Below, in pieces: positions 1 through 64,000 of a stretch of 64,000 nucleotides of DNA (the first letter of the stretch is position 1; the number at the start of each line of letters is the position of its first letter). Below the pieces are notes generated by a model, which worked only from the letters and a program-made list of their open reading frames with translations, was not told the origin of the DNA and made no database searches. The DNA is from Bradyrhizobium icense. GTDB lineage: Bacteria > Pseudomonadota > Alphaproteobacteria > Rhizobiales > Xanthobacteraceae. The DNA is taken from positions 2,480,001 to 2,544,000 of the forward strand of contig NZ_CP016428.1 in assembly GCF_001693385.1 (NCBI RefSeq), written 5' to 3'. The position numbers and the translations under genes are program-made.

Positions 1-718
1 GTGGTCTCCTTCTGTGGAGTGGGCTCGAAGCAGGCGAGGATGCGGTGTCATGTGGACCTCCTCGCCCAAGCAGTTTGTGGCGGTTGTCCTCTCAACTCGC
101 AACGCGCAAGCGGATCGTACCACGCGCATTGCGATTGTGAACGGGCCAGAGTTTGGGTACGAGTTGATTGAAGGCGGCATGGCGCTTCGGGTCAAAAGCG
201 ACGGTTTGGCCGGACCACAGCGACTTCCAGTCTGCCCCGGTGAACGGACATTCTCAGGATAGTCGGGCGTGTCTCAAAGGTGTGCTACGCAGCGGGATGC
301 CTAACGGCTGGCTCATTCACCAAGAGCCTGCTTCGCAACCCCTTTAGGCGGTTTGGCTACGGCCTCAACTTTCAGCCTTCCCAAAGGTCACTTTCCACAC
401 CTAGAGCTTCAGTGCGGTTCGTAGTCACGCTTCAATGGCTACGAAGGCCACCGGTCCATCCGGGTAACCCACCTGTAAGGCGGTGACTTGCGCGTGGCGG
501 CCGTTTGATCAAATGATTGCACGAATGGGGGGCGGTTGGTGGGCCGCCCGTGCAGGGAGTAATCCTTAAAGGGTAGGAACGCGTTTTGGAAATTCCGCGT
601 TGATCAGATACGGCGGTGAACACCCGCCGCAGGGTCCCCGTCCCTTGCGCGCTCCGCAACCCTTTAGGGACCGATCTCCAACCGCGCCGCGCGAGCGGAG
701 CGGAGTGGCAGGGCGGCA
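1..718. other. left edge, no supportable gene
   Basis: I see no gene I can defend here. The open frames are short, overlap one another on both strands and lack convincing ribosome-binding sites or recognisable motifs. A near-identical short string (cgcaaccc...tttagg) occurs at about 336-351 and 656-670 just after similar bases, which may be remnants of a small repeat. The stretch is most likely intergenic or decayed accessory DNA upstream of the Cys-rich secreted protein at 719. Confidence 0.4.
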
Positions 719-1366
719 ATGCGATATCTCAAACTGGCAATCCTGGTTTTGGCATATGCGCTGATATCATCGCCCGCGCTTGCGCAAACCTGTTGCCCGG
801 CCGGCTGCGCGCCAGAGGCCGATCGGTGCGTGACCAAGGGTCCGCTGTGGACCAGATGCATTCCCATCGCCTGTGCCGAGGGTTCTCGAACGCCTTCCGT
901 CGGGGCTTCTGGCCCTACGGCCAAGTACCGAAAGAGCGCGGTGCGCGCCCGCCCGCCGCGCACAACACGTACTTACGTGCCCCCACGTCAGATCCCCCCG
1001 CATTGCCCATTGATAAATCCAACCAGAGCACAGGTCGACGAGGCGACTAATCAATGCGTGAACGCGTTGACCCGAAGTGCGCAGTTGCGGGAATGCGTTT
1101 TCGAGGACGATGCCGGTAGGGCCGAAGACAAAAGAACTGGCCTTAGCTGCCCTGATCGTCAAGCTGCGCTGGCTAGGCAGTGTCTAAGACGCTGCGCCAA
1201 CTACGCATCCGATACGACCCACTTAGTGTGCACCGGCAGCTATCCGAACACCGTCTGGCATATCTCCTTTGGAGATATCCTCGGCGACACCGGCAATTCC
1301 GCGCGCGTAGACCTCTGCGGGCCTCCGCTAAGAAGCATCTTCGCGAAAAAGCCGCCACCGGGTTGA
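719..1366 (+). CDS. Cys-rich secreted protein, unknown function
   Basis: A 215-residue protein that I do not recognise. It opens with a textbook Sec signal peptide: a basic start (MRYLK), a hydrophobic core to about residue 18, and an ALA-Q cleavage site near residue 23. The mature part begins with a CC-P-A-G-C cluster and holds more than ten cysteines spread to the C-terminus, suggesting a disulphide-bonded periplasmic or extracellular protein. There is a basic, proline-rich middle (about residues 70-100). The ATG has a weak purine-rich site (caggg) upstream. It stands alone next to an insertion sequence. The signal peptide is the best evidence that it is real; the lack of any family match keeps confidence moderate. 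Confidence 0.55.
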   Translation: MRYLKLAILVLAYALISSPALAQTCCPAGCAPEADRCVTKGPLWTRCIPIACAEGSRTPSVGASGPTAKYRKSAVRARPPRTTRTYVPPRQIPPHCPLINPTRAQVDEATNQCVNALTRSAQLRECVFEDDAGRAEDKRTGLSCPDRQAALARQCLRRCANYASDTTHLVCTGSYPNTVWHISFGDILGDTGNSARVDLCGPPLRSIFAKKPPPG

Positions 1367-1564
1367 GTGTGATGTCGGAACGTGCAGGGCAACGACCTAG
1401 TCTATGTGGCAAGGTCGACGATGGCTTGGACAAGAAGTCCGCCGCTACTTGCGTCAGCGCCTGAGCCGCTGATCGGCAAAACCGCTACAATGGGCAGATT
1501 AGCTCGGGAGTTGGGCCGTACTCGATCACCACCGAGGCGGTCCGTTTACTGGCGGCTCATGTCT

Positions 1565-3146
1565 GCTCAGGATCTTGGCCGTGTAAAAACGCCGGTCCCT
1601 AGGCAGTCGAGCGGAAGCCATGACCGGCTTGGTGTCAGGCCGCGATCGCAGCCATCAGCGGCTTGATCCCGACGATGTTCATGACCCGTGTCAGATTGTA
1701 GGCCAGGATGGAGAGCGCCATTTCGGCCGCCACTTTCGGAAGCGTTTTGGTCAGGAAGTGTGTCGCTCCCATGCGGGCTTTCATGGTGCCGAACGGATGC
1801 TCGACTGTTTCGCGACGCTGACGCATGGCGTGCGGGTTTGCATCAAGGCGATGCTGCACAGCATCGAGCAGATGCTCATGCTCCCATCGCGTAATCCGCC
1901 GTTCTGACCCAGGCGTGCATTGGGTCTTGATCGAACAGCTTTGACAGGCCGTGGTCCAGTAGCGCCGCAGCACCTTGCCGTCTTCTTCATTCATATAGCG
2001 ATATGACAGCCGCTCCCCGGCCGGGCAGCGATAAGCGTCCTCCTCTGGCAAATAGGCAAAGTCCTGCTTACCGAAGCGTCCGTCTGCCTTAGCGCCGGAC
2101 GTTAGCGGTTTGGGCAGAGTTACCGTGATGCCTGCTTCGTGGCACGCGAGAATCTCTGGGCTGTTGAAGTAGCCGCGATCGGCCACAGCTTCGAGCGTCT
2201 CAGTCTTGAGGACGGCCTTCGCCTGCTTGGCCATATTGGCCAGTTGCGCCCGATCTGAGCCGCTATTCGTCACCTCGTGCGCCACAATCAGATGGTGCTC
2301 GGTATCCACGGCAACCTGCACATTGTAGCCGACAACGCCGGAGCCCCGGCCACTCGTCGCCATCGAACGGCTGTCGGGGTCGGTCAGCGAGATTTGCTGG
2401 TCCGGCGAAGCAAGCATTTGCTTCTCGTAAACCGCAAGCTTGCCCATTTCCTCCTTGAGCTTCGTCAGCTTCTCGGTGAGCCTTGTTACCTTTGCGGCCA
2501 GCGCCTCACTCGGCTCCTGTCGATCGGCCGTGTCAAGCTGGCTCAGATAGCGGGCGACGCTCTCCTCCAGTTGAGCACGCCGCCGTTGCACCTTCGCCTT
2601 TGTGAAGTTCCTGTCCCGGTTGTTCACGGCCTTGAACTTGCTGCCATCGATGGCGACGCTCGCCGTCGCAAGAAGCCCCATTTCGCGGCAGAGTTCGACG
2701 AAGCGCGCGCAGACCTTGCGAAGCGCCAAGCCGTTGTCCTTGCGGAAGTCCGCAATGGTCTTGTGATCGGGAGCGAGCCGGCCCAGCAGCCACATCACCT
2801 CGACATTGCGTCCGGCTTCTCGTTCGAGCCGGCGGCTCGACTGCACCCGGTTTAGGTAGCCGTAAATGTAAAGCTTAAGCAGAACCGAGGGATGGTACGA
2901 CGGCCGACCGGTGGCCGCCGGCTCCACACCCTCAAAGCCCATCTCAGCCAAACCGAGCGCATCGACAAATACGTCGATCACGCGAACTGGGTTGCTCTCG
3001 TCAATGAAGTCATCGAGGCATTCGGGCAGCAGCGTCCGCTGCCGACGATCCGCCTCTTCAACGAAGCGCCTCATCGATTCCCCCAAAAGAATCACAGGAG
3101 AATCATAACAGCAGCCCAGTGTTTTCACACAGCCAGGATCAGGAGC
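1565..3146 (-). mobile_element. IS1182-family insertion sequence, copy A
   Basis: Imperfect terminal inverted repeats bound the element. The left end (1565-1590, gctcaggatcttggccgtg then taaaaac) matches the reverse complement of the right end (3121-3146) at most positions, with the core ggctgtgtgaaaac conserved. One transposase fills the element. The outer boundaries are approximate because I could not identify a target duplication. It is related to, but clearly diverged from, the element at 7591-9260. Confidence 0.75.
1635..3074 (-). CDS. IS1182-family transposase
   Basis: A 479-residue DDE transposase. The N-terminal DUF772-type domain is marked by TGRPSYHPSVLLKLYIYGYL and RRLEREAGRNVEVMWL. 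The DDE region follows with AIDGSKFKAVNNRDRNF (first Asp), a coiled-coil-like linker, then VGYNVQVAVD, VADRGYF (second Asp) and the C-terminal RRETVEHPFGTMKARMG (Glu). A Cys pair (ACQSC...C) lies before the last block. I start it at 3074 because gggggaa sits just upstream and because copy B begins at the equivalent residue; the frame is open for 18 more codons upstream. No frameshift is visible, so the gene may be functional. Confidence 0.9.
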   Translation of the reverse strand: MRRFVEEADRRQRTLLPECLDDFIDESNPVRVIDVFVDALGLAEMGFEGVEPAATGRPSYHPSVLLKLYIYGYLNRVQSSRRLEREAGRNVEVMWLLGRLAPDHKTIADFRKDNGLALRKVCARFVELCREMGLLATASVAIDGSKFKAVNNRDRNFTKAKVQRRRAQLEESVARYLSQLDTADRQEPSEALAAKVTRLTEKLTKLKEEMGKLAVYEKQMLASPDQQISLTDPDSRSMATSGRGSGVVGYNVQVAVDTEHHLIVAHEVTNSGSDRAQLANMAKQAKAVLKTETLEAVADRGYFNSPEILACHEAGITVTLPKPLTSGAKADGRFGKQDFAYLPEEDAYRCPAGERLSYRYMNEEDGKVLRRYWTTACQSCSIKTQCTPGSERRITRWEHEHLLDAVQHRLDANPHAMRQRRETVEHPFGTMKARMGATHFLTKTLPKVAAEMALSILAYNLTRVMNIVGIKPLMAAIAA

Positions 3147-3305
3147 GGCGGTTCGGGTCAGCGCATTTCTTCGTCTGGTCTGCCTTTGACAGCCGACATG
3201 TCGCCGAGCGGCTCTTAGTGCAGCTTAGGGCCAATTCCAGACCAGACTGGGCTTACCGCTACAGGCCGCTTTCTGGCGCATCGAATACCATGGGTATTCT
3301 CACCT

Positions 3306-3475
3306 CTACGGCCCTATGATCTTTCTCATCGTTGCTCCTTGCATTGATCGAGGCGTCAGGCGGTTCGAGAGGGCGACCATCTTGTTCGCCAGGCCCGCGA
3401 CCACCATCGCCCTTCCTTTTGAGAGCGCCGCGATACCGCTCGCGGCGACCGGAGGCGGCTTCATCGTGAGAAGAC
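3306..3475 (-). pseudogene. C-terminal remnant of a short-chain dehydrogenase
   Basis: The minus-strand frame encodes a segment of the form ALSKGRAMVVAGLANKMVAL then a short tail ending in MRKIIGP. This resembles the end of SDR oxidoreductases of the YqjQ/DltE type, where a basic KGR..VV.G..N motif precedes an L..RL.P segment. The Rossmann fold and catalytic Tyr-Lys part are absent: upstream the frame turns into unrelated sequence only about 60 bases from the methyltransferase stop. I read it as a truncated gene, perhaps cut when the flanking insertion sequence arrived. The assignment rests on a short motif. Confidence 0.45.
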
Positions 3476-3538
3476 GCAGCAAGGGCGAGCCAGTTGCCTG
3501 GTCCCGCTGACCGGCCAAAGACGCCCCCTGTTAGTCCC

Positions 3539-4402
3539 TCAGCTTGCCGGATTGCGCGCCGTGACGATCCACGTGGCGCTGTTGATCATCACCGACCGCT
3601 CGCCGGGGCGGCCTGCGAAGGCGGCACGAACCGCGGCCGAGGCGCGGGCGCGGATGTCGTCGGGCTGAGCAGCGAGCGCGCGCGACAGCGGGCCGACCTC
3701 GAACGTCATCTTCACCGCGTTGTCGATCGCCGCCTCCCGCGTCGCGCCCTCGCCAAACGGGACGGAAACATCGAAGGGCGCGATAGCAATATCGGTGAAG
3801 CCGGCCGCCGTCAGGATGCGAGCCACCCGCCCCCGGTCGCCGAACGAAAATGGACCGGGCGCTTCGGGATCGGGCGGCGCCAACGGCGGGACGATGCCTT
3901 TGATCGCGCCCATCGGCAGGCGCACCCAATCGTTCTCGGCCGCGCCACGCCAGCAGACGAAAGCGACCCGCCCGCCCGGCTTGAGCGCGCGGCGCATATG
4001 GGCGAACGCGCCTGTCGGATCGTCGAAGAACATCACCCCGAAACGCGAGAACAGGATGTCGAACGCCCGCTCGGGCAGCTCGGCGCTGCTGGCGTCGGCG
4101 ACGCGGAACAGGGTTGGCGTATCCTGTGGCGCGAGCGCGCGCGCTCGGGCGATCAGCGGTTCGGATATGTCCACGCCCAGCACTTGGCCCCCCGCGCCGA
4201 CGCGGTCGGCCAGAGCCAGAGTCGACGCGCCCGTGCCGCAGCCGACGTCCAGCACGCGCTCGCCCGCCGCGGGCGCGGCGGCTTCGATCGCGGCCTGGCC
4301 GAACACCGCCAGCCTGGCGTCGAGGCGGGCCTGGTGGGCGACCCAGCGCTCCCCGCTTTGGCCATTCCAGTCGGCGACCCGATCGGCGTTGTGCTGTGCC
4401 AT
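3539..4402 (-). CDS. class I SAM-dependent methyltransferase
   Basis: A 287-residue methyltransferase with the Rossmann SAM-binding motif I VLDVGCGTGAST near residue 60, an acidic motif II (VLGVDIS), and the post-motifs FDILFSRFGVMFF and LKPGGRVAFVCW. The UbiE/COQ5-like layout with a longer C-terminal lid fits a small-molecule methyltransferase; the substrate cannot be read. The start at 4402 (MAQHNADRV) has AAGGAT six bases upstream; the frame is open ten codons further without a site. It is the last gene of a minus-strand run (flavoprotein, ICMT-like, NTF2-like, this gene) that diverges from the TetR gene at 6822, so it is probably TetR-controlled. Confidence 0.85.
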   Translation of the reverse strand: MAQHNADRVADWNGQSGERWVAHQARLDARLAVFGQAAIEAAAPAAGERVLDVGCGTGASTLALADRVGAGGQVLGVDISEPLIARARALAPQDTPTLFRVADASSAELPERAFDILFSRFGVMFFDDPTGAFAHMRRALKPGGRVAFVCWRGAAENDWVRLPMGAIKGIVPPLAPPDPEAPGPFSFGDRGRVARILTAAGFTDIAIAPFDVSVPFGEGATREAAIDNAVKMTFEVGPLSRALAAQPDDIRARASAAVRAAFAGRPGERSVMINSATWIVTARNPAS

Positions 4403-4446
4403 GACATATCCTTGTTCTGATGGCGGCATCACACGGATGATCCGCG

Positions 4447-4905
4447 TTAGCTCACGATTGGTCCAGCCGCAGCTTCATCCAAACCGGCACGAGCTTGGAT
4501 AGCGAGGCTTCGTTCTGCGGCCTGCGAGTCGAAGTATTCCTCAATCGAATAAACCTTGCCCCATCGCAACTTGAAGACGTGGACGCCCCTGTTCACATAC
4601 GAGCTTTGGCCGTCAAGTAGGCTCGCGTTGGCCCGCCACTTGACGAACACTGTGGTATTCCATGGCCAACCCGTCACCTCGACCTGCTCAATATCTATCT
4701 GAAGCTTCGGGAAAACACGGCCCATGCGCTCGAACCACTGCTTCACCGATTGCTTTCCATGTCGCTCACCCCCCAACGCATGATCTCCGGCAACCCAGTG
4801 ATACGCGTTTGGTGTTAGGCCCTTTGCAGCATCATCCCAACGCTGGTTGTTGACATGATCGAAGCTCCTGCGGATCTCTTTTTTGACAATTAGACTGTAG
4901 ACCAT
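4447..4905 (-). CDS. NTF2/SnoaL-like domain protein
   Basis: A 152-residue protein with the alpha+beta cone fold pattern of the SnoaL/NTF2-like superfamily. An early helix (VKKEIRRSFDHVNNQRWDDA) leads to GDHALGGERHGKQSVKQWF, a classic SnoaL segment, and the protein ends in strand-rich sequence with RGVHVFKLRWGKVYSIEEYF. Members serve as small-molecule isomerases, hydrolases or binding proteins; the substrate is unknown. The start at 4905 (MVYSL) follows a GGGGG site; the longer frame upstream lacks one. It lies 44 bases upstream of the methyltransferase and on the same strand. Confidence 0.75.
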   Translation of the reverse strand: MVYSLIVKKEIRRSFDHVNNQRWDDAAKGLTPNAYHWVAGDHALGGERHGKQSVKQWFERMGRVFPKLQIDIEQVEVTGWPWNTTVFVKWRANASLLDGQSSYVNRGVHVFKLRWGKVYSIEEYFDSQAAERSLAIQARAGLDEAAAGPIVS

Positions 4906-5049
4906 TGATGCCCCCTGTCGTTGGATGGCCGACGGCTCCGCAAAACGGATAAATACTTTCCAGATACTGAAAGCTGCTCCGGGTAACGACGGCGATCTGT
5001 TGGGAAAGCTGGCTGACGGGTGGCCACGCAGACGGCAGCGGCGCAATAG

Positions 5050-5523
5050 TCAGAGCCAGCGGCGAACCTCGGCCTTGTAGCGGCGGTAGTCGTCGCCGAA
5101 CTTCGCTTCGAGATAGCGCTCCTCGCGGGCGATCACCTGCGTCTGGATCGCGATCAGCACCAACGGGAGCAAGGCGAAGGCGATCGGCCCGTCGAAGCCG
5201 ATCGCAAGGCCGGCATACATAAGCGCCATGCCGAGATACATGGGATTGCGGGTCCACCGATAGAGACCGGTCGTTGCGATGAGAGTCGTTGGCTGCGACG
5301 GCGGAACGTTGGTGCCCAGCCGCCGGAACAGCCACGCCGCCGCAAGCATCATCGCCGCGCCGGCAACGAAGAGCAGCGCGCCCGTCGCAACCAGCAACCA
5401 CCAGTGGATGCCGAACGAGCGCAGAATGACGAACCGCTCCGCCGCCAGCCCCAACAGCAGCGCTCCCAGATAGACGAAGGGCGGAGGGAAGCGCACACCC
5501 GCGCTGTTCGGTTCGACGCCCAT
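5050..5523 (-). CDS. ICMT/PEMT-like integral membrane methyltransferase
   Basis: A 157-residue membrane protein of the isoprenylcysteine/phospholipid methyltransferase superfamily. It has about four transmembrane helices and the signature GLYRWTRNPMYLGMALMYAG (RNPMY) near residue 95, followed by the C-terminal EERYLEAKFGDDYRRYKAEV, the conserved acidic/aromatic tail. In this family the C-terminal half binds SAM at the membrane face. Two in-frame ATGs occur at 5529 and 5523; aggat sits at the right distance for 5523. It is part of the TetR-divergent cluster. The bacterial substrate class is uncertain. Confidence 0.8.
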   Translation of the reverse strand: MGVEPNSAGVRFPPPFVYLGALLLGLAAERFVILRSFGIHWWLLVATGALLFVAGAAMMLAAAWLFRRLGTNVPPSQPTTLIATTGLYRWTRNPMYLGMALMYAGLAIGFDGPIAFALLPLVLIAIQTQVIAREERYLEAKFGDDYRRYKAEVRRWL

Positions 5524-5544
5524 GCTCATCCTGCATCTGTGCTC

Positions 5545-6558
5545 TCAAACCAGCATCGATTGCTGGGCGAAGATACCCGCCATCGCGCCGTGCGATGATG
5601 CCAGGGTGACCGATGGCGGCGTGAGGGGGTTGGCGAGGTCGCCGGCGGCGTAGATGCCGGGCATGCTGGTTTCGCGGCGCTCGTCGACCTTGAGGATGAT
5701 GCCGAGGGGTGTATTGACCGTGGCGAGGCCCAGTGATTCATGCAGGCTTGCGGACGGCTTGTTGCGCGGATGCGCGAACAGGATGTCGACCGCGACATCG
5801 GGGCCGGTATCGAGCTTGACGGTGGCGTTATGGGCCCCGTGTTGGGCGATCCCAGTGATCCGGCCATCGACGACGGGTATGTTGCGTCGCGCCAGATCGG
5901 CCCGGATATCGGGCGGAATATCGTGACCATCGGCGAAGAGCGTCAACGTGTCGGTCCAATCGCGGAACAGCCTGACCTGATTGTGCGACTGCGGGCCGGA
6001 CCAGACGAGGCCCCAATGCTGGCCGGCGACTTCAAAGCCGTCGCAATAGGGGCAGGGCACGATGGACGTGCCCCAGCCTTCGGCAAAGCCCGGAACATCA
6101 GGCATCTGGTCGGTGATGCCATAGCTCAGGATCAGACGACGCGCCCCAAAGCTTTCGCCATCGGAAGTGAGGACGTTGAAATCGTCGATGGCGCCCGAGA
6201 CGCTTTCGGCCCGGGCACTCACCAGCTTGATCGTGGGATAGCGCGCCAGCTGCCGCCGCGCCTCGGCCAGGATGTCCAGCGGTGGCTTGTGATCGTGGCC
6301 GAGCAGGCCATGCGAGTGGCCGGCGAAGCGGTTGCGCGGCAGACCGGTATCGAGAACGGTGACCTTGCGGCGGGCACGGCCGAGCTGCAGGGCGCCGGCG
6401 AGACCGGCAAAGCTGCCGCCAATGATGATGACGTCATCCATGGTGATGGGCTCCGTGTTGTGGATGGTGGGAGACGGGTTGGGCTTGGCGGTGGCCTGAG
6501 CGCGGGCGAGGCCGATGGTGGAAAGCGCAGCCAACTTCAGCAGGGCTCGTCGTTGCAT
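5545..6558 (-). CDS. thioredoxin-reductase-like FAD/NAD(P) oxidoreductase with signal-like leader
   Basis: The core is a class II pyridine nucleotide-disulphide oxidoreductase. The FAD Rossmann motif (VIIIGGSFAGLAGALQLGRA) is followed by the redox motif CPYC and a second FAD contact (YAAGDLANP). The NADPH-binding glycine motif is degenerate (WSGPQSHNQ), as in several TrxR-like family members. At 6558 the frame starts MQRRALLKLAALSTIGLARA, which reads like a twin-arginine or Sec leader. A shorter start at 6441 (MDDVIII) has GGAG nine bases upstream and would give a plain cytoplasmic enzyme. I report the longer form but the choice is open. It is the first gene of the TetR-divergent run. Confidence 0.75.
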   Translation of the reverse strand: MQRRALLKLAALSTIGLARAQATAKPNPSPTIHNTEPITMDDVIIIGGSFAGLAGALQLGRARRKVTVLDTGLPRNRFAGHSHGLLGHDHKPPLDILAEARRQLARYPTIKLVSARAESVSGAIDDFNVLTSDGESFGARRLILSYGITDQMPDVPGFAEGWGTSIVPCPYCDGFEVAGQHWGLVWSGPQSHNQVRLFRDWTDTLTLFADGHDIPPDIRADLARRNIPVVDGRITGIAQHGAHNATVKLDTGPDVAVDILFAHPRNKPSASLHESLGLATVNTPLGIILKVDERRETSMPGIYAAGDLANPLTPPSVTLASSHGAMAGIFAQQSMLV

Positions 6559-6764
6559 GGAAGTCACCGTGTGTTTTAGTCGGCGCAATATCGTCAGCCG
6601 ATACGCGCTTGAGACGGGCAGCGAGCACGGCTTCGGCATCGGCGAGAAAGTCGCCCATTACTGTTTTCGCCGGCCGGACAGTGCCGCATTCGATAACGCC
6701 GGGCGGCCGGGGCAACTTGATTTGCAGGACAGGTTGAAACCTACGCATTGGCTTGCACATTTCA

Positions 6765-6812
6765 GATACTTCATGGTATCATAATTCAAGAATTAGGATA
6801 CTGTCAAGTACT
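6765..6812. promoter_or_regulatory. paired TetR-type operators
   Basis: Two 16-bp dyads of the same form, gatacttcatggtatc (6765-6780) and gatactgtcaagtact (6797-6812), lie exactly 32 bp apart, three helical turns. Between them is a further palindrome, aattcaagaatt (6783-6794). They sit between the divergent flavoprotein and TetR genes, immediately before the TetR start. Position and symmetry fit autoregulation plus control of the minus-strand cluster. Binding is inferred from sequence only. Confidence 0.6.
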
Positions 6813-6821
6813 GGAATTGTC

Positions 6822-7505
6822 GTGACCGAAAACAGCCAGGGCCGGCGCGGCCGGCCCGCCAACGAGGCGCTTGGCCAAACGATCATCGACGCCGCGCGCG
6901 AACTCTTTGTGGAATTGGGTTTTCAAGCGACGACATTGGACAAGGTCGCCCAGCGAGCGAAGATATCCAAGCTCAGCATCTATCGGCACTTCGAGAACAA
7001 GGAGGCGCTGTTCGGCGCGGCCATGGCGGCCGGCTGCCATCAGTTGTTTGCACCACAGGCCCTTCTTGAAGGCGTTGACGGTTCGGTCGAAGATCAGCTC
7101 ATGGCGGTGGGATCATCACTGCTTCGCACGCTGTTGAGATCAGACGTCCGCAGTCTCGAAGCCATGGTCATGGTCGACAAGACGAGTCAAAACTCGTTAA
7201 GCAAGCTCCATTTCGAAGCCGGCCCCGCCCATGTCATCGCCGAAATCGAGGCCCTGTTGCGTCAGTTGCACGCGAAGGCGGTTCTGAACGTGCCCGATCC
7301 TCTCCGGTCCGCCCGCTTGTTTGCCGCGCTTTTCAAAGGATCCGATCTCCTGATGATCGCACGCTTCGATCCGGCGAAAGCAGAGGACGACAACGAAATC
7401 GAATCCTATTGCCGGTCGGCCGTCGCCATGTTCATCGCCGCGCACGGTGGCAACGACCACGTGGCCGGATATTTGCCTTCCTCAAGGTCAAAAAACAAAA
7501 CTTGA
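6822..7505 (+). CDS. TetR/AcrR-family transcriptional regulator
   Basis: A 227-residue regulator. The N-terminal helix-turn-helix runs from about residue 14 to 60: GQTIIDAARELFVELGFQAT, then TLDKVAQRAKISKLSIYRHF and ENKEALF, the standard TetR signature. The remainder is an alpha-helical ligand/dimer domain of the TetR_C_33-like type with no readable ligand. I start it at a GTG (6822, VTENSQGRRGRP) because the longer frame would read through the two operators upstream. It is divergent from the flavoprotein cluster at 3539-6558, its likely target together with itself. An insertion sequence begins 85 bases downstream. Confidence 0.85.
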   Translation: MTENSQGRRGRPANEALGQTIIDAARELFVELGFQATTLDKVAQRAKISKLSIYRHFENKEALFGAAMAAGCHQLFAPQALLEGVDGSVEDQLMAVGSSLLRTLLRSDVRSLEAMVMVDKTSQNSLSKLHFEAGPAHVIAEIEALLRQLHAKAVLNVPDPLRSARLFAALFKGSDLLMIARFDPAKAEDDNEIESYCRSAVAMFIAAHGGNDHVAGYLPSSRSKNKT

Positions 7506-7590
7506 ATCGCGCGTGACCGCGTCGGTCAACAGGTCAAGGCAGGCCAGCCGATCATGAAAATTGACGAGTCGGCCGCACGGTCCGACTAAC

Positions 7591-9260
7591 GTCCGCTTTG
7601 GGTCTTGGTTGTGTGCAAACCGATAGGTCGGCACGCGGCCGTGGTCGGCAGGCGGCCGATGTTCTCGCGTCGGATCGTCCAATGACGGCCAAAGTGGGTA
7701 TCGCGACGCGGTATTACGCTTTTCGACGCACTTTCCGACCTTCAGGTGGCGCGGATGGCTGCAATCAGGCTCGGTTTGCCGACGATGTTCATCACCCGTG
7801 TGAGGTTATAGGCGAGAACATGCAGCGCCATCTCAGCGGCGACATTCCGTAGGCGCTTCATCAGGAAGTGGCTCGCACCCATACGGGCTTTGATCGTGCC
7901 GAAGGGATGCTCGACCGTCTCGCGCCGCGTCCGCATGGCGTCGGGATTGGAATCGAGCCGTCTCTGGACCTCCTCGACCACATGCTCATGCTCCCAGCGC
8001 GTGATGCGGCGCTCCTTGGACGGCGTACAATGGCTCTTGATCGCGCAGCTCTGGCACGCCGCTGTCGACCAGTACCGGCGCAGCGTCATTCCATGCTCGA
8101 TGTTGGTGTAGTGATAGGACAGCAGCTGGCCGGATGGGCAGCGGTAGACGTCCGCATCAGGCAGGTAGGCGAAGTCCTGTTTGCCGAACCGGCCCTCAGC
8201 CTTGGCGTTCGACGTCATGGGCTTGGGCAAGGTGACTGCAACGCCAGCCTCTTCGCAGGCTAATATCTCTTCTCCGTCGAAGTAGCCACGGTCGGCGACG
8301 GCCTCGAGTTTGTCCACTTCGAGCACTTCTTTGGCTTGTTTCGACATCCGAGCAAGCTGCCCACGGTCGTTGCCGACGTTTATGACCTCGTGCGTAACAA
8401 TCAGATGGTGTTCGGTGTCCACAGCGACCTGGACATTGTAGCCGACGACGCCCGATCCGCGTCCGCTGGTGGCCATCGAACGGGCATCCGGATCGGTGAG
8501 CGATATCTGTTGATCCGGCGTGTTACGCATCTGCGCATCAAGCACTTCCAGGCGGCCCATCTCCTGCTTCAGCCGAGCGATCTTTTCCTTGATCCTCGTT
8601 GTCTTGATGATGATCGCTTCCGAAGGCTCCTGCCGATCGGCGCTATCGAGTTGACGCAGATATCGACCGACGCTTTCCTCGATCTGCGCCATCCGCCTCG
8701 CCATCTTGGCATGCGTGAAGTTGCGATCGCGGTTGTTCACCGCCTTGAACTTGCTGCCGTCAATCGCGACGCTCGGGGTCTGCAACAGGCCCATTTGCCG
8801 GCATAGCGCAACGAACTTCGCGCAAACCTTCCGGATCGCCGCGCCATTGTCCTTCCGGAAATCGGCGATCGTCTTGTGATCGGGAGCCAGGCGGCCGATC
8901 AGCCACATCACCTCGACATTCCGGCACGCCTCACGTTCCAGGCGCCGACTGGATTGCACCCGATTGAGATAACCGTAGATGTAAAGCTTCAGAAGGACTG
9001 CCGGATGATAGGAGGGCCGGCCCGTCTCCTTGGCGATCACACGCTCAAACCCCAGTCCATGCAGGTCGAGCGCCTCGACGAACACATCGATCACATGGAC
9101 CGCGTTGTCCTCGCTTACCCAATCCTCCAGGCATTCCGGCAAGAGCGTCAGCTGGGATCTGTCCGCGCCTTCAACGAAGCGTCCCATCCGTATCCCCCAT
9201 CAGGAAACGGAGGAATCGTACCTGACTCGTGGCTTTTCACACAGCCAGGGTCAGGAGCGT
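7591..9260 (-). mobile_element. IS1182-family insertion sequence, copy B
   Basis: Bounded by imperfect inverted repeats: left about 7594-7620 (cgctttgggtcttggttgtg then tgcaaac) and right about 9233-9260, whose reverse complement reads cgctcctgaccctggctgtg then tgaaaag. The right end is nearly identical to that of copy A (3121-3146). One transposase occupies the element, in the same orientation as copy A. The exact ends are not resolved because no clear target duplication was found. Confidence 0.7.
7742..9187 (-). CDS. IS1182-family transposase
   Basis: A 481-residue DDE transposase, a close relative of the one at 1635-3074. Long blocks are identical (for example GRPSYHP, KLYIYGYLNRVQSSRRLERE, IDGSKFKAVNNRDRNF and ATSGRGSGVVGYNVQVAVD), while the linker and the C-terminus differ at many positions. 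It is therefore a related but separate element, not a recent duplicate. The DDE residues are visible in IDGSKF, VADRGYFDG and RRETVEHPFGTIKARMG. The gene is intact with no internal stop. Confidence 0.9.
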   Translation of the reverse strand: MGRFVEGADRSQLTLLPECLEDWVSEDNAVHVIDVFVEALDLHGLGFERVIAKETGRPSYHPAVLLKLYIYGYLNRVQSSRRLEREACRNVEVMWLIGRLAPDHKTIADFRKDNGAAIRKVCAKFVALCRQMGLLQTPSVAIDGSKFKAVNNRDRNFTHAKMARRMAQIEESVGRYLRQLDSADRQEPSEAIIIKTTRIKEKIARLKQEMGRLEVLDAQMRNTPDQQISLTDPDARSMATSGRGSGVVGYNVQVAVDTEHHLIVTHEVINVGNDRGQLARMSKQAKEVLEVDKLEAVADRGYFDGEEILACEEAGVAVTLPKPMTSNAKAEGRFGKQDFAYLPDADVYRCPSGQLLSYHYTNIEHGMTLRRYWSTAACQSCAIKSHCTPSKERRITRWEHEHVVEEVQRRLDSNPDAMRTRRETVEHPFGTIKARMGASHFLMKRLRNVAAEMALHVLAYNLTRVMNIVGKPSLIAAIRAT

Positions 9261-9447
9261 CGGTTTGACTGTGTGTCGTCGACGTCCGCTCTACCCCCGT
9301 CAACGACCATCGGCAGGTCGGCCCGGCAGGTTCGTTCGTGCCAATGGGCGACATCGCTGGTCGATATGAAAGAGACCGCCAACTGAGGCGGCCTCTGAAT
9401 GAAGGAGCTGTCGTTCGTTGGCAACAGAGTCCTGCCGTCGAGAGCGG

Positions 9448-9717
9448 CTATTTTCGGCCGGGTGGGCCGATATGATAGTGGTTCGAGTCTCCGAATCCGT
9501 AGCCTGGACGTGAACCGCCCTTACCGCCCTTGCCTCCCGAGCCAGCTGAGCCGGCTATAGCACGCGAATCCAGGCTCGTGCCGAGGAGGAGAGTTATTGC
9601 CGGTGGCGTGACGACCGCAAACCGGCCGGCCTTCTTAAGAAATTCGCGGCGCGCCTGATCTTCCGATTCAAGAGGTTCGCGCGCGCTCTCTGGATCTCTT
9701 TCATTCTTCATCGTCAT
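9448..9717 (-). CDS. small Tat-like peptide with Gly-rich tail
   Basis: An 89-residue protein starting MTMKNERD, with GGAGGAG seven bases before the ATG. An acidic, hydrophilic N-terminus leads to ARREFLKKAGRFAVVTPPAI then a short hydrophobic run, which looks like a twin-arginine or signal-anchor motif (RREFLKK) but lies unusually deep, near residue 28. After that comes a Gly/Ser/Lys-rich stretch (GSAGSGGKGGKGGSRPG) and a tail with DSNHYHIGPPGRK. I have seen this N-terminal block in short alphaproteobacterial proteins that travel with peptide-modification genes, but that memory is not strong. Here it is an orphan between two insertion sequences. Confidence 0.6.
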   Translation of the reverse strand: MTMKNERDPESAREPLESEDQARREFLKKAGRFAVVTPPAITLLLGTSLDSRAIAGSAGSGGKGGKGGSRPGYGFGDSNHYHIGPPGRK

Positions 9718-10075
9718 GGCGGCACTCCTCCGACCTGCTTGAAGATCGGTAAAACTAATACATCCGCTACAACGTTCCATTGCCCAAGAGGGGTACCCCG
9801 CAGAACTGAGCCCGACAGCCATAAGCTCCAAGCTCACTCGGCTGAAATCGGATAATTAACTTGGGGACATGCCGGGCCGGATTGCGAAGAAGCTTTTCCG
9901 AGTCCTGTGCGTCAAGTTCGTCAGGGAATCAGTTTGAGCGCGGCGAGCAATTGTCTTCCAAGAATGAAGGGTTCCAATTTAGAGGAACAGGTCAGCAGCA
10001 CGATCGTTTTGTGGGCGTGGCCGCATGACATTGTCCGCTCCAGGGTCAAATGCCAAATTCCCGAGTGACCAGCGC

Positions 10076-11616
10076 ATGTCTGCTTTTGCCTCGATTCTGT
10101 TGAAAAAGTCGGCAGTAGTTTCGTCGTGAGCACCCACTGTTCCGCGGACGAGCTGGGGTGGTTGACCTCACGCGGGCGTCAGCGCGGGCATCGGGATCAG
10201 CTTGGCCATCTTACGGAGGTTCTGAGCGGTGGCAGCGAGGGTGAACTCGTCACGCGCGCCGTTCGGGCCCCTTAGCCGCAGCCGGTCGAGCTTGAGAATG
10301 CGCTTGAGGTGCGCGAACAGCATCTCGATCTTCTTCCGGAGCCGGCGCGAAGTGCGGCCCTCCCATGATCTTGCGATCTCGCGCGCCAAGTCGCGAGCGC
10401 CCTCGTAGACCGAGCGCGGCACTTTCCGGGCCGGAGTGTTGGGGCAACACCTGCTTCTCAGAGAGCATGCTTGACAATCGTGCTTGCTCGCACGGTAGAG
10501 GATCGTCGCCTCATCGTTCACTGGCGTCCCTGTGGTGGTGAGGGTTTTGCCACCGGGGCAACGATAGACGTCCCCGGCATGGTCATAGATGAAGTCCTCG
10601 CGCGAGAAGGTCCCGTCCGTGCGGGCCGACTTGTCAAAGACGGTCACGTGCGGCTCGATCCCATGGTCGTAGAACAGCCACCCAAGCATCTCGGCCGAGC
10701 CATAGGCGCTGTCCCCGAGAAGCCGGCTTGGATAGAGGTCGAACCGTTCGAGCGAACGTTGGATCATGCGCTTGGCGGCCAACACTTCCGCCTGGCGGAT
10801 TGCCGTGGTCGCCTCGACATCAACGATGATCGCGTTATCGATGTCGACCAGGTAGTTCGTCGAGTAGGCGAAGAAGGCTTGACCGCCGTGCGCCCCCGTC
10901 CAACGCGCCGCCGGGTCCGAGGGCGACACGAACTTCGGCGTGACCTCGGTCGCTGCTCCGAAGGCGGCATCATCGAGGACAGCCAGATACTCATCTATCG
11001 CCCGGCATGCCGCCTCCGGTGGAAGTCCCTTGTCGCCTTCGATTCCCTTCTGTCGATTGGCATCCGCCTTGATCAGGCTCGCGTCGACTGCGAACCCTTC
11101 GCCACCGACCAGCCGCTCCCGGATACAGCGGCGCAAGACGATCTCGAATACACGACGGAAGAGATCGCTCTCACGGAAGCGACCGTGCCTGTTCTTCGAG
11201 AACGTCGAGTGATCGGGGACAGCCCCGTCCAGACCCAGCCGACAAAACCAGCGGTACGCCAGATTGAGGTGGACTTCATCGCAGAGGCGCCGCTCCGATC
11301 GTATGCCGAAGCAATAGCCGATTAGGAGCATCCTGATCATCAGCTCGGGATCGATCGAAGGCCGTCCGATGTTGCTGTAGAACGGCGCCAGTTCCCGTCG
11401 CAGCTCCTCAAGCTCTACGAACCTATCGATTGATCGGAGCAGGTGGTCGGCCGGGACATGCCTTTCGAGCGAGAACTCATAGAACAACGCAGCCTGTTCG
11501 ACTTGCCGGTGTCCCATCATGATCTTCAGTCCTGCCAATTTAGACAGACTGAATCACTGATATCTCTGCGTCGCAACAGCCGCCTTTTTCAACAGAATCG
11601 CCTCAAAAGCAGACAT
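10076..11616 (-). mobile_element. insertion sequence C, DDE type
   Basis: Nearly perfect long terminal inverted repeats define the element. The left end (10076-10114) reads atgtctgcttttgcctcgat and continues ctgttgaaaaagtcggc; the reverse complement of the right end (11577-11616) reads atgtctgcttttgaggcgat and continues ctgttgaaaaaggcggc. One transposase occupies it. The right end stops eight bases short of the LysR stop codon at 11625, so insertion occurred at the very end of, or just after, that gene. Confidence 0.85.
10168..11520 (-). CDS. DDE transposase, IS1182/IS5-like
   Basis: A 450-residue transposase. It has the N-terminal DUF772-type domain (SIDRFVELEELRRELAPFYS, GRPSIDPELMIRMLLIGYCF, RRLCDEVHLNLAYRWFCRLG), then VDASLIKADAN with the first catalytic Asp, a spacer, LLGDSAYGSAEMLGWLF with the second Asp, a Cys-rich segment (CQACSLRSRCC) and a C-terminal KKIEMLFAHLKRILKLDRLR block with the Glu. 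The start at 11520 is the first ATG with AGGA upstream; the frame opens six codons earlier at a TTG. It is only distantly related to the transposases at 1635 and 7742. Confidence 0.88.
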   Translation of the reverse strand: MMGHRQVEQAALFYEFSLERHVPADHLLRSIDRFVELEELRRELAPFYSNIGRPSIDPELMIRMLLIGYCFGIRSERRLCDEVHLNLAYRWFCRLGLDGAVPDHSTFSKNRHGRFRESDLFRRVFEIVLRRCIRERLVGGEGFAVDASLIKADANRQKGIEGDKGLPPEAACRAIDEYLAVLDDAAFGAATEVTPKFVSPSDPAARWTGAHGGQAFFAYSTNYLVDIDNAIIVDVEATTAIRQAEVLAAKRMIQRSLERFDLYPSRLLGDSAYGSAEMLGWLFYDHGIEPHVTVFDKSARTDGTFSREDFIYDHAGDVYRCPGGKTLTTTGTPVNDEATILYRASKHDCQACSLRSRCCPNTPARKVPRSVYEGARDLAREIARSWEGRTSRRLRKKIEMLFAHLKRILKLDRLRLRGPNGARDEFTLAATAQNLRKMAKLIPMPALTPA

Positions 11617-11624
11617 CTCTCGTT

Positions 11625-12500
11625 TTATAGGTGCACACCCAAGCGCCCGGTCTTGCCCGCCGATTTGACGCGGCCCGCTTTGGGACGCTGGCTCTGCAGT
11701 TTCGCGATGAAGTTCTGCAAAGCTTCCGACGGCGGTCGCGCCGCGCTGTAGGCCAGCCCCACCTCGCGCTTCACGTCGACATCGATCTCGCGCACGGCGA
11801 CATCGGAATTGGCGCGCGCTACGCCTTCGGGAACGATGGCAATGCCGACGCCGGCGGCCACCAGCGCCATCGCCCAGTCTTCGGATTCGGCAATCGCCGC
11901 CGGCTGCCGTGACGCCGATGCAGCGCGGCCAAAAAATTCGCTCTGTTCGCAATGGCAGCGATCGATCATGGCGACGCCGGCGAGATCAGCGGTGCGCAGC
12001 CGCTCCTTCAGCGTCAGCGGATGCGACGGCGGCAGGGCTGCGACGTAACGCTCGACCCAGAGCGGAACGAAATGCTCGTCGGCGCGCAGCAGGTTTTTGG
12101 AAACGATCCGCGCATCCGAAGGCTCATCGACGCCGACGAGGCGAAGCGCGATGTCGGACGTCCCGGTCAGCGGTTTCAGGAGCGCAATGGTTCGCGGCCG
12201 GTCGAGCGTGCGCATCAGGCCGAGCGTCAGCGCGTTCCGCGTCGCAGGCTTTCGGAACAGGTTTTTCGCCGCGTCCGTCTCATCGATGATGCGGCGGGCC
12301 ACCGCGTGGAATTGTTCGGCCGCTTCCGTTGGCGTCATGCCCTTCTTGTGCCGGATGAACAGCGCCGCGCCGAGTTCGGCTTCCAGGTTGGTGATCGCCG
12401 CCGAGATCGAGGGCTGCGAGATGAAGCAGCGCTTGGCGGCCGCCGTCAGGTTGCGCTCGCTGAACACGGCCGCGAAGTAGCGGAGTTCACGGATATCCAT
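11625..12500 (-). CDS. LysR-family transcriptional regulator
   Basis: A 291-residue LysR-type regulator. The N-terminal winged helix is clear: MDIRELRYFAAVFSERNLTA, then AAKRCFISQPSISAAITNLE and ELGAALFIRHKKG. The substrate-binding domain follows to about residue 275, with the usual VAAGVGIAIVPEGVA segment. It is divergent from the metallo-beta-lactamase-fold gene at 12594, with a T-N11-A-type dyad between them, so that gene is its likely target. The last residues (KTGRLGVHL) lie next to the end of an insertion sequence, and the native C-terminus might have been slightly altered by it. Confidence 0.88.
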   Translation of the reverse strand: MDIRELRYFAAVFSERNLTAAAKRCFISQPSISAAITNLEAELGAALFIRHKKGMTPTEAAEQFHAVARRIIDETDAAKNLFRKPATRNALTLGLMRTLDRPRTIALLKPLTGTSDIALRLVGVDEPSDARIVSKNLLRADEHFVPLWVERYVAALPPSHPLTLKERLRTADLAGVAMIDRCHCEQSEFFGRAASASRQPAAIAESEDWAMALVAAGVGIAIVPEGVARANSDVAVREIDVDVKREVGLAYSAARPPSEALQNFIAKLQSQRPKAGRVKSAGKTGRLGVHL

Positions 12501-12510
12501 AGTCTGTTCC

Positions 12511-12528
12511 TATCGGTATTATCAGATA
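12511..12528. promoter_or_regulatory. candidate LysR box
   Basis: The dyad TATC-N10-GATA (tatcggtattatcagata) fits the general LysR T-N11-A pattern. It lies 11 bases from the LysR start and 66 bases from the start of the divergent metallo-beta-lactamase gene, the normal place for a dual autoregulation/activation site. Inferred from position and symmetry. Confidence 0.5.
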
Positions 12529-12593
12529 TCAATATTTTACCTATGGTTTTCTGGATGGCAAGCAAAGCGCCTGACCTCGGAGGAGACCTTGTC

Positions 12594-13451
12594 ATGCGCG
12601 TCCACCATCTCAACACCGGCACCATGTGCCCGATCGGCCGGCGGCTGGTGAACGGCACCGGCAGCATCTTTCAGCGGGCGCGCATGGTGTGCCATTGTCT
12701 GCTGATTGAGACCAATGACGGGCTGGCGCTGGTCGATACCGGCATCGGACTGGGCGACATCGTCAACCCGCCACGGCTGGGACCCAAATGGGTCCGGCAG
12801 ACCACGCCGCGGCTCGATCCGGTCGAGACCGCCGTGCGGCAGGTCGAGGCGCTCGGCTATTCCAAAGGCGACGTGCGCCATCTGTTGCTGACGCATCTCG
12901 ATCGCGATCATGCCGGCGGCATCCCGGATTTTCCGAACGCGAAGGTGCACGTCCATCGCCGCGAGTACGATATGGCGGTGACCGGCCGGACGCCCGCACC
13001 GAAGGGCCGCTATATCACTGCGCAATGGGAGCATGGTCCGCAATGGTCGTTCTATGGGGAAGGCGGCGAAGACTGGTTCGGCTTCAAGGGCGTGCGCGCG
13101 CTCGGCGACCGCGAGCCTGATATCCTGATGATCCCGCTGCCGGGCCACACGCTCGGCCATTGCGGCATCGCCGTGCGGACAAAGGACAAATGGCTGCTGC
13201 ACGCGGGCGATGCCTATTTTTTCTATGGCCAGATCCAGGCTTCGCCGCGGGTGCCGCTGGTGCTCGGCATGTTTCAGCGCCGCGGCGATATGGATCGCGC
13301 CATGCGGATCGAAAACCAGGAGAGGTTACGATCGCTCAAGGCCAATCACGGCGATGCCGTGACCATCTTCAACAGCCACGACCCCGTGGACTACGAGAAT
13401 TGCCGCTGCGGCCAACACCAGCAAGCGCCGGCTCACGCCAGGGCAGGATGA
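12594..13451 (+). CDS. metallo-beta-lactamase-fold hydrolase, AHL-lactonase-like
   Basis: A 285-residue MBL-fold protein. The metal site is written LLLTHLDRDHAGGIPDF (H-x-D-x-D-H, with Asp where classical enzymes have the middle His), then VHVHRREYD, LPGHTLGHCG, LHAGDAYFF and a late NSHD. N-acyl-homoserine-lactone lactonases have this arrangement and the same opening style (HHLNTGTMCP, then a CHCLLIETNDGLALVDTGIG segment), so a lactone or ester substrate is plausible but not shown. The start at 12594 follows GGAGGAG; the open frame extends much further upstream but there it is only the reverse of the LysR gene. Probably controlled by that LysR. Confidence 0.85.
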   Translation: MRVHHLNTGTMCPIGRRLVNGTGSIFQRARMVCHCLLIETNDGLALVDTGIGLGDIVNPPRLGPKWVRQTTPRLDPVETAVRQVEALGYSKGDVRHLLLTHLDRDHAGGIPDFPNAKVHVHRREYDMAVTGRTPAPKGRYITAQWEHGPQWSFYGEGGEDWFGFKGVRALGDREPDILMIPLPGHTLGHCGIAVRTKDKWLLHAGDAYFFYGQIQASPRVPLVLGMFQRRGDMDRAMRIENQERLRSLKANHGDAVTIFNSHDPVDYENCRCGQHQQAPAHARAG

Positions 13452-13479
13452 GATTAGGTTGGGCGTGATGACGGACCAT

Positions 13480-13617
13480 CTCGTGCCCCGGACGTAAGCG
13501 GCGTGAGTGCTGCGGGCCGGGGCCCATTCTACTTTGCATGGGGTTGTTTTCGCGATTTTGTGTCTGGGCCCTGCCGTGTACCGCCGAAGAGTATCTGCAC
13601 TGCGTCCGGGACACGAG
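13480..13617. repeat. interspersed palindromic repeat
   Basis: Arms ctcgtgccccggacg (13480-13494) and cgtccgggacacgag (about 13603-13617) are inverted copies with one mismatch, enclosing about 110 bases. Elements with ctcgtgccccggac ends and a similar body are familiar in Bradyrhizobium and Rhodopseudomonas intergenic DNA. It lies between the 3' ends of the metallo-beta-lactamase gene and the DUF1254 gene, where a long hairpin could also stop transcription from both sides. Confidence 0.65.
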
Positions 13618-13680
13618 ATCGTTAGCTTCGCGCGAATGGCGAATCGATTCGACCCCAACCCATCCCGCTCGAGGACGTGA

Positions 13681-14295
13681 TCAGCGCTTGGACCGCGGCG
13701 CAGGTGCAGGCGCGGGCGCGGCCGGCTCGGGTTGCTTCGCCGGCACCGGCTCGGTCTCTACGGTGCAACGCGACGCCGCGAGCGCGGCTTGCGCTTGCGG
13801 CATCAGGCCGGGCTCCGGCGCCAAAGCCTTGAGCACGATCAGGCCCGTCGTGGTGGGAGAGTCGATGATCAGCCGGTCGGCGGCGGTGACTTCCTCATCT
13901 TCCGGCAATTCGGAATGCTGCTCTTCCGTCATCAGGTCGAGCTCGATCACCTTGCGGCCGGCCGAGCGGTCGTTGATGGCGTAGTAGGCGACCTCGTTGC
14001 GCGTGTAGAACGACACGGACGTATAGGCTTGGCTGACCGGCACCGTGAGCTTCAGCGGGCCGTCGGTGAGGTCATAGCGGCAGATGGCAACCGCAAAGGC
14101 CGGGTCCATGAATGGCATCGGCGCGTTGTTCGGTTCGGCGAGCGGCAGCGCCGTGACGGCGTTCTCTTTGGTCATCGGCGTCAGCCGCGAATAGGCGTCT
14201 TGCGTCGCGATGCGCGGCAGCGCCAGCACGCTGACGAGATGCACCACGCCGCCTAGCAGCACGCCTGCGATGATGGTGAACAGCAGCCGGATCAT
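13681..14295 (-). CDS. DUF1254 domain protein
   Basis: A 204-residue protein with a single N-terminal membrane anchor (MIRLLFTIIAGVLLGGVVHL) and a periplasmic DUF1254-type domain containing PMPFMDPAFAVAICRYDL and the TSVSFYTRNEVAYYAINDR segment. The C-terminus is a Pro/Ala-rich tail (EPAAPAPAPAPR). It overlaps the upstream DUF1214 gene by four bases (ATGA), so the two are translationally coupled. In larger proteins DUF1254 and DUF1214 are fused in one chain; here they are split into two anchored subunits. The function of the family is not established. Confidence 0.8.
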   Translation of the reverse strand: MIRLLFTIIAGVLLGGVVHLVSVLALPRIATQDAYSRLTPMTKENAVTALPLAEPNNAPMPFMDPAFAVAICRYDLTDGPLKLTVPVSQAYTSVSFYTRNEVAYYAINDRSAGRKVIELDLMTEEQHSELPEDEEVTAADRLIIDSPTTTGLIVLKALAPEPGLMPQAQAALAASRCTVETEPVPAKQPEPAAPAPAPAPRSKR

Positions 14296-14870
14296 GGGCA
14301 GTTCACCGTGGTGATGGCGGGCATCGGCGCGTCGCGCTGCGTGCGCGTCGCAACGCCGACCGGCGTATCGTAAAGCCGCAGCATCAGCGCGTAGCGCTCG
14401 ATGCCGCCGGTCGGCAGCCAGTTGCCGGCCCGCGAGCGCGCCGCCACCCGGATCTCGAACCCGCCGTCGGAGCCGCGGACGATTTCCTGGCTGGTGAAGC
14501 CGTAGCGTTGCAGCGAATTGGCGACCAGATGCCCCTTGCGGTCGAACAGCGTCAGCGTCCAGAACCGGGCCGCCGGCGTCACCCCGCTAACGATGACGTC
14601 GCAGCGCCCGTCGAGCGGCTTATTCTTGTCGTCGGTGGTGGCCGTGAAGGCGATGCCGTCGCCTGTGCCAACGGGCAATTCGCCGCTGCGGGCAATCGAG
14701 GCGCGCGAATAGGGATCGATTTCGGAACTGCCGGCCTTGGGCCGCGCGGTCCAGGCGCCGATCGTGAGCGTGCCGAGATCGGTGCCGCGCGTCGCCGTCA
14801 GGTAGGTCGAGCCGAGACCCACGGCCGTGGCAAGCGCCAATGCCAGCAAGGTGATGAAGATCAGCCGCAC
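14292..14870 (-). CDS. DUF1214 domain protein
   Basis: A 192-residue protein with an N-terminal anchor or signal (MRLIFITLLALALATAVGLG) and a DUF1214 domain: ASIARSGELPVGTGDGIAFT, then PLDGRCDVIVSG, RFWTLTLFDRKGHLVAN and NWLPTGG, the characteristic block of this family. It starts at a GTG without a strong ribosome-binding site. It is first of the coupled DUF1214-DUF1254 pair, so the two products probably form one periplasmic complex. The wider family is often annotated as cell-envelope related, but no reaction is known. Confidence 0.82.
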   Translation of the reverse strand: MRLIFITLLALALATAVGLGSTYLTATRGTDLGTLTIGAWTARPKAGSSEIDPYSRASIARSGELPVGTGDGIAFTATTDDKNKPLDGRCDVIVSGVTPAARFWTLTLFDRKGHLVANSLQRYGFTSQEIVRGSDGGFEIRVAARSRAGNWLPTGGIERYALMLRLYDTPVGVATRTQRDAPMPAITTVNCP

Positions 14871-14951
14871 AGGCCAGTGCTCCGAAATCTCACGGCATCA
14901 GATTCCGCTTGAACCGGCTTCATCCGAAACCTGAAGCGCTTCTCTTTGCTT

Positions 14952-15020
14952 GAGCATGTCGGCGCAGGCGCTTTGCGTCTGTTCCGAGGAAAGCCGGTTA
15001 AGATTCTGCCGGATCATGCT
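14952..15020. repeat. REP-like intergenic repeat
   Basis: The segment opens with tgagcatg and closes with ggatcatgct, with gaggaaagccggtt between. This is the gagcatga...atcatgct type of short palindromic repeat widespread between Bradyrhizobium genes. Another, better preserved copy lies at 31792-31867. It separates the DUF1214 start from the penicillin-binding protein stop. Confidence 0.5.
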
Positions 15021-15022
15021 TT

Positions 15023-17305
15023 TTAATTCTTCCGCTCCGGCGGCGCCTGCTCGCCAGCCGCTGCGACATAGTTCTCGGGAAACGCCAGCGCGCCTGACGT
15101 GACCGGCTTGGAGGGCTGCCTCTGGTCGTTCGACGAGGTCTTGCCCACGGCCTTGCCGGCCTCGTCGAGCAGTTTCTCGACGCGCACCAGAATATCCGCG
15201 CCGCGCTTGGTCAATACCGGCGGCGGTCCCGGCTTGGTCTCCAGCACCCGTGCCGCGCCGTTGGCTGCGGCGCTGGCGGAAAGGGCGGGCTGTGGCAGCT
15301 TCGTGCCCATGCCGAAGCCTGGGATTTCCTTCACCTCGACGCCCTGATGTGCGACGACCATGATGTCGCGCCAGGTTTGTGCGGGAAGCGAACCGCCGGT
15401 CATGCGGTTGGTGGGCGAGTAGTCGTCGTTACCGTACCAGACCGCGCAGGTGAAGTTGCCGGTGAAACCGACGAACCAGGCGTCGCGATAGGCGTTGGTG
15501 GTGCCGGTCTTGCCCGCGGTCGGGATGCCGTCGATCGCGGCGCGGCGGGCGGTGCCTTCGCTGACGACATGGCTCATCATTTCCGACATGTCGGCGGCGA
15601 CGGAGGCGGGAATGGCTTGCACCGGCTTCTTGCCGTCGCGGTCGAAGCGCCAGACCAGGTCGCCGGAGCCGGTGCGCACTTCCAGCACCGCGTGAGGTTT
15701 CGCCGCCTTGCCCTTGTTGGGGAAGGTCGCGTATGCGACTGCGTGTTCGAGCACGGTGACCTCATCGGAGCCGATCGGCATCGACGGCGTATCCGGCAGG
15801 GGCGCTGTGAGACCGAACCGGCGCGCCACCTCGGTAATCTTGGCGCGCCCGGCCTTGGCCGGGTTCGCCACCTTGCCGCCGAGCGCAATCGACAGCTTCA
15901 CCGGCACGACGTTGATCGAGCGGGTGATCGCCTGCGTCAGCGTCACCGAGCCGGAATAGTTGTGGCCATAGTTCTGCGGGCACCAGTTGCCGATGCAGAC
16001 CGGGCCGTCGACCACGATCGAAGAGGGCTTGTAGCCGTTCAAAAGCGCCGTGGCATAGACATAGGGCTTGAATGATGAGCCCGGCTGCCGATAGGCATCC
16101 GTCGCGCGGTTGAACTGGCTCGAACCGTAGTCGCGACCGCCGACCATCGCGCGGACGCCGCCGTCGAGATCGGCAACCACGGTGGCGGCTTGCGTGGCGT
16201 GATAGTCGCGGCCGAACTGGCGCAACTGGTTCTCGACCGCTTCCTCGGCAGCACGCTGTACATTCATGTCGATCGCGGTGCGGACCACGAACACGCGCTC
16301 AGTGTACGATTTCGGGAAGGTATCGACCAGCTTGCGCATTTCCTCAAAAGCATAGTCGAGATAGTAGTTCGGCGAGTTTTCGTCGCGGCGGTCGACGGCG
16401 AAGGCCGGGTTGCGCCGGGCGCCGAACACCTGGCCTTCGGTCATGAAGCCGGCATCGACGAGGTTGTCGAGCACGATGTTGGCGCGGGCGCGGGCGGCGG
16501 GCAGGTTGATGTGCGGGGCGTATTTGGTCGGCGCCTTGAACAGCCCGGCCAGCATCGCCGATTCCGCCAGGGTGACGTCGCGCGCCGACTTGTTGAAGTA
16601 GAAATGCGCCGCGCCGTCGACGCCGAATGTGCCGCCGCCCATATAGGCGCGGTCCAGATATAGCTTCAGAATTTCGTTCTTGGTTAGCCGCGTCTCGAGC
16701 CAAATCGCAAGGAAAGCTTCCTTCACCTTGCGCTCGATGGTGCGCTCGTTGCTCAGAAACAGGTTCTTCGCCAATTGCTGCGTGATCGACGAACCGCCCT
16801 GGCGCACGCCGCCGGCCTGCGCGTTGGTCACGAGCGCGCGGGCGGTACCGGGGATGTCGATGCCGAAATGGTCATAGAAGCGGCGGTCCTCGGTCGCCAG
16901 CGTCGCCTTGATCAGATTGTCCGGAAAATCTTCCAGAGGGATCGAGTCGTTATGTTTGATACCGCGGTTGCCGATCGGATTGCCGTAGCGGTCGAGGAAC
17001 TGCACTGCGAGATCGGATTTCTTCAGCCAGTCGTCGTCGGCGGTCTCGCGAAACGCAGGGATCGCCAGCGCCAACATCACGATCAGCCCGCCGAGGCCGA
17101 TGGTGGCGGCTTCCGAAAACGGTTCAATGAACACCCAGCGCTTCCAGCGGCCGACATAGAAGCGGTCCATGAAGGTGGAGTAGCGCTCGTAGAGCTCGCG
17201 CAGGCCCTTGCCCGACGAGAACAGCGTCGAGTCGATGCGCGCGTCCAGATCCAGAAAGAAGTTCCGGATCTTCTGCTTCATGTCTGGAGGTACGATCTGG
17301 CGCAC
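15023..17305 (-). CDS. class A penicillin-binding protein (PBP1A-type)
   Basis: A 760-residue bifunctional peptidoglycan synthase. There is a cytoplasmic N-terminus, one membrane helix (about residues 65-85), and a glycosyltransferase family 51 domain with LATEDRRFYDHFGID (catalytic Glu) and RQGGSSITQQLAKNLFL. The transpeptidase domain has SxxK in RQPGSSFKPYVY, SxN in TRSINVV and KTGT in AGKTGTTNAYRDAWFVGFTG. A disordered Pro/Ala-rich C-terminus of about 90 residues follows. It polymerises lipid II glycan and crosslinks stem peptides in the periplasm. The start used is a GTG with AAGG six bases upstream; an ATG eight codons later (17281) is an alternative. Single-gene unit, divergent from the YcgN-type gene. 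Confidence 0.92.
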   Translation of the reverse strand: MRQIVPPDMKQKIRNFFLDLDARIDSTLFSSGKGLRELYERYSTFMDRFYVGRWKRWVFIEPFSEAATIGLGGLIVMLALAIPAFRETADDDWLKKSDLAVQFLDRYGNPIGNRGIKHNDSIPLEDFPDNLIKATLATEDRRFYDHFGIDIPGTARALVTNAQAGGVRQGGSSITQQLAKNLFLSNERTIERKVKEAFLAIWLETRLTKNEILKLYLDRAYMGGGTFGVDGAAHFYFNKSARDVTLAESAMLAGLFKAPTKYAPHINLPAARARANIVLDNLVDAGFMTEGQVFGARRNPAFAVDRRDENSPNYYLDYAFEEMRKLVDTFPKSYTERVFVVRTAIDMNVQRAAEEAVENQLRQFGRDYHATQAATVVADLDGGVRAMVGGRDYGSSQFNRATDAYRQPGSSFKPYVYATALLNGYKPSSIVVDGPVCIGNWCPQNYGHNYSGSVTLTQAITRSINVVPVKLSIALGGKVANPAKAGRAKITEVARRFGLTAPLPDTPSMPIGSDEVTVLEHAVAYATFPNKGKAAKPHAVLEVRTGSGDLVWRFDRDGKKPVQAIPASVAADMSEMMSHVVSEGTARRAAIDGIPTAGKTGTTNAYRDAWFVGFTGNFTCAVWYGNDDYSPTNRMTGGSLPAQTWRDIMVVAHQGVEVKEIPGFGMGTKLPQPALSASAAANGAARVLETKPGPPPVLTKRGADILVRVEKLLDEAGKAVGKTSSNDQRQPSKPVTSGALAFPENYVAAAGEQAPPERKN

Positions 17306-17581
17306 CGGGGACCTTGATGTGTTCTAGTCGCGCCCGGCGGTGCCGGTCGAGACGTCTTGCTTGGACGTTGCGGCAAACCCAAGGCGCTTTTGCGGCCTCG
17401 GAGACTCGCCATTGTTTCTATCCGAGCGGGGGCTATAAACCAATGCTCTCGCTCACCATTTTGATGGTCAGCGCTAACGCTGCCGTTGGCTTTTGGCTCC
17501 GTAGCGAACCGGCTTGCGCTCCCCTCGCCGGGCCTCCTAGAAGGGCCGCGGCCGACCGACCCGAGAAAAACGACTGATTGC

Positions 17582-18097
17582 ATGACCGCGCCGCCCAAGC
17601 GACCTTCGACTCAGGAGGGATTCTTCTGGAAAACCAAGACGTTGGAAGAGATGTCCAACGCCGAGTGGGAAAGCCTGTGCGACGGCTGCGCGCGCTGCTG
17701 CCTGGAAAAGCTCGAGGACGAGGATACCGGGAAAATCTACTTTACCCATGTTTCCTGCAAGCTGCTCGATTCCGGGCTGTGCGCCTGCAAGGACTACCAG
17801 AACCGTTCCGACAAGGTTCCGGATTGCGTCCGCCTGACGCCCGAGAACGTCCGCACCCTGACTTGGCTACCGCCGAGCTGCGGCTACAAGCTGGTCGCCG
17901 AGGGACGCGATCTCTATTGGTGGCATCCGCTGATCTCGGGCGATCCCGACACCGTGCATGAAGCCGGCGTTTCGGTGCGCGGGCGGGTGCAGGGCACCGA
18001 GGATGAGATCCCCGACGAAGATCTCGAGGACCACATCGTGCAATGGCCGGCCGTGTTGCCGAATCGGGCGCGACTGAAGAAGCGGCCGAAGGCTTGA
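17582..18097 (+). CDS. YcgN/UPF0260-family cysteine-cluster protein
   Basis: A 171-residue protein of the YcgN/YkgJ-like family. Conserved cysteines appear as LCDGCARCC near residue 40, [15 protein letters not shown] near 60-75, PDCVRL and PPSCGYKLV. These fit a metal-binding zinc or iron-sulphur cluster protein, although the biochemical role is not settled. The start at 17582 (MTAPPKRP) is chosen because the frame upstream (17486) reads the PBP promoter region; no strong ribosome-binding site is visible. The [18 protein letters not shown] opening is typical of alphaproteobacterial members. Confidence 0.88.
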
Positions 18098-18258
18098 ACC
18101 TCCCGCACTGATCGATCACGGAAACGCGACGATATTCTACCGGGATGCACCCATGCGCGCGAGGCGCTGCCGGGAGAGGAATTTGCGCTCTAAGGTGCCT
18201 GCTATATGGCCATTCCATCTCGGCGGCTTTGGCCGCGCAGAACAATATTACGTCCGAA

Positions 18259-19833
18259 ATGAACAAGCACCAGCGGCAGGGCCGTGAGCCTGCCGACCAG
18301 ACCACGTTGCCAGACGATCTCGCCGGCGAGCTCTCGCACATCACGACCGAGGTCATCGATGTCAGCGACGCGCCGCCGATCGCGCCGCCGGCGCCGCTGA
18401 CGCAGGACGAGGTCCGAACCATCCTGATGAGCCTGTTGCTGACGATGTTCCTGGCCGCGCTCGACCAGACCATCGTTGCCACGGCGCTGCCGACCATCGG
18501 CCGGCAATTCAACGACGTTAGCAGTCTCTCCTGGGTGATCACTTCGTATCTGCTGGCATCGACCGCGGTCGCACCGGTGTTCGGGACGCTGAGCGATATC
18601 TATGGCCGCCGTGTCATGATCACGGTTTCGCTTGCCCTGTTCACGGTTGGCTCGGTCCTGTGCGCCGTGGCGCCGAACATGACAGTACTGATTCTCGCCC
18701 GCGGCCTGCAGGGGCTGGGCGGCGGCGGCATCATGCCGGTGGTGCAGACCGTGATTTCGGACGTGGTCTCACCGCGCGAGCGTGGCAAGTACCAGGCCTA
18801 TTTCAGCGGCGTCTGGATGGCGGCGGGCTTGATGGGTCCCGTGCTCGGCGGTGTGTTTGCCGAACATCTGCACTGGTCGATGATCTTCTGGATCAACGTA
18901 CCGCTCGCCGTCGGCGCGCTGTTTCTGCTGCTGCCGAAGATGGGCAAGATCCCCGTGTTCCATCGCCGGCGCAAGGTCGACTGGCTCGGCGGCGTGCTGC
19001 TGATGGCGTCTGCCGTGGTCGTCATGTTGGTGCTCACCTGGGGCGGCAACCGTTATGCATGGCTGTCGCCGGCGATAATGGCGATGATCGGCGCATCGGT
19101 GGCGCTGGCGCTCGCCTTTGTCTGGCACGCGCGCAATGCCGACGAGCCGTTCCTGCCGTTGTCGCTCCTCGGTGGGAGCGTGGTGCCGTACGCCATGGTG
19201 GCGGGTGCCTGCGCGCTCGGCGCCATCACCGGGCTGACCGTGCATCTGCCGCTATATTACGAGGTCGTCTATCATCTGACCGCGAGCGAAGCGGGGCTGG
19301 CACTGATTCCGCTTGCCGCGATCTCCACCTGTGGCGCGGCGATCGCGGGCCGGACCATGGCGCGCGCCAAGCACTACAAGCGCGTCGCCGTCGCTGGAAC
19401 GTCGGCGGCGGCGATCTTCGGCGCGGTTTTGACCGTGACGACGCTGCCGCTGTGGGGCTTGCTGATCGTCCTGTCGCTGTTCGCGCTCGGCCTCGGCACG
19501 ACATTTCCGGTCAGCGTGGTCTCGCTGCAGAACTCGGTAGCGCGCCCGCAGATCGGCACCGTCACGGGCGCGATGAATTTCTTCCGCGCGCTGATGTCGT
19601 CGTTCACGGTCGCCGCCTTCAGCGCGATCCTCTTGATGGCGCTCGGCGCAGGCATCTCGTTCGGCGAACACCGCGGACCAGCGAACGCGATCCCGGTCGC
19701 CGACATGATCACGGCGTTCCGCTATGTGTTCGGCGCCGCCGCCGCGCTGTTGGCCTGCGCCGCGCTCTGCATCATCGCGATGGAGGAGCGGCCGCTGGCC
19801 GGCCCCTCGACCCCGGCGGAGATGGCGGAGTAG
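18259..19833 (+). CDS. MFS transporter, DHA2 (EmrB/QacA) type
   Basis: A 524-residue proton-driven drug efflux pump with about 14 predicted membrane helices. After an 80-residue hydrophilic N-terminus comes the DHA2 motif LAALDQTIVATALPTIGRQF (motif D1), the loop GTLSDIYGRRVM (motif A) and GLQGLGGGGIMPVVQTVISD with the motif C region GLMGPVLGG. The family exports hydrophobic or cationic compounds across the inner membrane. No periplasmic adaptor (EmrA-like) is adjacent. The start at 18259 (MNKHQRQG) avoids a longer frame that has no ribosome-binding site. It converges with the REC-cyclase gene, whose stop is only 10 bases away. Confidence 0.9.
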   Translation: MNKHQRQGREPADQTTLPDDLAGELSHITTEVIDVSDAPPIAPPAPLTQDEVRTILMSLLLTMFLAALDQTIVATALPTIGRQFNDVSSLSWVITSYLLASTAVAPVFGTLSDIYGRRVMITVSLALFTVGSVLCAVAPNMTVLILARGLQGLGGGGIMPVVQTVISDVVSPRERGKYQAYFSGVWMAAGLMGPVLGGVFAEHLHWSMIFWINVPLAVGALFLLLPKMGKIPVFHRRRKVDWLGGVLLMASAVVVMLVLTWGGNRYAWLSPAIMAMIGASVALALAFVWHARNADEPFLPLSLLGGSVVPYAMVAGACALGAITGLTVHLPLYYEVVYHLTASEAGLALIPLAAISTCGAAIAGRTMARAKHYKRVAVAGTSAAAIFGAVLTVTTLPLWGLLIVLSLFALGLGTTFPVSVVSLQNSVARPQIGTVTGAMNFFRALMSSFTVAAFSAILLMALGAGISFGEHRGPANAIPVADMITAFRYVFGAAAALLACAALCIIAMEERPLAGPSTPAEMAE

Positions 19834-19843
19834 GGCGGCTCGG

Positions 19844-21091
19844 CTATTCAAGCTGCATACGGACACCCTTGGCGCCGTTGAGCAGCCGCTTTAGGTGAAA
19901 GTTGACCAGAGGATCCTCGGCGTGCGAGCCGACGAGTGCGGCAAAGGCCGGCATTGCATTGCCATCTCCGGCCTCAAGCTTGGCGAAAGCTTCGCCATAC
20001 TGCGATGTCGCCGGCGCGGCGAAACTCGCTGCCGATAAGGGCTCGTAGGCACGCAATGGTTCGCTGCGCCCGCGCAGCACGAGATCACCGACCGGTCGGC
20101 CCCTGAAATTCTCCACCGCGGTTGCAATTGTCGCGCTGACGCAGATCCGGGTGCCGAGAAACTTGTTCGCCGCTTCAAGCCTCGCCGCCGTGTTGATGGT
20201 GTCGCCGTAAGCCGTGTAGTCAAAGAAGCGGCCACCCCCGAAATTGCCGACCAGCGCGGGACCTGAGTGAACGCCGATGCGGGTGGCGCCGAAATTCACG
20301 CCTCTCGCCTTCCACCGTTCGCGAAACGCCTCCCCCCACGCATCGAGCTCCCGCGCGCAGGCGACCGCGCGCGTCGCATAGTCGGGCTGGTCGCTGGGCG
20401 CATTGAACAGTACCTCGATCGCATCGCCGATCACCTTCGCCACAGTCCCCTCATGCGCGAAGACGACATCAGTCATTCCAGCCACATATTCGTTGAGCAG
20501 TTCCCCCAGGAGTTCGGGCGCGGCAGTCTCCACCAGCGAGGTGAAGCCGGTAATATCGGTGAAGATGACCGCAATCTCGCGCCAGGTCACCTCCGTGCTG
20601 TCGCCGACGCTGGCCGCAAGCCGCTTGGCAAGCTCAGGCGAGAAATAGCGGGAGAGCGAGGCATGGGCGCGCTCGGCTTCCGCCTGACGGCGACGTGCCT
20701 CGCGCAGCATTTCGATGTGCCGCAGGGTCTTGTCGATCGTCGCTTCGAGATCGGCGAAATCGATCGGCTTGGTCAGGAAGTCGAATGCGCCCCGGTTCAT
20801 CGCGGTACGGATGTTGCTCATGTCGCCGTAAGCCGACACGACAATGGTCGATTTCTTGTCCTCCGATTCCTGCAGCCTGGCGAGTAGCGACAGGCCGTCC
20901 ATTCGTGGCATGTTGATGTCGGTGACCACCAGGTCGACGTGTGGGTGCCGTTCGAGCGACTGCAACGCCTCGAGCCCGTCACGCGCAAATATGAAGCTGA
21001 CCAAACCCTCGCGAACCTGCCGCCGGAATTTCTGAAGGACCAGTGCCTCCAAATCCGGCTCATCATCGACCACGAGGATGGTTGCGGTCAT
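19844..21091 (-). CDS. response regulator with class III adenylate/guanylate cyclase domain
   Basis: A 415-residue REC-cyclase fusion. The receiver domain (1-125) has the acidic pair DDE at 9-11, phosphoacceptor Asp58 ([12 protein letters not shown]) and the Lys of LTKPIDF. A short coiled linker leads to a class III nucleotidyl cyclase catalytic domain (about 165-340): [18 protein letters not shown] (metal-binding Asp), [11 protein letters not shown] (second metal Asp), [20 protein letters not shown] and [17 protein letters not shown]. It should make cAMP or cGMP in response to phosphorylation. It overlaps the upstream REC gene by four bases (ATGA) and is last in the kinase-REC-cyclase operon. 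Which nucleotide it makes cannot be told by eye. Confidence 0.9.
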
Positions 21092-21477
21092 GCGGCTTGC
21101 TCGAGCCTGGCATCGATCTTCTGACGCAGCGTCACGAAGTCGATCGGTTTGGTCAGAAGGTCGGTTGCGCCGTTCTCGAGCGCCTTGCGCCTGGTATCGA
21201 CATCGCCATAGGCCGTGATCATGATGACCGGCACCTCGGGCCGCATTTCCTTGACCTTCGGCAGCATTTCCAGCCCGGTCATGCCTGGCATGTTGATGTC
21301 GGACAAGATCAGGATCAGCGAATGCTCGATAGTCGAGTTAATGCGCGCCAAAGCATCCGGCGCGGAACTGGCGAAGTCTAGCACGAATCGCTGTGCACGC
21401 AGATCGCGGCGGAATTGCTGGCGAAACAACGCTTCCACGTCGGGCTCGTCATCGACGACCAGAACCAGAACACTCAC
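21088..21477 (-). CDS. stand-alone receiver (REC) protein
   Basis: A 129-residue single-domain response regulator. It has DDE at 9-11, phosphoacceptor Asp60 in [19 protein letters not shown], the Thr of MITAYGD and the Lys of LLTKPIDF. There is no output domain. It overlaps the upstream kinase by four bases (21474-21477) and the downstream REC-cyclase by four (21088-21091), so all three are translationally coupled. A free receiver between a kinase and a REC-cyclase suggests a phosphorelay shuttle or a phosphate sink that tunes the cyclase. Confidence 0.92.
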
Positions 21478-24400
21478 GGCGATCCTCTGGACTTGTCTGC
21501 AAAACTGCTTGTTCGCGGCAACACGATGCGGAATTCGGTGAACAGGCCGAGCTGAGTATCCACGTCAATTGTGCCGCCATGTTGTTTCACGATGATGTCG
21601 TGGCTCATCGACAGGCCCAACCCGGTCCCTTCGCCGGCCGGCTTGGTGGTGAAGAAGGGGCTGAACATCTTCTCCTTTGCCTCGGGCGGAATGCCGGTGC
21701 CGTTGTCGCGAATGCGGATTTCGACGGCATCGCCGAGGTCCTTGGTGCTGGCCTGCAGCGTCGGCTCGAAGCCGGGCTCGCCGCTTTCGTTTCGGCGCTT
21801 GGTCACGGCATAGAATCCGTTCGAGACCAGATTGAGGAAGACGCGCGTGATCTCCTGCGGGAACAGGTCGATCTGACCGGCGGCCGGATCGAAATCGCGT
21901 TCCAGTGTGACGTTGAAGCCCGGCTTCTCGGCGCGGGCGCCGTGATAGGCGAGGTTGAGGCTCTCATCCACCAGTGCGTTGATGTCGGACAGCCGGTGCT
22001 CGCCGCCACCTTCGCGCGAATGCAAGAGCATGTTCTTGACGATGGAATCGGCGCGCTTGCCGTGCTGCACGACTTTCTCCAGGTTGTCCCTCAACAGCCC
22101 GGTCAGTTCGTCGACTTCTGCACGGACCTTCCCGGCGAACGCCGTGGGCTTGAGCACCTCGTTCAACTCCTCGGTCAATTCAGCCGAAAGCGCAGCGAAA
22201 TTGTTGACGAAGTTGAGAGGGTTTTTGATCTCATGGGCGATACCTGCGGTGAGTTGGCCGAGCGAAGCGAGTTTTTCGGTCTGCACCAGGCGGTTCTGCG
22301 CCATTCGGAGGTCGTCAAGGGATTGCGAAAGTTCGCGTGTGCGTTGTTGCACCTGCTCGAACAGGCGGACATTGCCGATGGCGATCACCGCCTGATCGGC
22401 AAAGGTCTGCAGCAGGGCGATTTGCTTGTCGCTGAACGGATTTATCTCCTGGCGGCGAAGCGTCAGCACTCCCAGGCTCTCGCCCTCGCGCAGCAGGGGG
22501 ACGCTCAGGACGGTGCGAATGCCCTCGCCGCCGGTGTAGCGCGATAGCTCCCGGCTGCTGGCGAAGTCGGTCGCATGTTCCGAGAAAACGTCGGTCACGT
22601 GGACAGTGGTCTGATCCATGAAAGCCCGGCCGGCTGCCCAGTCGCGGCCGATTGGCCATTTCTCGACATTGATCTCGATCGGGCCGTAATGCGCCCTGAA
22701 GCGCAGATCGTCGCCCTCCCTGAGCAGCACGACGGCATCGCTGGCCGCGCACAGCTCGCAGGCGCTTTCGACGATAGACTGCAACACCGGATCGAGGTCC
22801 GTCGGCGAGGAGGCGATCACCTTCAAAATGTTGGCGCTGCCGGTCTGGTAGGTGAGAGCTTCTGACAAGTCGCGCGTCCTGGCCTGCACCTCTTCGAAGA
22901 GTCGCACATTGCCAATGGCGATCACGGCCTGATCGGCAAAGGTCTGCAACAGGCTGATCTGCTTGTCGCTGAAGGCGACGGGTTCCAGACGGCGAAGCAC
23001 GATCGCGCCGATTGCTTCTCCCTCGCGCAACAACGGTACACTCAGGGTGCAGCGGTGACCCTGTTCGCGCGACTGCCGCTGTCCTTCGGGAAATTCGGCT
23101 GCCTCCGGAGGCTGGAAATCGGCCACCTGCACCGGTACACGGTCGACGACCGAGCGACCCGTGACCCAATCCCTATTGACCGGGCGGGACCGCTGGCCCG
23201 TCGGAATGGGTCCGTGATGCGCACTGAAGTGCAGCTCGTTACCGATCTTCAGCAGGACATTGGCATCGTACGCATCGCAGAACTTGCAAGCGCTCTCAAC
23301 AATCGCCTGCAGCGCCGGTCCGACCTCGGTTGGCGACGAGGCGATCACCTTGAGCACCTCCGCTGTGGCGGTCTGTTGCTGCAGCGCCTCGCTCAGGTCA
23401 TCGGTCCGCCGCCGCACCTCGTTGAACAGCCCGACATTCTTGATCGCGATTACCGCCTGATCGGCGAACATCTGCAGCAAGCGGGTATGTTGCTCGCCGA
23501 ACGAGCCGGGCGCGACGCGGGTGACGGTGATGATGCCGATCGCCGTGCCGTCATTCATAAGCGGCGCGAAAAGCATGCTGCGATAGCCGCGCGCCCGCGC
23601 AATGTCCCGCGCCGCTGGCTCGAGATCGGTATCGGGCAAGTCGGCCGGTGTGCCTTCGCGCGTCAGGTGGTAAGGCGGAAATTCGTCGAGCGGAGCCGGG
23701 AAGGAGGCTTGCAGGACGGCGTCGCCGGCCGCGTCGGTCGGCGTAAAGGCAGCCAGGTGGATCTTGCCCTCGATGTAGCGGAACACAGCGGCCGAGAAGC
23801 CGCCGATCAGGCGTTTGGCACTGCCGGCTATCGCATCGAACACCGGCTGTACGTCGGAGGGCGAGGAGGCGATGACTTTCAGGATGTCGGCGGTGGCCGT
23901 CTGCCGTTCCAGCGCTTCCTTCGTCTCGTGGAACAGCCGCGTGTTCTCGATCGCGATCACGGCCTGATCGGCAAAGGTCTGCAGCAACTGGACATGATGC
24001 GGCGCGAAGGCGCCGGGCTCGGCGCGGGTAACGCTGATGATGCCAACCGGCGTGCCCTGGTTCATCAGCGGGGCGAACAGCACGCTGCGAAAGCCGCGCA
24101 GCCTGCCCAACTCCTTGTTTGCGGGAGGCACGTCATCGGCCTCGATGTCCGGGAACTGGATCGTTTCCCCGTTGCGGACCAGCGCAAATGTGGGGAATTC
24201 GGCCAGAGCCCGCGGGAATGACGACTGCAGCGCTTCGTCGGCTTCGGGATCCGTCGGCGTGTAGGCCGCAAGATGCAGTTCGTCGCCGATGAAGCGCAGC
24301 ACGGTGGTCGAGAATGCGCCGAGCAGTGTCTTGACGCTGGACGCGATCGCCTCGAATACGGGCTGTACGTCAGCGGGCGAACTGGCGATGACCTTCAGGA

Positions 24401-24623
24401 TTTCAGCGGTCGCAGTCTGCCGCTCCCGGGCCGAACCCAACTCGCGTCGCAGATTCGCATTCTCGATTTCGAGCTCGACCCGCCGCGCCTTTGCCTCGTC
24501 GCGTTCGGCGCGGGTGGATTCGAGGCGCGCCTCCACATCGGCGATGGCCGATTCCAGTTCATCGATCACGACCTTCAGATCGACCGATATATCCTCGGGA
24601 AGGGTCGCCATTCGCGCATCCAT
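21474..24623 (-). CDS. hybrid sensor kinase with four tandem GAF domains
   Basis: A soluble histidine kinase of 1049 residues. An N-terminal coiled coil (about 15-70) precedes four consecutive GAF domains, each introduced by a near-identical connector of the form QTATAxILKVIASSP and ending in LLQTFADQAVIAI. The kinase core follows with EKLASLGQLTAGIAHEIKNP (H-box), the N-box LVSNGFYAV, RDNGTGIPPEAKEKMFSPFF and GEGTGLGLSMS. No receiver or membrane helix is present, so signals are sensed in the cytoplasm. I start it at 24623 (MDARMATLPED); the frame continues 15 codons upstream to a GTG. It is first in the operon with REC and REC-cyclase. GAF ligands (small molecules, cyclic nucleotides, redox) are not predictable. 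Confidence 0.9.
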   Translation of the reverse strand: MDARMATLPEDISVDLKVVIDELESAIADVEARLESTRAERDEAKARRVELEIENANLRRELGSARERQTATAEILKVIASSPADVQPVFEAIASSVKTLLGAFSTTVLRFIGDELHLAAYTPTDPEADEALQSSFPRALAEFPTFALVRNGETIQFPDIEADDVPPANKELGRLRGFRSVLFAPLMNQGTPVGIISVTRAEPGAFAPHHVQLLQTFADQAVIAIENTRLFHETKEALERQTATADILKVIASSPSDVQPVFDAIAGSAKRLIGGFSAAVFRYIEGKIHLAAFTPTDAAGDAVLQASFPAPLDEFPPYHLTREGTPADLPDTDLEPAARDIARARGYRSMLFAPLMNDGTAIGIITVTRVAPGSFGEQHTRLLQMFADQAVIAIKNVGLFNEVRRRTDDLSEALQQQTATAEVLKVIASSPTEVGPALQAIVESACKFCDAYDANVLLKIGNELHFSAHHGPIPTGQRSRPVNRDWVTGRSVVDRVPVQVADFQPPEAAEFPEGQRQSREQGHRCTLSVPLLREGEAIGAIVLRRLEPVAFSDKQISLLQTFADQAVIAIGNVRLFEEVQARTRDLSEALTYQTGSANILKVIASSPTDLDPVLQSIVESACELCAASDAVVLLREGDDLRFRAHYGPIEINVEKWPIGRDWAAGRAFMDQTTVHVTDVFSEHATDFASSRELSRYTGGEGIRTVLSVPLLREGESLGVLTLRRQEINPFSDKQIALLQTFADQAVIAIGNVRLFEQVQQRTRELSQSLDDLRMAQNRLVQTEKLASLGQLTAGIAHEIKNPLNFVNNFAALSAELTEELNEVLKPTAFAGKVRAEVDELTGLLRDNLEKVVQHGKRADSIVKNMLLHSREGGGEHRLSDINALVDESLNLAYHGARAEKPGFNVTLERDFDPAAGQIDLFPQEITRVFLNLVSNGFYAVTKRRNESGEPGFEPTLQASTKDLGDAVEIRIRDNGTGIPPEAKEKMFSPFFTTKPAGEGTGLGLSMSHDIIVKQHGGTIDVDTQLGLFTEFRIVLPRTSSFADKSRGSP

Positions 24624-24715
24624 ATGCAGCGGAGTACGGGCAGGGGCCGAAGCCCCGCCGCGTCGCACGTGGTCATGGATTATTTCATCCCGGACGCGTC
24701 TGAGCCAGCGTCATC

Positions 24716-24746
24716 GGGCCTGCTTTTGCGCTAAAAAAGCAGGCCC
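24716..24746. terminator. strong hairpin between kinase operon and ThDP gene
   Basis: A perfect 12-bp inverted repeat, gggcctgctttt (24716-24727) and aaaagcaggccc (24735-24746), with a 7-base loop. It abuts the stop of the ThDP-enzyme gene at 24747 and precedes the kinase operon on the same strand. There is no clear T-run after the stem in the direction of transcription, so it may be an atypical terminator or an mRNA 3'-end stabiliser. Confidence 0.5.
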
Positions 24747-26381
24747 TCAGGTCCCCGGCCTCGAAACCTCGGTCTCCTTGCTGGTGATGAATTCCAACAG
24801 CACCGGCACGCCTTCCTGGGTCTTCTGGATGCCGCGCTTGATGGCGGGGATGATGTCTTCCGGTTTCGTCACCCGCTCGCCATAACCGCCAAATGCGCGC
24901 GCCATCGCGGCGTAGTCGCCGGAAATGTCGGTAGAACGGTATTTCTCCGTTGAGATCGGCATCACCTTCAGTTCGATCGCCATGGAAAAATTGTTCAACA
25001 GGATCGACATGATCGGGATGCGCTCGCGCACCGCGGTTTCAAAATCCATGCCGGTGAAGCCGATCGCGGCATCGCCCCAGACGTTGATGCAGAGCTTGTC
25101 GGGCTTTGCCAACTTGGCGCCCATCGCAAGGCCGAGCCCGTAGCCGAGCTGCGTGGTCTTGCCCCAGCCTATATAGGACAGCGGCTCGACCGACTTCCAG
25201 AACGGCGAGAGCTGGTCGCGCGGGCTGCCGGCGTCGTGGGTGATGATGGTGTTGTTGATGTCGACGGTGTGCTGCAGGTCCCACAATACGCGATAGGGGC
25301 TCAGCGGCGCCTCGTTATGCGTCAGCTTCGGCATCCATTTCGCCAGCCACTCCTTGTGGGAGGCAGCGATCTCGGCGGCGACCGCCGTCGCGTCGCGGTC
25401 CGAGGTGACGGTCTTGCCGATCTCTTCCAGCAAGGCATCGAGGACCAGGGCGGCGTCGCCAACCAGACCGACCTTGGCCTCGACGTCCTTGTTGAGATGG
25501 CTGGGGTCGAGCGTCGAATGAATGATGGTCTTGCCTTTCGGCATCGCGATGCCGAATGACGTCTCGGTGAATGAGCAGCCGATTCCGAAGATCACGTCGG
25601 CTTCGCCCAAAAATTTCGGCACCGCGCGCGGCACGGCAAGGCCGCCCGAACCCAGCGATAGAGGATGCGTCTCGGGAAACGACGACTTGCCGCCAAGGCT
25701 GGTCGTGACGGGAATCGCGAGGTGCTCGGCCAGCCGTCTGAGCTGCGGCCAGGCCTTGGCGTAATGCACGCCCTGGCCGGCATAGATCACCGGCCGCTTC
25801 GCTGCGACGAGGAGGGCCGCCGCTTCCCTTATATGCACGGGATCCGCACCGTAGCGGGTGCGCAGCACCGGTGTGTAGTTCAAGGGCTCCGGCACTTCCT
25901 CGTTCCACATGTCGGCGGGAATTTCGACGATCACGGGCCCGCCGCGGCCATTCTTCAATTTGGTGAACGCTCTCCTGAAAATGTTGCAGACTTCCGCCGC
26001 GATGTTGATCGGCTCGGACGATTTCGAGAACGCCTTCATCGCCTGGCTGGAGTTGAAGTTCGGGTCGATGTTGGCGAGCCGGCGCGCATAGCCCATCGGC
26101 AGCACCAGCACCGGCACCGATTCTCCGTAACATTGCGCCACGCCGCCCATCGCGTTCTCGGCGCCGGGCCCGTGCTGCATACAGAACGCGCCGATCGAAC
26201 GGCCCGAGGTGACGCGCGAGATCGCATCCGCCATGTGAACGCCGATGCGTTCCTGGCGCACCATTACCGGGCGGATGTCGGCACTTGCGGCATATTCGAT
26301 GAGATGATTGACCGGATAGCCGCAGAGGATTTCGATTCCCTCGCGCTTCATGATTTCCGCAATGGCGGTGCCGAGCTTCAT
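24747..26381 (-). CDS. thiamine-diphosphate-dependent enzyme (acetolactate synthase-like)
   Basis: A 544-residue ThDP enzyme with the three-domain POX/ALS layout. The N-terminal Pyr domain holds the catalytic Glu in VMVRQERIGVHMADA. The central domain (about 190-330) has VIYAGQGVHYAKAWPQLRRL, and the C-terminal PP domain carries the ThDP motif GDAAIGFTGMDFETAVRERI with the closing NN in SILLNNF. Whether it is a true acetolactate synthase, a sulphoacetaldehyde- or oxalyl-CoA-type enzyme or another decarboxylase cannot be read; no small regulatory subunit is adjacent, which argues against ordinary branched-chain biosynthesis. The ATG at 26381 has GAGAGGA upstream. It is a single gene, divergent from the porin. 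Confidence 0.85.
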   Translation of the reverse strand: MKLGTAIAEIMKREGIEILCGYPVNHLIEYAASADIRPVMVRQERIGVHMADAISRVTSGRSIGAFCMQHGPGAENAMGGVAQCYGESVPVLVLPMGYARRLANIDPNFNSSQAMKAFSKSSEPINIAAEVCNIFRRAFTKLKNGRGGPVIVEIPADMWNEEVPEPLNYTPVLRTRYGADPVHIREAAALLVAAKRPVIYAGQGVHYAKAWPQLRRLAEHLAIPVTTSLGGKSSFPETHPLSLGSGGLAVPRAVPKFLGEADVIFGIGCSFTETSFGIAMPKGKTIIHSTLDPSHLNKDVEAKVGLVGDAALVLDALLEEIGKTVTSDRDATAVAAEIAASHKEWLAKWMPKLTHNEAPLSPYRVLWDLQHTVDINNTIITHDAGSPRDQLSPFWKSVEPLSYIGWGKTTQLGYGLGLAMGAKLAKPDKLCINVWGDAAIGFTGMDFETAVRERIPIMSILLNNFSMAIELKVMPISTEKYRSTDISGDYAAMARAFGGYGERVTKPEDIIPAIKRGIQKTQEGVPVLLEFITSKETEVSRPGT

Positions 26382-26735
26382 GACGGTCCTCTCCCCCTGG
26401 ATGCAGGCCGGTTTTGGTCCGGCCGATTTGCGACAGTTGGACAGGATTTTCCGGCCCGGTAAAGCGCGGATGGCGCTTACGTTGGGAAGTGCTGATATGC
26501 GTTTTTCCGCTCAAGCCAAAAGATGAGGCGACCGGTGGAGAATATTCTTGCTGTGAGCGCCCCGAGCTTGAGGCTGAACTGGATCGTTTTGACTCGGCTT
26601 TGACGCTGCCGCGTTGCGAAAACATCACAGCCGCGACCCAAGTGAAGCGGCATCACGGGCTTGTCATTCATAGGAAGGATTTTTGGATTACCTGTGCCGC
26701 ATGCAACTGCATGAATCGCAGGACAGGAGACTTCA
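26382..26735. other. intergenic region before porin
   Basis: No gene is supported. The region holds the divergent promoters of the ThDP gene and the porin. Its clearest feature is a short dyad, atgcaactgcat (26700-26711), 24 bases before the porin start; I cannot assign a regulator to it. Confidence 0.4.
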
Positions 26736-28319
26736 ATGATTACGGCGCGGACATTCATTCTTGGCTCGGCGGCAGGTCTGATGGCCCTGAGCGGCGCACA
26801 GGCGGCCGACCTTCCGGTCAAGGCCAAGGCAGTTGAATATGTAAGGATTTGTACGCTTTACGGCGCTGGCTTCTTCTACATTCCGGGTACCGACACCTGC
26901 ATTAAGCTCGGCGGTTATCTGCGAGTTGACACCACCTTCAACGGCGGAGCGCACGGCACCCCGGCCTGGAGCGGCGATCTTGGTCAGCAAAACCGCTACC
27001 GCGATTACTTCGTCTCCCGTTCCCGTATGGCGCTGACGGTCGATACCCGCACCGCCACCGAATACGGCGTTGTCCGCACCTTCGGCCAGGGCGACTTCCA
27101 GTTCAACAATGTCGGTGGCGGCTCCGCCAATCCGTCGCTGCCGTTCAGCTCGAATTCACTGTCCACCGCAGGCGGCGGCTATGTCGCGGTCGAGTTCCTT
27201 TTCATCCAGTTCGCCGGTTTCACCTTCGGTAAGTCCGCCTCGGCCTATTCAACGCCGTGGCAGGGCTTCCCGGGCAACATCAACTCAAACTTGCTCGGCG
27301 GCCAAAATACCGACACCGGCGTCAACAACATCCAGTACACCGCCGAGTTCGGCAACGGCGTATCGGCGTCGATCGGTCTCGATGACCCCACCGTGTGGGA
27401 TCGCACCTCCGTCTACAATCTGAGCATCCCCGGCGCGATCGGCGCCAACGGCACTGGATCGAACGCCTATGCCGGCGTGCACGCGCCCGACATCGTCGGC
27501 AGAATCCGGGTGGATCAGGCCTGGGGGCTGTTCCAGCTTTCGGCAGCCGCGCATGAAGTGAACGGTTCGTACAACACGCTGGGCGCGGGCGCTGTCCCGA
27601 CCGCACTTTCCGAAATCAGCGGCCACCCCGAGAGCAAGTGGGGCGGTGCGGTGATGGCGGCGTTGCAGATCAAGAACATTCCGACCGGTGCGGGCGACGA
27701 CATCAAGCTCGACGTATCCTACGCCAAGGGCGCCACCAAGTACGTCATCGCCACCAGCGGCTCCTCGCCCAACTTCGCGATGTTCGGCGATAGCGGGTTC
27801 GGCTATCAGAGCGTCGGCTTCGGCGCGACCACCGACGGCGTCTACTTCCCGGGTGCGGCCGGTACTGGCGGTATCGCACTGACTACCGCCTGGGGCGTCC
27901 GTGGCGCGTTCAATCACAACTGGAACCCCTACTGGTCGACCAGCCTGTTCGGCAGCTACTCCGCCGTCAGGTACGACGGTGGCGCGAACGACAATCTGCT
28001 CGGTGCGGGGACCTCGACGGCAAAGGGCGCTTATTGCGCCGCTTTCGCCGCCAGCCACTCCGGTCAGGCGTTGGCCGGGAATGCTGCGGGCAACTACACC
28101 TGCAACCCCGACTTCAACGTCTCGCAACTCGGCGTCGTTACCCGCTGGACCCCGGTCAAGAACCTGACGTTCTCGGGCGAAGTCCAGTGGTTCCATCTCG
28201 ACCAGAAGATGTCGGGCTCCTCGGTGTTCACGGCGACCGCTCCGAAGCCGAACGCGCTTTACGAGTTCAAGGATCAGGACACCGTCCTGCTCCAGTTCCG
28301 CGCCCAGCGTAACTTCTGA
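26736..28319 (+). CDS. outer-membrane porin, Porin_2 (Rhizobiales Omp2-like) family
   Basis: A 527-residue trimeric-porin type protein. The signal peptide ends in ALSGAQA before ADLPVKAKAVEYVRICTLYG. The next block, GAGFFYIPGTDTCIKLGGYL, is the family signature including the conserved Cys pair. The remainder is a run of amphipathic strands with aromatic girdle residues, ending in the C-terminal Phe (LLQFRAQRNF) needed for outer-membrane insertion. It lets small hydrophilic solutes cross the outer membrane. The ATG follows an AGGAG site. A factor-independent terminator follows directly, so it is monocistronic. Confidence 0.93.
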   Translation: MITARTFILGSAAGLMALSGAQAADLPVKAKAVEYVRICTLYGAGFFYIPGTDTCIKLGGYLRVDTTFNGGAHGTPAWSGDLGQQNRYRDYFVSRSRMALTVDTRTATEYGVVRTFGQGDFQFNNVGGGSANPSLPFSSNSLSTAGGGYVAVEFLFIQFAGFTFGKSASAYSTPWQGFPGNINSNLLGGQNTDTGVNNIQYTAEFGNGVSASIGLDDPTVWDRTSVYNLSIPGAIGANGTGSNAYAGVHAPDIVGRIRVDQAWGLFQLSAAAHEVNGSYNTLGAGAVPTALSEISGHPESKWGGAVMAALQIKNIPTGAGDDIKLDVSYAKGATKYVIATSGSSPNFAMFGDSGFGYQSVGFGATTDGVYFPGAAGTGGIALTTAWGVRGAFNHNWNPYWSTSLFGSYSAVRYDGGANDNLLGAGTSTAKGAYCAAFAASHSGQALAGNAAGNYTCNPDFNVSQLGVVTRWTPVKNLTFSGEVQWFHLDQKMSGSSVFTATAPKPNALYEFKDQDTVLLQFRAQRNF

Positions 28320-28331
28320 GAACAATCCTCG

Positions 28332-28351
28332 GACCGGGCCATTGCCCGGTC
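28332..28351 (+). terminator. rho-independent terminator of the porin gene
   Basis: Stem gaccgggc (28332-28339), loop catt, stem gcccggtc (28344-28351), followed by ccttgtt. It lies 12 bases after the porin stop codon. Confidence 0.85.
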
Positions 28352-28357
28352 CCTTGT

Positions 28358-28549
28358 TCAACGTCGCAGCGGGCGGGGTGACCACCTCGCTTCGCTGCGG
28401 CGGCTGAACATCGCCGCAATCAGATCGAGTATCTGATCCAGGATAGGGTATTCCGCGGCCGCTGGGCCGTCGGCGACGCGCTGCTCCTCGGTCTCCTCAT
28501 GCAAGAGACCGATGTAATTCCTTTCCGCTTCGCGTTTCTGCGCAATCAT
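28358..28549 (-). CDS. possible small acidic protein
   Basis: A 63-residue frame starting MIAQKREAERNYIGLL and ending in a basic tail. The acidic helix-like segment (LLHEETEEQRVADGPAAAEY) and the LDQILDLIAAMF end look protein-like. However, there is no clear ribosome-binding site, and the 3' end lies against the porin terminator. No family is recognised. It could equally be a chance frame in GC-rich DNA. Confidence 0.25.
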   Translation of the reverse strand: MIAQKREAERNYIGLLHEETEEQRVADGPAAAEYPILDQILDLIAAMFSRRSEARWSPRPLRR

Positions 28550-28608
28550 ATGCGCGCGCTTCGCAAGCCGCCGATCGGGCAAGAGTGGCTGGTCGGTCCA
28601 CAATCGAT

Positions 28609-28620
28609 GGTAAATTTACC
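28609..28620. promoter_or_regulatory. 12-bp perfect palindrome upstream of the pilin gene
   Basis: ggtaaatttacc is a perfect dyad in otherwise GC-rich DNA, 148 bases upstream of the Flp pilin start. About 40 bases further on, ttaattgatcgttca (28659-28673) resembles a degenerate CtrA site (TTAA-N7-TTAA). Either could be a control site for the pilin; neither is proven. Confidence 0.35.
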
Positions 28621-28768
28621 GTATCGTGTGATTCCGGGGCGCGGATTGCTCGACTGCCTTAATTGATCGTTCATTCTGTTCCTCAAGGCCTCTTCAACCG
28701 CTCCGCCCTAGAGTTTAATCAGTATGGCGCGGGAGAAATTCCGAGGGAGCGTCGACAGGAGCTTGTCT

Positions 28769-28933
28769 ATGCATCGATTACTGGCACGGTTTGTCGACGA
28801 TGAATGCGGCGCTACCGCCATCGAATATTGCCTCATTGCGGCCGGCATCAGCATCGTGATCGTCACCACCGTCAACGGCGTCGGCAGCATGCTCAGCACG
28901 AAATTCACCGAGGTCAGCACCTCGATCAAATAG
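28769..28933 (+). CDS. Flp/IVb-type pilin
   Basis: A 54-residue prepilin of the Flp family. A short leader precedes DDECGATAIEYCLIAAGISI, the Flp signature: a Gly before the prepilin peptidase site, Glu at +5 of the mature protein and a hydrophobic helix used for assembly. The ATG has AGGAG seven bases upstream; the longer frame from 28724 does not. In alphaproteobacteria Flp pilins are exported by a Tad secretion system, but no cpa/tad genes are in this window, so this copy stands alone and would need machinery encoded elsewhere. One Cys (EYC) replaces the more usual aromatic or aliphatic residue in the signature. Confidence 0.85.
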   Translation: MHRLLARFVDDECGATAIEYCLIAAGISIVIVTTVNGVGSMLSTKFTEVSTSIK

Positions 28934-28952
28934 CGGCAAGCCGCACAGACAC

Positions 28953-29156
28953 ATGCTGGAACTGCTATTTGGGCCGCTGTTGGTGTCCTGGGCGCCAGCA
29001 ATTCTGGCCTACGTCCAGCAAAATCCGTGGCACGTGATCTCCGCGATATTGGTCGCAGCCTTGTTGATCGATTGGATGGTCAACGACCGGTCGTCTGGTT
29101 GTTGCGATGGCGGGTTGGACTTTGGCAGTGGGGACGGGGACGGCGGCGGGGATTGA
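28953..29156 (+). CDS. small membrane protein with Cys/Gly/Asp tail
   Basis: A 67-residue frame with a hydrophobic N-terminal half (about 30-45 residues, one or two helices) and a polar tail containing CCDGG and a run of alternating Gly and Asp (GSGDGDGGGD). The tail could bind a metal, but that is only composition. It starts 19 bases after the pilin stop with no strong ribosome-binding site, so it may be translated from the pilin mRNA. No family is recognised. Confidence 0.4.
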   Translation: MLELLFGPLLVSWAPAILAYVQQNPWHVISAILVAALLIDWMVNDRSSGCCDGGLDFGSGDGDGGGD

Positions 29157-29164
29157 AACCGGCG

Positions 29165-29401
29165 CTATCTGTCTTTTGGGTCCGCATTCAGCGCCCGCAG
29201 CATCGCGATCCGCGCGAACATCAGCCAGCCGCCGCCGGTCTCGGCCGCGTTGATCAGATTTTCCACCGCGACCTGCCAGTGCGCCTCGTGCTGCACTTCT
29301 TCCGGCAATGCCATGACATAGTCGGCGGCCTGCTGCAGCGTCGCGAGCTTACGGCCGCCGCGAAGCGGTATCGGATCATCGAACGGGGTCGACCACGGCA
29401 T
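29165..29401 (-). CDS. small conserved protein of unknown function
   Basis: A 78-residue protein opening MPWSTPFDDPIPLRGGRKL then ATLQQAADYVMALPEEVQHE and ending near MFARIAMLRALN. I recognise this pattern (PWSTPFDDPI...GRKL.TL..AADYI..LP) as a small cytoplasmic protein found repeatedly in Bradyrhizobium and relatives, without known function. It lies downstream of the Ku gene on the same strand, with a strong hairpin between. Confidence 0.75.
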   Translation of the reverse strand: MPWSTPFDDPIPLRGGRKLATLQQAADYVMALPEEVQHEAHWQVAVENLINAAETGGGWLMFARIAMLRALNADPKDR

Positions 29402-29402
29402 C

Positions 29403-29430
29403 GCGCGCTAGATGGTGCTATCTATCGCGC
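29403..29430. terminator. hairpin after the Ku gene
   Basis: Arms gcgcgctagat (29403-29413) and atctatcgcgc (29420-29430) pair with one mismatch around a six-base loop. It lies between the Ku stop (29442) and the next minus-strand start (29401). There is no clear T-run on that strand, so termination is only likely. Confidence 0.4.
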
Positions 29431-29441
29431 TCCTTGCCAGA

Positions 29442-30410
29442 TCATCCGGCCTTCTTGGTGCGGGCGGCGGTACGCACCGGCTTTTCCGCCTTCTTCGGCG
29501 CTTCCTTCGCTGTTTCCTTGGCGGCGCGCTTGCCGCTACCGCTGATCGGCAGCAGCATCTCGCGCTGCCCGGCAGCAGCGGCCTTCTTCGGCTTCTTGCC
29601 CTTCGTCTTGGCGGCGGCAGGGGCGGCCTGCTGTTCGCTGGCAAGGCTGCGCTTCAGCGCATCCATCAGATTGATGACGTTGCCGGTCGTCTTCGGCGCC
29701 GTCTTGGCCTTGGTCGTCAGGCCGTTGCGCTTCTGGTTGATAAGGTCGATCAGCGCCTGCTCATAGCGGTCCTCGAACTGCTCGGGCTCGAATGAAGCGG
29801 ATTTCTGTTCGACGATATGCTTTGCCAGATCAAGCATATCCTTGGTGATCTTCACGTCCTGGATATCGTCGAAATATTCCTTCTCGTTGCGCACTTCATA
29901 GGGGTAGCGCAGCAGCGTTCCCATCAGCCCCTTCTCGAGCGGCTCCAGCGCTATGATGTGCTCGCGGTTGGTCAGTACCACGCGGCCGATCGCGACCTTG
30001 TCCATGTTGCGGATGGTTTCGCGGATCACCGCAAACGCATCGTGGCCGACCTTGCCATCCGGCACGAGATAATAGGGGCGGATCAGGTAGCGGCCGTCGA
30101 TATCGGATTTCGGAACGAATTCGTCGATCTCGATGGTGCGGGTCGATTCCAGCGCGATATCGTCAAGCTCGTCCTTCGACACTTCGATGTAGGTATCGGT
30201 GTCGATCTTGTAGCCCTTCATGATGTCTTCGCTGGCGACTTCCTCGCCGGTCTCGGCGTCGACCTTGGCGTATTTGATGCGGTGGCCGGTCTTGCGGTTG
30301 ATCTGGTTGAACGAGACCTTCTCGGTGTCCGAGGTCGCCGGATAGAGGGCGACAGGACAGGTCACGAGCGACAGGCGCAGAAAACCCTTCCAATTGGCGC
30401 GGGGGGCCAT
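29442..30410 (-). CDS. ku: Ku protein, non-homologous end joining
   Basis: A 322-residue bacterial Ku homodimer subunit that binds broken DNA ends and recruits ligase D. It starts MAPRANWKGFLRLSLVTCPV, the standard opening (WKG.L..SLV..PV.LY.AT), followed by FNQINRKTGHRIKYAKVD, YEVRNEKEYF and DMLDLAKHIVEQKSASFEPE. The last 80 residues form a Lys/Ala-rich tail (KTKGKKPKKAAAAG, KEAPKKAEK) of the kind thought to bind DNA non-specifically. No ligD is present in the window, so the partner must be elsewhere. Bradyrhizobium and other rhizobia often carry several Ku paralogues. Confidence 0.95.
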   Translation of the reverse strand: MAPRANWKGFLRLSLVTCPVALYPATSDTEKVSFNQINRKTGHRIKYAKVDAETGEEVASEDIMKGYKIDTDTYIEVSKDELDDIALESTRTIEIDEFVPKSDIDGRYLIRPYYLVPDGKVGHDAFAVIRETIRNMDKVAIGRVVLTNREHIIALEPLEKGLMGTLLRYPYEVRNEKEYFDDIQDVKITKDMLDLAKHIVEQKSASFEPEQFEDRYEQALIDLINQKRNGLTTKAKTAPKTTGNVINLMDALKRSLASEQQAAPAAAKTKGKKPKKAAAAGQREMLLPISGSGKRAAKETAKEAPKKAEKPVRTAARTKKAG

Positions 30411-30672
30411 GGGCTACTCCGAAAATACGCAACGGACGACCCCGCAAGGATACCACCGGATGTCCCTGTCTCAAACATGCCGGGCTGCGGAATCGCGGAA
30501 CGGCGTTAACCGTCGAAGGGCTCCGTTCTGCGGCAGGCCTGCGACCTTTTGAACGCGGCGATCGCGTGGCGCGGCCCAAAAGCCCGGAACATCACTTTCG
30601 ATCATGCGTTGCTTTCGCAGGCGGTGTCGGAGCATTCGCTGACATTACAGGCACTTACTCGAAGAGGTCCCC

Positions 30673-30825
30673 ATGGCAACGAAACGACATGGCCAGATCG
30701 TCGAAACCCCGACCGAGGCGCGCCAAGGCGAACCCGGTCCGTCCGTGCTGGCGCTCCTGACGGTATCGACCGGGCTAGCGATTCTGATCCTGGGCATCGT
30801 CTGGTTCGTATTCTTCCGCACGTGA
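30673..30825 (+). CDS. 50-residue single-pass membrane protein
   Basis: A short gene between the Ku gene and the two-component genes. It encodes MATKRHGQIVETPTEARQGE then PGPSVLALLTVSTGLAIL, then ILGIVWFVFFRT at the C-terminus: a polar cytoplasmic head and one C-terminal helix. The ATG has AAGAGG five bases upstream. I recognise the K-R-H-G-(Q/E)-I-V-E-T...EPGPSV pattern as a small conserved protein of Bradyrhizobium and its relatives. Function is unknown; the topology fits a small regulator or stabiliser of a membrane complex. Confidence 0.75.
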   Translation: MATKRHGQIVETPTEARQGEPGPSVLALLTVSTGLAILILGIVWFVFFRT

Positions 30826-31025
30826 GGGACTTGACCGAGGCTGCGCGATCGGGGCGCCTATCGGCGCGGCCGGCAATTGGTCCCGCCTTTCGGGAGCCGT
30901 TGCCGTAGGCAACCCTGCCGGGCCCCCTTGGGGCATCCGATCGGGCATGTTAGGCGTCTGGCCAGCGGGCGCGCCCGACCCGCGGAAAGCCTCATGACGA
31001 AAAAGTCACATTGTGCGGTGCGCCT

Positions 31026-31042
31026 CGTTCATGGCCCGTTCA
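31026..31042 (+). promoter_or_regulatory. PhoP-type direct-repeat box
   Basis: Two exact copies of cgttca separated by five bases (cgttca-tggcc-cgttca) lie 58 bases before the start of the PhoP-like response regulator. Hexamer-N5-hexamer direct repeats are the architecture recognised by PhoP/OmpR-type regulators, so this is a good candidate for autoregulation. Confidence 0.5.
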
Positions 31043-31099
31043 CCCCGCCGAGCCTCATCATGAGACCTGATATTGTAGAGCTCACTGTTGGAGGCCAGC

Positions 31100-31771
31100 T
31101 TGCGCCTGCTTGTTGTTGAGGACGATCCGGATCTCAACCGTCAGCTTACGACGGCTTTGACGGATGCCGGTTATGTGGTTGATCGCGCGTTCGACGGCGA
31201 GGAGGGGCACTATCTGGGCGACAGCGAGCCCTATGACGCCGTCGTGCTCGATATCGGGTTGCCGAAGATGGACGGCATATCGGTTCTGGAGGCGTGGCGC
31301 CGCAAGGGCCGCGCCATGCCGGTCCTGATCCTCACCGCGCGCGACCGCTGGAGCGACAAGGTGCAGGGTTTTGATGCCGGCGCGGACGACTATGTCGCAA
31401 AGCCGTTTCACCTCGAGGAAGTGCTGGCGCGAATTCGCGCGCTGCTCCGCCGCTCCACCGGCCACGCCCAGTCGGAACTGACCTGCGGCCCCGTCTCGCT
31501 GGATACCCGCACCGGGCGGGTCAGCGTATCGGGCAATCCGATCAAGATGACGTCGCACGAATACCGGCTGCTGGCCTATCTGATGCATCACACCGGCCGC
31601 GTGGTATCGCGCACTGAACTGGTCGAGCACCTCTACGACCAGGACTTCGACCGCGACTCCAACACCATCGAAGTGTTCGTCGGCCGCATCCGCAAGAAGC
31701 TAGACGTCGACATCATCCAGACCGTGCGCGGGCTCGGCTATCTCTTGACGCCGCCATCGCCCGGCGCCTGA
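31100..31771 (+). CDS. OmpR-family response regulator, PhoP/FeuP-like
   Basis: A 223-residue regulator with a receiver domain (DD at 8-9, phosphoacceptor Asp51 in VVLDIGLPKMDG, Lys in VAKPFHLEEV) and a winged-helix output domain (about 130-220, ending TVRGLGYLL). The sequence is closest in style to the PhoP/FeuP group, which senses envelope or osmotic conditions. I place the start at a TTG (31100) because GGAGG lies five bases upstream and the protein then begins at its conserved MRLLVVEDD; an in-frame TTG at 31088 is less likely. It is followed by its kinase at 31870, separated by a repeat element. Confidence 0.92.
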   Translation: MRLLVVEDDPDLNRQLTTALTDAGYVVDRAFDGEEGHYLGDSEPYDAVVLDIGLPKMDGISVLEAWRRKGRAMPVLILTARDRWSDKVQGFDAGADDYVAKPFHLEEVLARIRALLRRSTGHAQSELTCGPVSLDTRTGRVSVSGNPIKMTSHEYRLLAYLMHHTGRVVSRTELVEHLYDQDFDRDSNTIEVFVGRIRKKLDVDIIQTVRGLGYLLTPPSPGA

Positions 31772-31791
31772 TGAGCCTTGCTCTTTTATTC

Positions 31792-31867
31792 GAGCATGAT
31801 CTTATCCGAAGACCGGTCTCCATCCGCAGGCTTGGAGCCTGGGGATACGCTTTTCGGGATCTTGCTC
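31792..31867. repeat. REP-type palindromic element between regulator and kinase
   Basis: The segment reads gagcatgatcttatccgaag then accggtctcc, closing with ttttcgggatcttgctc. This is the well-known Bradyrhizobium intergenic palindrome (gagcatgatc...ccgaaaaccgg...cgggatcatgct). It lies inside the two-component operon, between the regulator stop and the proper kinase start, and is by chance open in the kinase frame. A second, weaker copy is at 14952-15020. Confidence 0.7.
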
Positions 31868-31869
31868 TG

Positions 31870-33243
31870 ATGCGCGGAAGTTCGCTTGCCACGCGGTTGT
31901 TCCTCTCGGCGACCGCGTGGGTGGTCGTGATCCTGCTGATCACCGGCGTGATCCTGTCATCGGTCTACCGGAACGCGACCGAGCGCGCCTTCGACCGCCG
32001 CCTCAACCTCTACCTCCGCACCCTGATCGCCGAAGTCGCAACGCCGGACGAGCCGCCTGAGCAACAGTTCCAGTCGCTCGGCGAACCGCTGTTCGAGCTG
32101 CCCTTGTCCGGCTGGTACTGGCAGATCGTCCGGACCGACGAGAAGGCCGAAACGAAGGCCTCGCGTTCGCTATGGGACAAGAAGCTGCCGAAGCTCGAGG
32201 ATATCGGAGCGGAGCTGACCCCGGCCGGTATCCGTCTCGGTTACGTCAACGGTCCGGAGGGCCAGGATCTGAGGGTGGTCGAGCGGCCGGTCGACCTCGG
32301 CGCCGACGGCAAGTTTCTGGTCAGCGTGGCCGGCGACGCATCCGAGATTTTCGACGAGATCCGCGCCTTCGATTACTACCTCGGCGGCACCTTCGCCGCG
32401 CTCGGGATCGTGCTGCTCCTGACCACGATCTTCCAGGTCCGCTTCGGGCTGGCGCCGCTCAAGCGCATCTCGGAATCGATCGCCGACATCCGCTCCGGAC
32501 GCGCCGAACGGCTCGAGGGCCAATTTCCGGTCGAGATCGCCCCGCTGGCGCGCGAGACCAACGCGCTGATCGACGCCAACCGCGAGATCGTCGAGCGCGC
32601 CCGTACCCATGTCGGCAACCTTGCCCATGCCATCAAGACGCCGCTGTCCGTGATCGTCAACGAGGCCTCCGCCCACACGGTGGATCCCTTTGCGAGCAAG
32701 GTCTTGGAGCAGGCTTTTGTGATGCGGGATCAGGTCGCACATCACCTTGAGCGCGCCCGTATCGCCGCGCGCGTCACCATCGTCGGCACCGTCACCGAGG
32801 TCGCACCCGCCATCGAGGCGCTGCGACGGACCATGGAAAAGATTCATCGGGATCGCGCCGTCACGATCGCGGTCAAGGCGGACCCGCAGGCAAAGTTCCG
32901 AGGCGAGCGTCAGGATCTCGAGGAGATGGCCGGCAATCTGGTCGACAATGCCTGCAAATGGGCGTCCTCGCAGGTATCTATCGAGGTGCGGGCGGAATCG
33001 CCAGCGGAGCCTGGCACCGGGCCGCGGCTGCGGATCATCGTCGATGACGATGGCCGCGGGTTGTCCGCTGCCGAACGCGCGCAGGTGTCCCGGCGCGGCC
33101 AGCGCCTGGACGAATCCAAGCCGGGCTCCGGGCTTGGGCTTTCGATCGTGGTCGATCTTGCCGGCCTCTATGGCGGTAGCCTCGCCCTGGGTGACGCCCC
33201 GATCGGCGGGCTGCGGGCAGAGCTGGTTTTGCCGGGGATATGA
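31870..33243 (+). CDS. sensor histidine kinase, PhoQ/FeuQ-like
   Basis: A 457-residue membrane kinase, cognate of the upstream response regulator. Helix 1 is near residues 10-32, a periplasmic sensor domain follows to about 165, helix 2 near 170-190, then HAMP. The H-box is VGNLAHAIKTPLSVIVNEAS (HxxKTPL rather than HExRTPL, as in PhoQ-type kinases). The ATP-binding domain has GNLVDNACKWA, DDDGRGL and GSGLGLSIV. I start at 31870 (MRGSSLATRLFL); the frame is open 33 more codons upstream, but those residues come from the repeat element and would place a false tail before the first membrane helix. RR and HK form one operon. Confidence 0.9.
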   Translation: MRGSSLATRLFLSATAWVVVILLITGVILSSVYRNATERAFDRRLNLYLRTLIAEVATPDEPPEQQFQSLGEPLFELPLSGWYWQIVRTDEKAETKASRSLWDKKLPKLEDIGAELTPAGIRLGYVNGPEGQDLRVVERPVDLGADGKFLVSVAGDASEIFDEIRAFDYYLGGTFAALGIVLLLTTIFQVRFGLAPLKRISESIADIRSGRAERLEGQFPVEIAPLARETNALIDANREIVERARTHVGNLAHAIKTPLSVIVNEASAHTVDPFASKVLEQAFVMRDQVAHHLERARIAARVTIVGTVTEVAPAIEALRRTMEKIHRDRAVTIAVKADPQAKFRGERQDLEEMAGNLVDNACKWASSQVSIEVRAESPAEPGTGPRLRIIVDDDGRGLSAAERAQVSRRGQRLDESKPGSGLGLSIVVDLAGLYGGSLALGDAPIGGLRAELVLPGI

Positions 33244-33399
33244 ACGCTCCATCCGGCCAAATATCCGGAGGGCGATAGCCCGGCGCTGCCCGGGGTCGAT
33301 TTCGTTATTCCTAAACGCCTTCTTAACGCGCACACTTCTAAAATCGGCGGTGGACGCGCTTTGCCGTCCGCGTGACACAAGCATATCCACACCAGGCGA

Positions 33400-34806
33400 A
33401 TGAGCCAGACATCTACCGAGCGGCTGAGGGATTATCTCGCCCAGCTCCCGCCTCAATCGCAGGCGCTGCTGATGCGGGAGTTCGAGCGCGCCATCGAGCG
33501 CGGGGAAGACCTCGCCGTCGCCAATTTCGTGCTCGAGCAGTTGCGCAAGGTTGTGCGCGGGACCGAGGAAGACGACGAGGCGCGTCCCCGGACCGACGAT
33601 CCGGCGCGGCTGTTGTACGGTCCGCTCGAGCCATTTCTCGTCGAAGGCAATTTTCCGGTGCGCGCCGGGCAGATCCGACGCGCGTCGCTGCTGCCAGTCT
33701 GGCAATGGCTGGGTCGCGACGGCGCGCCCGAGGCCGTGCGCGCGTTCGAAACGACACTCAATGAGATCAGGCTGAGCGGCTCCGCCGCAGGTCTCGAAAC
33801 CGCGACCCGCAAATTCCAGCTCGCCGCAGCCGAGGCGATTGTCAAAATCGCCACCCCGGTGCCGGGCGAGGACAGGCATCGTGCGCTCTCGCGAATTGGC
33901 TCGCCGAATGTCATTGAGGATTTATTGTCGATCGGCGCAGTGCTGCGAGCCCGTGAGGCGATGGAGACGCTCGGTAGCCGGCTTCCCAGCCAGATTCGGG
34001 CGCTGACGCCCTCCCAGCTCGAGACGGCGACATCTGCGCTCAACGTGCCCTCGTTGCAGACGCCGCAATTGCTGCCGTTCGCGCTGTCGCTGATTATGCA
34101 GCGATTGGCGGCGCCGTGGCAGATCATCCGTCTTGCGGTCAAGATGGCGGCCTCCGACGACGAGATTCGTGTGGCGGCCACGCCCTACGGCATCGCCGTC
34201 ACGATCGCGCTGCACGATCTCTCGTTCCTTACCGCCTGTCTGCGCACGGACATCAGGCGGGGCCATTTCGATAATGTCGGCGACCAGCTGAAAATCCTGC
34301 ACGATGGCGTGCGCGGACTGCGCACCGAGCTCGATCTGCGCAACGATTCCGCGTGGGGGCGCCAGCTCACGTCGATCCGAGCCGACATTTCCAATTCGCT
34401 GCAGTCGGAGATCGAGAGCGTGCCTGGCCGGGTCCGCCGCATCCTGCGTCAGCGCGCCGACAAGGATATCGCTTCGGCGCCGAAGATCGACGTCGCGGAG
34501 GTCGAAGAGATCGCCGCCCTGATCGACTTCGTGGCGGTGTGCCGCACCTACGCCAGCGAACTCGCCATCAACGAGGTCACCCTGCGGACCTATTCCGACC
34601 TGCAGCATTACGTCGAGCATTCCACCGAAAGCCTGGTGCAGGCGTTGCGCGGGGGCGATACCAAGGCGCGCGCCTACCGGCAGATGCAGGCCAAGGCGGC
34701 AATCCGCTTCTGCGAAATCCTGTTCGGCCATGACTATGCGTCGCTGATGAGCCGGGCGGCCGAAAATGCCGTGACCGGCGAGCGTAAATCGACCAGGGCC
34801 GGATAG
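33400..34806 (+). CDS. conserved protein of unknown function
   Basis: A 468-residue soluble, mostly alpha-helical protein I do not recognise. It starts MSQTSTERLRDYLAQLPPQS, has an Arg/Glu-rich early helix region (REFERAIERGEDLAVANFVL), a middle block with helix-rich sequence (LLPFALSLIMQRLAAPWQII), and conserved-looking stretches such as DFVAVCRTYASELAINEVTL near the end. No signal peptide or membrane segment is seen. It follows the PhoP/PhoQ-like pair by 156 bases in the same direction with its own probable promoter. It could be a target of that pair; nothing in the sequence gives a reaction. Confidence 0.75.
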   Translation: MSQTSTERLRDYLAQLPPQSQALLMREFERAIERGEDLAVANFVLEQLRKVVRGTEEDDEARPRTDDPARLLYGPLEPFLVEGNFPVRAGQIRRASLLPVWQWLGRDGAPEAVRAFETTLNEIRLSGSAAGLETATRKFQLAAAEAIVKIATPVPGEDRHRALSRIGSPNVIEDLLSIGAVLRAREAMETLGSRLPSQIRALTPSQLETATSALNVPSLQTPQLLPFALSLIMQRLAAPWQIIRLAVKMAASDDEIRVAATPYGIAVTIALHDLSFLTACLRTDIRRGHFDNVGDQLKILHDGVRGLRTELDLRNDSAWGRQLTSIRADISNSLQSEIESVPGRVRRILRQRADKDIASAPKIDVAEVEEIAALIDFVAVCRTYASELAINEVTLRTYSDLQHYVEHSTESLVQALRGGDTKARAYRQMQAKAAIRFCEILFGHDYASLMSRAAENAVTGERKSTRAG

Positions 34807-34828
34807 CGCCGTCTCTCGATCTATCGCA

Positions 34829-35302
34829 TCACGCCTTGCGTGGACCCTTGGCGTCGCGAAGAAATTCGGCGAAAGCCTTCAGCGTCACGTCGGAAACATG
34901 ATGTTCGATGCCCTCGGCATCAGCCTCCGCGGCTTCCTGCGGAACACCCAGCGCCAGCAAGACGTCGACCACCAGACGGTGACGGGTGCGGACGCGCTTG
35001 GCGAGGGTCTCACCCTTCTCGGTCAGGAACACGCCGCGATAGGGGCGGGCCGTGACCAGGTCTTCGCGCTTCAACCGTGCAATGGTGTCGATCGCCGTCG
35101 GGTGCGATACGCCCAGCCTGCGCGCGATGTCGGTCGGGCGCGCCTCGCCGGTCGTTCCGAGCAGATCCGAGATCAGTTCGACATAGTCCTCCAGAACCGC
35201 GGTCGACCGCGCCGATCGCGCCTTTCCGAAGCGGCGCGCCTGCGTTTGTTCCGCGGGCATCGGCTGCATCGGCTTGGCCCGATTTGTCGAGGGCTTGCGC
35301 AC
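34829..35302 (-). CDS. mntR: manganese-responsive regulator, DtxR family
   Basis: A 157-residue metalloregulator. The winged helix-turn-helix is LEDYVELISDLLGTTGEA then RPTDIARRLGVSHPTAIDTI and ARLKREDLVTARPYRGVFLT, followed by the dimerisation/metal domain with RTRHRLVVDVLLALGV and EADAEGIEHHVSDVTLKAF, in which Glu, His and His supply metal ligands, the MntR pattern. There is no SH3-like third domain, as expected for MntR. I start at a GTG (35302) because GGAAGG lies seven bases upstream; the conserved core would also be complete from an ATG at 35269. It is divergent from a TonB receptor whose promoter carries a GTAG-N6-CTAC dyad. Confidence 0.85.
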   Translation of the reverse strand: MRKPSTNRAKPMQPMPAEQTQARRFGKARSARSTAVLEDYVELISDLLGTTGEARPTDIARRLGVSHPTAIDTIARLKREDLVTARPYRGVFLTEKGETLAKRVRTRHRLVVDVLLALGVPQEAAEADAEGIEHHVSDVTLKAFAEFLRDAKGPRKA

Positions 35303-35436
35303 CACTGCACCTTCCAGGCGAATCCATCCAGACGAGGCGCGACCATGGCGTGGCGCCGACCACATTGCAAGTTGGCGGCTTGTCGCCGATCTGCAACAGG
35401 CGGGGCGCCTGGCATTTGCGAGTCATTCGCAGCATC

Positions 35437-35477
35437 TTGACAGTGAGGGTCCAACATAAATATGTAGCCTTGCCTAC
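35437..35477 (+). promoter_or_regulatory. promoter and GTAG-N6-CTAC operator of the TonB receptor
   Basis: A -35 hexamer ttgaca (35437-35442) is followed at the right spacing by an AT-rich -10 (aatatg/atatgt near 35459-35465). The dyad gtagccttgcctac (35464-35477) overlaps the -10/+1 zone, with A-rich and T-rich flanks that extend the symmetry (aaatatgtag / ctacgttttt). The same dyad lies in the exbB promoter. Shape and position fit a repressor site, and MntR, encoded next door, is the natural candidate. Confidence 0.6.
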
Positions 35478-35537
35478 GTTTTTTGCTGTCGCGGCTCTCA
35501 AGTGCTGTTGCTGGTGCGCGATCGGTTGGGGAAGAAT

Positions 35538-38500
35538 ATGCGCGCAACGCGACTGGCCCTTGTGGGCACATCGGCACTGGCCGTGGCTTGGTTGAGCCAC
35601 GCCGCGGCGTTCGCGCAAACGGCGGCGCCTGCGCCACCGGCGCCCCAGGCCGCGCCGCCTGCTGAACCATCGGCTCCCGCACCGCCGCCGGCAGCGGGGC
35701 AAGCCCCGGCGGAGCCGGCTCCGCCGCAGACTGCGCCTGCCACGGCGGCAGGACCGCAAGCCACGCCAGGTGCGCCGGCGGAAATCGACATGCCGCAAGT
35801 CACCGTCGAGGGTCGTCAGCCTAAACCCGCGCGGCGGGCCGCGCGCAGCGAGCCCGGTCGGCGTTCGACGACCGTGGCGGCACCGCTGGCGGGCCCAACG
35901 CCCGCGGCCGCGCCGGCGTCGCCCTTCAATCCGCTATTCGCGCCGCTGTCGACGATCGGGAGCAACCAGATTCAGACAGGCAGCAGCAACGGCGGGTTTG
36001 GCAGCCTGTTCACCAATATGCCCGGCGCGACTTCGGCGGGGCTTGCCGCGGAATCGTCGCGCCCGGTTTTGCGCGGCCTGACGGACGCAAAGGTCCGCAT
36101 TCAGGAGAACGGCGTCGGTGCGGTCGATGTGTCCGACATCGCGCAGGACCATGCGGTGCCGATCGACCCTCTCGCCATCCAGAAGGTCGACGTCATTCGC
36201 GGACCGGGTGCGCTCCGCTTCGGTTCGCAGGCCGTCGGCGGCGTCGTCGACGTCAACAACAACCGGATTCCGACCGCGGCTCCGCTTGGGGGAGTGGCTG
36301 CCGAACTGCGATCGGGTGTGACGAGCGTCAATAGAGGGTGGGAGAGCGGCCTGTTGCTGGATGCCGGCAGCCGCAACGCCGCCGTTCATGCCGACATCTA
36401 CGGGCGCTCCTCCGGCGATTACAGCGTCCCGAGTTACCCCTATCTGGTCCCGCCAATCCCCGCGCCCGCCTTCAACGGCAAGCAGCCGAATTCAGCTTCG
36501 CAGAGTGCGGGCGCGGCCATCGGCGGCTCCTGGCTTTTCGATGGCGGCTACGCCGGCATCGCCGTCTCCCGTTTCACCAGCGACTACCACGTCCCCGGTA
36601 TTGCGACCGCGGAAGCCCGCCAGCACAACGATCTCGAGCAGACCAAGATCAGCTCCAAGGGCGAGTATCGCCCGGACGCAAGCGCGCTTGCCGCGATCAG
36701 GTACTGGACCGGATATTCCGAGTACCGGCACGACGAGACGGTGCTCGCCACCACCGGCTTCCAGGAGATTGCTGCCACCTTCAAGAACCGGCAGACCGAG
36801 GGCAAGCTCGAGTTCGAACTTGCGCCGTTCGCCACGCCGATCGGTCCGCTGACCAGCATTTTCGGCGCGCAAGGCGCCTACCAGCAACTGGATACGGCAG
36901 GGCAGGCGATCTTGCTCCCGGCCCAGACCAGAACAGCGGCGGCGTACTTCCTCAATGAAGTCAGGCACACGGACACGCTGCGCACGCAATTGGCGGGTCG
37001 CATCGAGGGAGTCAATGTCGCGGGAACGGCATTCACTTTCCCGCCGAATTTTCTCCCGCCACCGGATGAGCCGGGCAGGGCCGCCGCCAAGCTCGACTTC
37101 ATGCCGAAAAGCGTCAGCTTCGGCATCATCAAGGATCTTCCATCTTCGCTCGTCGCCAGTCTGACGTTGCAACGGATCGAACGTGCGCCGCGCCCTCTCG
37201 AACTGTTCGCCCAAGGTCCCGACGGTTCGGAGAAGACGTTCAAGATCGGCAACCCGAACCTCGGAATCGAAACCGCGCAGACGGCGGAAATCGGCTTGAA
37301 ACGCACGGATGGCGATTTCAGGTTTGCCGCAAATGCCTACTACACGTCGTACGACAAATTCATTTTCTCGCGCGCCACCGGCATCTTCTGCCAGGAAACG
37401 TTTGCGTCATGCGGCGCCGGCACCGACTACATCCAGGTCAACTACGATCAACGCGACGCGACGTTCCGCGGCGGCGAACTGGCCTGGCAGTGGGACGCCG
37501 CACAACTTGCCAACGGCACCCTCGGCATCGACGGCCAATATGACGTGGTGCGGGCGACGTTCACCGACGGCAGCAACGTGCCGCGCATTCCTCCGATGCG
37601 CCTCGGCGGCGGCGTCTATTGGCGCAACGACAACTGGTTTGCGCGCATCGGCCTGTTGCACGCGTTTGCGCAGAACGACATTCCGCAATTCGACACGCCG
37701 ACCGCCGGATATGATTTGGTAAAGGTACAACTCGAGCACCGGAAATTCTGGAAGGATTCGCCGTGGGGCGCGGTTGAGGTCGCGACAGGGGTGGTTGGCG
37801 ACAATCTGCTCAACGCCAACATTCGCAACTCCGTTCAATTTCACAAGGACGAGATCCTGCTGCCGGGTCGTGGCTTCAAGCTGTTTCTCAACGTCAAATA
37901 CGGTGTCGACCGGCCGAGCGGACCGCCCGGCACCTGGATCGGCACGGCGGGGCGGCCGGCCGGCAACGGCTACTACAAGAGCCCCGCGCTCGAGGCGGCG
38001 GCCCGGAGCTGGGCCGGCATCTATGCCGGCGGCAGTGTCGGATATTTGCGGGGCGAGGGCGTTGCCAACGCAGCGTTCAACGACGTTGCATCCGGTGCGT
38101 CGCTTTCCGGCGCCCGCCTGTCATCCACGCACGACACCGCCAGTATTGGCGGACAGACTGGCTATAACTGGACATCAGGCCGGATGCTGGCAGGCATTGA
38201 AGGCGATTTTGAATACCGCAATCAGCGCGGAAGCAGCGCCACCGTTTGCCCCGGCAACATCTGCAACCCGGCGCTTGCTCCGCTCGACGCCACCGTGACG
38301 GCGAGCCTGGATTACCGTTTGGGGTGGGTGGCCGCGGTTCGCGGGCGCGTTGGAACGCTTGTGACGCCGGATCTGCTTGCCTACGCCACTGCAGGTGTTC
38401 CGTTCGGCAAGATAACGACGTCAACGTCCGTTGCAGGCTTCGACAATGCAGGTGTCGCGACCACGGCGTCTCTGGATCGGCACCTGTATCGGTTCGGCTG

Positions 38501-38708
38501 GGCCCTCGGCGCCGGTTTCGAGACGCGGCTGACAGGCAACTGGACCGCAAAGCTCGAATATCTTCACATGGATTTCGGTTCGGTGCGTTCGACGCCGTCG
38601 GTCGCTGCCAACACCGCCGTTGCGTTCGATGCCAACACGCGGGTGACCAGTGATGGGGTCAGGATCGGGGCGAACTACAAGTTCGGCGGCGCGATCGTTG
38701 CGGATTAG
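35538..38708 (+). CDS. TonB-dependent receptor fused to a C-terminal Omp25-like beta-barrel
   Basis: A 1056-residue outer-membrane protein. The signal peptide (LALVGTSALAVAWLSHAAAF, then AQ) is followed by a very Pro/Ala-rich linker (about 30-80), then a TonB plug (DMPQVTVEG near 85, GSNQIQTGSS, RPVLRGLTDAKVRIQENGVG, VDVIRGPGALRFGSQAVGGV) and a 22-strand barrel to about 790. The LELFAQGP...KIGNPNLGIE block is that of haem/zinc-type receptors. A second domain (about 825-1056) starts WAGIYAGGSVGY and ends GVRIGANYKF, the pattern of eight-stranded Omp25/Omp31 barrels. GGGGAAG precedes the ATG at 35538; the upstream GTG frame is shorter in support. It likely takes up a metal or metal chelate with TonB-ExbBD encoded just downstream. 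Confidence 0.88.
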   Translation: MRATRLALVGTSALAVAWLSHAAAFAQTAAPAPPAPQAAPPAEPSAPAPPPAAGQAPAEPAPPQTAPATAAGPQATPGAPAEIDMPQVTVEGRQPKPARRAARSEPGRRSTTVAAPLAGPTPAAAPASPFNPLFAPLSTIGSNQIQTGSSNGGFGSLFTNMPGATSAGLAAESSRPVLRGLTDAKVRIQENGVGAVDVSDIAQDHAVPIDPLAIQKVDVIRGPGALRFGSQAVGGVVDVNNNRIPTAAPLGGVAAELRSGVTSVNRGWESGLLLDAGSRNAAVHADIYGRSSGDYSVPSYPYLVPPIPAPAFNGKQPNSASQSAGAAIGGSWLFDGGYAGIAVSRFTSDYHVPGIATAEARQHNDLEQTKISSKGEYRPDASALAAIRYWTGYSEYRHDETVLATTGFQEIAATFKNRQTEGKLEFELAPFATPIGPLTSIFGAQGAYQQLDTAGQAILLPAQTRTAAAYFLNEVRHTDTLRTQLAGRIEGVNVAGTAFTFPPNFLPPPDEPGRAAAKLDFMPKSVSFGIIKDLPSSLVASLTLQRIERAPRPLELFAQGPDGSEKTFKIGNPNLGIETAQTAEIGLKRTDGDFRFAANAYYTSYDKFIFSRATGIFCQETFASCGAGTDYIQVNYDQRDATFRGGELAWQWDAAQLANGTLGIDGQYDVVRATFTDGSNVPRIPPMRLGGGVYWRNDNWFARIGLLHAFAQNDIPQFDTPTAGYDLVKVQLEHRKFWKDSPWGAVEVATGVVGDNLLNANIRNSVQFHKDEILLPGRGFKLFLNVKYGVDRPSGPPGTWIGTAGRPAGNGYYKSPALEAAARSWAGIYAGGSVGYLRGEGVANAAFNDVASGASLSGARLSSTHDTASIGGQTGYNWTSGRMLAGIEGDFEYRNQRGSSATVCPGNICNPALAPLDATVTASLDYRLGWVAAVRGRVGTLVTPDLLAYATAGVPFGKITTSTSVAGFDNAGVATTASLDRHLYRFGWALGAGFETRLTGNWTAKLEYLHMDFGSVRSTPSVAANTAVAFDANTRVTSDGVRIGANYKFGGAIVAD

Positions 38709-38762
38709 ACTAGCGCCAAACTGAACCTCGCGACCAGACGACCAGGTACCAAGGTCACGCCT

Positions 38763-39518
38763 CTATTTGACCGTGAAGCGGATTGGCTGCCTCACGACGA
38801 CGAATTCGCCGGGAAACGTTGCAGGCGGCGCAGGGAAGGGCTGTGCACGCTTGAGGAGCGCGAGCGCTTCCTCGTCAAGAGCACCGGATCCCGAACTTTG
38901 AGTTACGCGAGCGCTGACGACCATTCCTTTGCGATCAAGCGTGAACGACACCTGCGCCGTCCCTTGCTCGCGCCGCGACCGCGCGGTTTCCGGATAGCGC
39001 TTGTTCTTTTCGACCAAGGCGAGGACCTGGGTTCGCCATGTCACGACGGCCTGCGAATTTTTGTCATTCGGCACACCATGGGTCGGCGCGACGGCGACCG
39101 GTGCGATCCGTTCGTTGATCGCAGGCGGTGCTGATGTCGTGGCGGCCGCCGCCTGCTGCTGCGGCGTCACGTCAGGCTGCGGCCTGGTTTGCAGCGCTAC
39201 GGCGGCGTCCGGATTGGGAGCGGGCGGCAGCTCAGGCGTTTCATCGGGTGGCGTCTCCTCGGGCTTCGCCGCCGGCTGCGCCTCCGACATCACCTGCTCC
39301 GGACCGGGCGCAATGTCGGTCGACGTCGTCGCCGGTGCTGCGGCCAACGGTGCCAGGTCGACCACGATCGCGCCCGAAGGTTCGGCAGCCACGGTGTCGT
39401 CCACATCGCGCCAGGTGGCGAGCGTGGCGGTCAATCCGGCGTAGACGCACAGCACCGCGAGGCTGCTGAACATCCATCGTCGCAGGTCGGAACGGTCTTC
39501 GGCCGCAAGCTGCATCAT
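38763..39518 (-). CDS. tonB: TonB energy-transducing protein
   Basis: A 251-residue TonB. The N-terminal anchor (RRWMFSSLAVLCVYAGLTAT) is followed by a Pro/Ala/Glu-rich periplasmic spacer (PEETPPDETPELPPAPNPDA and more) and a C-terminal TonB domain: NKRYPETARSRREQGTAQVS, FTLDRKGMVVSARVTQSSGS, LDEEALALLKRAQPFPAPP. It transmits proton-motive force from ExbB/ExbD to outer-membrane receptors. It overlaps exbD by four bases and converges with the receptor gene 54 bases away, so receptor and energiser face each other. Confidence 0.92.
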   Translation of the reverse strand: MMQLAAEDRSDLRRWMFSSLAVLCVYAGLTATLATWRDVDDTVAAEPSGAIVVDLAPLAAAPATTSTDIAPGPEQVMSEAQPAAKPEETPPDETPELPPAPNPDAAVALQTRPQPDVTPQQQAAAATTSAPPAINERIAPVAVAPTHGVPNDKNSQAVVTWRTQVLALVEKNKRYPETARSRREQGTAQVSFTLDRKGMVVSARVTQSSGSGALDEEALALLKRAQPFPAPPATFPGEFVVVRQPIRFTVK

Positions 39519-39940
39519 GGCGATGAGGCTTGCTCCATTCCGACCAGGGCGACCTTGAGGTAGCCGGCGGCCCGCAACATGTTCATGACCTGCATCACCT
39601 CGCCATAGGGGACGAGCTTGTCGGCGCGCAGGAAAATGCGTGTGTCCTTCTGGCCGCTGGTGCTCGCATCGAGCGCGGCGGGCAACGCGCCGCGGGCTAC
39701 CGGCTCGTTCCCGACGGAGAGCGACAGGTTCGGCTTCACCGTCAGATAGACCGGCTTGTCCGGCCGCGGCTGCGGCTGCGCGTTCGACGCCGGAAGATCG
39801 ACGGCGATATCGACGGTCGCCAGCGGCGCGGCGACCATGAAAATGATGAGCAGAACGAGAATGACGTCGATGAACGGCGTCACGTTGATCTCATGGACTT
39901 CGGCGAGGTCGCCATTGCCCTGGTTCAGACTGGCGGCCAT
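39515..39940 (-). CDS. exbD: ExbD biopolymer transport protein
   Basis: A 141-residue ExbD/TolR protein. One N-terminal helix holds the proton-relevant Asp (NVTPFIDVILVLLIIFMVAA), then comes a periplasmic domain with VDLPASNAQPQPRPDKPVYL and ending IFLRADKLVPYGEVMQVMNM. It works with ExbB in the inner membrane. It begins six bases after exbB and overlaps tonB, giving an exbB-exbD-tonB order. Confidence 0.93.
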   Translation of the reverse strand: MAASLNQGNGDLAEVHEINVTPFIDVILVLLIIFMVAAPLATVDIAVDLPASNAQPQPRPDKPVYLTVKPNLSLSVGNEPVARGALPAALDASTSGQKDTRIFLRADKLVPYGEVMQVMNMLRAAGYLKVALVGMEQASSP

Positions 39941-39945
39941 GGCTG

Positions 39946-40812
39946 CTACTCCGCCGCGGCGAGGTACCGCCGCACCAGCATGGTGCCGCTATCGAGGTCG
40001 CGGCCAACCAGCCGCGTGATCTCCGCGGATCCGTCCCCGAGCAGCGCCCGGTAGGAGGCGATCTGGCGGGCAAAGAGGTTGTAGATCATGACCGCGGGAA
40101 TCGCGGCCACCAGCCCGAGCGCCGTCGCCAGCAGCGCCTCGGCGATTCCAGGCGCGACCACGGCGAGGTTGGTGGTTTGCGACTTCGAGATCCCGATAAA
40201 GCTGTTCATGATTCCCCAGACCGTTCCGAACAGTCCGACGAAGGGGCCGGTCGATCCGATGGTCGCAAGCACGCCGGTGCCTAGTCCGATGCGTCTGCTT
40301 GCCGCCGCCTCGATCTGCTGCAGCCGGGAGGCGACCCGTGCCTTGATCCCCTCCTTGTCCATTCGATCGGTACTCAATCGGAGTTCTGCCACGGCACCCT
40401 CGAGCAATTGGGCAACCGCGCCCTCGGGGACCTGCCGCACGGCGTCTTCCACGTTCCGGACGTTGGCGAGCTCGCGCAAGGCATGTCGGGCATTCCGTCG
40501 CGCCTTGATCAGCTCGATCGTCTTTGCGAGCCACACCGTCCAGGTGACAGCGGTGGCAAATACCAGACCGACCATCACCGCTTTGACGACGACGTCCGCC
40601 TGCATGAACATGCCCCAGGGGCTGAGGTCGCGGGGCAGCATTGCGGCCGCGATCGCTGTCCTTTCCGTTGCGTCCTGGGCGGCGGCCGGAAATGACAGCA
40701 CCAGCAGCGGAAGCGACAGAAGCGGAACGCCGCCGCGGAGTTTCAGGCCAAATGGAGTTTTGACGGGGTTGGACGGAACAGCGCCACGTCGAAATGCCTT
40801 CCAGGATCGCAT
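39946..40812 (-). CDS. exbB: ExbB, TonB-system motor protein
   Basis: A 288-residue ExbB with a signal-like N-terminus (LLSLPLLVLSFPAAAQ) and an extended periplasmic leader, three membrane helices and the MotA/TolQ/ExbB signature (IGSTGPFVGLFGTVWGIMNS, with GISKSQTTNLAVVAPGIAEA following). The start is set at 40812 because GAGG lies seven bases upstream; the open frame reaches 40863, but that would include the promoter and operator at 40851-40879. It is first gene of the exbB-exbD-tonB operon. Confidence 0.92.
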   Translation of the reverse strand: MRSWKAFRRGAVPSNPVKTPFGLKLRGGVPLLSLPLLVLSFPAAAQDATERTAIAAAMLPRDLSPWGMFMQADVVVKAVMVGLVFATAVTWTVWLAKTIELIKARRNARHALRELANVRNVEDAVRQVPEGAVAQLLEGAVAELRLSTDRMDKEGIKARVASRLQQIEAAASRRIGLGTGVLATIGSTGPFVGLFGTVWGIMNSFIGISKSQTTNLAVVAPGIAEALLATALGLVAAIPAVMIYNLFARQIASYRALLGDGSAEITRLVGRDLDSGTMLVRRYLAAAE

Positions 40813-40850
40813 CGATCTGCCTCTGCACACAATTGATGTCTCAGCCCCAT

Positions 40851-40879
40851 TGTGTAGCATCACCTACGTCTTGCTGCAA
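40851..40879 (-). promoter_or_regulatory. exbB promoter with GTAG-N6-CTAC operator
   Basis: On the minus strand a -35-like ttgcag (40879-40874) is 17 bases from a -10-like tacaca (40856-40851). Between and overlapping them lies gtagcatcacctac (40854-40867), the same GTAG-N6-CTAC dyad as in the receptor promoter. The match extends on one side (ctacgt...ttgctg in both). A repressor bound here would block polymerase. Confidence 0.55.
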
Positions 40880-41133
40880 ACGCTATAGGCCGGGGCACGA
40901 GGGGCGCCCGTGCATGCAGGTTCTGCTGCAATTTCCCGTTGATGTATTGCGAGCCGCGATCCGGCGGGGGAAGCCGCGCCGAACTGCGCCAAGGAACTCC
41001 GGATCGCTAGCAGCGGTCGGGCCCGTCTCCCGCTTTTTCTGCCGCAATTGTCAATTGCCGGGCTTGCCGCCGGTGGTGTAAAGCGGCGCATCGGCGCTTG
41101 CCTGAAAGCGTCGTTCCGCCCGGGAACTTATTG

Positions 41134-42237
41134 ATGACGCTGTGGTTTGTGTTCGCGCTGATGACGGTCGCGGCGATTTTTGCCGTGCTCTGGCCGTTGA
41201 GCCGCAGCTCTTCTGCGCAAGCCGGCGGCAGCGAAGCTGTGGTCTACAAGGATCAGCTTGCAGAAATCGATCGCGACGTTGCTACCGGGCTGATCGGCCC
41301 GTCCGAAGCCGAGGCGGCGCGTGTCGAAATCGGCCGCCGCCTGCTCGCCGCCGCGGACGGCGAACGCGACCTGCCGGCGCGCGCCAACCTTGGCCTGCGC
41401 CGTGCCTCGGCCGTCGTGGCGCTGGTAGGGTTGCCGATCGCGGCAGTGATGTTCTACCTCGCCGTCGGATCGCCGCGCCTCGGCGATTTCCCGCTGGCCT
41501 CGCGCACCCGCACGGCGGACGCCAGCCAGCCGCTCGAAAACATGGTGGCGCAGGTCGAAGCGCATCTGGAAAAGAATCCGGCCGACGGCCGCGGCTGGAC
41601 CGTGCTGGCACCGGTGCTGGCGCGACTCGGCCGTTACAATGATGCGGTCCGGGCCTATCGCAACGCGATCCAACATGCCGGCGACAGCGCCGACCGCCGC
41701 TCCGATCTCGGTGAAGCGCTGGTTGGCAGCGCGGGGGGCGTCGTCACGGCGGAGGCCAAGGCCGAATTCGAGCGCGCGGTCGCGCAAAACGCCGACGAGC
41801 CCAAGGCCAGCTATTTCCTCGGGCTCGCCGCCGAACAGGACGGCCGGCAGGCCGACGCCGCCGCGATCTGGCGCGCGATGCTGTCAAAAGCGCCGGCCGA
41901 TGCGCCGTGGCGGCCGCTGGTCGAGGCGGCGCTGACCCGGGTCGGCGCCCCCGTCGCGCCGGCGCTCTCCAATGAAGCGATGGCCGCGGCCAGGGACATG
42001 AACGAGGCCGACCGCGGCGCGATGGTCCGCGGCATGGTCGATCGGCTGGCGACCCGGCTGAAGCAGAATGGCGACGACGTCGAGGGATGGTTACGGCTTC
42101 TGCGCGCCTATATGGTGATGGGCGAGCGCGGCAAGGCGCTGAGCGCGCTTTCCGATGCCCGACAGGCGGTGGCGAACGACGCCGAACGCTTGCGCCAGCT
42201 CAATGAGGGCGTGAAAAATCTCGGGCTTGATGGGTGA
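41134..42237 (+). CDS. ccmI: cytochrome c biogenesis protein CcmI
   Basis: A 367-residue CcmI (CycH). The N-terminal helix ([20 protein letters not shown]) and a Lys/Asp-containing loop with [17 protein letters not shown] form the CcmI-1 part; a second helix (about 105-120) leads to a periplasmic TPR-rich CcmI-2 domain (for example [40 protein letters not shown]). It holds apocytochrome c for haem ligation with CcmF and CcmH. It is first of the ccmI-ccmE-ccmF-ccmH operon. The ATG at 41134 is chosen over a longer frame with a TTG; no strong ribosome-binding site is seen. Confidence 0.92.
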
Positions 42238-42278
42238 GGCATGATGCCGGAACCCAACAGCGAAGACAGAGGATATTC

Positions 42279-42770
42279 ATGACGCGCAAGCAGCGGCGTT
42301 TGACCATGATTGGCGGCTCCCTCGCAGTACTTGCGGTCGCGGCGGTGCTGGTGCTGAACGCGATGCGCGATTCCATCGTGTTCTTTTCCACGCCGACCAT
42401 GGCGGCGGAGAAGCAGATCCCGCCCGGCAAGCGGTTCCGCCTCGGCGGCCTGGTGCAGCCGGGTTCGCTGGTGCGCGGCGACAATCTTGCGGTGAACTTC
42501 AGCATCGCCGACGGCAGCGCCACGCTGCCCGTTGCCTACAAGGGACTGTTGCCGGACCTGTTCCGCGAAGGGCAGGGCGTCGTCGCCGAGGGCGCGCTCG
42601 ACGCGTCAGGCGTGTTCAAGGCCGATACCGTGCTGGCCAAGCATGACGAAACCTATATGCCCAAGGACGTCGCCGACGCCCTGAAGAAGCAGGGGCACTG
42701 GAAGGACGACTACGGTGCAAAGCCCGGCGCCACGGCCGCATCTGCGCCGGTGCAGGGGACCGTGAAGTGA
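42279..42770 (+). CDS. ccmE: haem chaperone CcmE
   Basis: A 163-residue CcmE. The N-terminal anchor ([20 protein letters not shown]) is followed by an OB-fold ([25 protein letters not shown]) and the haem-binding motif KHDETYMP with His122 and Tyr126. Haem is attached covalently to this His, then passed on to CcmF for ligation to apocytochrome. The ATG has a GGAT site. The stop overlaps the ccmF GTG start by four bases. Confidence 0.95.
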
Positions 42771-44749
42771 TCGCGGAAGCCGGACATTACGCGCTGGTGC
42801 TGGCGCTCGCACTTGCGCTGATCCAGTCCACAGTTCCGATGCTGGGCGCGCGCTGGGGCGATCCTGCGCTGATGAATGTCGCTCGCTCCGCGGCGCTGGC
42901 GCAATTGCTGTTCGTGGCGGCCTCGTTCACGGCGCTGGTGATGCTGCACGTCGCCTCGGATTTCTCCGTCGTCAACGTGTTCGAGAATTCGCACTCGATG
43001 AAGCCGCTGCTCTACAAGATCACCGGCGTCTGGGGCAATCACGAAGGATCGATGCTGTTGTGGGTGTCGATCCTGGCGCTGTTCGGCGGCCTGGTTGCCG
43101 CCTTCGGCAATAATCTGCCGCTGTCGCTGCGCGCGCACGTGCTGGCGGTGCAGGGCTGGATCGCGGCTGCGTTCTATCTGTTCATCCTGGTCACCTCGAA
43201 TCCATTCCTGCGTATCGCGAGCCCGCCGATCGAGGGCCGCGACCTCAATCCGGTGCTGCAGGACATTGGGCTGGCCGTGCATCCGCCGATGCTCTATCTC
43301 GGCTATGTCGGCTTTTCGATCTCGTTCTCGTTCGCGATCGCCGCCTTGATCGAAGGCCGGATCGACGCGGCCTGGGCGCGCTGGGTGCGGCCGTGGACGC
43401 TTGTGGCGTGGATATTCCTCACGCTCGGCATCGCGATGGGGTCCTACTGGGCCTATTATGAACTGGGCTGGGGCGGCTGGTGGTTCTGGGATCCGGTCGA
43501 GAACGCCTCGCTGATGCCCTGGCTCGCCGGCACCGCGCTGTTGCATTCGGCCGTCGTGATGGAAAAGCGCAACGCTCTGAAGGTCTGGACGATCCTGCTG
43601 TCGATCCTGACGTTTTCGCTGTCGCTGCTTGGCACCTTCCTGGTGCGCTCGGGCGTGCTCACTTCAGTGCATGCGTTCGCGACCGATCCCTCGCGCGGCG
43701 TGTTCATCCTGTTGATCCTCTGCCTCTTCATCGGCGGCAGTCTTTCGCTGTACGCTTGGCGCGCCTCGGCGCTGAAGCAGGGCGGGCTTTTCGCGCCGAT
43801 CTCGCGCGAGGGCGCGCTGGTGCTGAACAATCTCTTTCTCACCTCCGCCTGCGCCACCGTGTTCATCGGAACGCTGTATCCGCTGGCGCTGGAGGTTCTG
43901 ACCGGCGACAAGATTTCGGTCGGCGCGCCATTCTTCAACCTGACCTTTGGGCCGCTGTTCGTGCCGCTCCTGGCCGCGATGCCGTTCGGGCCGCTGTTGG
44001 CATGGAAGCGCGGCGACCTGCTTGGCGCGGCGCAACGGCTGACCGCGGCCGGCATCGCGGCGCTGGTCGCGATTGCGGTGTTGTTTGCATGGGTCCATGG
44101 CGGAGCCACGCTCGCTCCGCTGGCGATCGGGCTTGCCGTGTTCGTGATTGGCGGCGCCTTGAGCGATCTTGCCGAACGGATCGGATTGTTCCGCGTTCCC
44201 GTTGCGACCGCGATGGCTCGCGCACGCGGGCTACCGCGCGCAACCTGGGGCACGGCATTCGCCCATGCCGGCGTCGGGGTCGCCCTGATCGGGATCGTCT
44301 GCGAGACCACCTGGAACACTGAATATATCGGCTCGATGAAGCCGGACGAAACTGCCAAGGTCGCTGGCTACCAGTTGAAGCTCGACGGCGTCACACAGCG
44401 GCAGGGCCCGAATTTCCGCGAGATGATCGCGCAGTTCACGGTCTCTCTCGACGGCGAGACGCTGCGCGCCATGACGCCCTCGAAGCGCAACTTCACCACG
44501 CGCGGCTCGTCGACCACCGAGGCCGCGTTGCTGACCCGCGGCGCCAGCCAGCTCTACATTTCGCTCGGCGAGACCAATGCGGACGGCGCGATCGCGGTGC
44601 GCATCTATCACAAGCCGCTGGTGCTGCTGATCTGGTGGGGACCTGTCCTGATGGCGTTCGGCGGCCTGCTGTCGCTCTCGGACCGACGCTTGCGCGTCGG
44701 CGCGCCGAGGCCTGCCAAGGCCGCCCGCGCGCTGCAGCCGGCGGAGTAG
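42767..44749 (+). CDS. ccmF: haem lyase subunit CcmF
   Basis: A 660-residue polytopic membrane protein with about 15 helices. The tryptophan-rich WWD domain is [20 protein letters not shown] near residue 235, where haem is presented to the periplasm. Conserved His residues occur in the flanking loops (for example [20 protein letters not shown] and [18 protein letters not shown]). With CcmH and CcmI it ligates haem to the CXXCH sites of apocytochromes c. It starts at a GTG overlapping ccmE. Confidence 0.95.
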
Positions 44750-44753
44750 GGCG

Positions 44754-45251
44754 TTGAAGAAGCTCCTTGCATGGGTGTTTGTCGCTGCCGCGATTTCCTG
44801 CGCGCCGGCGGCTTACGCCGTGCAGCCCGACGAGATCATGGCGGATCCGGCGAAGGAAGCCCGCGCCCGCGACCTGTCGCGCGAGCTGCGCTGCATGGTG
44901 TGCCAGAACCAGTCGATCGACGATTCCGACGCGCCGCTGGCGCGCGACCTGCGGCTATTGGTACGCGAGCGGATCGCGTCCGGCGACAGCGACAGCCAGG
45001 TGATCGACTTTCTGGTGGCGCGCTATGGCGAGTTCGTGCTGCTGAAGCCGCGCTTCACGCCGCATACGCTGGTGCTGTGGCTGCTGCCGCCGCTGGCATT
45101 GGCCGGCGGCGGGCTGGCCCTCTGGTTCTACAGCCGCCGCCGCTCGAACGCCCCCAGCGCGACCGATCCCTCATTATTGCATTTGACTGAGGAGGAAGAG
45201 GCGAGGCTGGAGCGCTTGCTCGCAGCCGATGCGCCGGACAAGAAGCTTTAA
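44754..45251 (+). CDS. ccmH: cytochrome c maturation protein CcmH
   Basis: A 165-residue CcmH (CycL). It has a signal peptide (MKKLLAWVFVAAAISCAPAA), a periplasmic helical domain with the redox motif RCMVCQNQSIDDSDAPLA (Cys47 and Cys50), and a C-terminal membrane helix (LVLWLLPPLALAGGGLAL). It reduces the disulphide of apocytochrome c before haem ligation. It starts at a TTG four bases after ccmF, with GGAG upstream. A terminator follows directly, so the operon ends here. Confidence 0.93.
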   Translation: MKKLLAWVFVAAAISCAPAAYAVQPDEIMADPAKEARARDLSRELRCMVCQNQSIDDSDAPLARDLRLLVRERIASGDSDSQVIDFLVARYGEFVLLKPRFTPHTLVLWLLPPLALAGGGLALWFYSRRRSNAPSATDPSLLHLTEEEEARLERLLAADAPDKKL

Positions 45252-45278
45252 GCCCGCCATTGCAAGCGGGCAGGTTTT
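45252..45278 (+). terminator. terminator of the ccm operon
   Basis: Stem gcccgc (45252-45257) and gcgggc (45266-45271), eight-base loop, followed by aggtttta. It begins right at the ccmH stop. Confidence 0.7.
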
Positions 45279-45323
45279 AGCTATGACTCCCTGTCAAATA
45301 AGCATAACCCAGGGGAAACCAGC

Positions 45324-45848
45324 ATGGCCTTCTCACTCTACGACGCCAGCGTGGCGAACTATCTGCAGACCCTTGGCGCGGTCAGCGGCTTCCTTGAGCG
45401 CGGCCTCGTTCATTTCCGCGACAAGAACATCGATCCGGAATCCATGGTCGAAGCGCGGCTTGCGCCCGACATGCTGCCGCTGCGCTTCCAGATCATTTCC
45501 GTCGCGCAGCATTCGCGCGGGGCCATCGAGGGCGTGCAAAGCGGCGAGTTTCGTCCGCCCTCCTCCAAGACGCCGTATGATTATGCGGGATTGCAAGGGT
45601 TGGTCGCGCAAACCCGCGAGGCCCTGGAAGGCTGGACTCCGGAGGCTGTCAATGCGCTCGGCGGCCGCGACGTCGTCTTTCATCTCGGCGATCACAAGCT
45701 GCCCTTCACCGCCGAGGGTTTTCTGATGTCGTTCTCGCTGCCCAATTTCTATTTCCACGCCACCACCGCCTACGACATCCTGCGCACCAACGGCGTGCCG
45801 CTCGGCAAGCGGGATTTCATGGGGCGGCTGAAGATGAAGAAGAGCTGA
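45324..45848 (+). CDS. DUF1993 family protein
   Basis: A 174-residue protein starting MAFSLYDASVANYLQTLGAV, the family opening, with a helical bundle that includes PLRFQIISVAQHSRGAIEGV and LMSFSLPNFYFHATTAYDIL (the conserved PNFYFH.TTAY). DUF1993 is a distant relative of DinB-like helical bundles that bind a metal through His residues. The reaction is unknown. The ATG has AGGGGAAA upstream. It is a single gene after the ccm terminator. Confidence 0.85.
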   Translation: MAFSLYDASVANYLQTLGAVSGFLERGLVHFRDKNIDPESMVEARLAPDMLPLRFQIISVAQHSRGAIEGVQSGEFRPPSSKTPYDYAGLQGLVAQTREALEGWTPEAVNALGGRDVVFHLGDHKLPFTAEGFLMSFSLPNFYFHATTAYDILRTNGVPLGKRDFMGRLKMKKS

Positions 45849-46338
45849 GCGCGATCCAAGGAAGGGCGGGGCATAGCGCCGCTTTCCATATCCTGTCCCG
45901 ACCCCGCGGTGCATCGCGGAGCACAGATTGTGATGATGTTGTGTGGCGGCGATAAGCGCACGCAACAGCAGGACATCAAACGGGCTCAGAAAACCGGCGG
46001 AGACATTGCGATGCTCAAGACGACACGATTTGATGCCGCATTTGCGGCTGGATCGCACAGCAGGCTCGGGCATCATAACACTGCGGCCAAGCAGTAGTGC
46101 CCATGATCGACTGGGGCGCCCCGTCCGGCCAGGCTTTTTCCGCCCTCTAAAAGCGGCTTTTCAGCCCGCGCTAAGCCATTGATCAGCCTGCGCTATTCTG
46201 CCGCATCCATAAGGCCGCGCATTACAAAAGTTTAATTCCCTAGCCAGCGCGCGGTAAGGCGGCAAACCCCATCTTGGGGCTTGTCAGGTGCCCAGCCCCC
46301 GCACCGTCTAGTTCAGGTTCTCTGGAGATTTTAGAAAC
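45849..46338. other. intergenic region before degP
   Basis: No gene is supported over these 490 bases; the frames present lack start signals and recognisable content. A small perfect hairpin, cccca-tct-tgggg (46267-46279), lies 60 bases before the degP start and may form part of its leader. The rest probably carries the degP promoter, but I cannot place it with confidence. Confidence 0.4.
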
Positions 46339-47934
46339 ATGACAGAACGTCCCGTCGATCTTTCCTCGCTACCGTCATACGGCGCAGCCCGCCGTTCGCT
46401 GTTCTCCGCCCGCAAATTCGCGCTGATGGCGTCCGTCGTCGCCGGCCTCGGCGCCGCCGTGTATGGCTTCTCGCCGCAGCAGGGTCCGGCCGATGTCTTC
46501 ACCAGCGCGGCGCATGCGCAGGTCAATACCGAGGTCCGCAAAGTCGAGCGGCCGATCGGTTTTGCCGACATTGTCGAGCGCGTGAAGCCGTCGGTGATTT
46601 CGGTCAAGATCAACATCGCCGACAAGAGATCCAAGGACGACAGCGCCAACAAGGACGAGGACTCGCCGTTCCCGCCGGGCTCGCCGATGGAGCGCTTCTT
46701 CCGCCGCTTCGGCGGTCCGGATGGCTTGCCGCCCGGCCTGCGCGGCGGGCCGCGTGGCGGCCGTGGCCCCGTCACGGGCCAGGGTTCCGGCTTCTTCATC
46801 TCGCCTGATGGCTATGCCGTGACCAACAACCACGTGGTCGACGGCGCCGACAAGGTCGAAGTCACCATGGAAGACGGCAAGGCCTACACCGCGAAGGTGA
46901 TCGGTACCGATCAGCGCACGGATCTGGCGCTGATCAAGGTCGAGGGCCGCACCGACTTCCCGTTCGCCAAGCTGTCCGATAGCAAGCCGCGGATCGGCGA
47001 TTGGGTGCTGGCGGTCGGGAACCCGTTCGGCCTCGGCGGCACCGTGACCGCCGGCATCGTCTCGGCCTCCGGCCGCGACATTGGCAACGGTCCGTATGAT
47101 GATTTCATCCAGATCGACGCGCCCGTAAACAAGGGTAATTCCGGCGGGCCGGCGTTCGACACCAACGGCGAAGTCATGGGCGTCAACACCGCGATCTATT
47201 CGCCGTCCGGCGGCAGCGTCGGCATCGCGTTCTCGATCCCTGCCTCGACGGTGAAGTCGGTAGTTGCCCAGCTCAAGGACAAGGGCACTGTTAGCCGCGG
47301 CTGGATCGGCGTCCAGATCCAGCCGGTGACCTCCGATATCGCCGACAGTCTCGGCATGAAGAAGGCCGAAGGCGCGCTGGTGGCGGAGCCGCAGCAGAAT
47401 AGTCCGGCGGCCAAGGCCGGCATCCAGTCCGGTGACGTCATCACTGCGGTCAACGGCGAGCCGGTCAAGGATGCCAGGGAACTCGCCCGCACCATCGGCG
47501 GTCTCGCACCCGGCACCGCGGTGAAGCTCAACGTGCTGCAAAAGGGCCAGGACAAGGTCGTCAACCTCACGCTCGGCCAGTTGCCGAACACGGTCGAGGC
47601 CAAGGCCGATACCGATAGGGAAGACCGGGGCGGTGCCAGCAAGGGAACTGGCGTGCCGAAGCTCGGCCTGACGGTGGCCCCCGCCAACAGCGTGGCCGGC
47701 GCCGGCAGGGAAGGCGTCGTGGTTACCGAGGTTGACCCGAAGAGCGCAGCGGCCGAGCGCGGCTTCAAGGAAGGCGACGTCATTCTCGAAGTCGCGGGCA
47801 AGAGCGTTGCGACGGCCGGCGAGGTGCGCGAGGCGATCGACGCCGCGCGGACCGAGAGCAAGAACAGTGTTCTCATGCGCGTGAAGAGCGGCGGTTCGTC
47901 GCGCTTCGTCGCGGTGCCGCTGGCGAAGGGCTAA
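46339..47934 (+). CDS. degP: DegP/DegQ-family periplasmic serine protease
   Basis: A 531-residue HtrA-type protease. A basic N-terminus and helix (RKFALMASVVAGLGAAVYGF) direct it to the periplasm. The trypsin-like domain carries the triad: His in YAVTNNHVVDGADKV, Asp in DQRTDLALIKVEGR and Ser in NKGNSGGPAFDTNGEVMGVN. Two PDZ domains follow (SRGWIGVQIQPVTSDIAD near 330, PKLGLTVAPANSVAG near 440). A Gly/Arg/Pro-rich loop (GLPPGLRGGPRGGRGP) lies before the protease domain. It degrades and chaperones misfolded envelope proteins. A strong terminator separates it from the response regulator behind. Confidence 0.94.
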   Translation: MTERPVDLSSLPSYGAARRSLFSARKFALMASVVAGLGAAVYGFSPQQGPADVFTSAAHAQVNTEVRKVERPIGFADIVERVKPSVISVKINIADKRSKDDSANKDEDSPFPPGSPMERFFRRFGGPDGLPPGLRGGPRGGRGPVTGQGSGFFISPDGYAVTNNHVVDGADKVEVTMEDGKAYTAKVIGTDQRTDLALIKVEGRTDFPFAKLSDSKPRIGDWVLAVGNPFGLGGTVTAGIVSASGRDIGNGPYDDFIQIDAPVNKGNSGGPAFDTNGEVMGVNTAIYSPSGGSVGIAFSIPASTVKSVVAQLKDKGTVSRGWIGVQIQPVTSDIADSLGMKKAEGALVAEPQQNSPAAKAGIQSGDVITAVNGEPVKDARELARTIGGLAPGTAVKLNVLQKGQDKVVNLTLGQLPNTVEAKADTDREDRGGASKGTGVPKLGLTVAPANSVAGAGREGVVVTEVDPKSAAAERGFKEGDVILEVAGKSVATAGEVREAIDAARTESKNSVLMRVKSGGSSRFVAVPLAKG

Positions 47935-48074
47935 ACGAGGACTAGATACAAGATGGAGGGTTACGCCGGCATTCGTCGCCCCCGCCGACGTCTCCTTCCG
48001 GGGAGCGGGTCCAAAACTCGCTCCCTCGGGCAACCTTCCTTCGGAATACGCCCCCCTCCGTCGGAAGGGCCTAA

Positions 48075-48112
48075 GGGCGGTGAGGTCCCCCAGCCTCATC
48101 GCCCGCTTTTTT
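48075..48112 (+). terminator. rho-independent terminator after degP
   Basis: Stem gggcggtgagg (48075-48085) and cctcatcgccc (48094-48104) with one G-T pair, then g-c-tttttt. It lies between degP and the response regulator at 48187, so the regulator probably has its own promoter in the following 75 bases. Confidence 0.85.
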
Positions 48113-48186
48113 CACTTGATCGCGAGTATGGCCGGTCGCCTTGCATGTGCAGGGCGGCCGCGCCATGGTGAGAGAAAGCCATTCCC

Positions 48187-48888
48187 GTGACCGCAACTGC
48201 CCCGCAAATGCGCCTCTTGATCATCGAAGACGACCGCGAGTCCGCCGACTATCTGGTCAAGGCGTTCCGTGAAGTCGGCCATGTCGCCGATCTCGCCAGC
48301 GATGGCGAGGAAGGCCTGTCGATGGCCGAAGGCGGCGATTACGACGTGCTGGTGGTGGATCGCATGCTTCCCAAGCGCGACGGCTTGTCCGTCATCGGCA
48401 GCTTGCGCGAGAAGGGCAATCGTACGCCCGTTCTGATCCTCTCCGCACTTGGCCAGGTCGACGACCGTATCAAGGGCCTGCGCGCCGGCGGTGACGACTA
48501 TCTGCCAAAGCCCTATTCATTTGCCGAATTGCAGGCCCGCGTCGAAGTGCTGTCGCGCCGCAATGTCGGCCCGGCCGAGGAGACCACCTACCGCGTCGGC
48601 GATCTCGAGCTCGATCGTCTTTCTCATCGTGTCGCCCGCGGCAAGGACGAACTGACGCTGCAGCCGCGCGAATTTCGCCTGCTCGAATATCTGATGAAGC
48701 ATGCCGGTCAGGTGGTAACCCGCACCATGCTTCTGGAAAACGTCTGGGATTATCATTTCGATCCGCAGACCAATGTCATCGACGTGCATATTTCGCGGCT
48801 GCGCTCCAAGATCGACAAGGGCTTTGATCGGCCCTTGCTGCACACGATCCGCGGCGCTGGATACATGATCCGTGACGGGATACGTTGA
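48187..48888 (+). CDS. OmpR-family response regulator without adjacent kinase
   Basis: A 233-residue OmpR/PhoB-type regulator. The receiver domain has DD at 15-16, phosphoacceptor Asp58 in VVDRMLPKRDG and the Lys of LPKPYSFAEL. The winged-helix domain (about 135-228) has LEYLMKHAGQVVTRTMLLEN, NVIDVHISRLRSKID and IRGAGYMI. It starts at a GTG. In related genomes a degP-regulator-kinase order is usual, but here no kinase follows: the sequence after the stop turns into low-content, gene-poor DNA within ten bases. The partner may be lost or encoded elsewhere. Confidence 0.9.
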   Translation: MTATAPQMRLLIIEDDRESADYLVKAFREVGHVADLASDGEEGLSMAEGGDYDVLVVDRMLPKRDGLSVIGSLREKGNRTPVLILSALGQVDDRIKGLRAGGDDYLPKPYSFAELQARVEVLSRRNVGPAEETTYRVGDLELDRLSHRVARGKDELTLQPREFRLLEYLMKHAGQVVTRTMLLENVWDYHFDPQTNVIDVHISRLRSKIDKGFDRPLLHTIRGAGYMIRDGIR

Positions 48889-49703
48889 AACCCTATAAAA
48901 ATAGAGCTGTCGTGATTTGCCCCTCCGATCGCTTACCGATTTATTACCAATTTTCGCGCGCGTTTAGGTCGTTGATCAACAATGCAACCCGTCACTTTGT
49001 CCGTGACGCAATCGAAGAAGTCCCCATATTAAAGGGCTTTCTTCATTTGCTTGGTGTAGCCTCGCCCTCCCGGCGCGCTGTACGGCCTTCCTACGGCCTT
49101 GCCCCTGACGCCTGAGGCTTAAGCGGACCTCACGCTGTTGCTGCGTCAGCGCATTCGCATAGTCGCACCGGTCCAGCTCGGCTGAGAGGGCGCGGATCAC
49201 CGCTTCCTTGTTCAATCAAATCGAAAACGCGAACGTATCCGAGACCTCGCACTCGCGCTGCCGGTGACCGCTGCCCCCTTGTCAGCGGTCATCGCGACCA
49301 GCGGAATGTGCACCGTGTGCTGCGGCCATGCGACACTGCCAAAGTGCTCCACAAGCCCCATCGATGGACGGCTGGGCTCAATAAAGGGCTGAACGTGATC
49401 GAGTTCATGCCCGCCTTCGTTGAAGCAGTGCTGCTCGGAAAGCGACCCACTTGCCCAAGGCCAAAATGATCGACAGGGACTTGCTACAAGACGGCAATGG
49501 CGGGATGGGGCGCTAAGGAATAAGGCGGCGCATCGCCGCTCCTAGTTGGTAAAAAGCGGCAATCCAAAGCCAGCTTGAACATGACATAGAACCAGTCGGC
49601 CAGTTCAAGCGGCCAACCCAAAGGTCGCGCTTTACAAGATGTTCGTCTTCGATGTCGAAGAACGGTAACTTCGCCAACGCGCCAGTACGTTATTCGGAAG
49701 ACG
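48889..49703. other. gene-poor scar after the orphan regulator
   Basis: I see no gene I can support in these 815 bases. The frames are short and overlap on both strands (for example 48976-49215 minus, 80 residues, with no start signal or known motif). Base composition at 48889-49000 is visibly more AT-rich than the genes before it. With the excisionase-like gene and tRNA-like fragment further on, it looks like residue of an integrated element. Confidence 0.45.
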
Positions 49704-49940
49704 TTAAGCGGGGCTTACTTCAATCGCCTTGCGGGCGTCTGGCAGCGTTTTGAGCCATACTCTCAAATCGTCCGGCAGGATGATCGTACGCCTCCCGTGC
49801 TTCTTGGCCTTGAGATCACCGCTGCTGATCGCCTCGCGAATGGAGGTCAGCCCGATCCCGGTGAGGGCGCTTGCCTCCTCTGGTGACACCGACAGCCGTT
49901 CCGAGAGCGGTACCTTTCCCTTCTGCCCGAACTCGTTCAT
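49704..49940 (-). CDS. helix-turn-helix excisionase-like protein
   Basis: A 78-residue protein with a MerR/excisionase-type DNA-binding fold: RLSVSPEEASALTGIGLTSI, then REAISSGDLKAKKHGRRTII and LPDDLRVWLKTLP. This is the pattern of small Xis or helix-turn-helix-17 proteins of phages and integrative elements. The ATG at 49940 has AAGGGG about eight bases upstream (a GTG at 49943 is also in frame). No integrase is seen nearby, so it is either the remnant of a lost element or a stand-alone regulator. Confidence 0.7.
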   Translation of the reverse strand: MNEFGQKGKVPLSERLSVSPEEASALTGIGLTSIREAISSGDLKAKKHGRRTIILPDDLRVWLKTLPDARKAIEVSPA

Positions 49941-50559
49941 CACTTAAGCCCCTTATCGTTTTGCGGCCACAACGGCGTGGCTAGTCGCGTCGCCCGTCCT
50001 CGACCTGCGATTCCGGCACAGGCGACAACCTCACGCTCCTCCTTTGCGTAGCTTGGTGCAGTGGCCGTTAAAGAGCGCATCGGAAAACGTGATCATCGCC
50101 CGCATCATGCAATTGGCCGTGCCGAAGGAAAATGGTTGTCAAAAATGCGTGGTACAATTGGATACCAAAGCGAATGAAAGAAAAGGTTCTCGTTTTCCCA
50201 ATTTCTTCGCCCCTATCGGCCGCATCTGGAGAGAGGCACGTTAAGCCCTTCCTACGCAGCTGATCTAGGTCGCCGCTTAGCAAGCAATCGTCTGCGTTCT
50301 TCGTGGGTGATCTAACAAACATCGCCGGCCCCGCGGTGAAGTTAGGATTTGGTCTTACATCGGTCAGATTACTTCAAGTTGTAATCTCGGCCCACCAGGA
50401 ATTGCCGGAACAATTTGATAGATCGGGCAAATCGTCGGCAAACTGACATCATGAGAGAGTTCACGCATCGGACCAGCATGCATATAGAGTCAACTGATGG
50501 AGAGTTGCGCCTCAATGCGGCTGTGTTACTACGCCCACTCTCGAATCGAGGAGCTAGAA
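49941..50559. other. no supportable gene
   Basis: About 620 bases with only short, overlapping frames on both strands. I could not find a start signal, a known motif or a clear hairpin. It probably forms part of the same gene-poor scar as 48889-49703. Confidence 0.4.
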
Positions 50560-50760
50560 GTGGCGAAGAAGGCAAAGAAGACGGCTACGAAGAAGAAACC
50601 CGTGCGTCGCGAATACACAAAGGCTGACGTGAAGGAGCTACGCGCTCATTCGAAAGCGAAGACTCCGGTTGCAAAAATTGCGAAGCTCACAAAACGCTCC
50701 GAAGGCTCACTCCGCCAAAAGGCGCTCAAGCTTGGAATCCGGCTCGGTCACCAGCGCTAG
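50560..50760 (+). CDS. small basic protein, conserved in rhizobia
   Basis: A 66-residue protein with a Lys/Thr-rich N-terminus (AKKAKKTATKKKPVRREYTK) and a C-terminal helix-turn-helix-like half: KADVKELRAHSKAKTPVAKI then AKLTKRSEGSLRQKALKLGI. I recognise the ADVKELR.HSK..TPV.KI...KR..GSLRQKA pattern from small rhizobial proteins; it resembles a nucleic-acid-binding SANT/HTH element with a histone-like tail. The GTG start has GAGGAG seven bases upstream; the longer frame does not. Function is unknown. Confidence 0.75.
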   Translation: MAKKAKKTATKKKPVRREYTKADVKELRAHSKAKTPVAKIAKLTKRSEGSLRQKALKLGIRLGHQR

Positions 50761-51034
50761 AAGGCGGCATCATGACGCTCTTCGATAGAGTGTTCTATCA
50801 TCTGCGTTCTCGTCGCTGTTGTCGCAATGAAGTTGTTGAGCGCTCATTATGACTTCAGCTGGGCAGCCGCAGTTGGCGGTTGACTAGAAGAACACCTTGG
50901 AAGGCTGAGCAGAAAAGAAGCCCACCTAGTGGCGAGCTATCACGCGGCGTTCAAGCGTACGAAGTAATGGCGCCTTCAGAGCCGCAGGGTGAAGGAGACT
51001 AGTCAAAAAAATCTAGCGCAGGCGATTTCCCGAT
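50761..51034. other. no supportable gene
   Basis: About 270 bases with no gene or motif I can support. It leads directly to the tRNA-like fragment at 51035. Confidence 0.35.
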
Positions 51035-51082
51035 ATGTGCGGCAGGACTCGAACCAGCAACCAGGCCGTTATGAGCGGCAGG
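51035..51082 (-). pseudogene. tRNA 3'-half fragment, CAU anticodon
   Basis: Read on the minus strand the segment has an anticodon arm gccg-ctcataa-cggc (seven-base loop with CAT), a short variable region and a T-arm gctgg-ttcgagt-cctgc (one mismatch) followed by the start of an acceptor strand. No D-arm or 5' acceptor strand is upstream. A 3' tRNA half alone is what integrative elements leave at an attachment site. The identity (Met or Ile with CAU) is uncertain, and the call rests on arms read by eye. Confidence 0.5.
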
Positions 51083-51256
51083 AAATTGATTGGCTTCGTT
51101 GATTATTCTGCGGTTTTGGTTGAATCCGATCGCCTTCGTTACGTTTCGATCAGGCCGTTTCTGGTGCGAAACTGGTGCGGCAAGTCAATGGGCGCGCCTA
51201 GGATTTCAGCGAGGTCACCTTCAGGCGACCATCCGCCCGCTTCCGCGCGTCTGCCG

Positions 51257-52135
51257 CTATGGTCCCATGGTCCTGCCAACTCTAAATCCAAGAGTGTCGA
51301 ACTGAACCTTGCTGTGACGCTTGAACCGGATGGCCGTGCGAACGAGTTCGGTCTCGTTGTGCCAGGATCCTCCTCGAATGACCCGATAGGTTGGATCGCC
51401 GCCCTGAAGCTTGGCCGCGCCATTGGCCGGCGTGCCCTCGTGACTGTCGTGCCAAATGTCCTCGACCCATTCCCAGACGTTCCCTTCCATGTCGTGTAGA
51501 CCAAAGGCGTTCGGCCGAAACGATCCCACCGGGGCAGTCTGCAAGGTCCAAGCGCCGCCGCATCCGCTGCAGTTGGCGTTGCCGATTCCGGGCTCATCTC
51601 CCCACGAGTAAGGTGTCTTTACGCCAGCACGGGCCGCATATTCCCATTCGGCCTCGGTCAGGAGTCGATACTCCTTGCCTGTGAGCCGCGAAAGCCAAGC
51701 CACAAACAGTTTGGCGTCCCCCCAGCTCACATTGATGACGGGCATGTTTCCCCGACCCCATGCGTCCATGACATGGGGGCACGCCGCAGCTGCTACACAG
51801 GCATCCCACTGATCAAAGGTTACCTCGTACTTGGACACGGCAAAGGGTTTTGCGATGGTCGCCTCGTGCCGAGGATGCTCTCCCTTGGTCCGGCCGACAT
51901 CGCCTTCAGGCGAGCCCATGGCGGATTTGCCTGCGGGGATTATCACCATGAGGGGGCAGGCAACCGCGCATTCCCTAAACTCAGAACCGGCTGCACTGGC
52001 GAGATTCTTCTCTTGCTCAATAGTGAGCACTGTCGGCGCAGCCGAGATCGGCAGCACCGTTTCCGCGACGGCTCCGTCGACGCCGCCGCAAGCCTCAAGA
52101 AGGATAAGGCCAAGAAGGAGGTAAAGAGGTCGCAT
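51257..52135 (-). CDS. SUMF1/FGE-sulfatase-domain lipoprotein-like protein
   Basis: A 292-residue exported protein. The N-terminus is a lipoprotein-like or Sec signal (MRPLYLLLGLILLEACGG). The rest is a formylglycine-generating-enzyme-like fold: GSPEGDVGRTKGEHPRHEAT, KYEVTFDQWDACV, MPVINVSWGDAKLFVAWLSR, LTEAEWEYAARAG, NVWEWVEDIW and RVIRGGSWHNETELVRTAIR then DTLGFRVG. At the place where formylglycine-generating enzymes carry the catalytic Cys (GGSW......CRSA), this protein has Val, so it probably does not make formylglycine; relatives serve in ergothioneine synthesis or binding. AGGAGGATC precedes the ATG at 52135. Confidence 0.82.
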   Translation of the reverse strand: MRPLYLLLGLILLEACGGVDGAVAETVLPISAAPTVLTIEQEKNLASAAGSEFRECAVACPLMVIIPAGKSAMGSPEGDVGRTKGEHPRHEATIAKPFAVSKYEVTFDQWDACVAAAACPHVMDAWGRGNMPVINVSWGDAKLFVAWLSRLTGKEYRLLTEAEWEYAARAGVKTPYSWGDEPGIGNANCSGCGGAWTLQTAPVGSFRPNAFGLHDMEGNVWEWVEDIWHDSHEGTPANGAAKLQGGDPTYRVIRGGSWHNETELVRTAIRFKRHSKVQFDTLGFRVGRTMGP

Positions 52136-52210
52136 GCTGATCCTCCTCATAGTAGACGATTCTGGCTTTGATCGTAGTTGAACACCTTCTGATGTGCTGC
52201 GAAGCTTGGC

Positions 52211-52675
52211 TCAGTTCGAAGCTTTTGCGAGCGCGGCCTGCGGCGTATTCCGGAAACTAATGGCCATGCGGTTGTAGGCGTTCATCAGGCTGATTGCGAT
52301 CGTGAGTTCGACGAGCTCGCGCTCGTCGAACGCTGTGCGGGCAGCCTGGTACGCCTCATCCGGCACGTTGGTTTCTGCGACCCGCGTCACCGTCTCGGCC
52401 CATGCCAGCGCGGCGCGCTCGCGCGTGTCAAAGAGGCTGTCAGACTCCCGCCAAGCCTGCAGTAGCGCAAGCCTCTCGATCTTCTCTCCCTTCTTGAGCA
52501 GATCGCGGGTGTGCATGTCGAGGCAGTAGGCGCAATTGTTGATCTGCGAGATCCGCAAGTACACCAGCTCGACCAGCGCCGCAGGAAGTCCGCTCTGCAT
52601 GACGTAACCGTAGACACCACCAAGCGCTTTCACACCCGCCGGTGCAATCTGGTTGTAGTCGAGGCGCTTGGTCAT
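52211..52675 (-). CDS. AhpD/carboxymuconolactone decarboxylase-family protein
   Basis: A 154-residue alkylhydroperoxidase-like protein. The helical bundle carries the redox motif NCAYCLDMHTRDLLKKGEKI (CxxC followed by a His at +4), and the C-terminal half has LAWAETVTRVAETNVPDEAY and LVELTIAISLMNAYNRMAI. AhpD-type proteins reduce peroxides with this CxxC/His; related carboxymuconolactone decarboxylases lack it. The ATG has AAGGAG upstream. It is the last gene of the seven-gene minus-strand run and overlaps the cupin gene by four bases. Confidence 0.88.
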   Translation of the reverse strand: MTKRLDYNQIAPAGVKALGGVYGYVMQSGLPAALVELVYLRISQINNCAYCLDMHTRDLLKKGEKIERLALLQAWRESDSLFDTRERAALAWAETVTRVAETNVPDEAYQAARTAFDERELVELTIAISLMNAYNRMAISFRNTPQAALAKASN

Positions 52676-53115
52676 TTTTTGCTCCTTGATGACGAAACCT
52701 GTTCAACGGACGTCGTCAGTTCCTTATCGTCGGTATCGACGACGAACACCGCTAGCAGCCTGGCGGGCTTGTTCTTGCTCGCATTGCGGCTAACCGGATG
52801 ACGCGAGCCCGGCGTCTCGTAGAAGCTCTCGCCGGCGCGGTAGACTCGCCTGGGTCCATCGTTCACTTGCGACTCGATTTCGCCTGACAGGACGTAGCCG
52901 AAGATGAAGGCGGACTTGGCGTGAACGTGCGATGGTGATGCCCCGCCCGGCTGATAGTCGACAACAAGCGCGATCAGCGACTTGCCGGGAATGTTGGGTA
53001 TGGTCTGCTGAAAGTGCGGCGTGACCGTTTCGCCGACGCCATGGGCGGCGGCAGGCGTCGCCGTGGCGATGGCAAGGGCAGCATACGCCGCACTGAAGAT
53101 GGCTCGCATTTTCAT
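52672..53115 (-). CDS. exported cupin-domain protein
   Basis: A 147-residue protein with a Sec signal peptide (MRAIFSAAYAALAIATATPA, cleaved after AAA) and a single cupin: PGGASPSHVHAKSAFIFGYV (metal-ligand His), VLSGEIESQVNDGPRRVYRA, GESFYETPGSRHPVSRNASK (third His). The metal and the substrate are unknown. GGAG lies upstream of the ATG. It overlaps the AhpD-like gene and follows the DUF417 gene by 57 bases. It is a relative of the exported cupin at 55645. Confidence 0.82.
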   Translation of the reverse strand: MKMRAIFSAAYAALAIATATPAAAHGVGETVTPHFQQTIPNIPGKSLIALVVDYQPGGASPSHVHAKSAFIFGYVLSGEIESQVNDGPRRVYRAGESFYETPGSRHPVSRNASKNKPARLLAVFVVDTDDKELTTSVEQVSSSRSKK

Positions 53116-53172
53116 GATCGTATTCTCCGTGGTTGCATTAGGTGCTGATGCTGTTGGCGGAAGGTGGCCTGC

Positions 53173-53694
53173 TCACCTGCGAACCACAGTCTTCAGCGAG
53201 TCGACGGACACCCAGAAGGAGGCGGCGAACAGGCCGACATCCTTGAGGAGGAACTGACCCGGCGCGACGGTGATCGCGGGTGCCCCGAGTTCCAGCACGA
53301 CGACGCCCGGCGTCGAGATCATGAAGCTGAGTGTCGTAACGAAGAGTCCGGCCGAGAGAAGACCACCGGCTGCGGAGAAGATCGGACTCGCCAATCTGAG
53401 GGCGATCAGCAGCCCGATGCTGAGTTCGAGGAACCCGAGGAAGGTGGAGAAGCCGCGGGCCGAAAACAGCGCGTAGAACCAGCTCAGCAGGGGGCTGTTC
53501 TCCACGAGCGGCACCAGGCCTTGTGCCTCGTAGTCGGTGAATTTCATTCCACCGAACCAGGCGTAGATGATCGCGAGCGAGGCGTATAAGCCAAACCGGC
53601 TGAGTGGTTCGGCGTAAACGAGGACTTGCCCCGCTTGATCGCGCCAACCGGCAATAGCGACTGGCGTTGAGACCGGGATATTGAAGAGTGACAT
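53173..53694 (-). CDS. DUF417 (YkgB-type) membrane protein
   Basis: A 173-residue inner-membrane protein with about four helices: RFGLYASLAIIYAWFGGMKF (the family GMKF.. motif with DYEAQGLVPLVENSPLLSWF next), FLGFLELSIGLLIALRLASP, FSAAGGLLSAGLFVTTLSFM and LKDVGLFAASFW. YkgB-like proteins are often linked to reactive chlorine or quinone stress and sit next to redox genes. GGAGG lies five bases before the ATG at 53694; the longer frame at 53718 has none. It is in the middle of the operon. Confidence 0.85.
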   Translation of the reverse strand: MSLFNIPVSTPVAIAGWRDQAGQVLVYAEPLSRFGLYASLAIIYAWFGGMKFTDYEAQGLVPLVENSPLLSWFYALFSARGFSTFLGFLELSIGLLIALRLASPIFSAAGGLLSAGLFVTTLSFMISTPGVVVLELGAPAITVAPGQFLLKDVGLFAASFWVSVDSLKTVVRR

Positions 53695-53721
53695 GGTAGC
53701 CTCCGTATTGTTGGACATGCG

Positions 53722-54528
53722 TTACGCCGCAGCCACGGCTCGATATCGCGCCGGAACTGAGCTGAGGGAAAGGTTTGGCATGAGCTTCTGCCGCGCCGCT
53801 TCGTAGTTGGCCCAGTCCGCCGCATCTGGAAGCGACGGAATGGTGACGACTTCACCTTGGTCGAAGCCGGCGAGCGCCGCGTCCACGAGGTCATCCGACC
53901 TCATGACGGTGTTGGACGCCAGATTATCGACGGCGCCGCCGGCTGCGTCCCAGAAATTGGTCGCTGTTGCGCCGGGCAGCACGGTCTGGATACGCACGTT
54001 CTTGTCAGCCAGTTCCTTCTGAAGCGACTGGCCCAGGGCGAGCACGAACGCTTTCGTTCCGCCATAGACGCCATTCAGGACTTCCGGCGCAATGGCAACC
54101 ACTGAGGCAATGTTGATGATTGCGCCGCCTCCGCGGGCAACGAGCGCGGGAGCCGCGGCATAGGTAAGCCGCATCAGCGCCGTCACGTTGAGATCGACCA
54201 TCTCCTCCATGGCATCGACGTCGGACTGCAACAGCGGCTCGAGGCCGCCGACGCCTGCGTTGTTGACCAGCATGGTAATGTCGGGGTCCGTGGCGATGAT
54301 CGTCTCGATCCGCTTCAGGTCCGCCTTGTTTCTCAGGTCCGCGACGACGGTCTTGACGGCACGGCCCGTGGCGTCAGCAAGGCGCGTCGCCAGCTGGTCG
54401 AGCCGGGCCTCGTTGCGTGCGACGAGAACGAGGTCGTAACCCCGGCGAGCCAGCCGGTCGGCATAAACCGCACCGATCCCGGCGGAGGCGCCTGTAATGA
54501 CTGCGACACCTTTGAGAGAGACGGACAT
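53722..54528 (-). CDS. short-chain dehydrogenase/reductase
   Basis: A 268-residue classical SDR. The NAD(P)-binding motif is GASAGIGAVYADRLARRGYD then LVLVARNEARLDQLA (Arg suggests NADP preference); NNAGVGG, the catalytic Ser/Tyr/Lys in NIASVVA and YGGTKAFVLAL are all present. The C-terminal end ATNFWDAAGG and GEVVTIPSLPD is of the type often seen in quinone or dehydrogenase SDRs of unknown substrate. AAGGAG lies upstream of the ATG at 54528. Confidence 0.88.
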   Translation of the reverse strand: MSVSLKGVAVITGASAGIGAVYADRLARRGYDLVLVARNEARLDQLATRLADATGRAVKTVVADLRNKADLKRIETIIATDPDITMLVNNAGVGGLEPLLQSDVDAMEEMVDLNVTALMRLTYAAAPALVARGGGAIINIASVVAIAPEVLNGVYGGTKAFVLALGQSLQKELADKNVRIQTVLPGATATNFWDAAGGAVDNLASNTVMRSDDLVDAALAGFDQGEVVTIPSLPDAADWANYEAARQKLMPNLSLSSVPARYRAVAAA

Positions 54529-54584
54529 TGCACTTCTCCTTGTTTGCGCCACTGGCGCGTTGGGTTTGATACTTCTGGGTTCAT

Positions 54585-55592
54585 CTACCGAAATGCGGCG
54601 CGAACCTCTTCGATGGTCTGTTGGGGATTCTGGAGATGAGGGTAGTGCCCGATGTCGGGAAGGAGCGTCAGCTCAGCGCCAATCCTGCCCGCGAGTTCGA
54701 TCCCCATCTCCTTCTTGATGTAGAGATCCTTCTCGCCCCACACGACCTTTACCGGGATTGCAAGTTGCTCCAGATGCGATTCAAAGTGGTTCTGGTCCCG
54801 CGTAAAGTGCGCGTAGTAGCGCGAGAAGGCATCCGCTGTCGTGATCCCGCCGTGATCCCAGGCGCGCGACATGTCGTCCTTGAATTCGCGCGGCACATCG
54901 AACTGTGCTTCCTTCGGCAGGCCTCTTCTGAACGCGTTCTCCAGGATGTCGTCGCGATTCCTGTTCAGCTGCTCACGGGCATGGCCCATCGAGGGTCCAG
55001 CCTTCAGGCTCTGCAAGCTCGCGTACATGTATTGAGGCCTGTCGAAGGGAGCGAAATCGCCGACGATGATCGACGTCGCGATGCCGGGCTTCTCCTGGGC
55101 CAGGAGAAGAGCCGGCAGAGCTCCGATGTCAGTCGCGTAGATCGTAAGCTTGGATGTGTTGATACCCGTCTTGCGTATGTAGTCGTTCAAGACGCGTGCG
55201 TAGTCCCTCGGGGCGTACGAAAACTTGTCGGTCTTCGGCCTCGAGGAAAACCCGAAGCCGGGCCAGTCGAAAGCGTGAACTTCGTAGTCGGCGGCGAGGG
55301 TAAGAGAAATATCTTTCCACGCGTACAGCGTTTCCGGAAATCCATGCAGGAATAGAACGGTCCCCTTCGGGTTCGCGTTGTGGACCACCATTCTCCGGAG
55401 CGTGATGTCCTCATCGATCTCGAGGAAGCCGATGTCGACCTTCTGTTCCTGTCCAAACAGAGCTTGGGCGTGTGCTGGCGCAGCGAAAGAGCCGGCGACT
55501 GGAGCGCCGAGCCATGTCGCCGTCGCGACCGCTATCGCTACGCCGCGGTGGTATCGGCGGCGAAGGTCGATTCTCTTCGAGAAATTGATCAT
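54585..55592 (-). CDS. exported alpha/beta hydrolase (epoxide-hydrolase/dehalogenase-like)
   Basis: A 335-residue protein with a long N-terminal signal (GVAIAVATATWLGAPVAGSF then AAPAHAQA). The alpha/beta fold begins GTVLFLHGFPETLYAWKDIS (HGFPE is the oxyanion motif), with the nucleophile Asp in IYATDIGALPALLLAQE, a lid region, VVWGEKDLYI (acid) and the catalytic His in LPDIGHYPHLQNPQ. The HGFPE...DIG...GH pattern is that of epoxide hydrolases and haloalkane dehalogenases (Asp nucleophile). GGGAG lies six bases upstream of the ATG. It is the third gene of the operon. Confidence 0.85.
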   Translation of the reverse strand: MINFSKRIDLRRRYHRGVAIAVATATWLGAPVAGSFAAPAHAQALFGQEQKVDIGFLEIDEDITLRRMVVHNANPKGTVLFLHGFPETLYAWKDISLTLAADYEVHAFDWPGFGFSSRPKTDKFSYAPRDYARVLNDYIRKTGINTSKLTIYATDIGALPALLLAQEKPGIATSIIVGDFAPFDRPQYMYASLQSLKAGPSMGHAREQLNRNRDDILENAFRRGLPKEAQFDVPREFKDDMSRAWDHGGITTADAFSRYYAHFTRDQNHFESHLEQLAIPVKVVWGEKDLYIKKEMGIELAGRIGAELTLLPDIGHYPHLQNPQQTIEEVRAAFR

Positions 55593-55644
55593 TTCGGTCT
55601 CCCAAATTCAAATTTCGTGAGCGTCGCTGGCCTTGCTGATCTGT

Positions 55645-56058
55645 TCACTCGCTCAGCATGAGGAGCGGCTTGCCTTTCTCGACGATGTAGGTAGCCAACT
55701 CGGCCGCCTTGACAGAGCCGACGTTCTTCACCGCGTGCGGCGTTCCGTGCGGAATGAAGAGCACTTCGCCGGCCTTGACGGTCAGCGGCGGCCTGCCGTC
55801 GAGCCGATATTCCAAGGCGCCTTCGGTGACGTAGACAAGTTCTTCGCCGGGATGCGAGTGCCTGACCGCGCTCACGCCCGGGCCGAACTCAACGAGAACC
55901 TGGATTACCTCACGTCCGGCTGCACTGAGATCGTTGCGCAGCAGGTTGGTGCGCTTGATGTCGCCCAGACTGACTTCGTGGGCGCGCGCCACGGGCAAGG
56001 TCGAACCGTTGGCAACGAGAAGCGCCGCAGCGGCGACGATGATGCGAAGGGTTTTCAT
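55645..56058 (-). CDS. exported cupin-domain protein
   Basis: A 137-residue exported cupin. The signal peptide (IIVAAAALLVANGSTLPVARA) is followed by one cupin domain: SAVRHSHPGEELVYVTEGAL (two His plus Glu ligands), EYRLDGRPPLTVKAGEVLFI and PHGTPHAVKNVG. This is the usual 3-His-1-Glu metal site, so a metal-bound periplasmic protein is likely. A GAGGATAAC site precedes the ATG. It lies 52-55 bases from both neighbours, on the same strand. Confidence 0.85.
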   Translation of the reverse strand: MKTLRIIVAAAALLVANGSTLPVARAHEVSLGDIKRTNLLRNDLSAAGREVIQVLVEFGPGVSAVRHSHPGEELVYVTEGALEYRLDGRPPLTVKAGEVLFIPHGTPHAVKNVGSVKAAELATYIVEKGKPLLMLSE

Positions 56059-56113
56059 GGATGTTATCCTCGTTCAGGGTTGATGGGCTGCAGAGAGTTG
56101 AGGTCTGTTCAGG

Positions 56114-57415
56114 TCAATGTTGACGTAGCGGCCGAAACGCCGCGGCGACTTCCCGGGAGAATAGTTCGGGCTGTTCCCACGCAGCGAAGTGTCCGCCCTT
56201 GTCGGCCTCGTTAAAGTAGATGAGGTTGCGATAGGCGCGCCGGGCCCAGCTCTCCGGAGCGCGATACACTTCGCCCGGGAAGACGGTGATCGCGACAGGA
56301 ACCGAGATTTCGGTTGTCTTCTGCGCGGCGGAGAGAATGACGCTCTGACCCGCCGTCTCCCAGTAAATGCGAGCAGATGAAACAGCTGTGTTCGTCAGCC
56401 AATACAGCGTGACGTCGTCCAGCATCTCGTCGCGCGTGAGCAGGCGAAGCGGCTCCGCGTTGTTGTAATCGAACATCCAGGCCACCAGCCCCGCGGGAGA
56501 ATCGGTCAGCGCGTAGCCGATGGTCTGCGGCCGCGTTCCCATCATTGCGGCGTAGGCCCGATACTTCTTGTAGAAGATTGAGAGGGCGTCGAACGCGGCA
56601 CGCTCCTTGGCCGAGAGATCCTGCGGAGCAGGCGCCCCGGTAGCGAGCAGCGCCGCGATCTCGGATGGCACGGCCGCCGGCAGGTTGATATGAATACCCA
56701 GCAATCCTGCAGGAGCCTGTCGTGCCATCGCGCTTGAGATCGGCGCTCCCCAGTCGCCGCCCTGGGCGACGTAGCGGCGGTAGCCGAGGCGGTTCATCAG
56801 TTCTGCCCAGGCTCGTGCGATTCGCTCCGGCCCCCACCCCGTGCCTTTGGGCTTGCCGGAAAAGCCGAACCCGGGGATCGATGGCAAGACTAGGTGGAAC
56901 GCGTCTTCAGCGCTCCCGCCGTGGCTCGTCGGATCGGTCAGAGGACCGACTGTCTTGAGCAGTTCGAACACTGAGCCTGGCCAGCCGTGCGTCATGATGA
57001 GAGGAAGTGCGTTCGCATGATGTGAGCGGACGTGGATGAAGTGAATATCGACGCCGTCGATCGTCGTTACGAACTGCGGCAGCGCATTGAGCCTGGCTTC
57101 GGCCTTGCGCCAGTCGTATTCAGTGCCCCAGTAGTGCACGAGTTCGCTGAACGGAACGAGCTGCAGGCCTTGCGACCCGTCATCAACTGTTTCGCGGTCG
57201 GGCAAGCGTGTCGCAGCAACGCGCCGGCGCAGGTCAACCAGTGCCTCTTCGGGGAAGCTGACGCGAAACGGACGGATTACTTCGTTCGAATCAGCCAGCG
57301 CGCGGTGAAGAGGAACGAGTCCAGCCGTGCCGGCAATCGCGATGCCCATCGCAGCGCTTTTCAGCAGTGCGCGCCGATCCTGGTCGATGACTTCGGAAAC
57401 CTGCAGCCTGTGCAT
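56114..57415 (-). CDS. Tat-exported epoxide hydrolase
   Basis: A 433-residue epoxide hydrolase of the EHN type. The signal DRRALLKSAAMGIAIAGTAG has the twin arginines in place. The N-terminal EHN region (RPFRVSFPEEALVDLRRRVA, with VHYWGTEYDWRKAEARLNAL) is followed by the hydrolase fold: LPLIMTHGWPGSVFELLKTV (oxyanion HGWPGS), nucleophile Asp in YVAQGGDWGAPISSAMARQA and the His of EADKGGHFAAWEQPE. It hydrolyses epoxides to diols. The ATG at 57415 has GGAG six bases upstream. It is first gene of the operon and has the GTTA array 87 bases upstream. Confidence 0.88.
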   Translation of the reverse strand: MHRLQVSEVIDQDRRALLKSAAMGIAIAGTAGLVPLHRALADSNEVIRPFRVSFPEEALVDLRRRVAATRLPDRETVDDGSQGLQLVPFSELVHYWGTEYDWRKAEARLNALPQFVTTIDGVDIHFIHVRSHHANALPLIMTHGWPGSVFELLKTVGPLTDPTSHGGSAEDAFHLVLPSIPGFGFSGKPKGTGWGPERIARAWAELMNRLGYRRYVAQGGDWGAPISSAMARQAPAGLLGIHINLPAAVPSEIAALLATGAPAPQDLSAKERAAFDALSIFYKKYRAYAAMMGTRPQTIGYALTDSPAGLVAWMFDYNNAEPLRLLTRDEMLDDVTLYWLTNTAVSSARIYWETAGQSVILSAAQKTTEISVPVAITVFPGEVYRAPESWARRAYRNLIYFNEADKGGHFAAWEQPELFSREVAAAFRPLRQH

Positions 57416-57847
57416 CTTGCTCTCCGTTGCCTGAGCGGGTCGACAATCTGGCTCGCGCACCGCTTGGTGGCTTGAATGTCGCCGGAGAACCGCAAGATTG
57501 CTCGTTAGGTGTTGTTAAGCGCTGTTACTGGTTGGTTACGTTGAAGGAATTGGCCGTGCGGCAATCACATGGATCCACGACCAGGCCAGCGAAACCTGAG
57601 TATGTTTGATTGTGACAATTTGCCCGGATCAGCGCTTTTCGAACCGCCTTATTCGTCCACTGCAGTCTTTACACGGCGCAAGAAGTGCGGCTAAGCCTCT
57701 GATCGCAAAGCCCTTCCAGCAACGATGTTGCAATGGCACAGATCGCGGCCATTTTCTGCTGTTCTTCTCGAAGGAAATAGAAACTGGATGGCGGCGGACG
57801 CGGTATAGTAATTCTCGCCGGCCAGCCATCGACAAAGGTGAGCGCAT
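57416..57847. other. divergent promoter region
   Basis: 432 bases without a gene between the epoxide hydrolase operon (minus) and the regulator (plus). It contains the GTTA array at 57504-57538. I see no other repeat or gene. Confidence 0.5.
57504..57538 (+). promoter_or_regulatory. GTTA phased array A, epoxide-hydrolase operon
   Basis: GTTA begins at 57504, 57514, 57524 and 57535: four tetramers with 10, 10 and 11 bp spacing on the plus strand. Its first half, cgttaggtgttgttaagcg, is almost identical to the arrays at 61532 and, inverted, 61691. It lies 87 bases before the epoxide-hydrolase ATG and about 310 bases before the regulator start. Direct repeats one helical turn apart fit an OmpR-type winged helix bound as a head-to-tail oligomer. 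Confidence 0.6.
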
Positions 57848-60742
57848 GTGACCGGGCTTGAAACAACGAGCAGTTCTAGCGCGAATCCCGTGAGGGCACC
57901 GCAGGAGACCGAAACAGTCTCTTTCGGACCTTTCTTCCTTCACGACAAGACGCGGCTGCTTGAAAGGGATGGGCAGCCGGTCAAGCTGGGCAGTCGGGCG
58001 CTGGATATCCTGCGGCTGTTGGTCAGCCGCGCTGGCGACGTCGTATCGAAGAACGAGCTGTTGGCCCACGCGTGGCCGGGCCTTGCAGTCGAAGAGATCA
58101 GTTTGCGCGTGCATATCGCCGAGCTTCGCAAGGCGCTCGGTGAGGGCAAGGAGGGGGCGCGCTATATCACGAATATACCGAGCCGTGGTTATTGCTTCGT
58201 CGCACCGGTGCACCGCATCGGACACGCGCCCCCGGCGGTTTCGCCTCCTGAGCAGGCGCCGAGCATCCCTGAGGCTCCTATGCCAGTCCTACCTCCCCGC
58301 CTGGAGCGGATGATCGGGAGGGATGACGTTGTGCGGGAGGTGGCGGAGCGGTTGCTGACCGAACGCTTCGTCACGTTCAGGGGCCCTGGTGGAATCGGAA
58401 AGACCACCGTTGCGATCGCGCTGGCCCACGAGCTCTCAGCACAATTCGACGGCCGGGTTCGCTTTCTCGACTTCAGCATGGTGAAGGATGCCGCGCTTGT
58501 CGCCGGCACGATCGCATGGGCTCTTGGGCTCGTCGTGCAGCATTCTGACCCGACGGACAGCATCGTCGGTTACCTGCGCAACCGCCGCCTGCTGCTGGTG
58601 CTCGACAGTTGCGATCATGTCGTCGAGGCCATCGCCGGGGTGGCAGAGCGTATCCACCAGCAGGCGCCCGGTGTCAGCATCCTCGTCACCAGCCGTGAGT
58701 CGCTGCTGGCGGAAGGCGAGCAGATTTTCGAGCTCGGTCCGCTTGAGGGGCCCCCGCAGGGTGCGGGGCTGAACGCAAGCGAGATGCTGGCTTATCCGGC
58801 TGCGCGCCTGTTCACGGAGCGGGCCGCCGCGGCGGGCCATCGCGCGGAAATTGCCGACGAAGACGCCGAAGTTCTCGCCGAAATATGCAGCAAGCTCGAC
58901 GGTATTGCGTTGGCGATCGAACTCGCCGCCGTACGGGTGGGTACGCATGGATTGCGCGAGCTGGTGACACTGCTCGACGGCCGGCTGAAGCTGGAGTGGC
59001 GCGGCCGGCGGACAGCGCCGCCGCGCCATCAAACGCTCGGTGCCACGCTGGACTGGAGCTATGGTCTGATCAGCGAGAGCGAGCGGATAGTCCTGCGTCG
59101 CCTTGCCATCTTTGCCGCCCCCTTCACGTTGCAGGGCGCGACCATGGTCGCGGGCGAGGAGGGCGATCCGGCCGAGCGCATTGTGGAATCGTTGGAGCAG
59201 CTCGTTGCCAAGTCGCTGATTTCAGTGCGCCCTGACGGCGCCGTGACGCGCTATCGGCTTCTTGACACTACCAGGGCTTATGCGACGCAGAAGCTCGCCG
59301 ACAGCGGTGAAGCCACGAGTATCGCGCGCCGCCATGCGCGCTATGTCCAGCACGCGCTGGAGACGACGGCGGCAGACGCGGACGCTGGCGACCAGGCTTT
59401 GCGTTCGCGCGCTCGGACGGTGCTGTTTTCCGACGCGCGTGCGGCGCTGAAATGGGCGTTCGCCAATGATGAGGGCGCTGGACTGCGCGTGCCGCTGGCC
59501 GGCGCCTGCGCGAGGCTGTTCCTTGAGCTCAACCTGCTGGACGAAGGACGTCTATGGTCGAGCCGCGCGCTCACGATGCTCGACAGTTCGACCCGCGGCA
59601 GCGCGTGGGAACTGGAGCTGCAGGCAACGCTCGGACACGCCTTCATGTTCACCGAGCGCAACAGCGATCAGGCTGAAACGGCGCTGCGGCGTGGTCTTGA
59701 GATCGCTGAAGCCCTCGGCGATGGCGCCAGCAAATTCAAGCTGCTGGCGCGGCTGAATATGTTCTATCGCAGGACAGGCGATTACAGGCTTTTGTTGCCG
59801 CTTGCCCTCGAAGCCGAACGGACAGCACAGGCCATCGGAGATCCGGCAGGAATTGCCGGCGGCAAAGGCTTAGTCGGCGTTTCCTTTCACCTCATAGGCG
59901 ACCAGCGCGCGGCGCAGTTGCATCTTGAGGAGGGTGTTGCGGGCAGTGAAGCTCTGCGCAGCATGCAGCCGGGCCATTTTGCTTATTCGAGGACGCCGCA
60001 GATCCCACTCGCTCGCGTGCTTTGGTTGCGAGGCTTCCCCGATCGGGCTGTCGAGTGCGCCCGGCCCTTGACGGGGGCAGCCGCGCCGCGGGACGCCGTA
60101 ATGTACTGCATTTCGCTTTGTTGGTCAGCCTCGCTTTACGGATGGGTCGGCGACTGGTCTTCGGTTGAACAAATGAGCGCTCGCCTTTCGGCTCATGCCG
60201 CTAGCCACGCGCTGGCACCTTATCAGGCAGTGGCGGCCGGCTTTCGCGCGCAGACGATGATCGCGCGCGGTGAAGTCAAGGAAGGGATCGAACTGCTGCG
60301 CGCGGTGCTGCCACGGCTGCATGCGGACCGCTACGAACTGTATGCCTCCGCTTTCAATGCCGAGCTTTCGCAGGGCTTGGCCGAATTGGGCCAACCGGCG
60401 GAGGGGCTTCGCGTCCTGCACGAGGCAATCGCTCGCATCGAGCCGGCCGGCGAAGCTTTCGACGCCCCGGAGCTTCTGCGCCTGCGCGGTGAACTCGAGG
60501 CGCGCGGCGGTGACGCGAAGGCAGCGGGAGCAAGCTTCGTGGCCTCTATCGCGCTGGCCGAGGAGCAGGGCGCGCTGTCGTGGCGGCTGCGAACGGAGAC
60601 ATCGCTGGCCCGCCTTCGACGCAAGCAACGCAGGGCGAAGCCGCTGGACGGACTGGCCGAGACCTACGCCCGCTTCACGGAAGGGTTCGAAACAGCCGAT
60701 CTGAAGGCCGCACGCGAACTGCTGGACGAGGCCACAAAGTAG
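57848..60742 (+). CDS. winged-helix transcriptional regulator with NTPase and TPR-like C-terminus
   Basis: A 964-residue cytoplasmic regulator. An OmpR-type DNA-binding domain at about 24-120 (VSFGPFFLHDKTRLLERDGQ, GSRALDILRLLVSRAGDVVS, EISLRVHIAELRKALGEGKE, RYITNIPSRGYCFV) is followed by a STAND-type NTPase: P-loop GPGGIGKTTVAIALA near 180 and Walker B LLLVLDSCDHVVEA near 250, with ILVTSRESLLAEGE (sensor). The last 450 residues are helical TPR-like repeats. Without a receiver domain it must be activated by ligand and ATP binding. It starts at a GTG with AAAGGTGA upstream. It is divergent from the operon at 52211-57415 and flanked by a second set of target-like genes, all with GTTA arrays. 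Confidence 0.9.
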   Translation: MTGLETTSSSSANPVRAPQETETVSFGPFFLHDKTRLLERDGQPVKLGSRALDILRLLVSRAGDVVSKNELLAHAWPGLAVEEISLRVHIAELRKALGEGKEGARYITNIPSRGYCFVAPVHRIGHAPPAVSPPEQAPSIPEAPMPVLPPRLERMIGRDDVVREVAERLLTERFVTFRGPGGIGKTTVAIALAHELSAQFDGRVRFLDFSMVKDAALVAGTIAWALGLVVQHSDPTDSIVGYLRNRRLLLVLDSCDHVVEAIAGVAERIHQQAPGVSILVTSRESLLAEGEQIFELGPLEGPPQGAGLNASEMLAYPAARLFTERAAAAGHRAEIADEDAEVLAEICSKLDGIALAIELAAVRVGTHGLRELVTLLDGRLKLEWRGRRTAPPRHQTLGATLDWSYGLISESERIVLRRLAIFAAPFTLQGATMVAGEEGDPAERIVESLEQLVAKSLISVRPDGAVTRYRLLDTTRAYATQKLADSGEATSIARRHARYVQHALETTAADADAGDQALRSRARTVLFSDARAALKWAFANDEGAGLRVPLAGACARLFLELNLLDEGRLWSSRALTMLDSSTRGSAWELELQATLGHAFMFTERNSDQAETALRRGLEIAEALGDGASKFKLLARLNMFYRRTGDYRLLLPLALEAERTAQAIGDPAGIAGGKGLVGVSFHLIGDQRAAQLHLEEGVAGSEALRSMQPGHFAYSRTPQIPLARVLWLRGFPDRAVECARPLTGAAAPRDAVMYCISLCWSASLYGWVGDWSSVEQMSARLSAHAASHALAPYQAVAAGFRAQTMIARGEVKEGIELLRAVLPRLHADRYELYASAFNAELSQGLAELGQPAEGLRVLHEAIARIEPAGEAFDAPELLRLRGELEARGGDAKAAGASFVASIALAEEQGALSWRLRTETSLARLRRKQRRAKPLDGLAETYARFTEGFETADLKAARELLDEATK

Positions 60743-60750
60743 CTGCTGCC

Positions 60751-61467
60751 TCAGCCGAAGCGGAAGTCGGAGAGGTCGATCGACACCATCAGCGTATCGA
60801 GCATCGGCTTCAGATCACCAGCGCGCAGATAAGCCCTGCGCCGGGTCGGAATCCTGATGCCGTCCACATTCACGTGGTCGGATACGTACTGCGCCGCGGG
60901 GAAGCTGCCGGCGATATCCACGTGGTAGTCGTGCCGGCGGATGAGCATGTCCTCGCCGAAATAGAAGTCTTGCTCAAAGCTGTGGCTGGCGATTGCCGAA
61001 GGAAAACTGGCCCTCAAGCCGCGCCAGGTCTCCGCTCCCTCTCGCCATGGCTCGATTTCCTCGACATTGAACCCATCCGTGGCGAGCAGGAAGGGTGTGG
61101 TGAGGTAAGTCCAGAGCGCATATCCGTTGAAATATGCGCGGTGCAGCGGATCCCAGCTCGTCCGCAGGTCGTGCCGCGCAAACGAGGCACGGGGATTGGA
61201 TCGTTCGGCGACCACGCTGCCGTCGGCTGCAAGAATGGCAATGCGATCGGATGTGAAGTCGGTATGCCGGTCTTTTCCGAATGGCGCAACCGAGGCCCAT
61301 TGCCGATGCAGCTCGACCTGCATAGTCCGCGCGATCGGATCCTGCGGGACGCCCTTGAGGGCCCAAAGGTCGCCGCCGCTGACGATGGTTGCGGTGAGCG
61401 TGTGGTGTGATTTCCAGCGGTCCAGGCCTCCGTGGGCCTCGATCGCGTCGGCGAGCAGCGGAATCAT
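60751..61467 (-). CDS. conserved protein of unknown function
   Basis: A 238-residue protein I do not recognise. It opens MIPLLADAIEAHGGLDRWKS, then a beta-rich body (TLTATIVSGGDLWALKGVPQ, RHTDFTSDRIAILAADGSVV) and ends near LDTLMVSIDLSDFRFG. The alternating strands with short helices recall LolA-like or lipocalin-like folds, but no motif proves it. No signal peptide is seen. The start at 61467 has AAAGGA six bases upstream. It lies between the regulator and the hydrolase and has its own GTTA array 64 bases upstream, so it is likely part of the same regulon. Confidence 0.75.
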   Translation of the reverse strand: MIPLLADAIEAHGGLDRWKSHHTLTATIVSGGDLWALKGVPQDPIARTMQVELHRQWASVAPFGKDRHTDFTSDRIAILAADGSVVAERSNPRASFARHDLRTSWDPLHRAYFNGYALWTYLTTPFLLATDGFNVEEIEPWREGAETWRGLRASFPSAIASHSFEQDFYFGEDMLIRRHDYHVDIAGSFPAAQYVSDHVNVDGIRIPTRRRAYLRAGDLKPMLDTLMVSIDLSDFRFG

Positions 61468-61531
61468 TTCAAGTCCTTTCGTTGTTCGTCCTGGTGCCGA
61501 CAGACAATTGCGCAAAAGCCTCCAGATGGCC

Positions 61532-61556
61532 CGTTAGGTGTTGTTAAACGGCGTTG
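61532..61556 (+). promoter_or_regulatory. GTTA phased array B, before the unknown gene
   Basis: GTTA at 61533 and 61543 followed by GTTG at 61553 (10-bp period). The core cgttaggtgttgttaaacg differs from array A at one base in 19. It lies 64 bases upstream of the gene at 60751-61467 (minus), in the same relative orientation as array A to its gene. Confidence 0.6.
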
Positions 61557-61690
61557 GAGGGCGGAAGAGGCAACAAAATCCTTGTGTCTCAATGTCTTGG
61601 CTGGGTGCGCCCGCGCAAGGTTTCGGGCCGCCAGGGCGAACCATCGGGCTGCATGACCGGCGCGCAATTTCCATTGCGGCGAAGCCGCGC

Positions 61691-61715
61691 TGACAACGTC
61701 TAACAACGCTTAACG
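61691..61715 (-). promoter_or_regulatory. GTTA phased array C, before the hydrolase
   Basis: On the minus strand: cgttaagcgttgttagacg then ttgtca, giving GTTA, GTTA and GTCA at a 10-bp period. It lies 85 bases before the plus-strand hydrolase at 61801. Relative to its gene it has the same orientation as arrays A and B. Confidence 0.58.
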
Positions 61716-61800
61716 GGCCAACGTCCCTGACCGGGTGCATACCGCTTCCACACGAGGCCGACGTCCTTCGAAAGACGACGCCGCAAACGGGAGCACGACC

Positions 61801-62853
61801 ATGCACAAGGACGTCAACCAGACTCGCCGCGAGTTCATCGGTGCCGCTGCTTCGCTCGCGACCGGCATTGCCTTGACCCGTCCCGCAGCCGCGCACCTGA
61901 GCCAGGTCGCCGAAGCCGCAGATGCAACGACACGGACGCCGGCGATCAGTGCGTCTCTGGGGAATCTGAAGCAGATCAACGCCGGCCTTCTGAACGTAGG
62001 ATATACCGACAACGGTCTCGAGAGGGGGCCAGCCATCCTCCTGCTGCACGGCTGGCCTTACGACATCGACAGCTTTGCTGAAGTCGTGCCGCTCCTGACC
62101 ACCCAGGGTTACCGCGTCATTGTGCCGTATCTGCGCGGCTATGGAACGACCCGCTTTCTTTCCGATGCAAGCGCCCGCAACGCCCAGCCTTCGGCGTTGG
62201 CAGCGGACATGATCGCTCTGATGGATGCGCTTAAGATCGAGAAGGCAGTCGTCGGTGGCTTCGACTGGGGCGCGCGGACCGCCAACATCATGGCTGTGCT
62301 CTGGCCGGAGCGCGTCAGCGCGATGGTCTCCGTCAGCGGATATCTGATCGGCAACCAGCAGGCGGGCAAAGTGCCGCTGTCGCCGAAAGCCGAGCTCGAG
62401 TGGTGGTACCAATTCTATTTTGCCACCGAGCGCGGTCGCATCGGCTACGAAAAGCACCGCCTCGAGTTCGCGAAGCTGATCTGGAAGCTTGGATCGCCGA
62501 AGTGGAACTTCGACGATGCCACCTTCGAGCGCAGCGCGACGGCCTTCGACAATCCCGATCATGTTGCGATCGTGATCCACAATTATCGCTGGCGGCTTGG
62601 ATTGGTCGACGGCGAAGCGGCCTACGACGAACTCGAAGCGCAGCTCGCGCTGGCGCCGACCATCGGTGTGCCGACCATCACCATGGAAGGCGACGCCAAC
62701 GGCGCCCCGCATCCGGATCCCGCCGCGTACGCCAAGAAGTTCACCGGCAAGTACGCGCACCGGCACATCACCGGCGGCATCGGCCACAATCTTCCCCAGG
62801 AAGCGCCGGGCGCGTTCGCACAGGCCATTCTCGACGTCGCCGCGCAAGTGTGA
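61801..62853 (+). CDS. Tat-exported alpha/beta hydrolase
   Basis: A 350-residue hydrolase. The N-terminus carries the twin-arginine signal QTRREFIGAAASLATGIALT. The alpha/beta fold has GPAILLLHGWPYDIDSFAEV (oxyanion HGWP), nucleophile Asp in VVGGFDWGARTANIMAVLWP and the catalytic His in HRHITGGIGHNLPQEAPGAF. The Asp nucleophile suggests an epoxide or haloalkane type of chemistry. GGGAG lies upstream of the ATG at 61801; the longer frame at 61735 has no such site. It is the first gene of a plus-strand run (hydrolase, VOC, FMN reductase). Confidence 0.88.
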   Translation: MHKDVNQTRREFIGAAASLATGIALTRPAAAHLSQVAEAADATTRTPAISASLGNLKQINAGLLNVGYTDNGLERGPAILLLHGWPYDIDSFAEVVPLLTTQGYRVIVPYLRGYGTTRFLSDASARNAQPSALAADMIALMDALKIEKAVVGGFDWGARTANIMAVLWPERVSAMVSVSGYLIGNQQAGKVPLSPKAELEWWYQFYFATERGRIGYEKHRLEFAKLIWKLGSPKWNFDDATFERSATAFDNPDHVAIVIHNYRWRLGLVDGEAAYDELEAQLALAPTIGVPTITMEGDANGAPHPDPAAYAKKFTGKYAHRHITGGIGHNLPQEAPGAFAQAILDVAAQV

Positions 62854-62895
62854 TCGCGGCGCCGGTATTCACCAGGCACACAACAGGAGAGAACC

Positions 62896-63561
62896 ATGAC
62901 AGTAGCAGTCAACCCCGCCAAGGTCCGCTCGACGGACATGAAGTTCGAGCTCGCCGTTATCCCGGTCTCGGATGTTGCGCACGCCAAGGAGTTCTATGCG
63001 AACCTTGGTTGGCGTTTTGACGCCGAATTCACCAACGGCAGCGACTTCCACATTATCCAGTTCACGCCGCCGGGCTCCGGCGCCTCGGTGATCTTCGGCA
63101 AGAACGTCACGCCGGCCAAGCCGGGCTCTGCCCAGGGCCTGTACCTGATCGTGTCCGACATCGAAGCCGCCCGGAAGGAACTGCTTGCGCGTGGCGTCAA
63201 GGTCAGCGAGGTGTTCCACGGCGGCGACAACGTCCACACCGGTACCGACGAGCCCTACCTGTTCGGAAGCGTCCGGGTCACTGGCCCGGATCCGCAACGC
63301 CGTACGTACCACTCGTTTGCGTCGTTCAGCGATCCGGACGGCAATGGCTGGGTGCTGCAGGAGGTTACCAACCGTCTTCCCGGCCGCGTCGAGGGTGACA
63401 CGACTTTCGCGTCGGTATCCGACCTCGCGGCGACGCTTCGCCGCGCGGCGGCAGCGCACGGCGAGCATGAGAAGCTGACCGGCGAACACGACGTGAACTG
63501 GCCGGACTGGTACGCGGAGTACATCGTCAACGAGCAGGCGGGCAAGCCGCTGCCGAAGTAG
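62896..63561 (+). CDS. VOC-superfamily (glyoxalase-fold) protein
   Basis: A 221-residue protein with a VOC/glyoxalase-type fold near residues 17-150: MKFELAVIPVSDVAHAKEFY, NLGWRFDAEF, FTPPGSGASVIFGKNV, LYLIVSDIEAARKELLARGV and FSDPDGNGWVLQEV (the metal-ligand Glu of the last strand). A 60-residue helical tail follows. VOC proteins include glyoxalases, dioxygenases and fosfomycin-type resistance proteins; the substrate is not visible. AGGAGAG precedes the ATG. It lies 42 bases after the hydrolase and 72 before the FMN reductase. Confidence 0.85.
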   Translation: MTVAVNPAKVRSTDMKFELAVIPVSDVAHAKEFYANLGWRFDAEFTNGSDFHIIQFTPPGSGASVIFGKNVTPAKPGSAQGLYLIVSDIEAARKELLARGVKVSEVFHGGDNVHTGTDEPYLFGSVRVTGPDPQRRTYHSFASFSDPDGNGWVLQEVTNRLPGRVEGDTTFASVSDLAATLRRAAAAHGEHEKLTGEHDVNWPDWYAEYIVNEQAGKPLPK

Positions 63562-63633
63562 CCATCATCAGGTGCGGTCCGCCATTAGCCGGCGAACCGC
63601 ACCTTCAGAATCCAGTCTGCGGAGTAACTCCCC

Positions 63634-64000
63634 ATGAGCAACCGAATCCTCGTTTTCTACGGCTCCTATCGTTCCGACCGGGTGGGTATCCGGCTTGCCG
63701 AATACGTTGTCGACCAGCTGCGCCGCCGAGGCGACGACGCCGAGTTGATCGACGCCAAAGCGATCAACCTTCCGATTCTCGACCGCATGTACAAGGAATA
63801 CCCGAAGGGCCAGGCGCCGGCGGCGCTCGAGCAGCTCGCAGGGAAGATCAAGTCGGCGGACGGCTTCATCTTCGTCACCGGAGAATACAACTGGGGCGTT
63901 CAGCCCGGATTGAAGAACCTCACCGACCACTTCCTGGAGGAGTGGTTCTGGCGACCCGCGGCGATTGTCAGCTATTCGGCCGGGCGACTGGCCGGAGCGC
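63634..64000 (+). CDS. NADPH-dependent FMN reductase-like flavoprotein (truncated by window)
   Basis: The N-terminal 122 residues of a flavodoxin-like NAD(P)H:FMN reductase, cut off by the window edge. It begins MSNRILVFYGSYRSDRVGIR (the SYR phosphate-binding loop), followed by LAEYVVDQLRRRGDDAELID, LPILDRMYKEYPKG, SADGFIFVTGEYNWGVQPGL (the conserved T.EYN loop that contacts flavin) and KNLTDHF. GGAG lies upstream of the ATG. As the third gene of the plus-strand run it would supply reduced flavin or act on quinone-like compounds. Confidence 0.85.
   Translation, partial: MSNRILVFYGSYRSDRVGIRLAEYVVDQLRRRGDDAELIDAKAINLPILDRMYKEYPKGQAPAALEQLAGKIKSADGFIFVTGEYNWGVQPGLKNLTDHFLEEWFWRPAAIVSYSAGRLAGA

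Follow-up and report, generated by a model that had tools for sequence, protein, structure and literature searches.

Among described systems, the closest to the locus reported here are AfsR and the large SARPs of Streptomyces, whose regulators join an N-terminal OmpR-type winged helix to NB-ARC/NOD and TPR regions (PMC10936776, PMC10972967). The large SARPs carry a BTAD beside the DNA-binding domain (PMC10972967), and in AfsR-type operators the repeats measure 11 or 22 bp, with 8 bp separating the 3' repeat from the -10 element (PMC10936776). The window analysed here is a 64,000-nt stretch of the soil bacterium Bradyrhizobium icense (genome 8.3 Mb), spanning positions 2,480,001-2,544,000 of the forward strand of NZ_CP016428.1 (GCF_001693385.1). 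It encodes a regulator with the same three kinds of region, and phased arrays stand in the promoter regions around it. The likeness extends to the DNA, with direct repeats one helical turn apart and poor -35 and -10 elements in the predicted promoters here as well. The systems differ in several respects. No BTAD was found in the regulator of the window; its arrays consist of two to four 10-bp units, compared with the 11-bp units of AfsR; the two proximal units are predicted to be centred near -39.5 rather than -29.5; 17 bp rather than 8 bp separate the last unit from the predicted -10; and the putative targets are detoxification-type genes rather than antibiotic clusters.

Other families share parts of this design. 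PhoB/OmpR response regulators have the Trans_reg_C winged helix in common with the regulator, and direct repeats arranged head to tail near the -35 are likewise shared, but they possess a receiver domain where the regulator has a STAND ATPase and TPRs. An N-terminal winged helix of the same kind is present in CadC, ToxR and HilA. Of these, CadC and ToxR, unlike the present protein, act as membrane receptors, and we know of no NB-ARC domain in them. MalT-like STAND activators also couple a STAND ATPase to a DNA-binding domain, although theirs is a C-terminal LuxR-type helix-turn-helix with a different operator. A literature search returned no DNA target of a proteobacterial member of the present regulator family among the matches listed. 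The recurrence of this switch design beside related regulators in other bacteria offers a first testable DNA code for this poorly known family; with the units and a fixed -10 as the proposed code, candidate target genes can be predicted computationally and then put to direct test.

Arrays in the window and their promoter frame

The three arrays are real, conserved promoter elements and very probably serve as switches under the control of the neighbouring NLR-like (STAND) regulator. The pattern GTTA-N6-GTTA occurs four times in the 64 kb, each time inside site A, B or C (Table 1), while the dinucleotide-shuffled window contained it 0.13 times on average and twice at most. This bears out the claim of an earlier note that phased GTTA arrays occupy three promoter regions. 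On the + strand, site A has GTTA at 57504, 57514, 57524 and 57535 (periods 10, 10 and 11) and the two GTTA copies of site B start at 61533 and 61543 and are followed by GTTG at 61553; the coding strand of site C reads TGAC at 61691 and TAAC at 61701 and 61711. Viewed on the coding strand, every site consists of consecutive 10-bp units of the form TNAC-AACnnC, and all three share one orientation relative to their genes, as had been described. Some measurements of the earlier note required correction. Site B, which it began at 61532, has its first GTTA one base later; the 19-base cores, said to differ at one to three positions, do so for A/B (one mismatch) and B/C (three) but not for A/C (four); and the arrays, placed 64-87 bp before the start codon, lie 65 nt and 86 nt from the ATG at B and C but 88 nt at A. 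A fourth array is located 356 bp past the window end, before a HlyD-type gene, so the proposed regulon stands in essence but not as the complete set it was called.

The earlier note did not include a promoter frame. The proximal TAAC directly adjoins a -35-like RNGCCA, and a -10-like YANNNT starts 27 nt after the T of that TAAC. In an alignment of 35 arrays, 34 have A at +28 and 32 have T at +32; the single array without A+28 would, by eye, fit if its proximal unit were set one unit further on. A held-out test used one hit per family from 20 target families outside the matrix training families. A28 was found in 19 of these and A28 together with T32 in 15 (binomial P 3e-17), compared with 2 for the next best offset. 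T at +32 is missing from promoter C, from the OsmC family (0/5) and from the HlyD-type family (0/4). On sequence, with start sites predicted near 57468, 61497 and 61750, an array adjoining a -35-like element at a fixed distance from the -10 resembles the geometry of class II promoters, whose activator site is next to the -35 or overlaps it at a fixed distance.

Table 1 Features of the window (positions are those of the 64,000-nt stretch)
Feature	Position	Strand	Remarks
Eight-gene run behind operator A	51257..57415	-	gaps 3-75 nt, one 4-nt overlap
Predicted -10 GACATT, promoter A	57475..57480	-	27 nt after T of proximal TAAC
-35-like GAGCAA, promoter A	57498..57503	-	directly after proximal TAAC; column set conserved in aligned arrays
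Operator A (predicted), four phased TAAC units	57504..57538	-	precedes epoxide-hydrolase operon; operator matrix score 39.6
Regulator, 964 aa	57848..60742	+	Trans_reg_C winged helix, NB-ARC/STAND ATPase, TPR-like C-terminal half
238-aa protein behind operator B	60751..61467	-	most array hits of any family (59)
Predicted -10 AATTGT, promoter B	61504..61509	-	from sequence
Operator B (predicted), phased CAAC, TAAC, TAAC (coding strand)	61533..61556	-	precedes 238-aa gene; matrix score 32.7
Operator C (predicted), phased TGAC, TAAC, TAAC	61691..61714	+	precedes hydrolase-VOC-FMN reductase run; matrix score 43.0
Predicted -10 CATACC, promoter C	61738..61743	+	retains A at +28 but lacks T at +32
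Run behind operator C	61801..63999	+	continues beyond window end

The regulator and the genes behind the arrays

Residues 42-117 of the regulator match the Trans_reg_C winged helix (E 2.7e-15) and residues 159-288, beginning some 40 residues past it, match NB-ARC (E 2.5e-8, over the cut-off), in agreement with its earlier description as a STAND-type winged-helix protein. Its GxGGxGKT-type P-loop retains invariant G179, G181, G182, G184 and K185 across 22 sequences. TPR models gave no match in the window regulator itself; the family profile matches TPR chains at about 585-680, and TPR models match two homologues (L208 and L217). No Pfam model for BTAD was matched at E up to 1 in three family members, and the regulator gave no Response_reg match. 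ToxR and CadC are the best PDB sequence matches of the winged helix, with the CadC and HilA models scoring below their cut-offs. Comparison of the recognition-helix and wing residues by eye settled no specificity residue. Full-length homologues occur as several copies in many Bradyrhizobium genomes and are also found in other proteobacterial genera. The regulator had been taken for the only DNA-binding protein nearby, but a second OmpR-type gene (48208-48888, about 9 kb off) encodes a Response_reg plus Trans_reg_C protein.

The operator A run encodes an epoxide hydrolase (EHN), a cupin, an a/b hydrolase, an SDR, a DUF417 (RclC-like) protein, a second, cupin-like protein (a weak match), a CMD/AhpD-like protein and a PvdO/FGE-like protein. 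The 238-aa protein behind operator B matched no Pfam or NCBIfam family, and its family profile retrieved nothing from solved structures at E up to 1. Behind operator C lie genes for an a/b hydrolase (61801-62853), a VOC protein (62896-63561) and an NADPH-dependent FMN reductase (from 63634). Across loci the putative target set comprises epoxide hydrolase, OsmC, DJ-1/PfpI, AhpC/TSA-type, VOC, flavin reductase and efflux genes; as a first guess, this set points to an electrophile or oxidant signal.

Specificity and spread of the arrays

Genome-wide work consisted of pattern matching and matrix scoring of selected stretches. The 8.3-Mb genome holds 22 other GTTA-N6-GTTA sites, which score at most 4.6 with the operator matrix compared with 32.7-43.0 for A, B and C (these three were in the training set, the 22 were not), and A28/T32 accompanies one of the 22; in this sense the motif is not random genome-wide. 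Three one-mismatch matches to the full pattern were judged to be chance, at genome positions 2062581 (by eye, among secretion/pilus-type genes), 6696668 (operator matrix -6.3) and 4576647. Forty regions around regulator homologues contained 47 GTTA-N6-GTTA, distributed over 15 regions including the window's own. Arrays adjoin regulator homologues in Bradyrhizobium and several other genera, and the motif is conserved before orthologous as well as unrelated operons. A regulator clade without TAAC arrays has a variant in the same frame, TCAC-AACTTC-TCAC-AACTCC-CAAC or a close derivative of it, which precedes divergent OsmC/hydrolase genes and is visible in 7 of 10 aligned regions. A same-strand gene start lies 40-260 nt downstream of 240 of 267 matrix hits, and a single hit falls inside a called gene.

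Of 25 congeners with a close regulator homologue, 17 match the strict full pattern and eight do not; of 11 without one, none does. The looser GTTA-N4-TT-GTTA occurs 0-3 times also in regulator-less genomes (8 of 11), about or below the reversed control. No matrix hit above 10 was obtained in 39 of 119 regulator-centred loci, among them one (L062) whose regulator is 50% identical; four of the 39 carry degenerate arrays in the right frame. Outside Bradyrhizobium, 18 of 21 regulator loci were tested; L200 (an Afipia MAG), L211 and L254 (labelled Frankia sp. RB7) were left out because they are too close to Bradyrhizobium loci, and arrays are present in all three. The 18 loci gave 14 operator hits above 8 (0-2 in each of ten Markov resamplings), with A28&T32 in 10 of the 14 and the pair shifted one base on in three; at threshold 5 the pair occurs in 11 of 17 hits (resamplings 1-8). 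Three TAAC units also occur in L231, a locus of a gammaproteobacterial MAG that is no matrix hit. The raw counts make the loci look more independent than they are, since many are orthologues or were drawn from collections that overlap. When loci on the regulator tree are labelled by whether an array lies within 4 kb, three changes are required compared with a shuffled mean of 4.8 (9/500 as low); the clustering is weak, in part because paralogues lie side by side. One core motif is common to several paralogous regulators, and 12 stretches matching the regulator lie in a single genome (G000), so the pairing is not unique.

Proposed switch and its alternatives

The results argue that the arrays probably define a class-II-type, activator-dependent stress or detoxification regulon of the STAND regulator, AfsR-like in plan but not a SARP. 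Each array would be the operator of an activator-dependent promoter, with each 10-bp unit taken up by one copy of the regulator, so that several copies would line up head to tail along the same face of the DNA. Because the proximal unit adjoins the weak -35, the proximal protomer could touch RNA polymerase (sigma region 4 or alpha-CTD) in the style of a class II activator, and this contact would open a promoter that is poor by itself and has its -10 at a set spacing. On sensing a signal through its TPR/STAND part, probably a product of electrophile or oxidant stress, the protein would turn on the hydrolases, the VOC protein, the flavin reductase, the cupins and the efflux pump just past the window.

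The arrays might instead be bound by another OmpR-type protein, such as the response regulator at 48208-48888, or by some other trans-acting factor, with the STAND regulator a mere neighbour. The response regulator does lie about 9 kb from the arrays, its family too binds tandem direct repeats, and 11 of 98 array-hit loci have no STAND regulator in the examined stretch and hence need a trans-acting factor. We nevertheless consider this improbable, as proteins of the 48208 type occur in 5 of the 98 loci (the window's own and listed relatives at 29-35% identity) compared with 87 for STAND homologues (a number biased by the choice of most loci by STAND homologue), and the full pattern does not occur in the 11 congeners without a close one. 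Rather unlikely, too, is that the STAND regulator is a repressor whose oligomer occludes the -35 until the signal frees the promoter. An array adjoining a -35-like element makes occlusion possible, but the arrays end before the predicted -10 and start are reached and cover neither, and a weak -35 of one kind at a fixed array-to--10 distance is as in activator-dependent promoters; we infer activation rather than repression.

Phased repeats can bend DNA, and the arrays could act as structural DNA (a bend or UP-like element) or in the transcript with no dedicated regulator. This seems very unlikely for repeats that are not A-tracts, that lie upstream of the predicted start, whose presence tracks the regulator and of which one variant goes with one regulator clade. 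That the arrays cluster by chance, or stem from a recent duplication of a single promoter, would fit the nearly identical cores of A and B but has next to no probability. The flanks of the arrays differ, and the same frame precedes some 30 target-gene clusters and recurs in the held-out families, which, with the non-Bradyrhizobium loci and the low scores of the 22 other genomic sites, already contradicts it.

Beyond the proposed STAND-activated regulon itself, it is conceivable, though doubtful, that NLR-like bacterial activators form a large family with a common operator-promoter code. A signal-driven STAND oligomer would dock on the array, the number of 10-bp units (2 to 4) would read out oligomer size, and an assembly resembling an immune receptor would thereby be placed on DNA to switch transcription. 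Within a genome, small changes of the unit (TAAC, TCAC, TGAC) might keep paralogues apart or let them cross-talk.

Repeat unit and promoter frame

The three arrays of the window (sites A, B and C) were aligned with those of other regulator regions, and a common frame was derived from the resulting 35 arrays. On the coding strand the repeat unit is TNAC-AACnnC, 10 bp long and present in two to four copies. Counting the T of the proximal TAAC as position 0, the aligned arrays carry R-N-G-C-C-A at +4 to +9, A at +28 (34 of 35) and T at +32 (32 of 35). YANNNT at +27 to +32 is predicted to be the -10 hexamer and, because the +4 to +9 hexamer lies 17 bp ahead of it, the latter would occupy the -35 place. 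By our own arithmetic, with the -10 taken as -12 to -7, the two proximal units (array positions -10 to +9) centre near -39.5. The predicted transcription starts favour translation from the ATG codons at 61467 and 61801 over longer ORFs. The exception at A28, in locus L064, fits by eye when the next unit along, AAAC, is taken as proximal; the operator matrix, a scoring matrix trained on the other 34 arrays, likewise moves the L064 proximal unit one unit further.

A pattern search of the 64 kb returned four GTTA-N6-GTTA matches, every one inside sites A, B or C, against a mean of 0.13 and a maximum of 2 in shuffled windows. The window spans 2480001-2544000 of a chromosome of 8.3 Mb, and its near relatives, where named, mostly belong to Bradyrhizobium. 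Genome-wide the pattern has 26 matches, 22 of them outside these sites. The motif does not simply recur at random, as these 22 independent sites score at most 4.6 with the operator matrix versus 39.6, 32.7 and 43.0 for sites A, B and C, which belong to the training set and are not independent; A28/T32 resembling a -10 was found in just one of the 22. The orientation of the arrays toward their genes and their distances to the start codons, as claimed in the earlier note, hold. Pairwise, the 19-base cores differ at 1, 3 and 4 positions, a little above the one to three given there.

Coordinates of operators and genes (predicted transcription starts are our own arithmetic, with -10 as -12 to -7)
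Feature	Position	Strand	Distance to ATG (nt)	Predicted start near	Genes or domains
Site A	57504-57538	-	88	57468	epoxide hydrolase, cupin, a/b hydrolase, SDR, DUF417 (RclC-like, below NCBIfam cut-off), cupin-like protein (weak), CMD/AhpD-like, PvdO-like protein
Site B	61533-61556	-	65	61497	238-aa protein, 60751-61467
Site C	61691-61714	+	86	61750	a/b hydrolase, VOC, FMN reductase
Fourth array	64356 (window-equivalent; L078:16357)				HlyD-type gene (Pfam), then RND-type pump gene (label by eye)
Regulator	57848-60742	+			Trans_reg_C (42-117), NB-ARC (159-288)
Response regulator	48208-48888				OmpR family; Response_reg, Trans_reg_C (domain search)

Tests of the frame on other loci

Outside Bradyrhizobium, 18 of 21 regulator loci formed a test set, L200 (Afipia MAG), L211 and L254 (labelled Frankia sp. 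RB7), which all carry arrays, being dropped for their closeness to the Bradyrhizobium loci. Scored with the operator matrix without the -10, they gave 14 matches above 8 in 10 of the 18 loci, not all independent because the Variovorax loci are mutually related; in each of ten Markov resamplings of these loci the number was 0 to 2. Of the 14 matches, 10 have A28 with T32 (binomial P 3e-12) and 3 have the pair at +29. At a threshold of 5 there were 17 matches in 13 of the 18 loci, 11 of them with the pair, and the resamplings yielded 1 to 8 matches each. Half of the loci (9/18) lacked a match above 10.

Across 139 loci (40 + 20 + 79), whose redundancy is high and among which G-numbered (genus genome) and named loci may be one strain, the operator matrix gave 267 matches above 10. 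A same-strand gene start lies 40-260 nt downstream of 240 of these, and one falls inside a called gene. They precede 30 target-gene clusters, at least two being fragments of larger families. One best match was taken from each of 20 families with no relation to those used in training. The L064 family was already among the 35 arrays where the frame was noticed, and the OsmC family promoters had been inspected beforehand; A28 was present in 19/20 and A28 with T32 in 15/20 (P 3e-17), with never more than 2 at other offsets from 12 to 57. A looser three-unit pattern was applied to the 39 regulator-centred loci that lack a match above 10. Five matches, spread over 4 loci, are in the right frame, and each of them is intergenic and precedes a gene, versus 0-2 matches at each of twelve other offsets (-6 to +6), with one upstream case altogether.

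In the same 10-bp frame, a paralogue clade without TAAC-N6-TAAC carries TCAC-AACTTC-TCAC-AACTCC-CAAC-GGG or near variants before divergent OsmC/hydrolase genes in 7 of 10 aligned regions; the variant was not seen in the aligned stretch of the other three. Its promoters have A28 in 5/5 matrix matches and T32 in 0/5. Variovorax arrays have TGAC as middle unit, and one in L208 precedes a SnoaL-like gene, an array target in L064 too. At L231:12600, in a gammaproteobacterial MAG, three TAAC units with 10-bp period lie near a regulator homologue, outside the matrix.

The regulator and its probable link to the arrays

In a profile of 22 regulator homologues, the winged helix matched ToxR, CadC and OmpR chains. 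The ATPase part matched chains of AfsR and plant NLRs, and the C-terminal half matched TPR chains. Homologues adjoining arrays include those of G021 (89%), G008, G005 and G011 (68-69%) and many at 43-50%; the families behind these arrays are the 238-aa protein, epoxide hydrolase, a/b hydrolase, VOC and DJ-1/PfpI. GTTA-N6-GTTA was absent from 25 of 40 fetched homologue regions and a matrix match from 16 of the same 40. Two to four STAND winged-helix paralogues stand adjacent within 20 kb in L061, L063, L080 and L096, which suggests family expansion.

The regulator had been taken as the sole DNA-binding protein nearby, which is contradicted by a second DNA-binding gene at 48208-48888. Among 98 loci with array matches, a STAND homologue occurs in 87, a figure biased by most loci having been picked through that homologue, and a response regulator like that of 48208 in 5, the one unbiased count. 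The full pattern, which adds the -10 bases to TAAC-N6-TAAC-RNGC, was found in 17 of the 25 genomes (within G000-G035) with a best regulator match of E 1e-80 or better, a cut-off chosen after the E-values were known, and in 0 of the 11 with weaker matches (Fisher P about 1.3e-4 by our own arithmetic, ignoring kinship between genomes). Our own count for the 36 genomes is 46 matches versus 12 for a reversed control pattern; genus-wide the full pattern occurs in 141/265 genomes, the control total covering the 36 alone. Presence of the looser GTTA-N4-TT-GTTA fails to separate the groups, 8 of the 11 weak-match genomes having 1-3 matches; because the reversed form of this pattern turns up at least as often, single matches are mostly chance.

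From these sequences, the regulator is predicted to act in the manner of AfsR-type or class II activators. Its family shares the order of parts with AfsR, which according to PMC10936776 binds two 11-bp direct repeats centred at -29.5; the arrays here are also direct repeats, with binding predicted, whereas their unit is 10 bp and their predicted centre near -39.5. In SARP promoters the 3' repeat lies 8 bp from the -10 (same paper), and a 10-bp repeat is noted for a secondary PimR operator in PMC10972967. Because the 10-bp/-39.5 geometry differs and Pfam models, allowed up to E 1, found no BTAD in the three members searched, the regulator is predicted not to be a SARP by these two features.

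Target genes and possible function

Operator A is followed by eight same-strand genes, none more than 75 nt from the next. The 238-aa family behind operator B has the most array matches of any target family and no Pfam, NCBIfam or PDB match; a 44% relative adjoins the regulator in Azospirillum (L217). The proposal that these arrays form a complete regulon fails on a fourth array, CAAC-TCAC-TAAC, beyond the window in the same genome, a design also present in L057 and L171.

Further targets in the genus have their own arrays where the fetched stretch contains no regulator. They are a MOSC/flavin-reductase protein and its AhpC/TSA-type partner (L162, L165, L168, L175, L178; Pfam on L178), a molybdopterin sulfite-oxidase-like protein accompanied by a DUF302 protein (L163, L169, L179; Pfam on L179) and epoxide hydrolases (L164, L176). 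Given the window targets plus OsmC, DJ-1 and AhpC/TSA-type targets elsewhere, a first guess would be that the signal is part of an electrophile or oxidant response. A HisKA_2/HWE kinase-like gene (L058:18031-18699 and relatives) is also a target, with 39 array matches in its family, and might provide signal feedback to the system.
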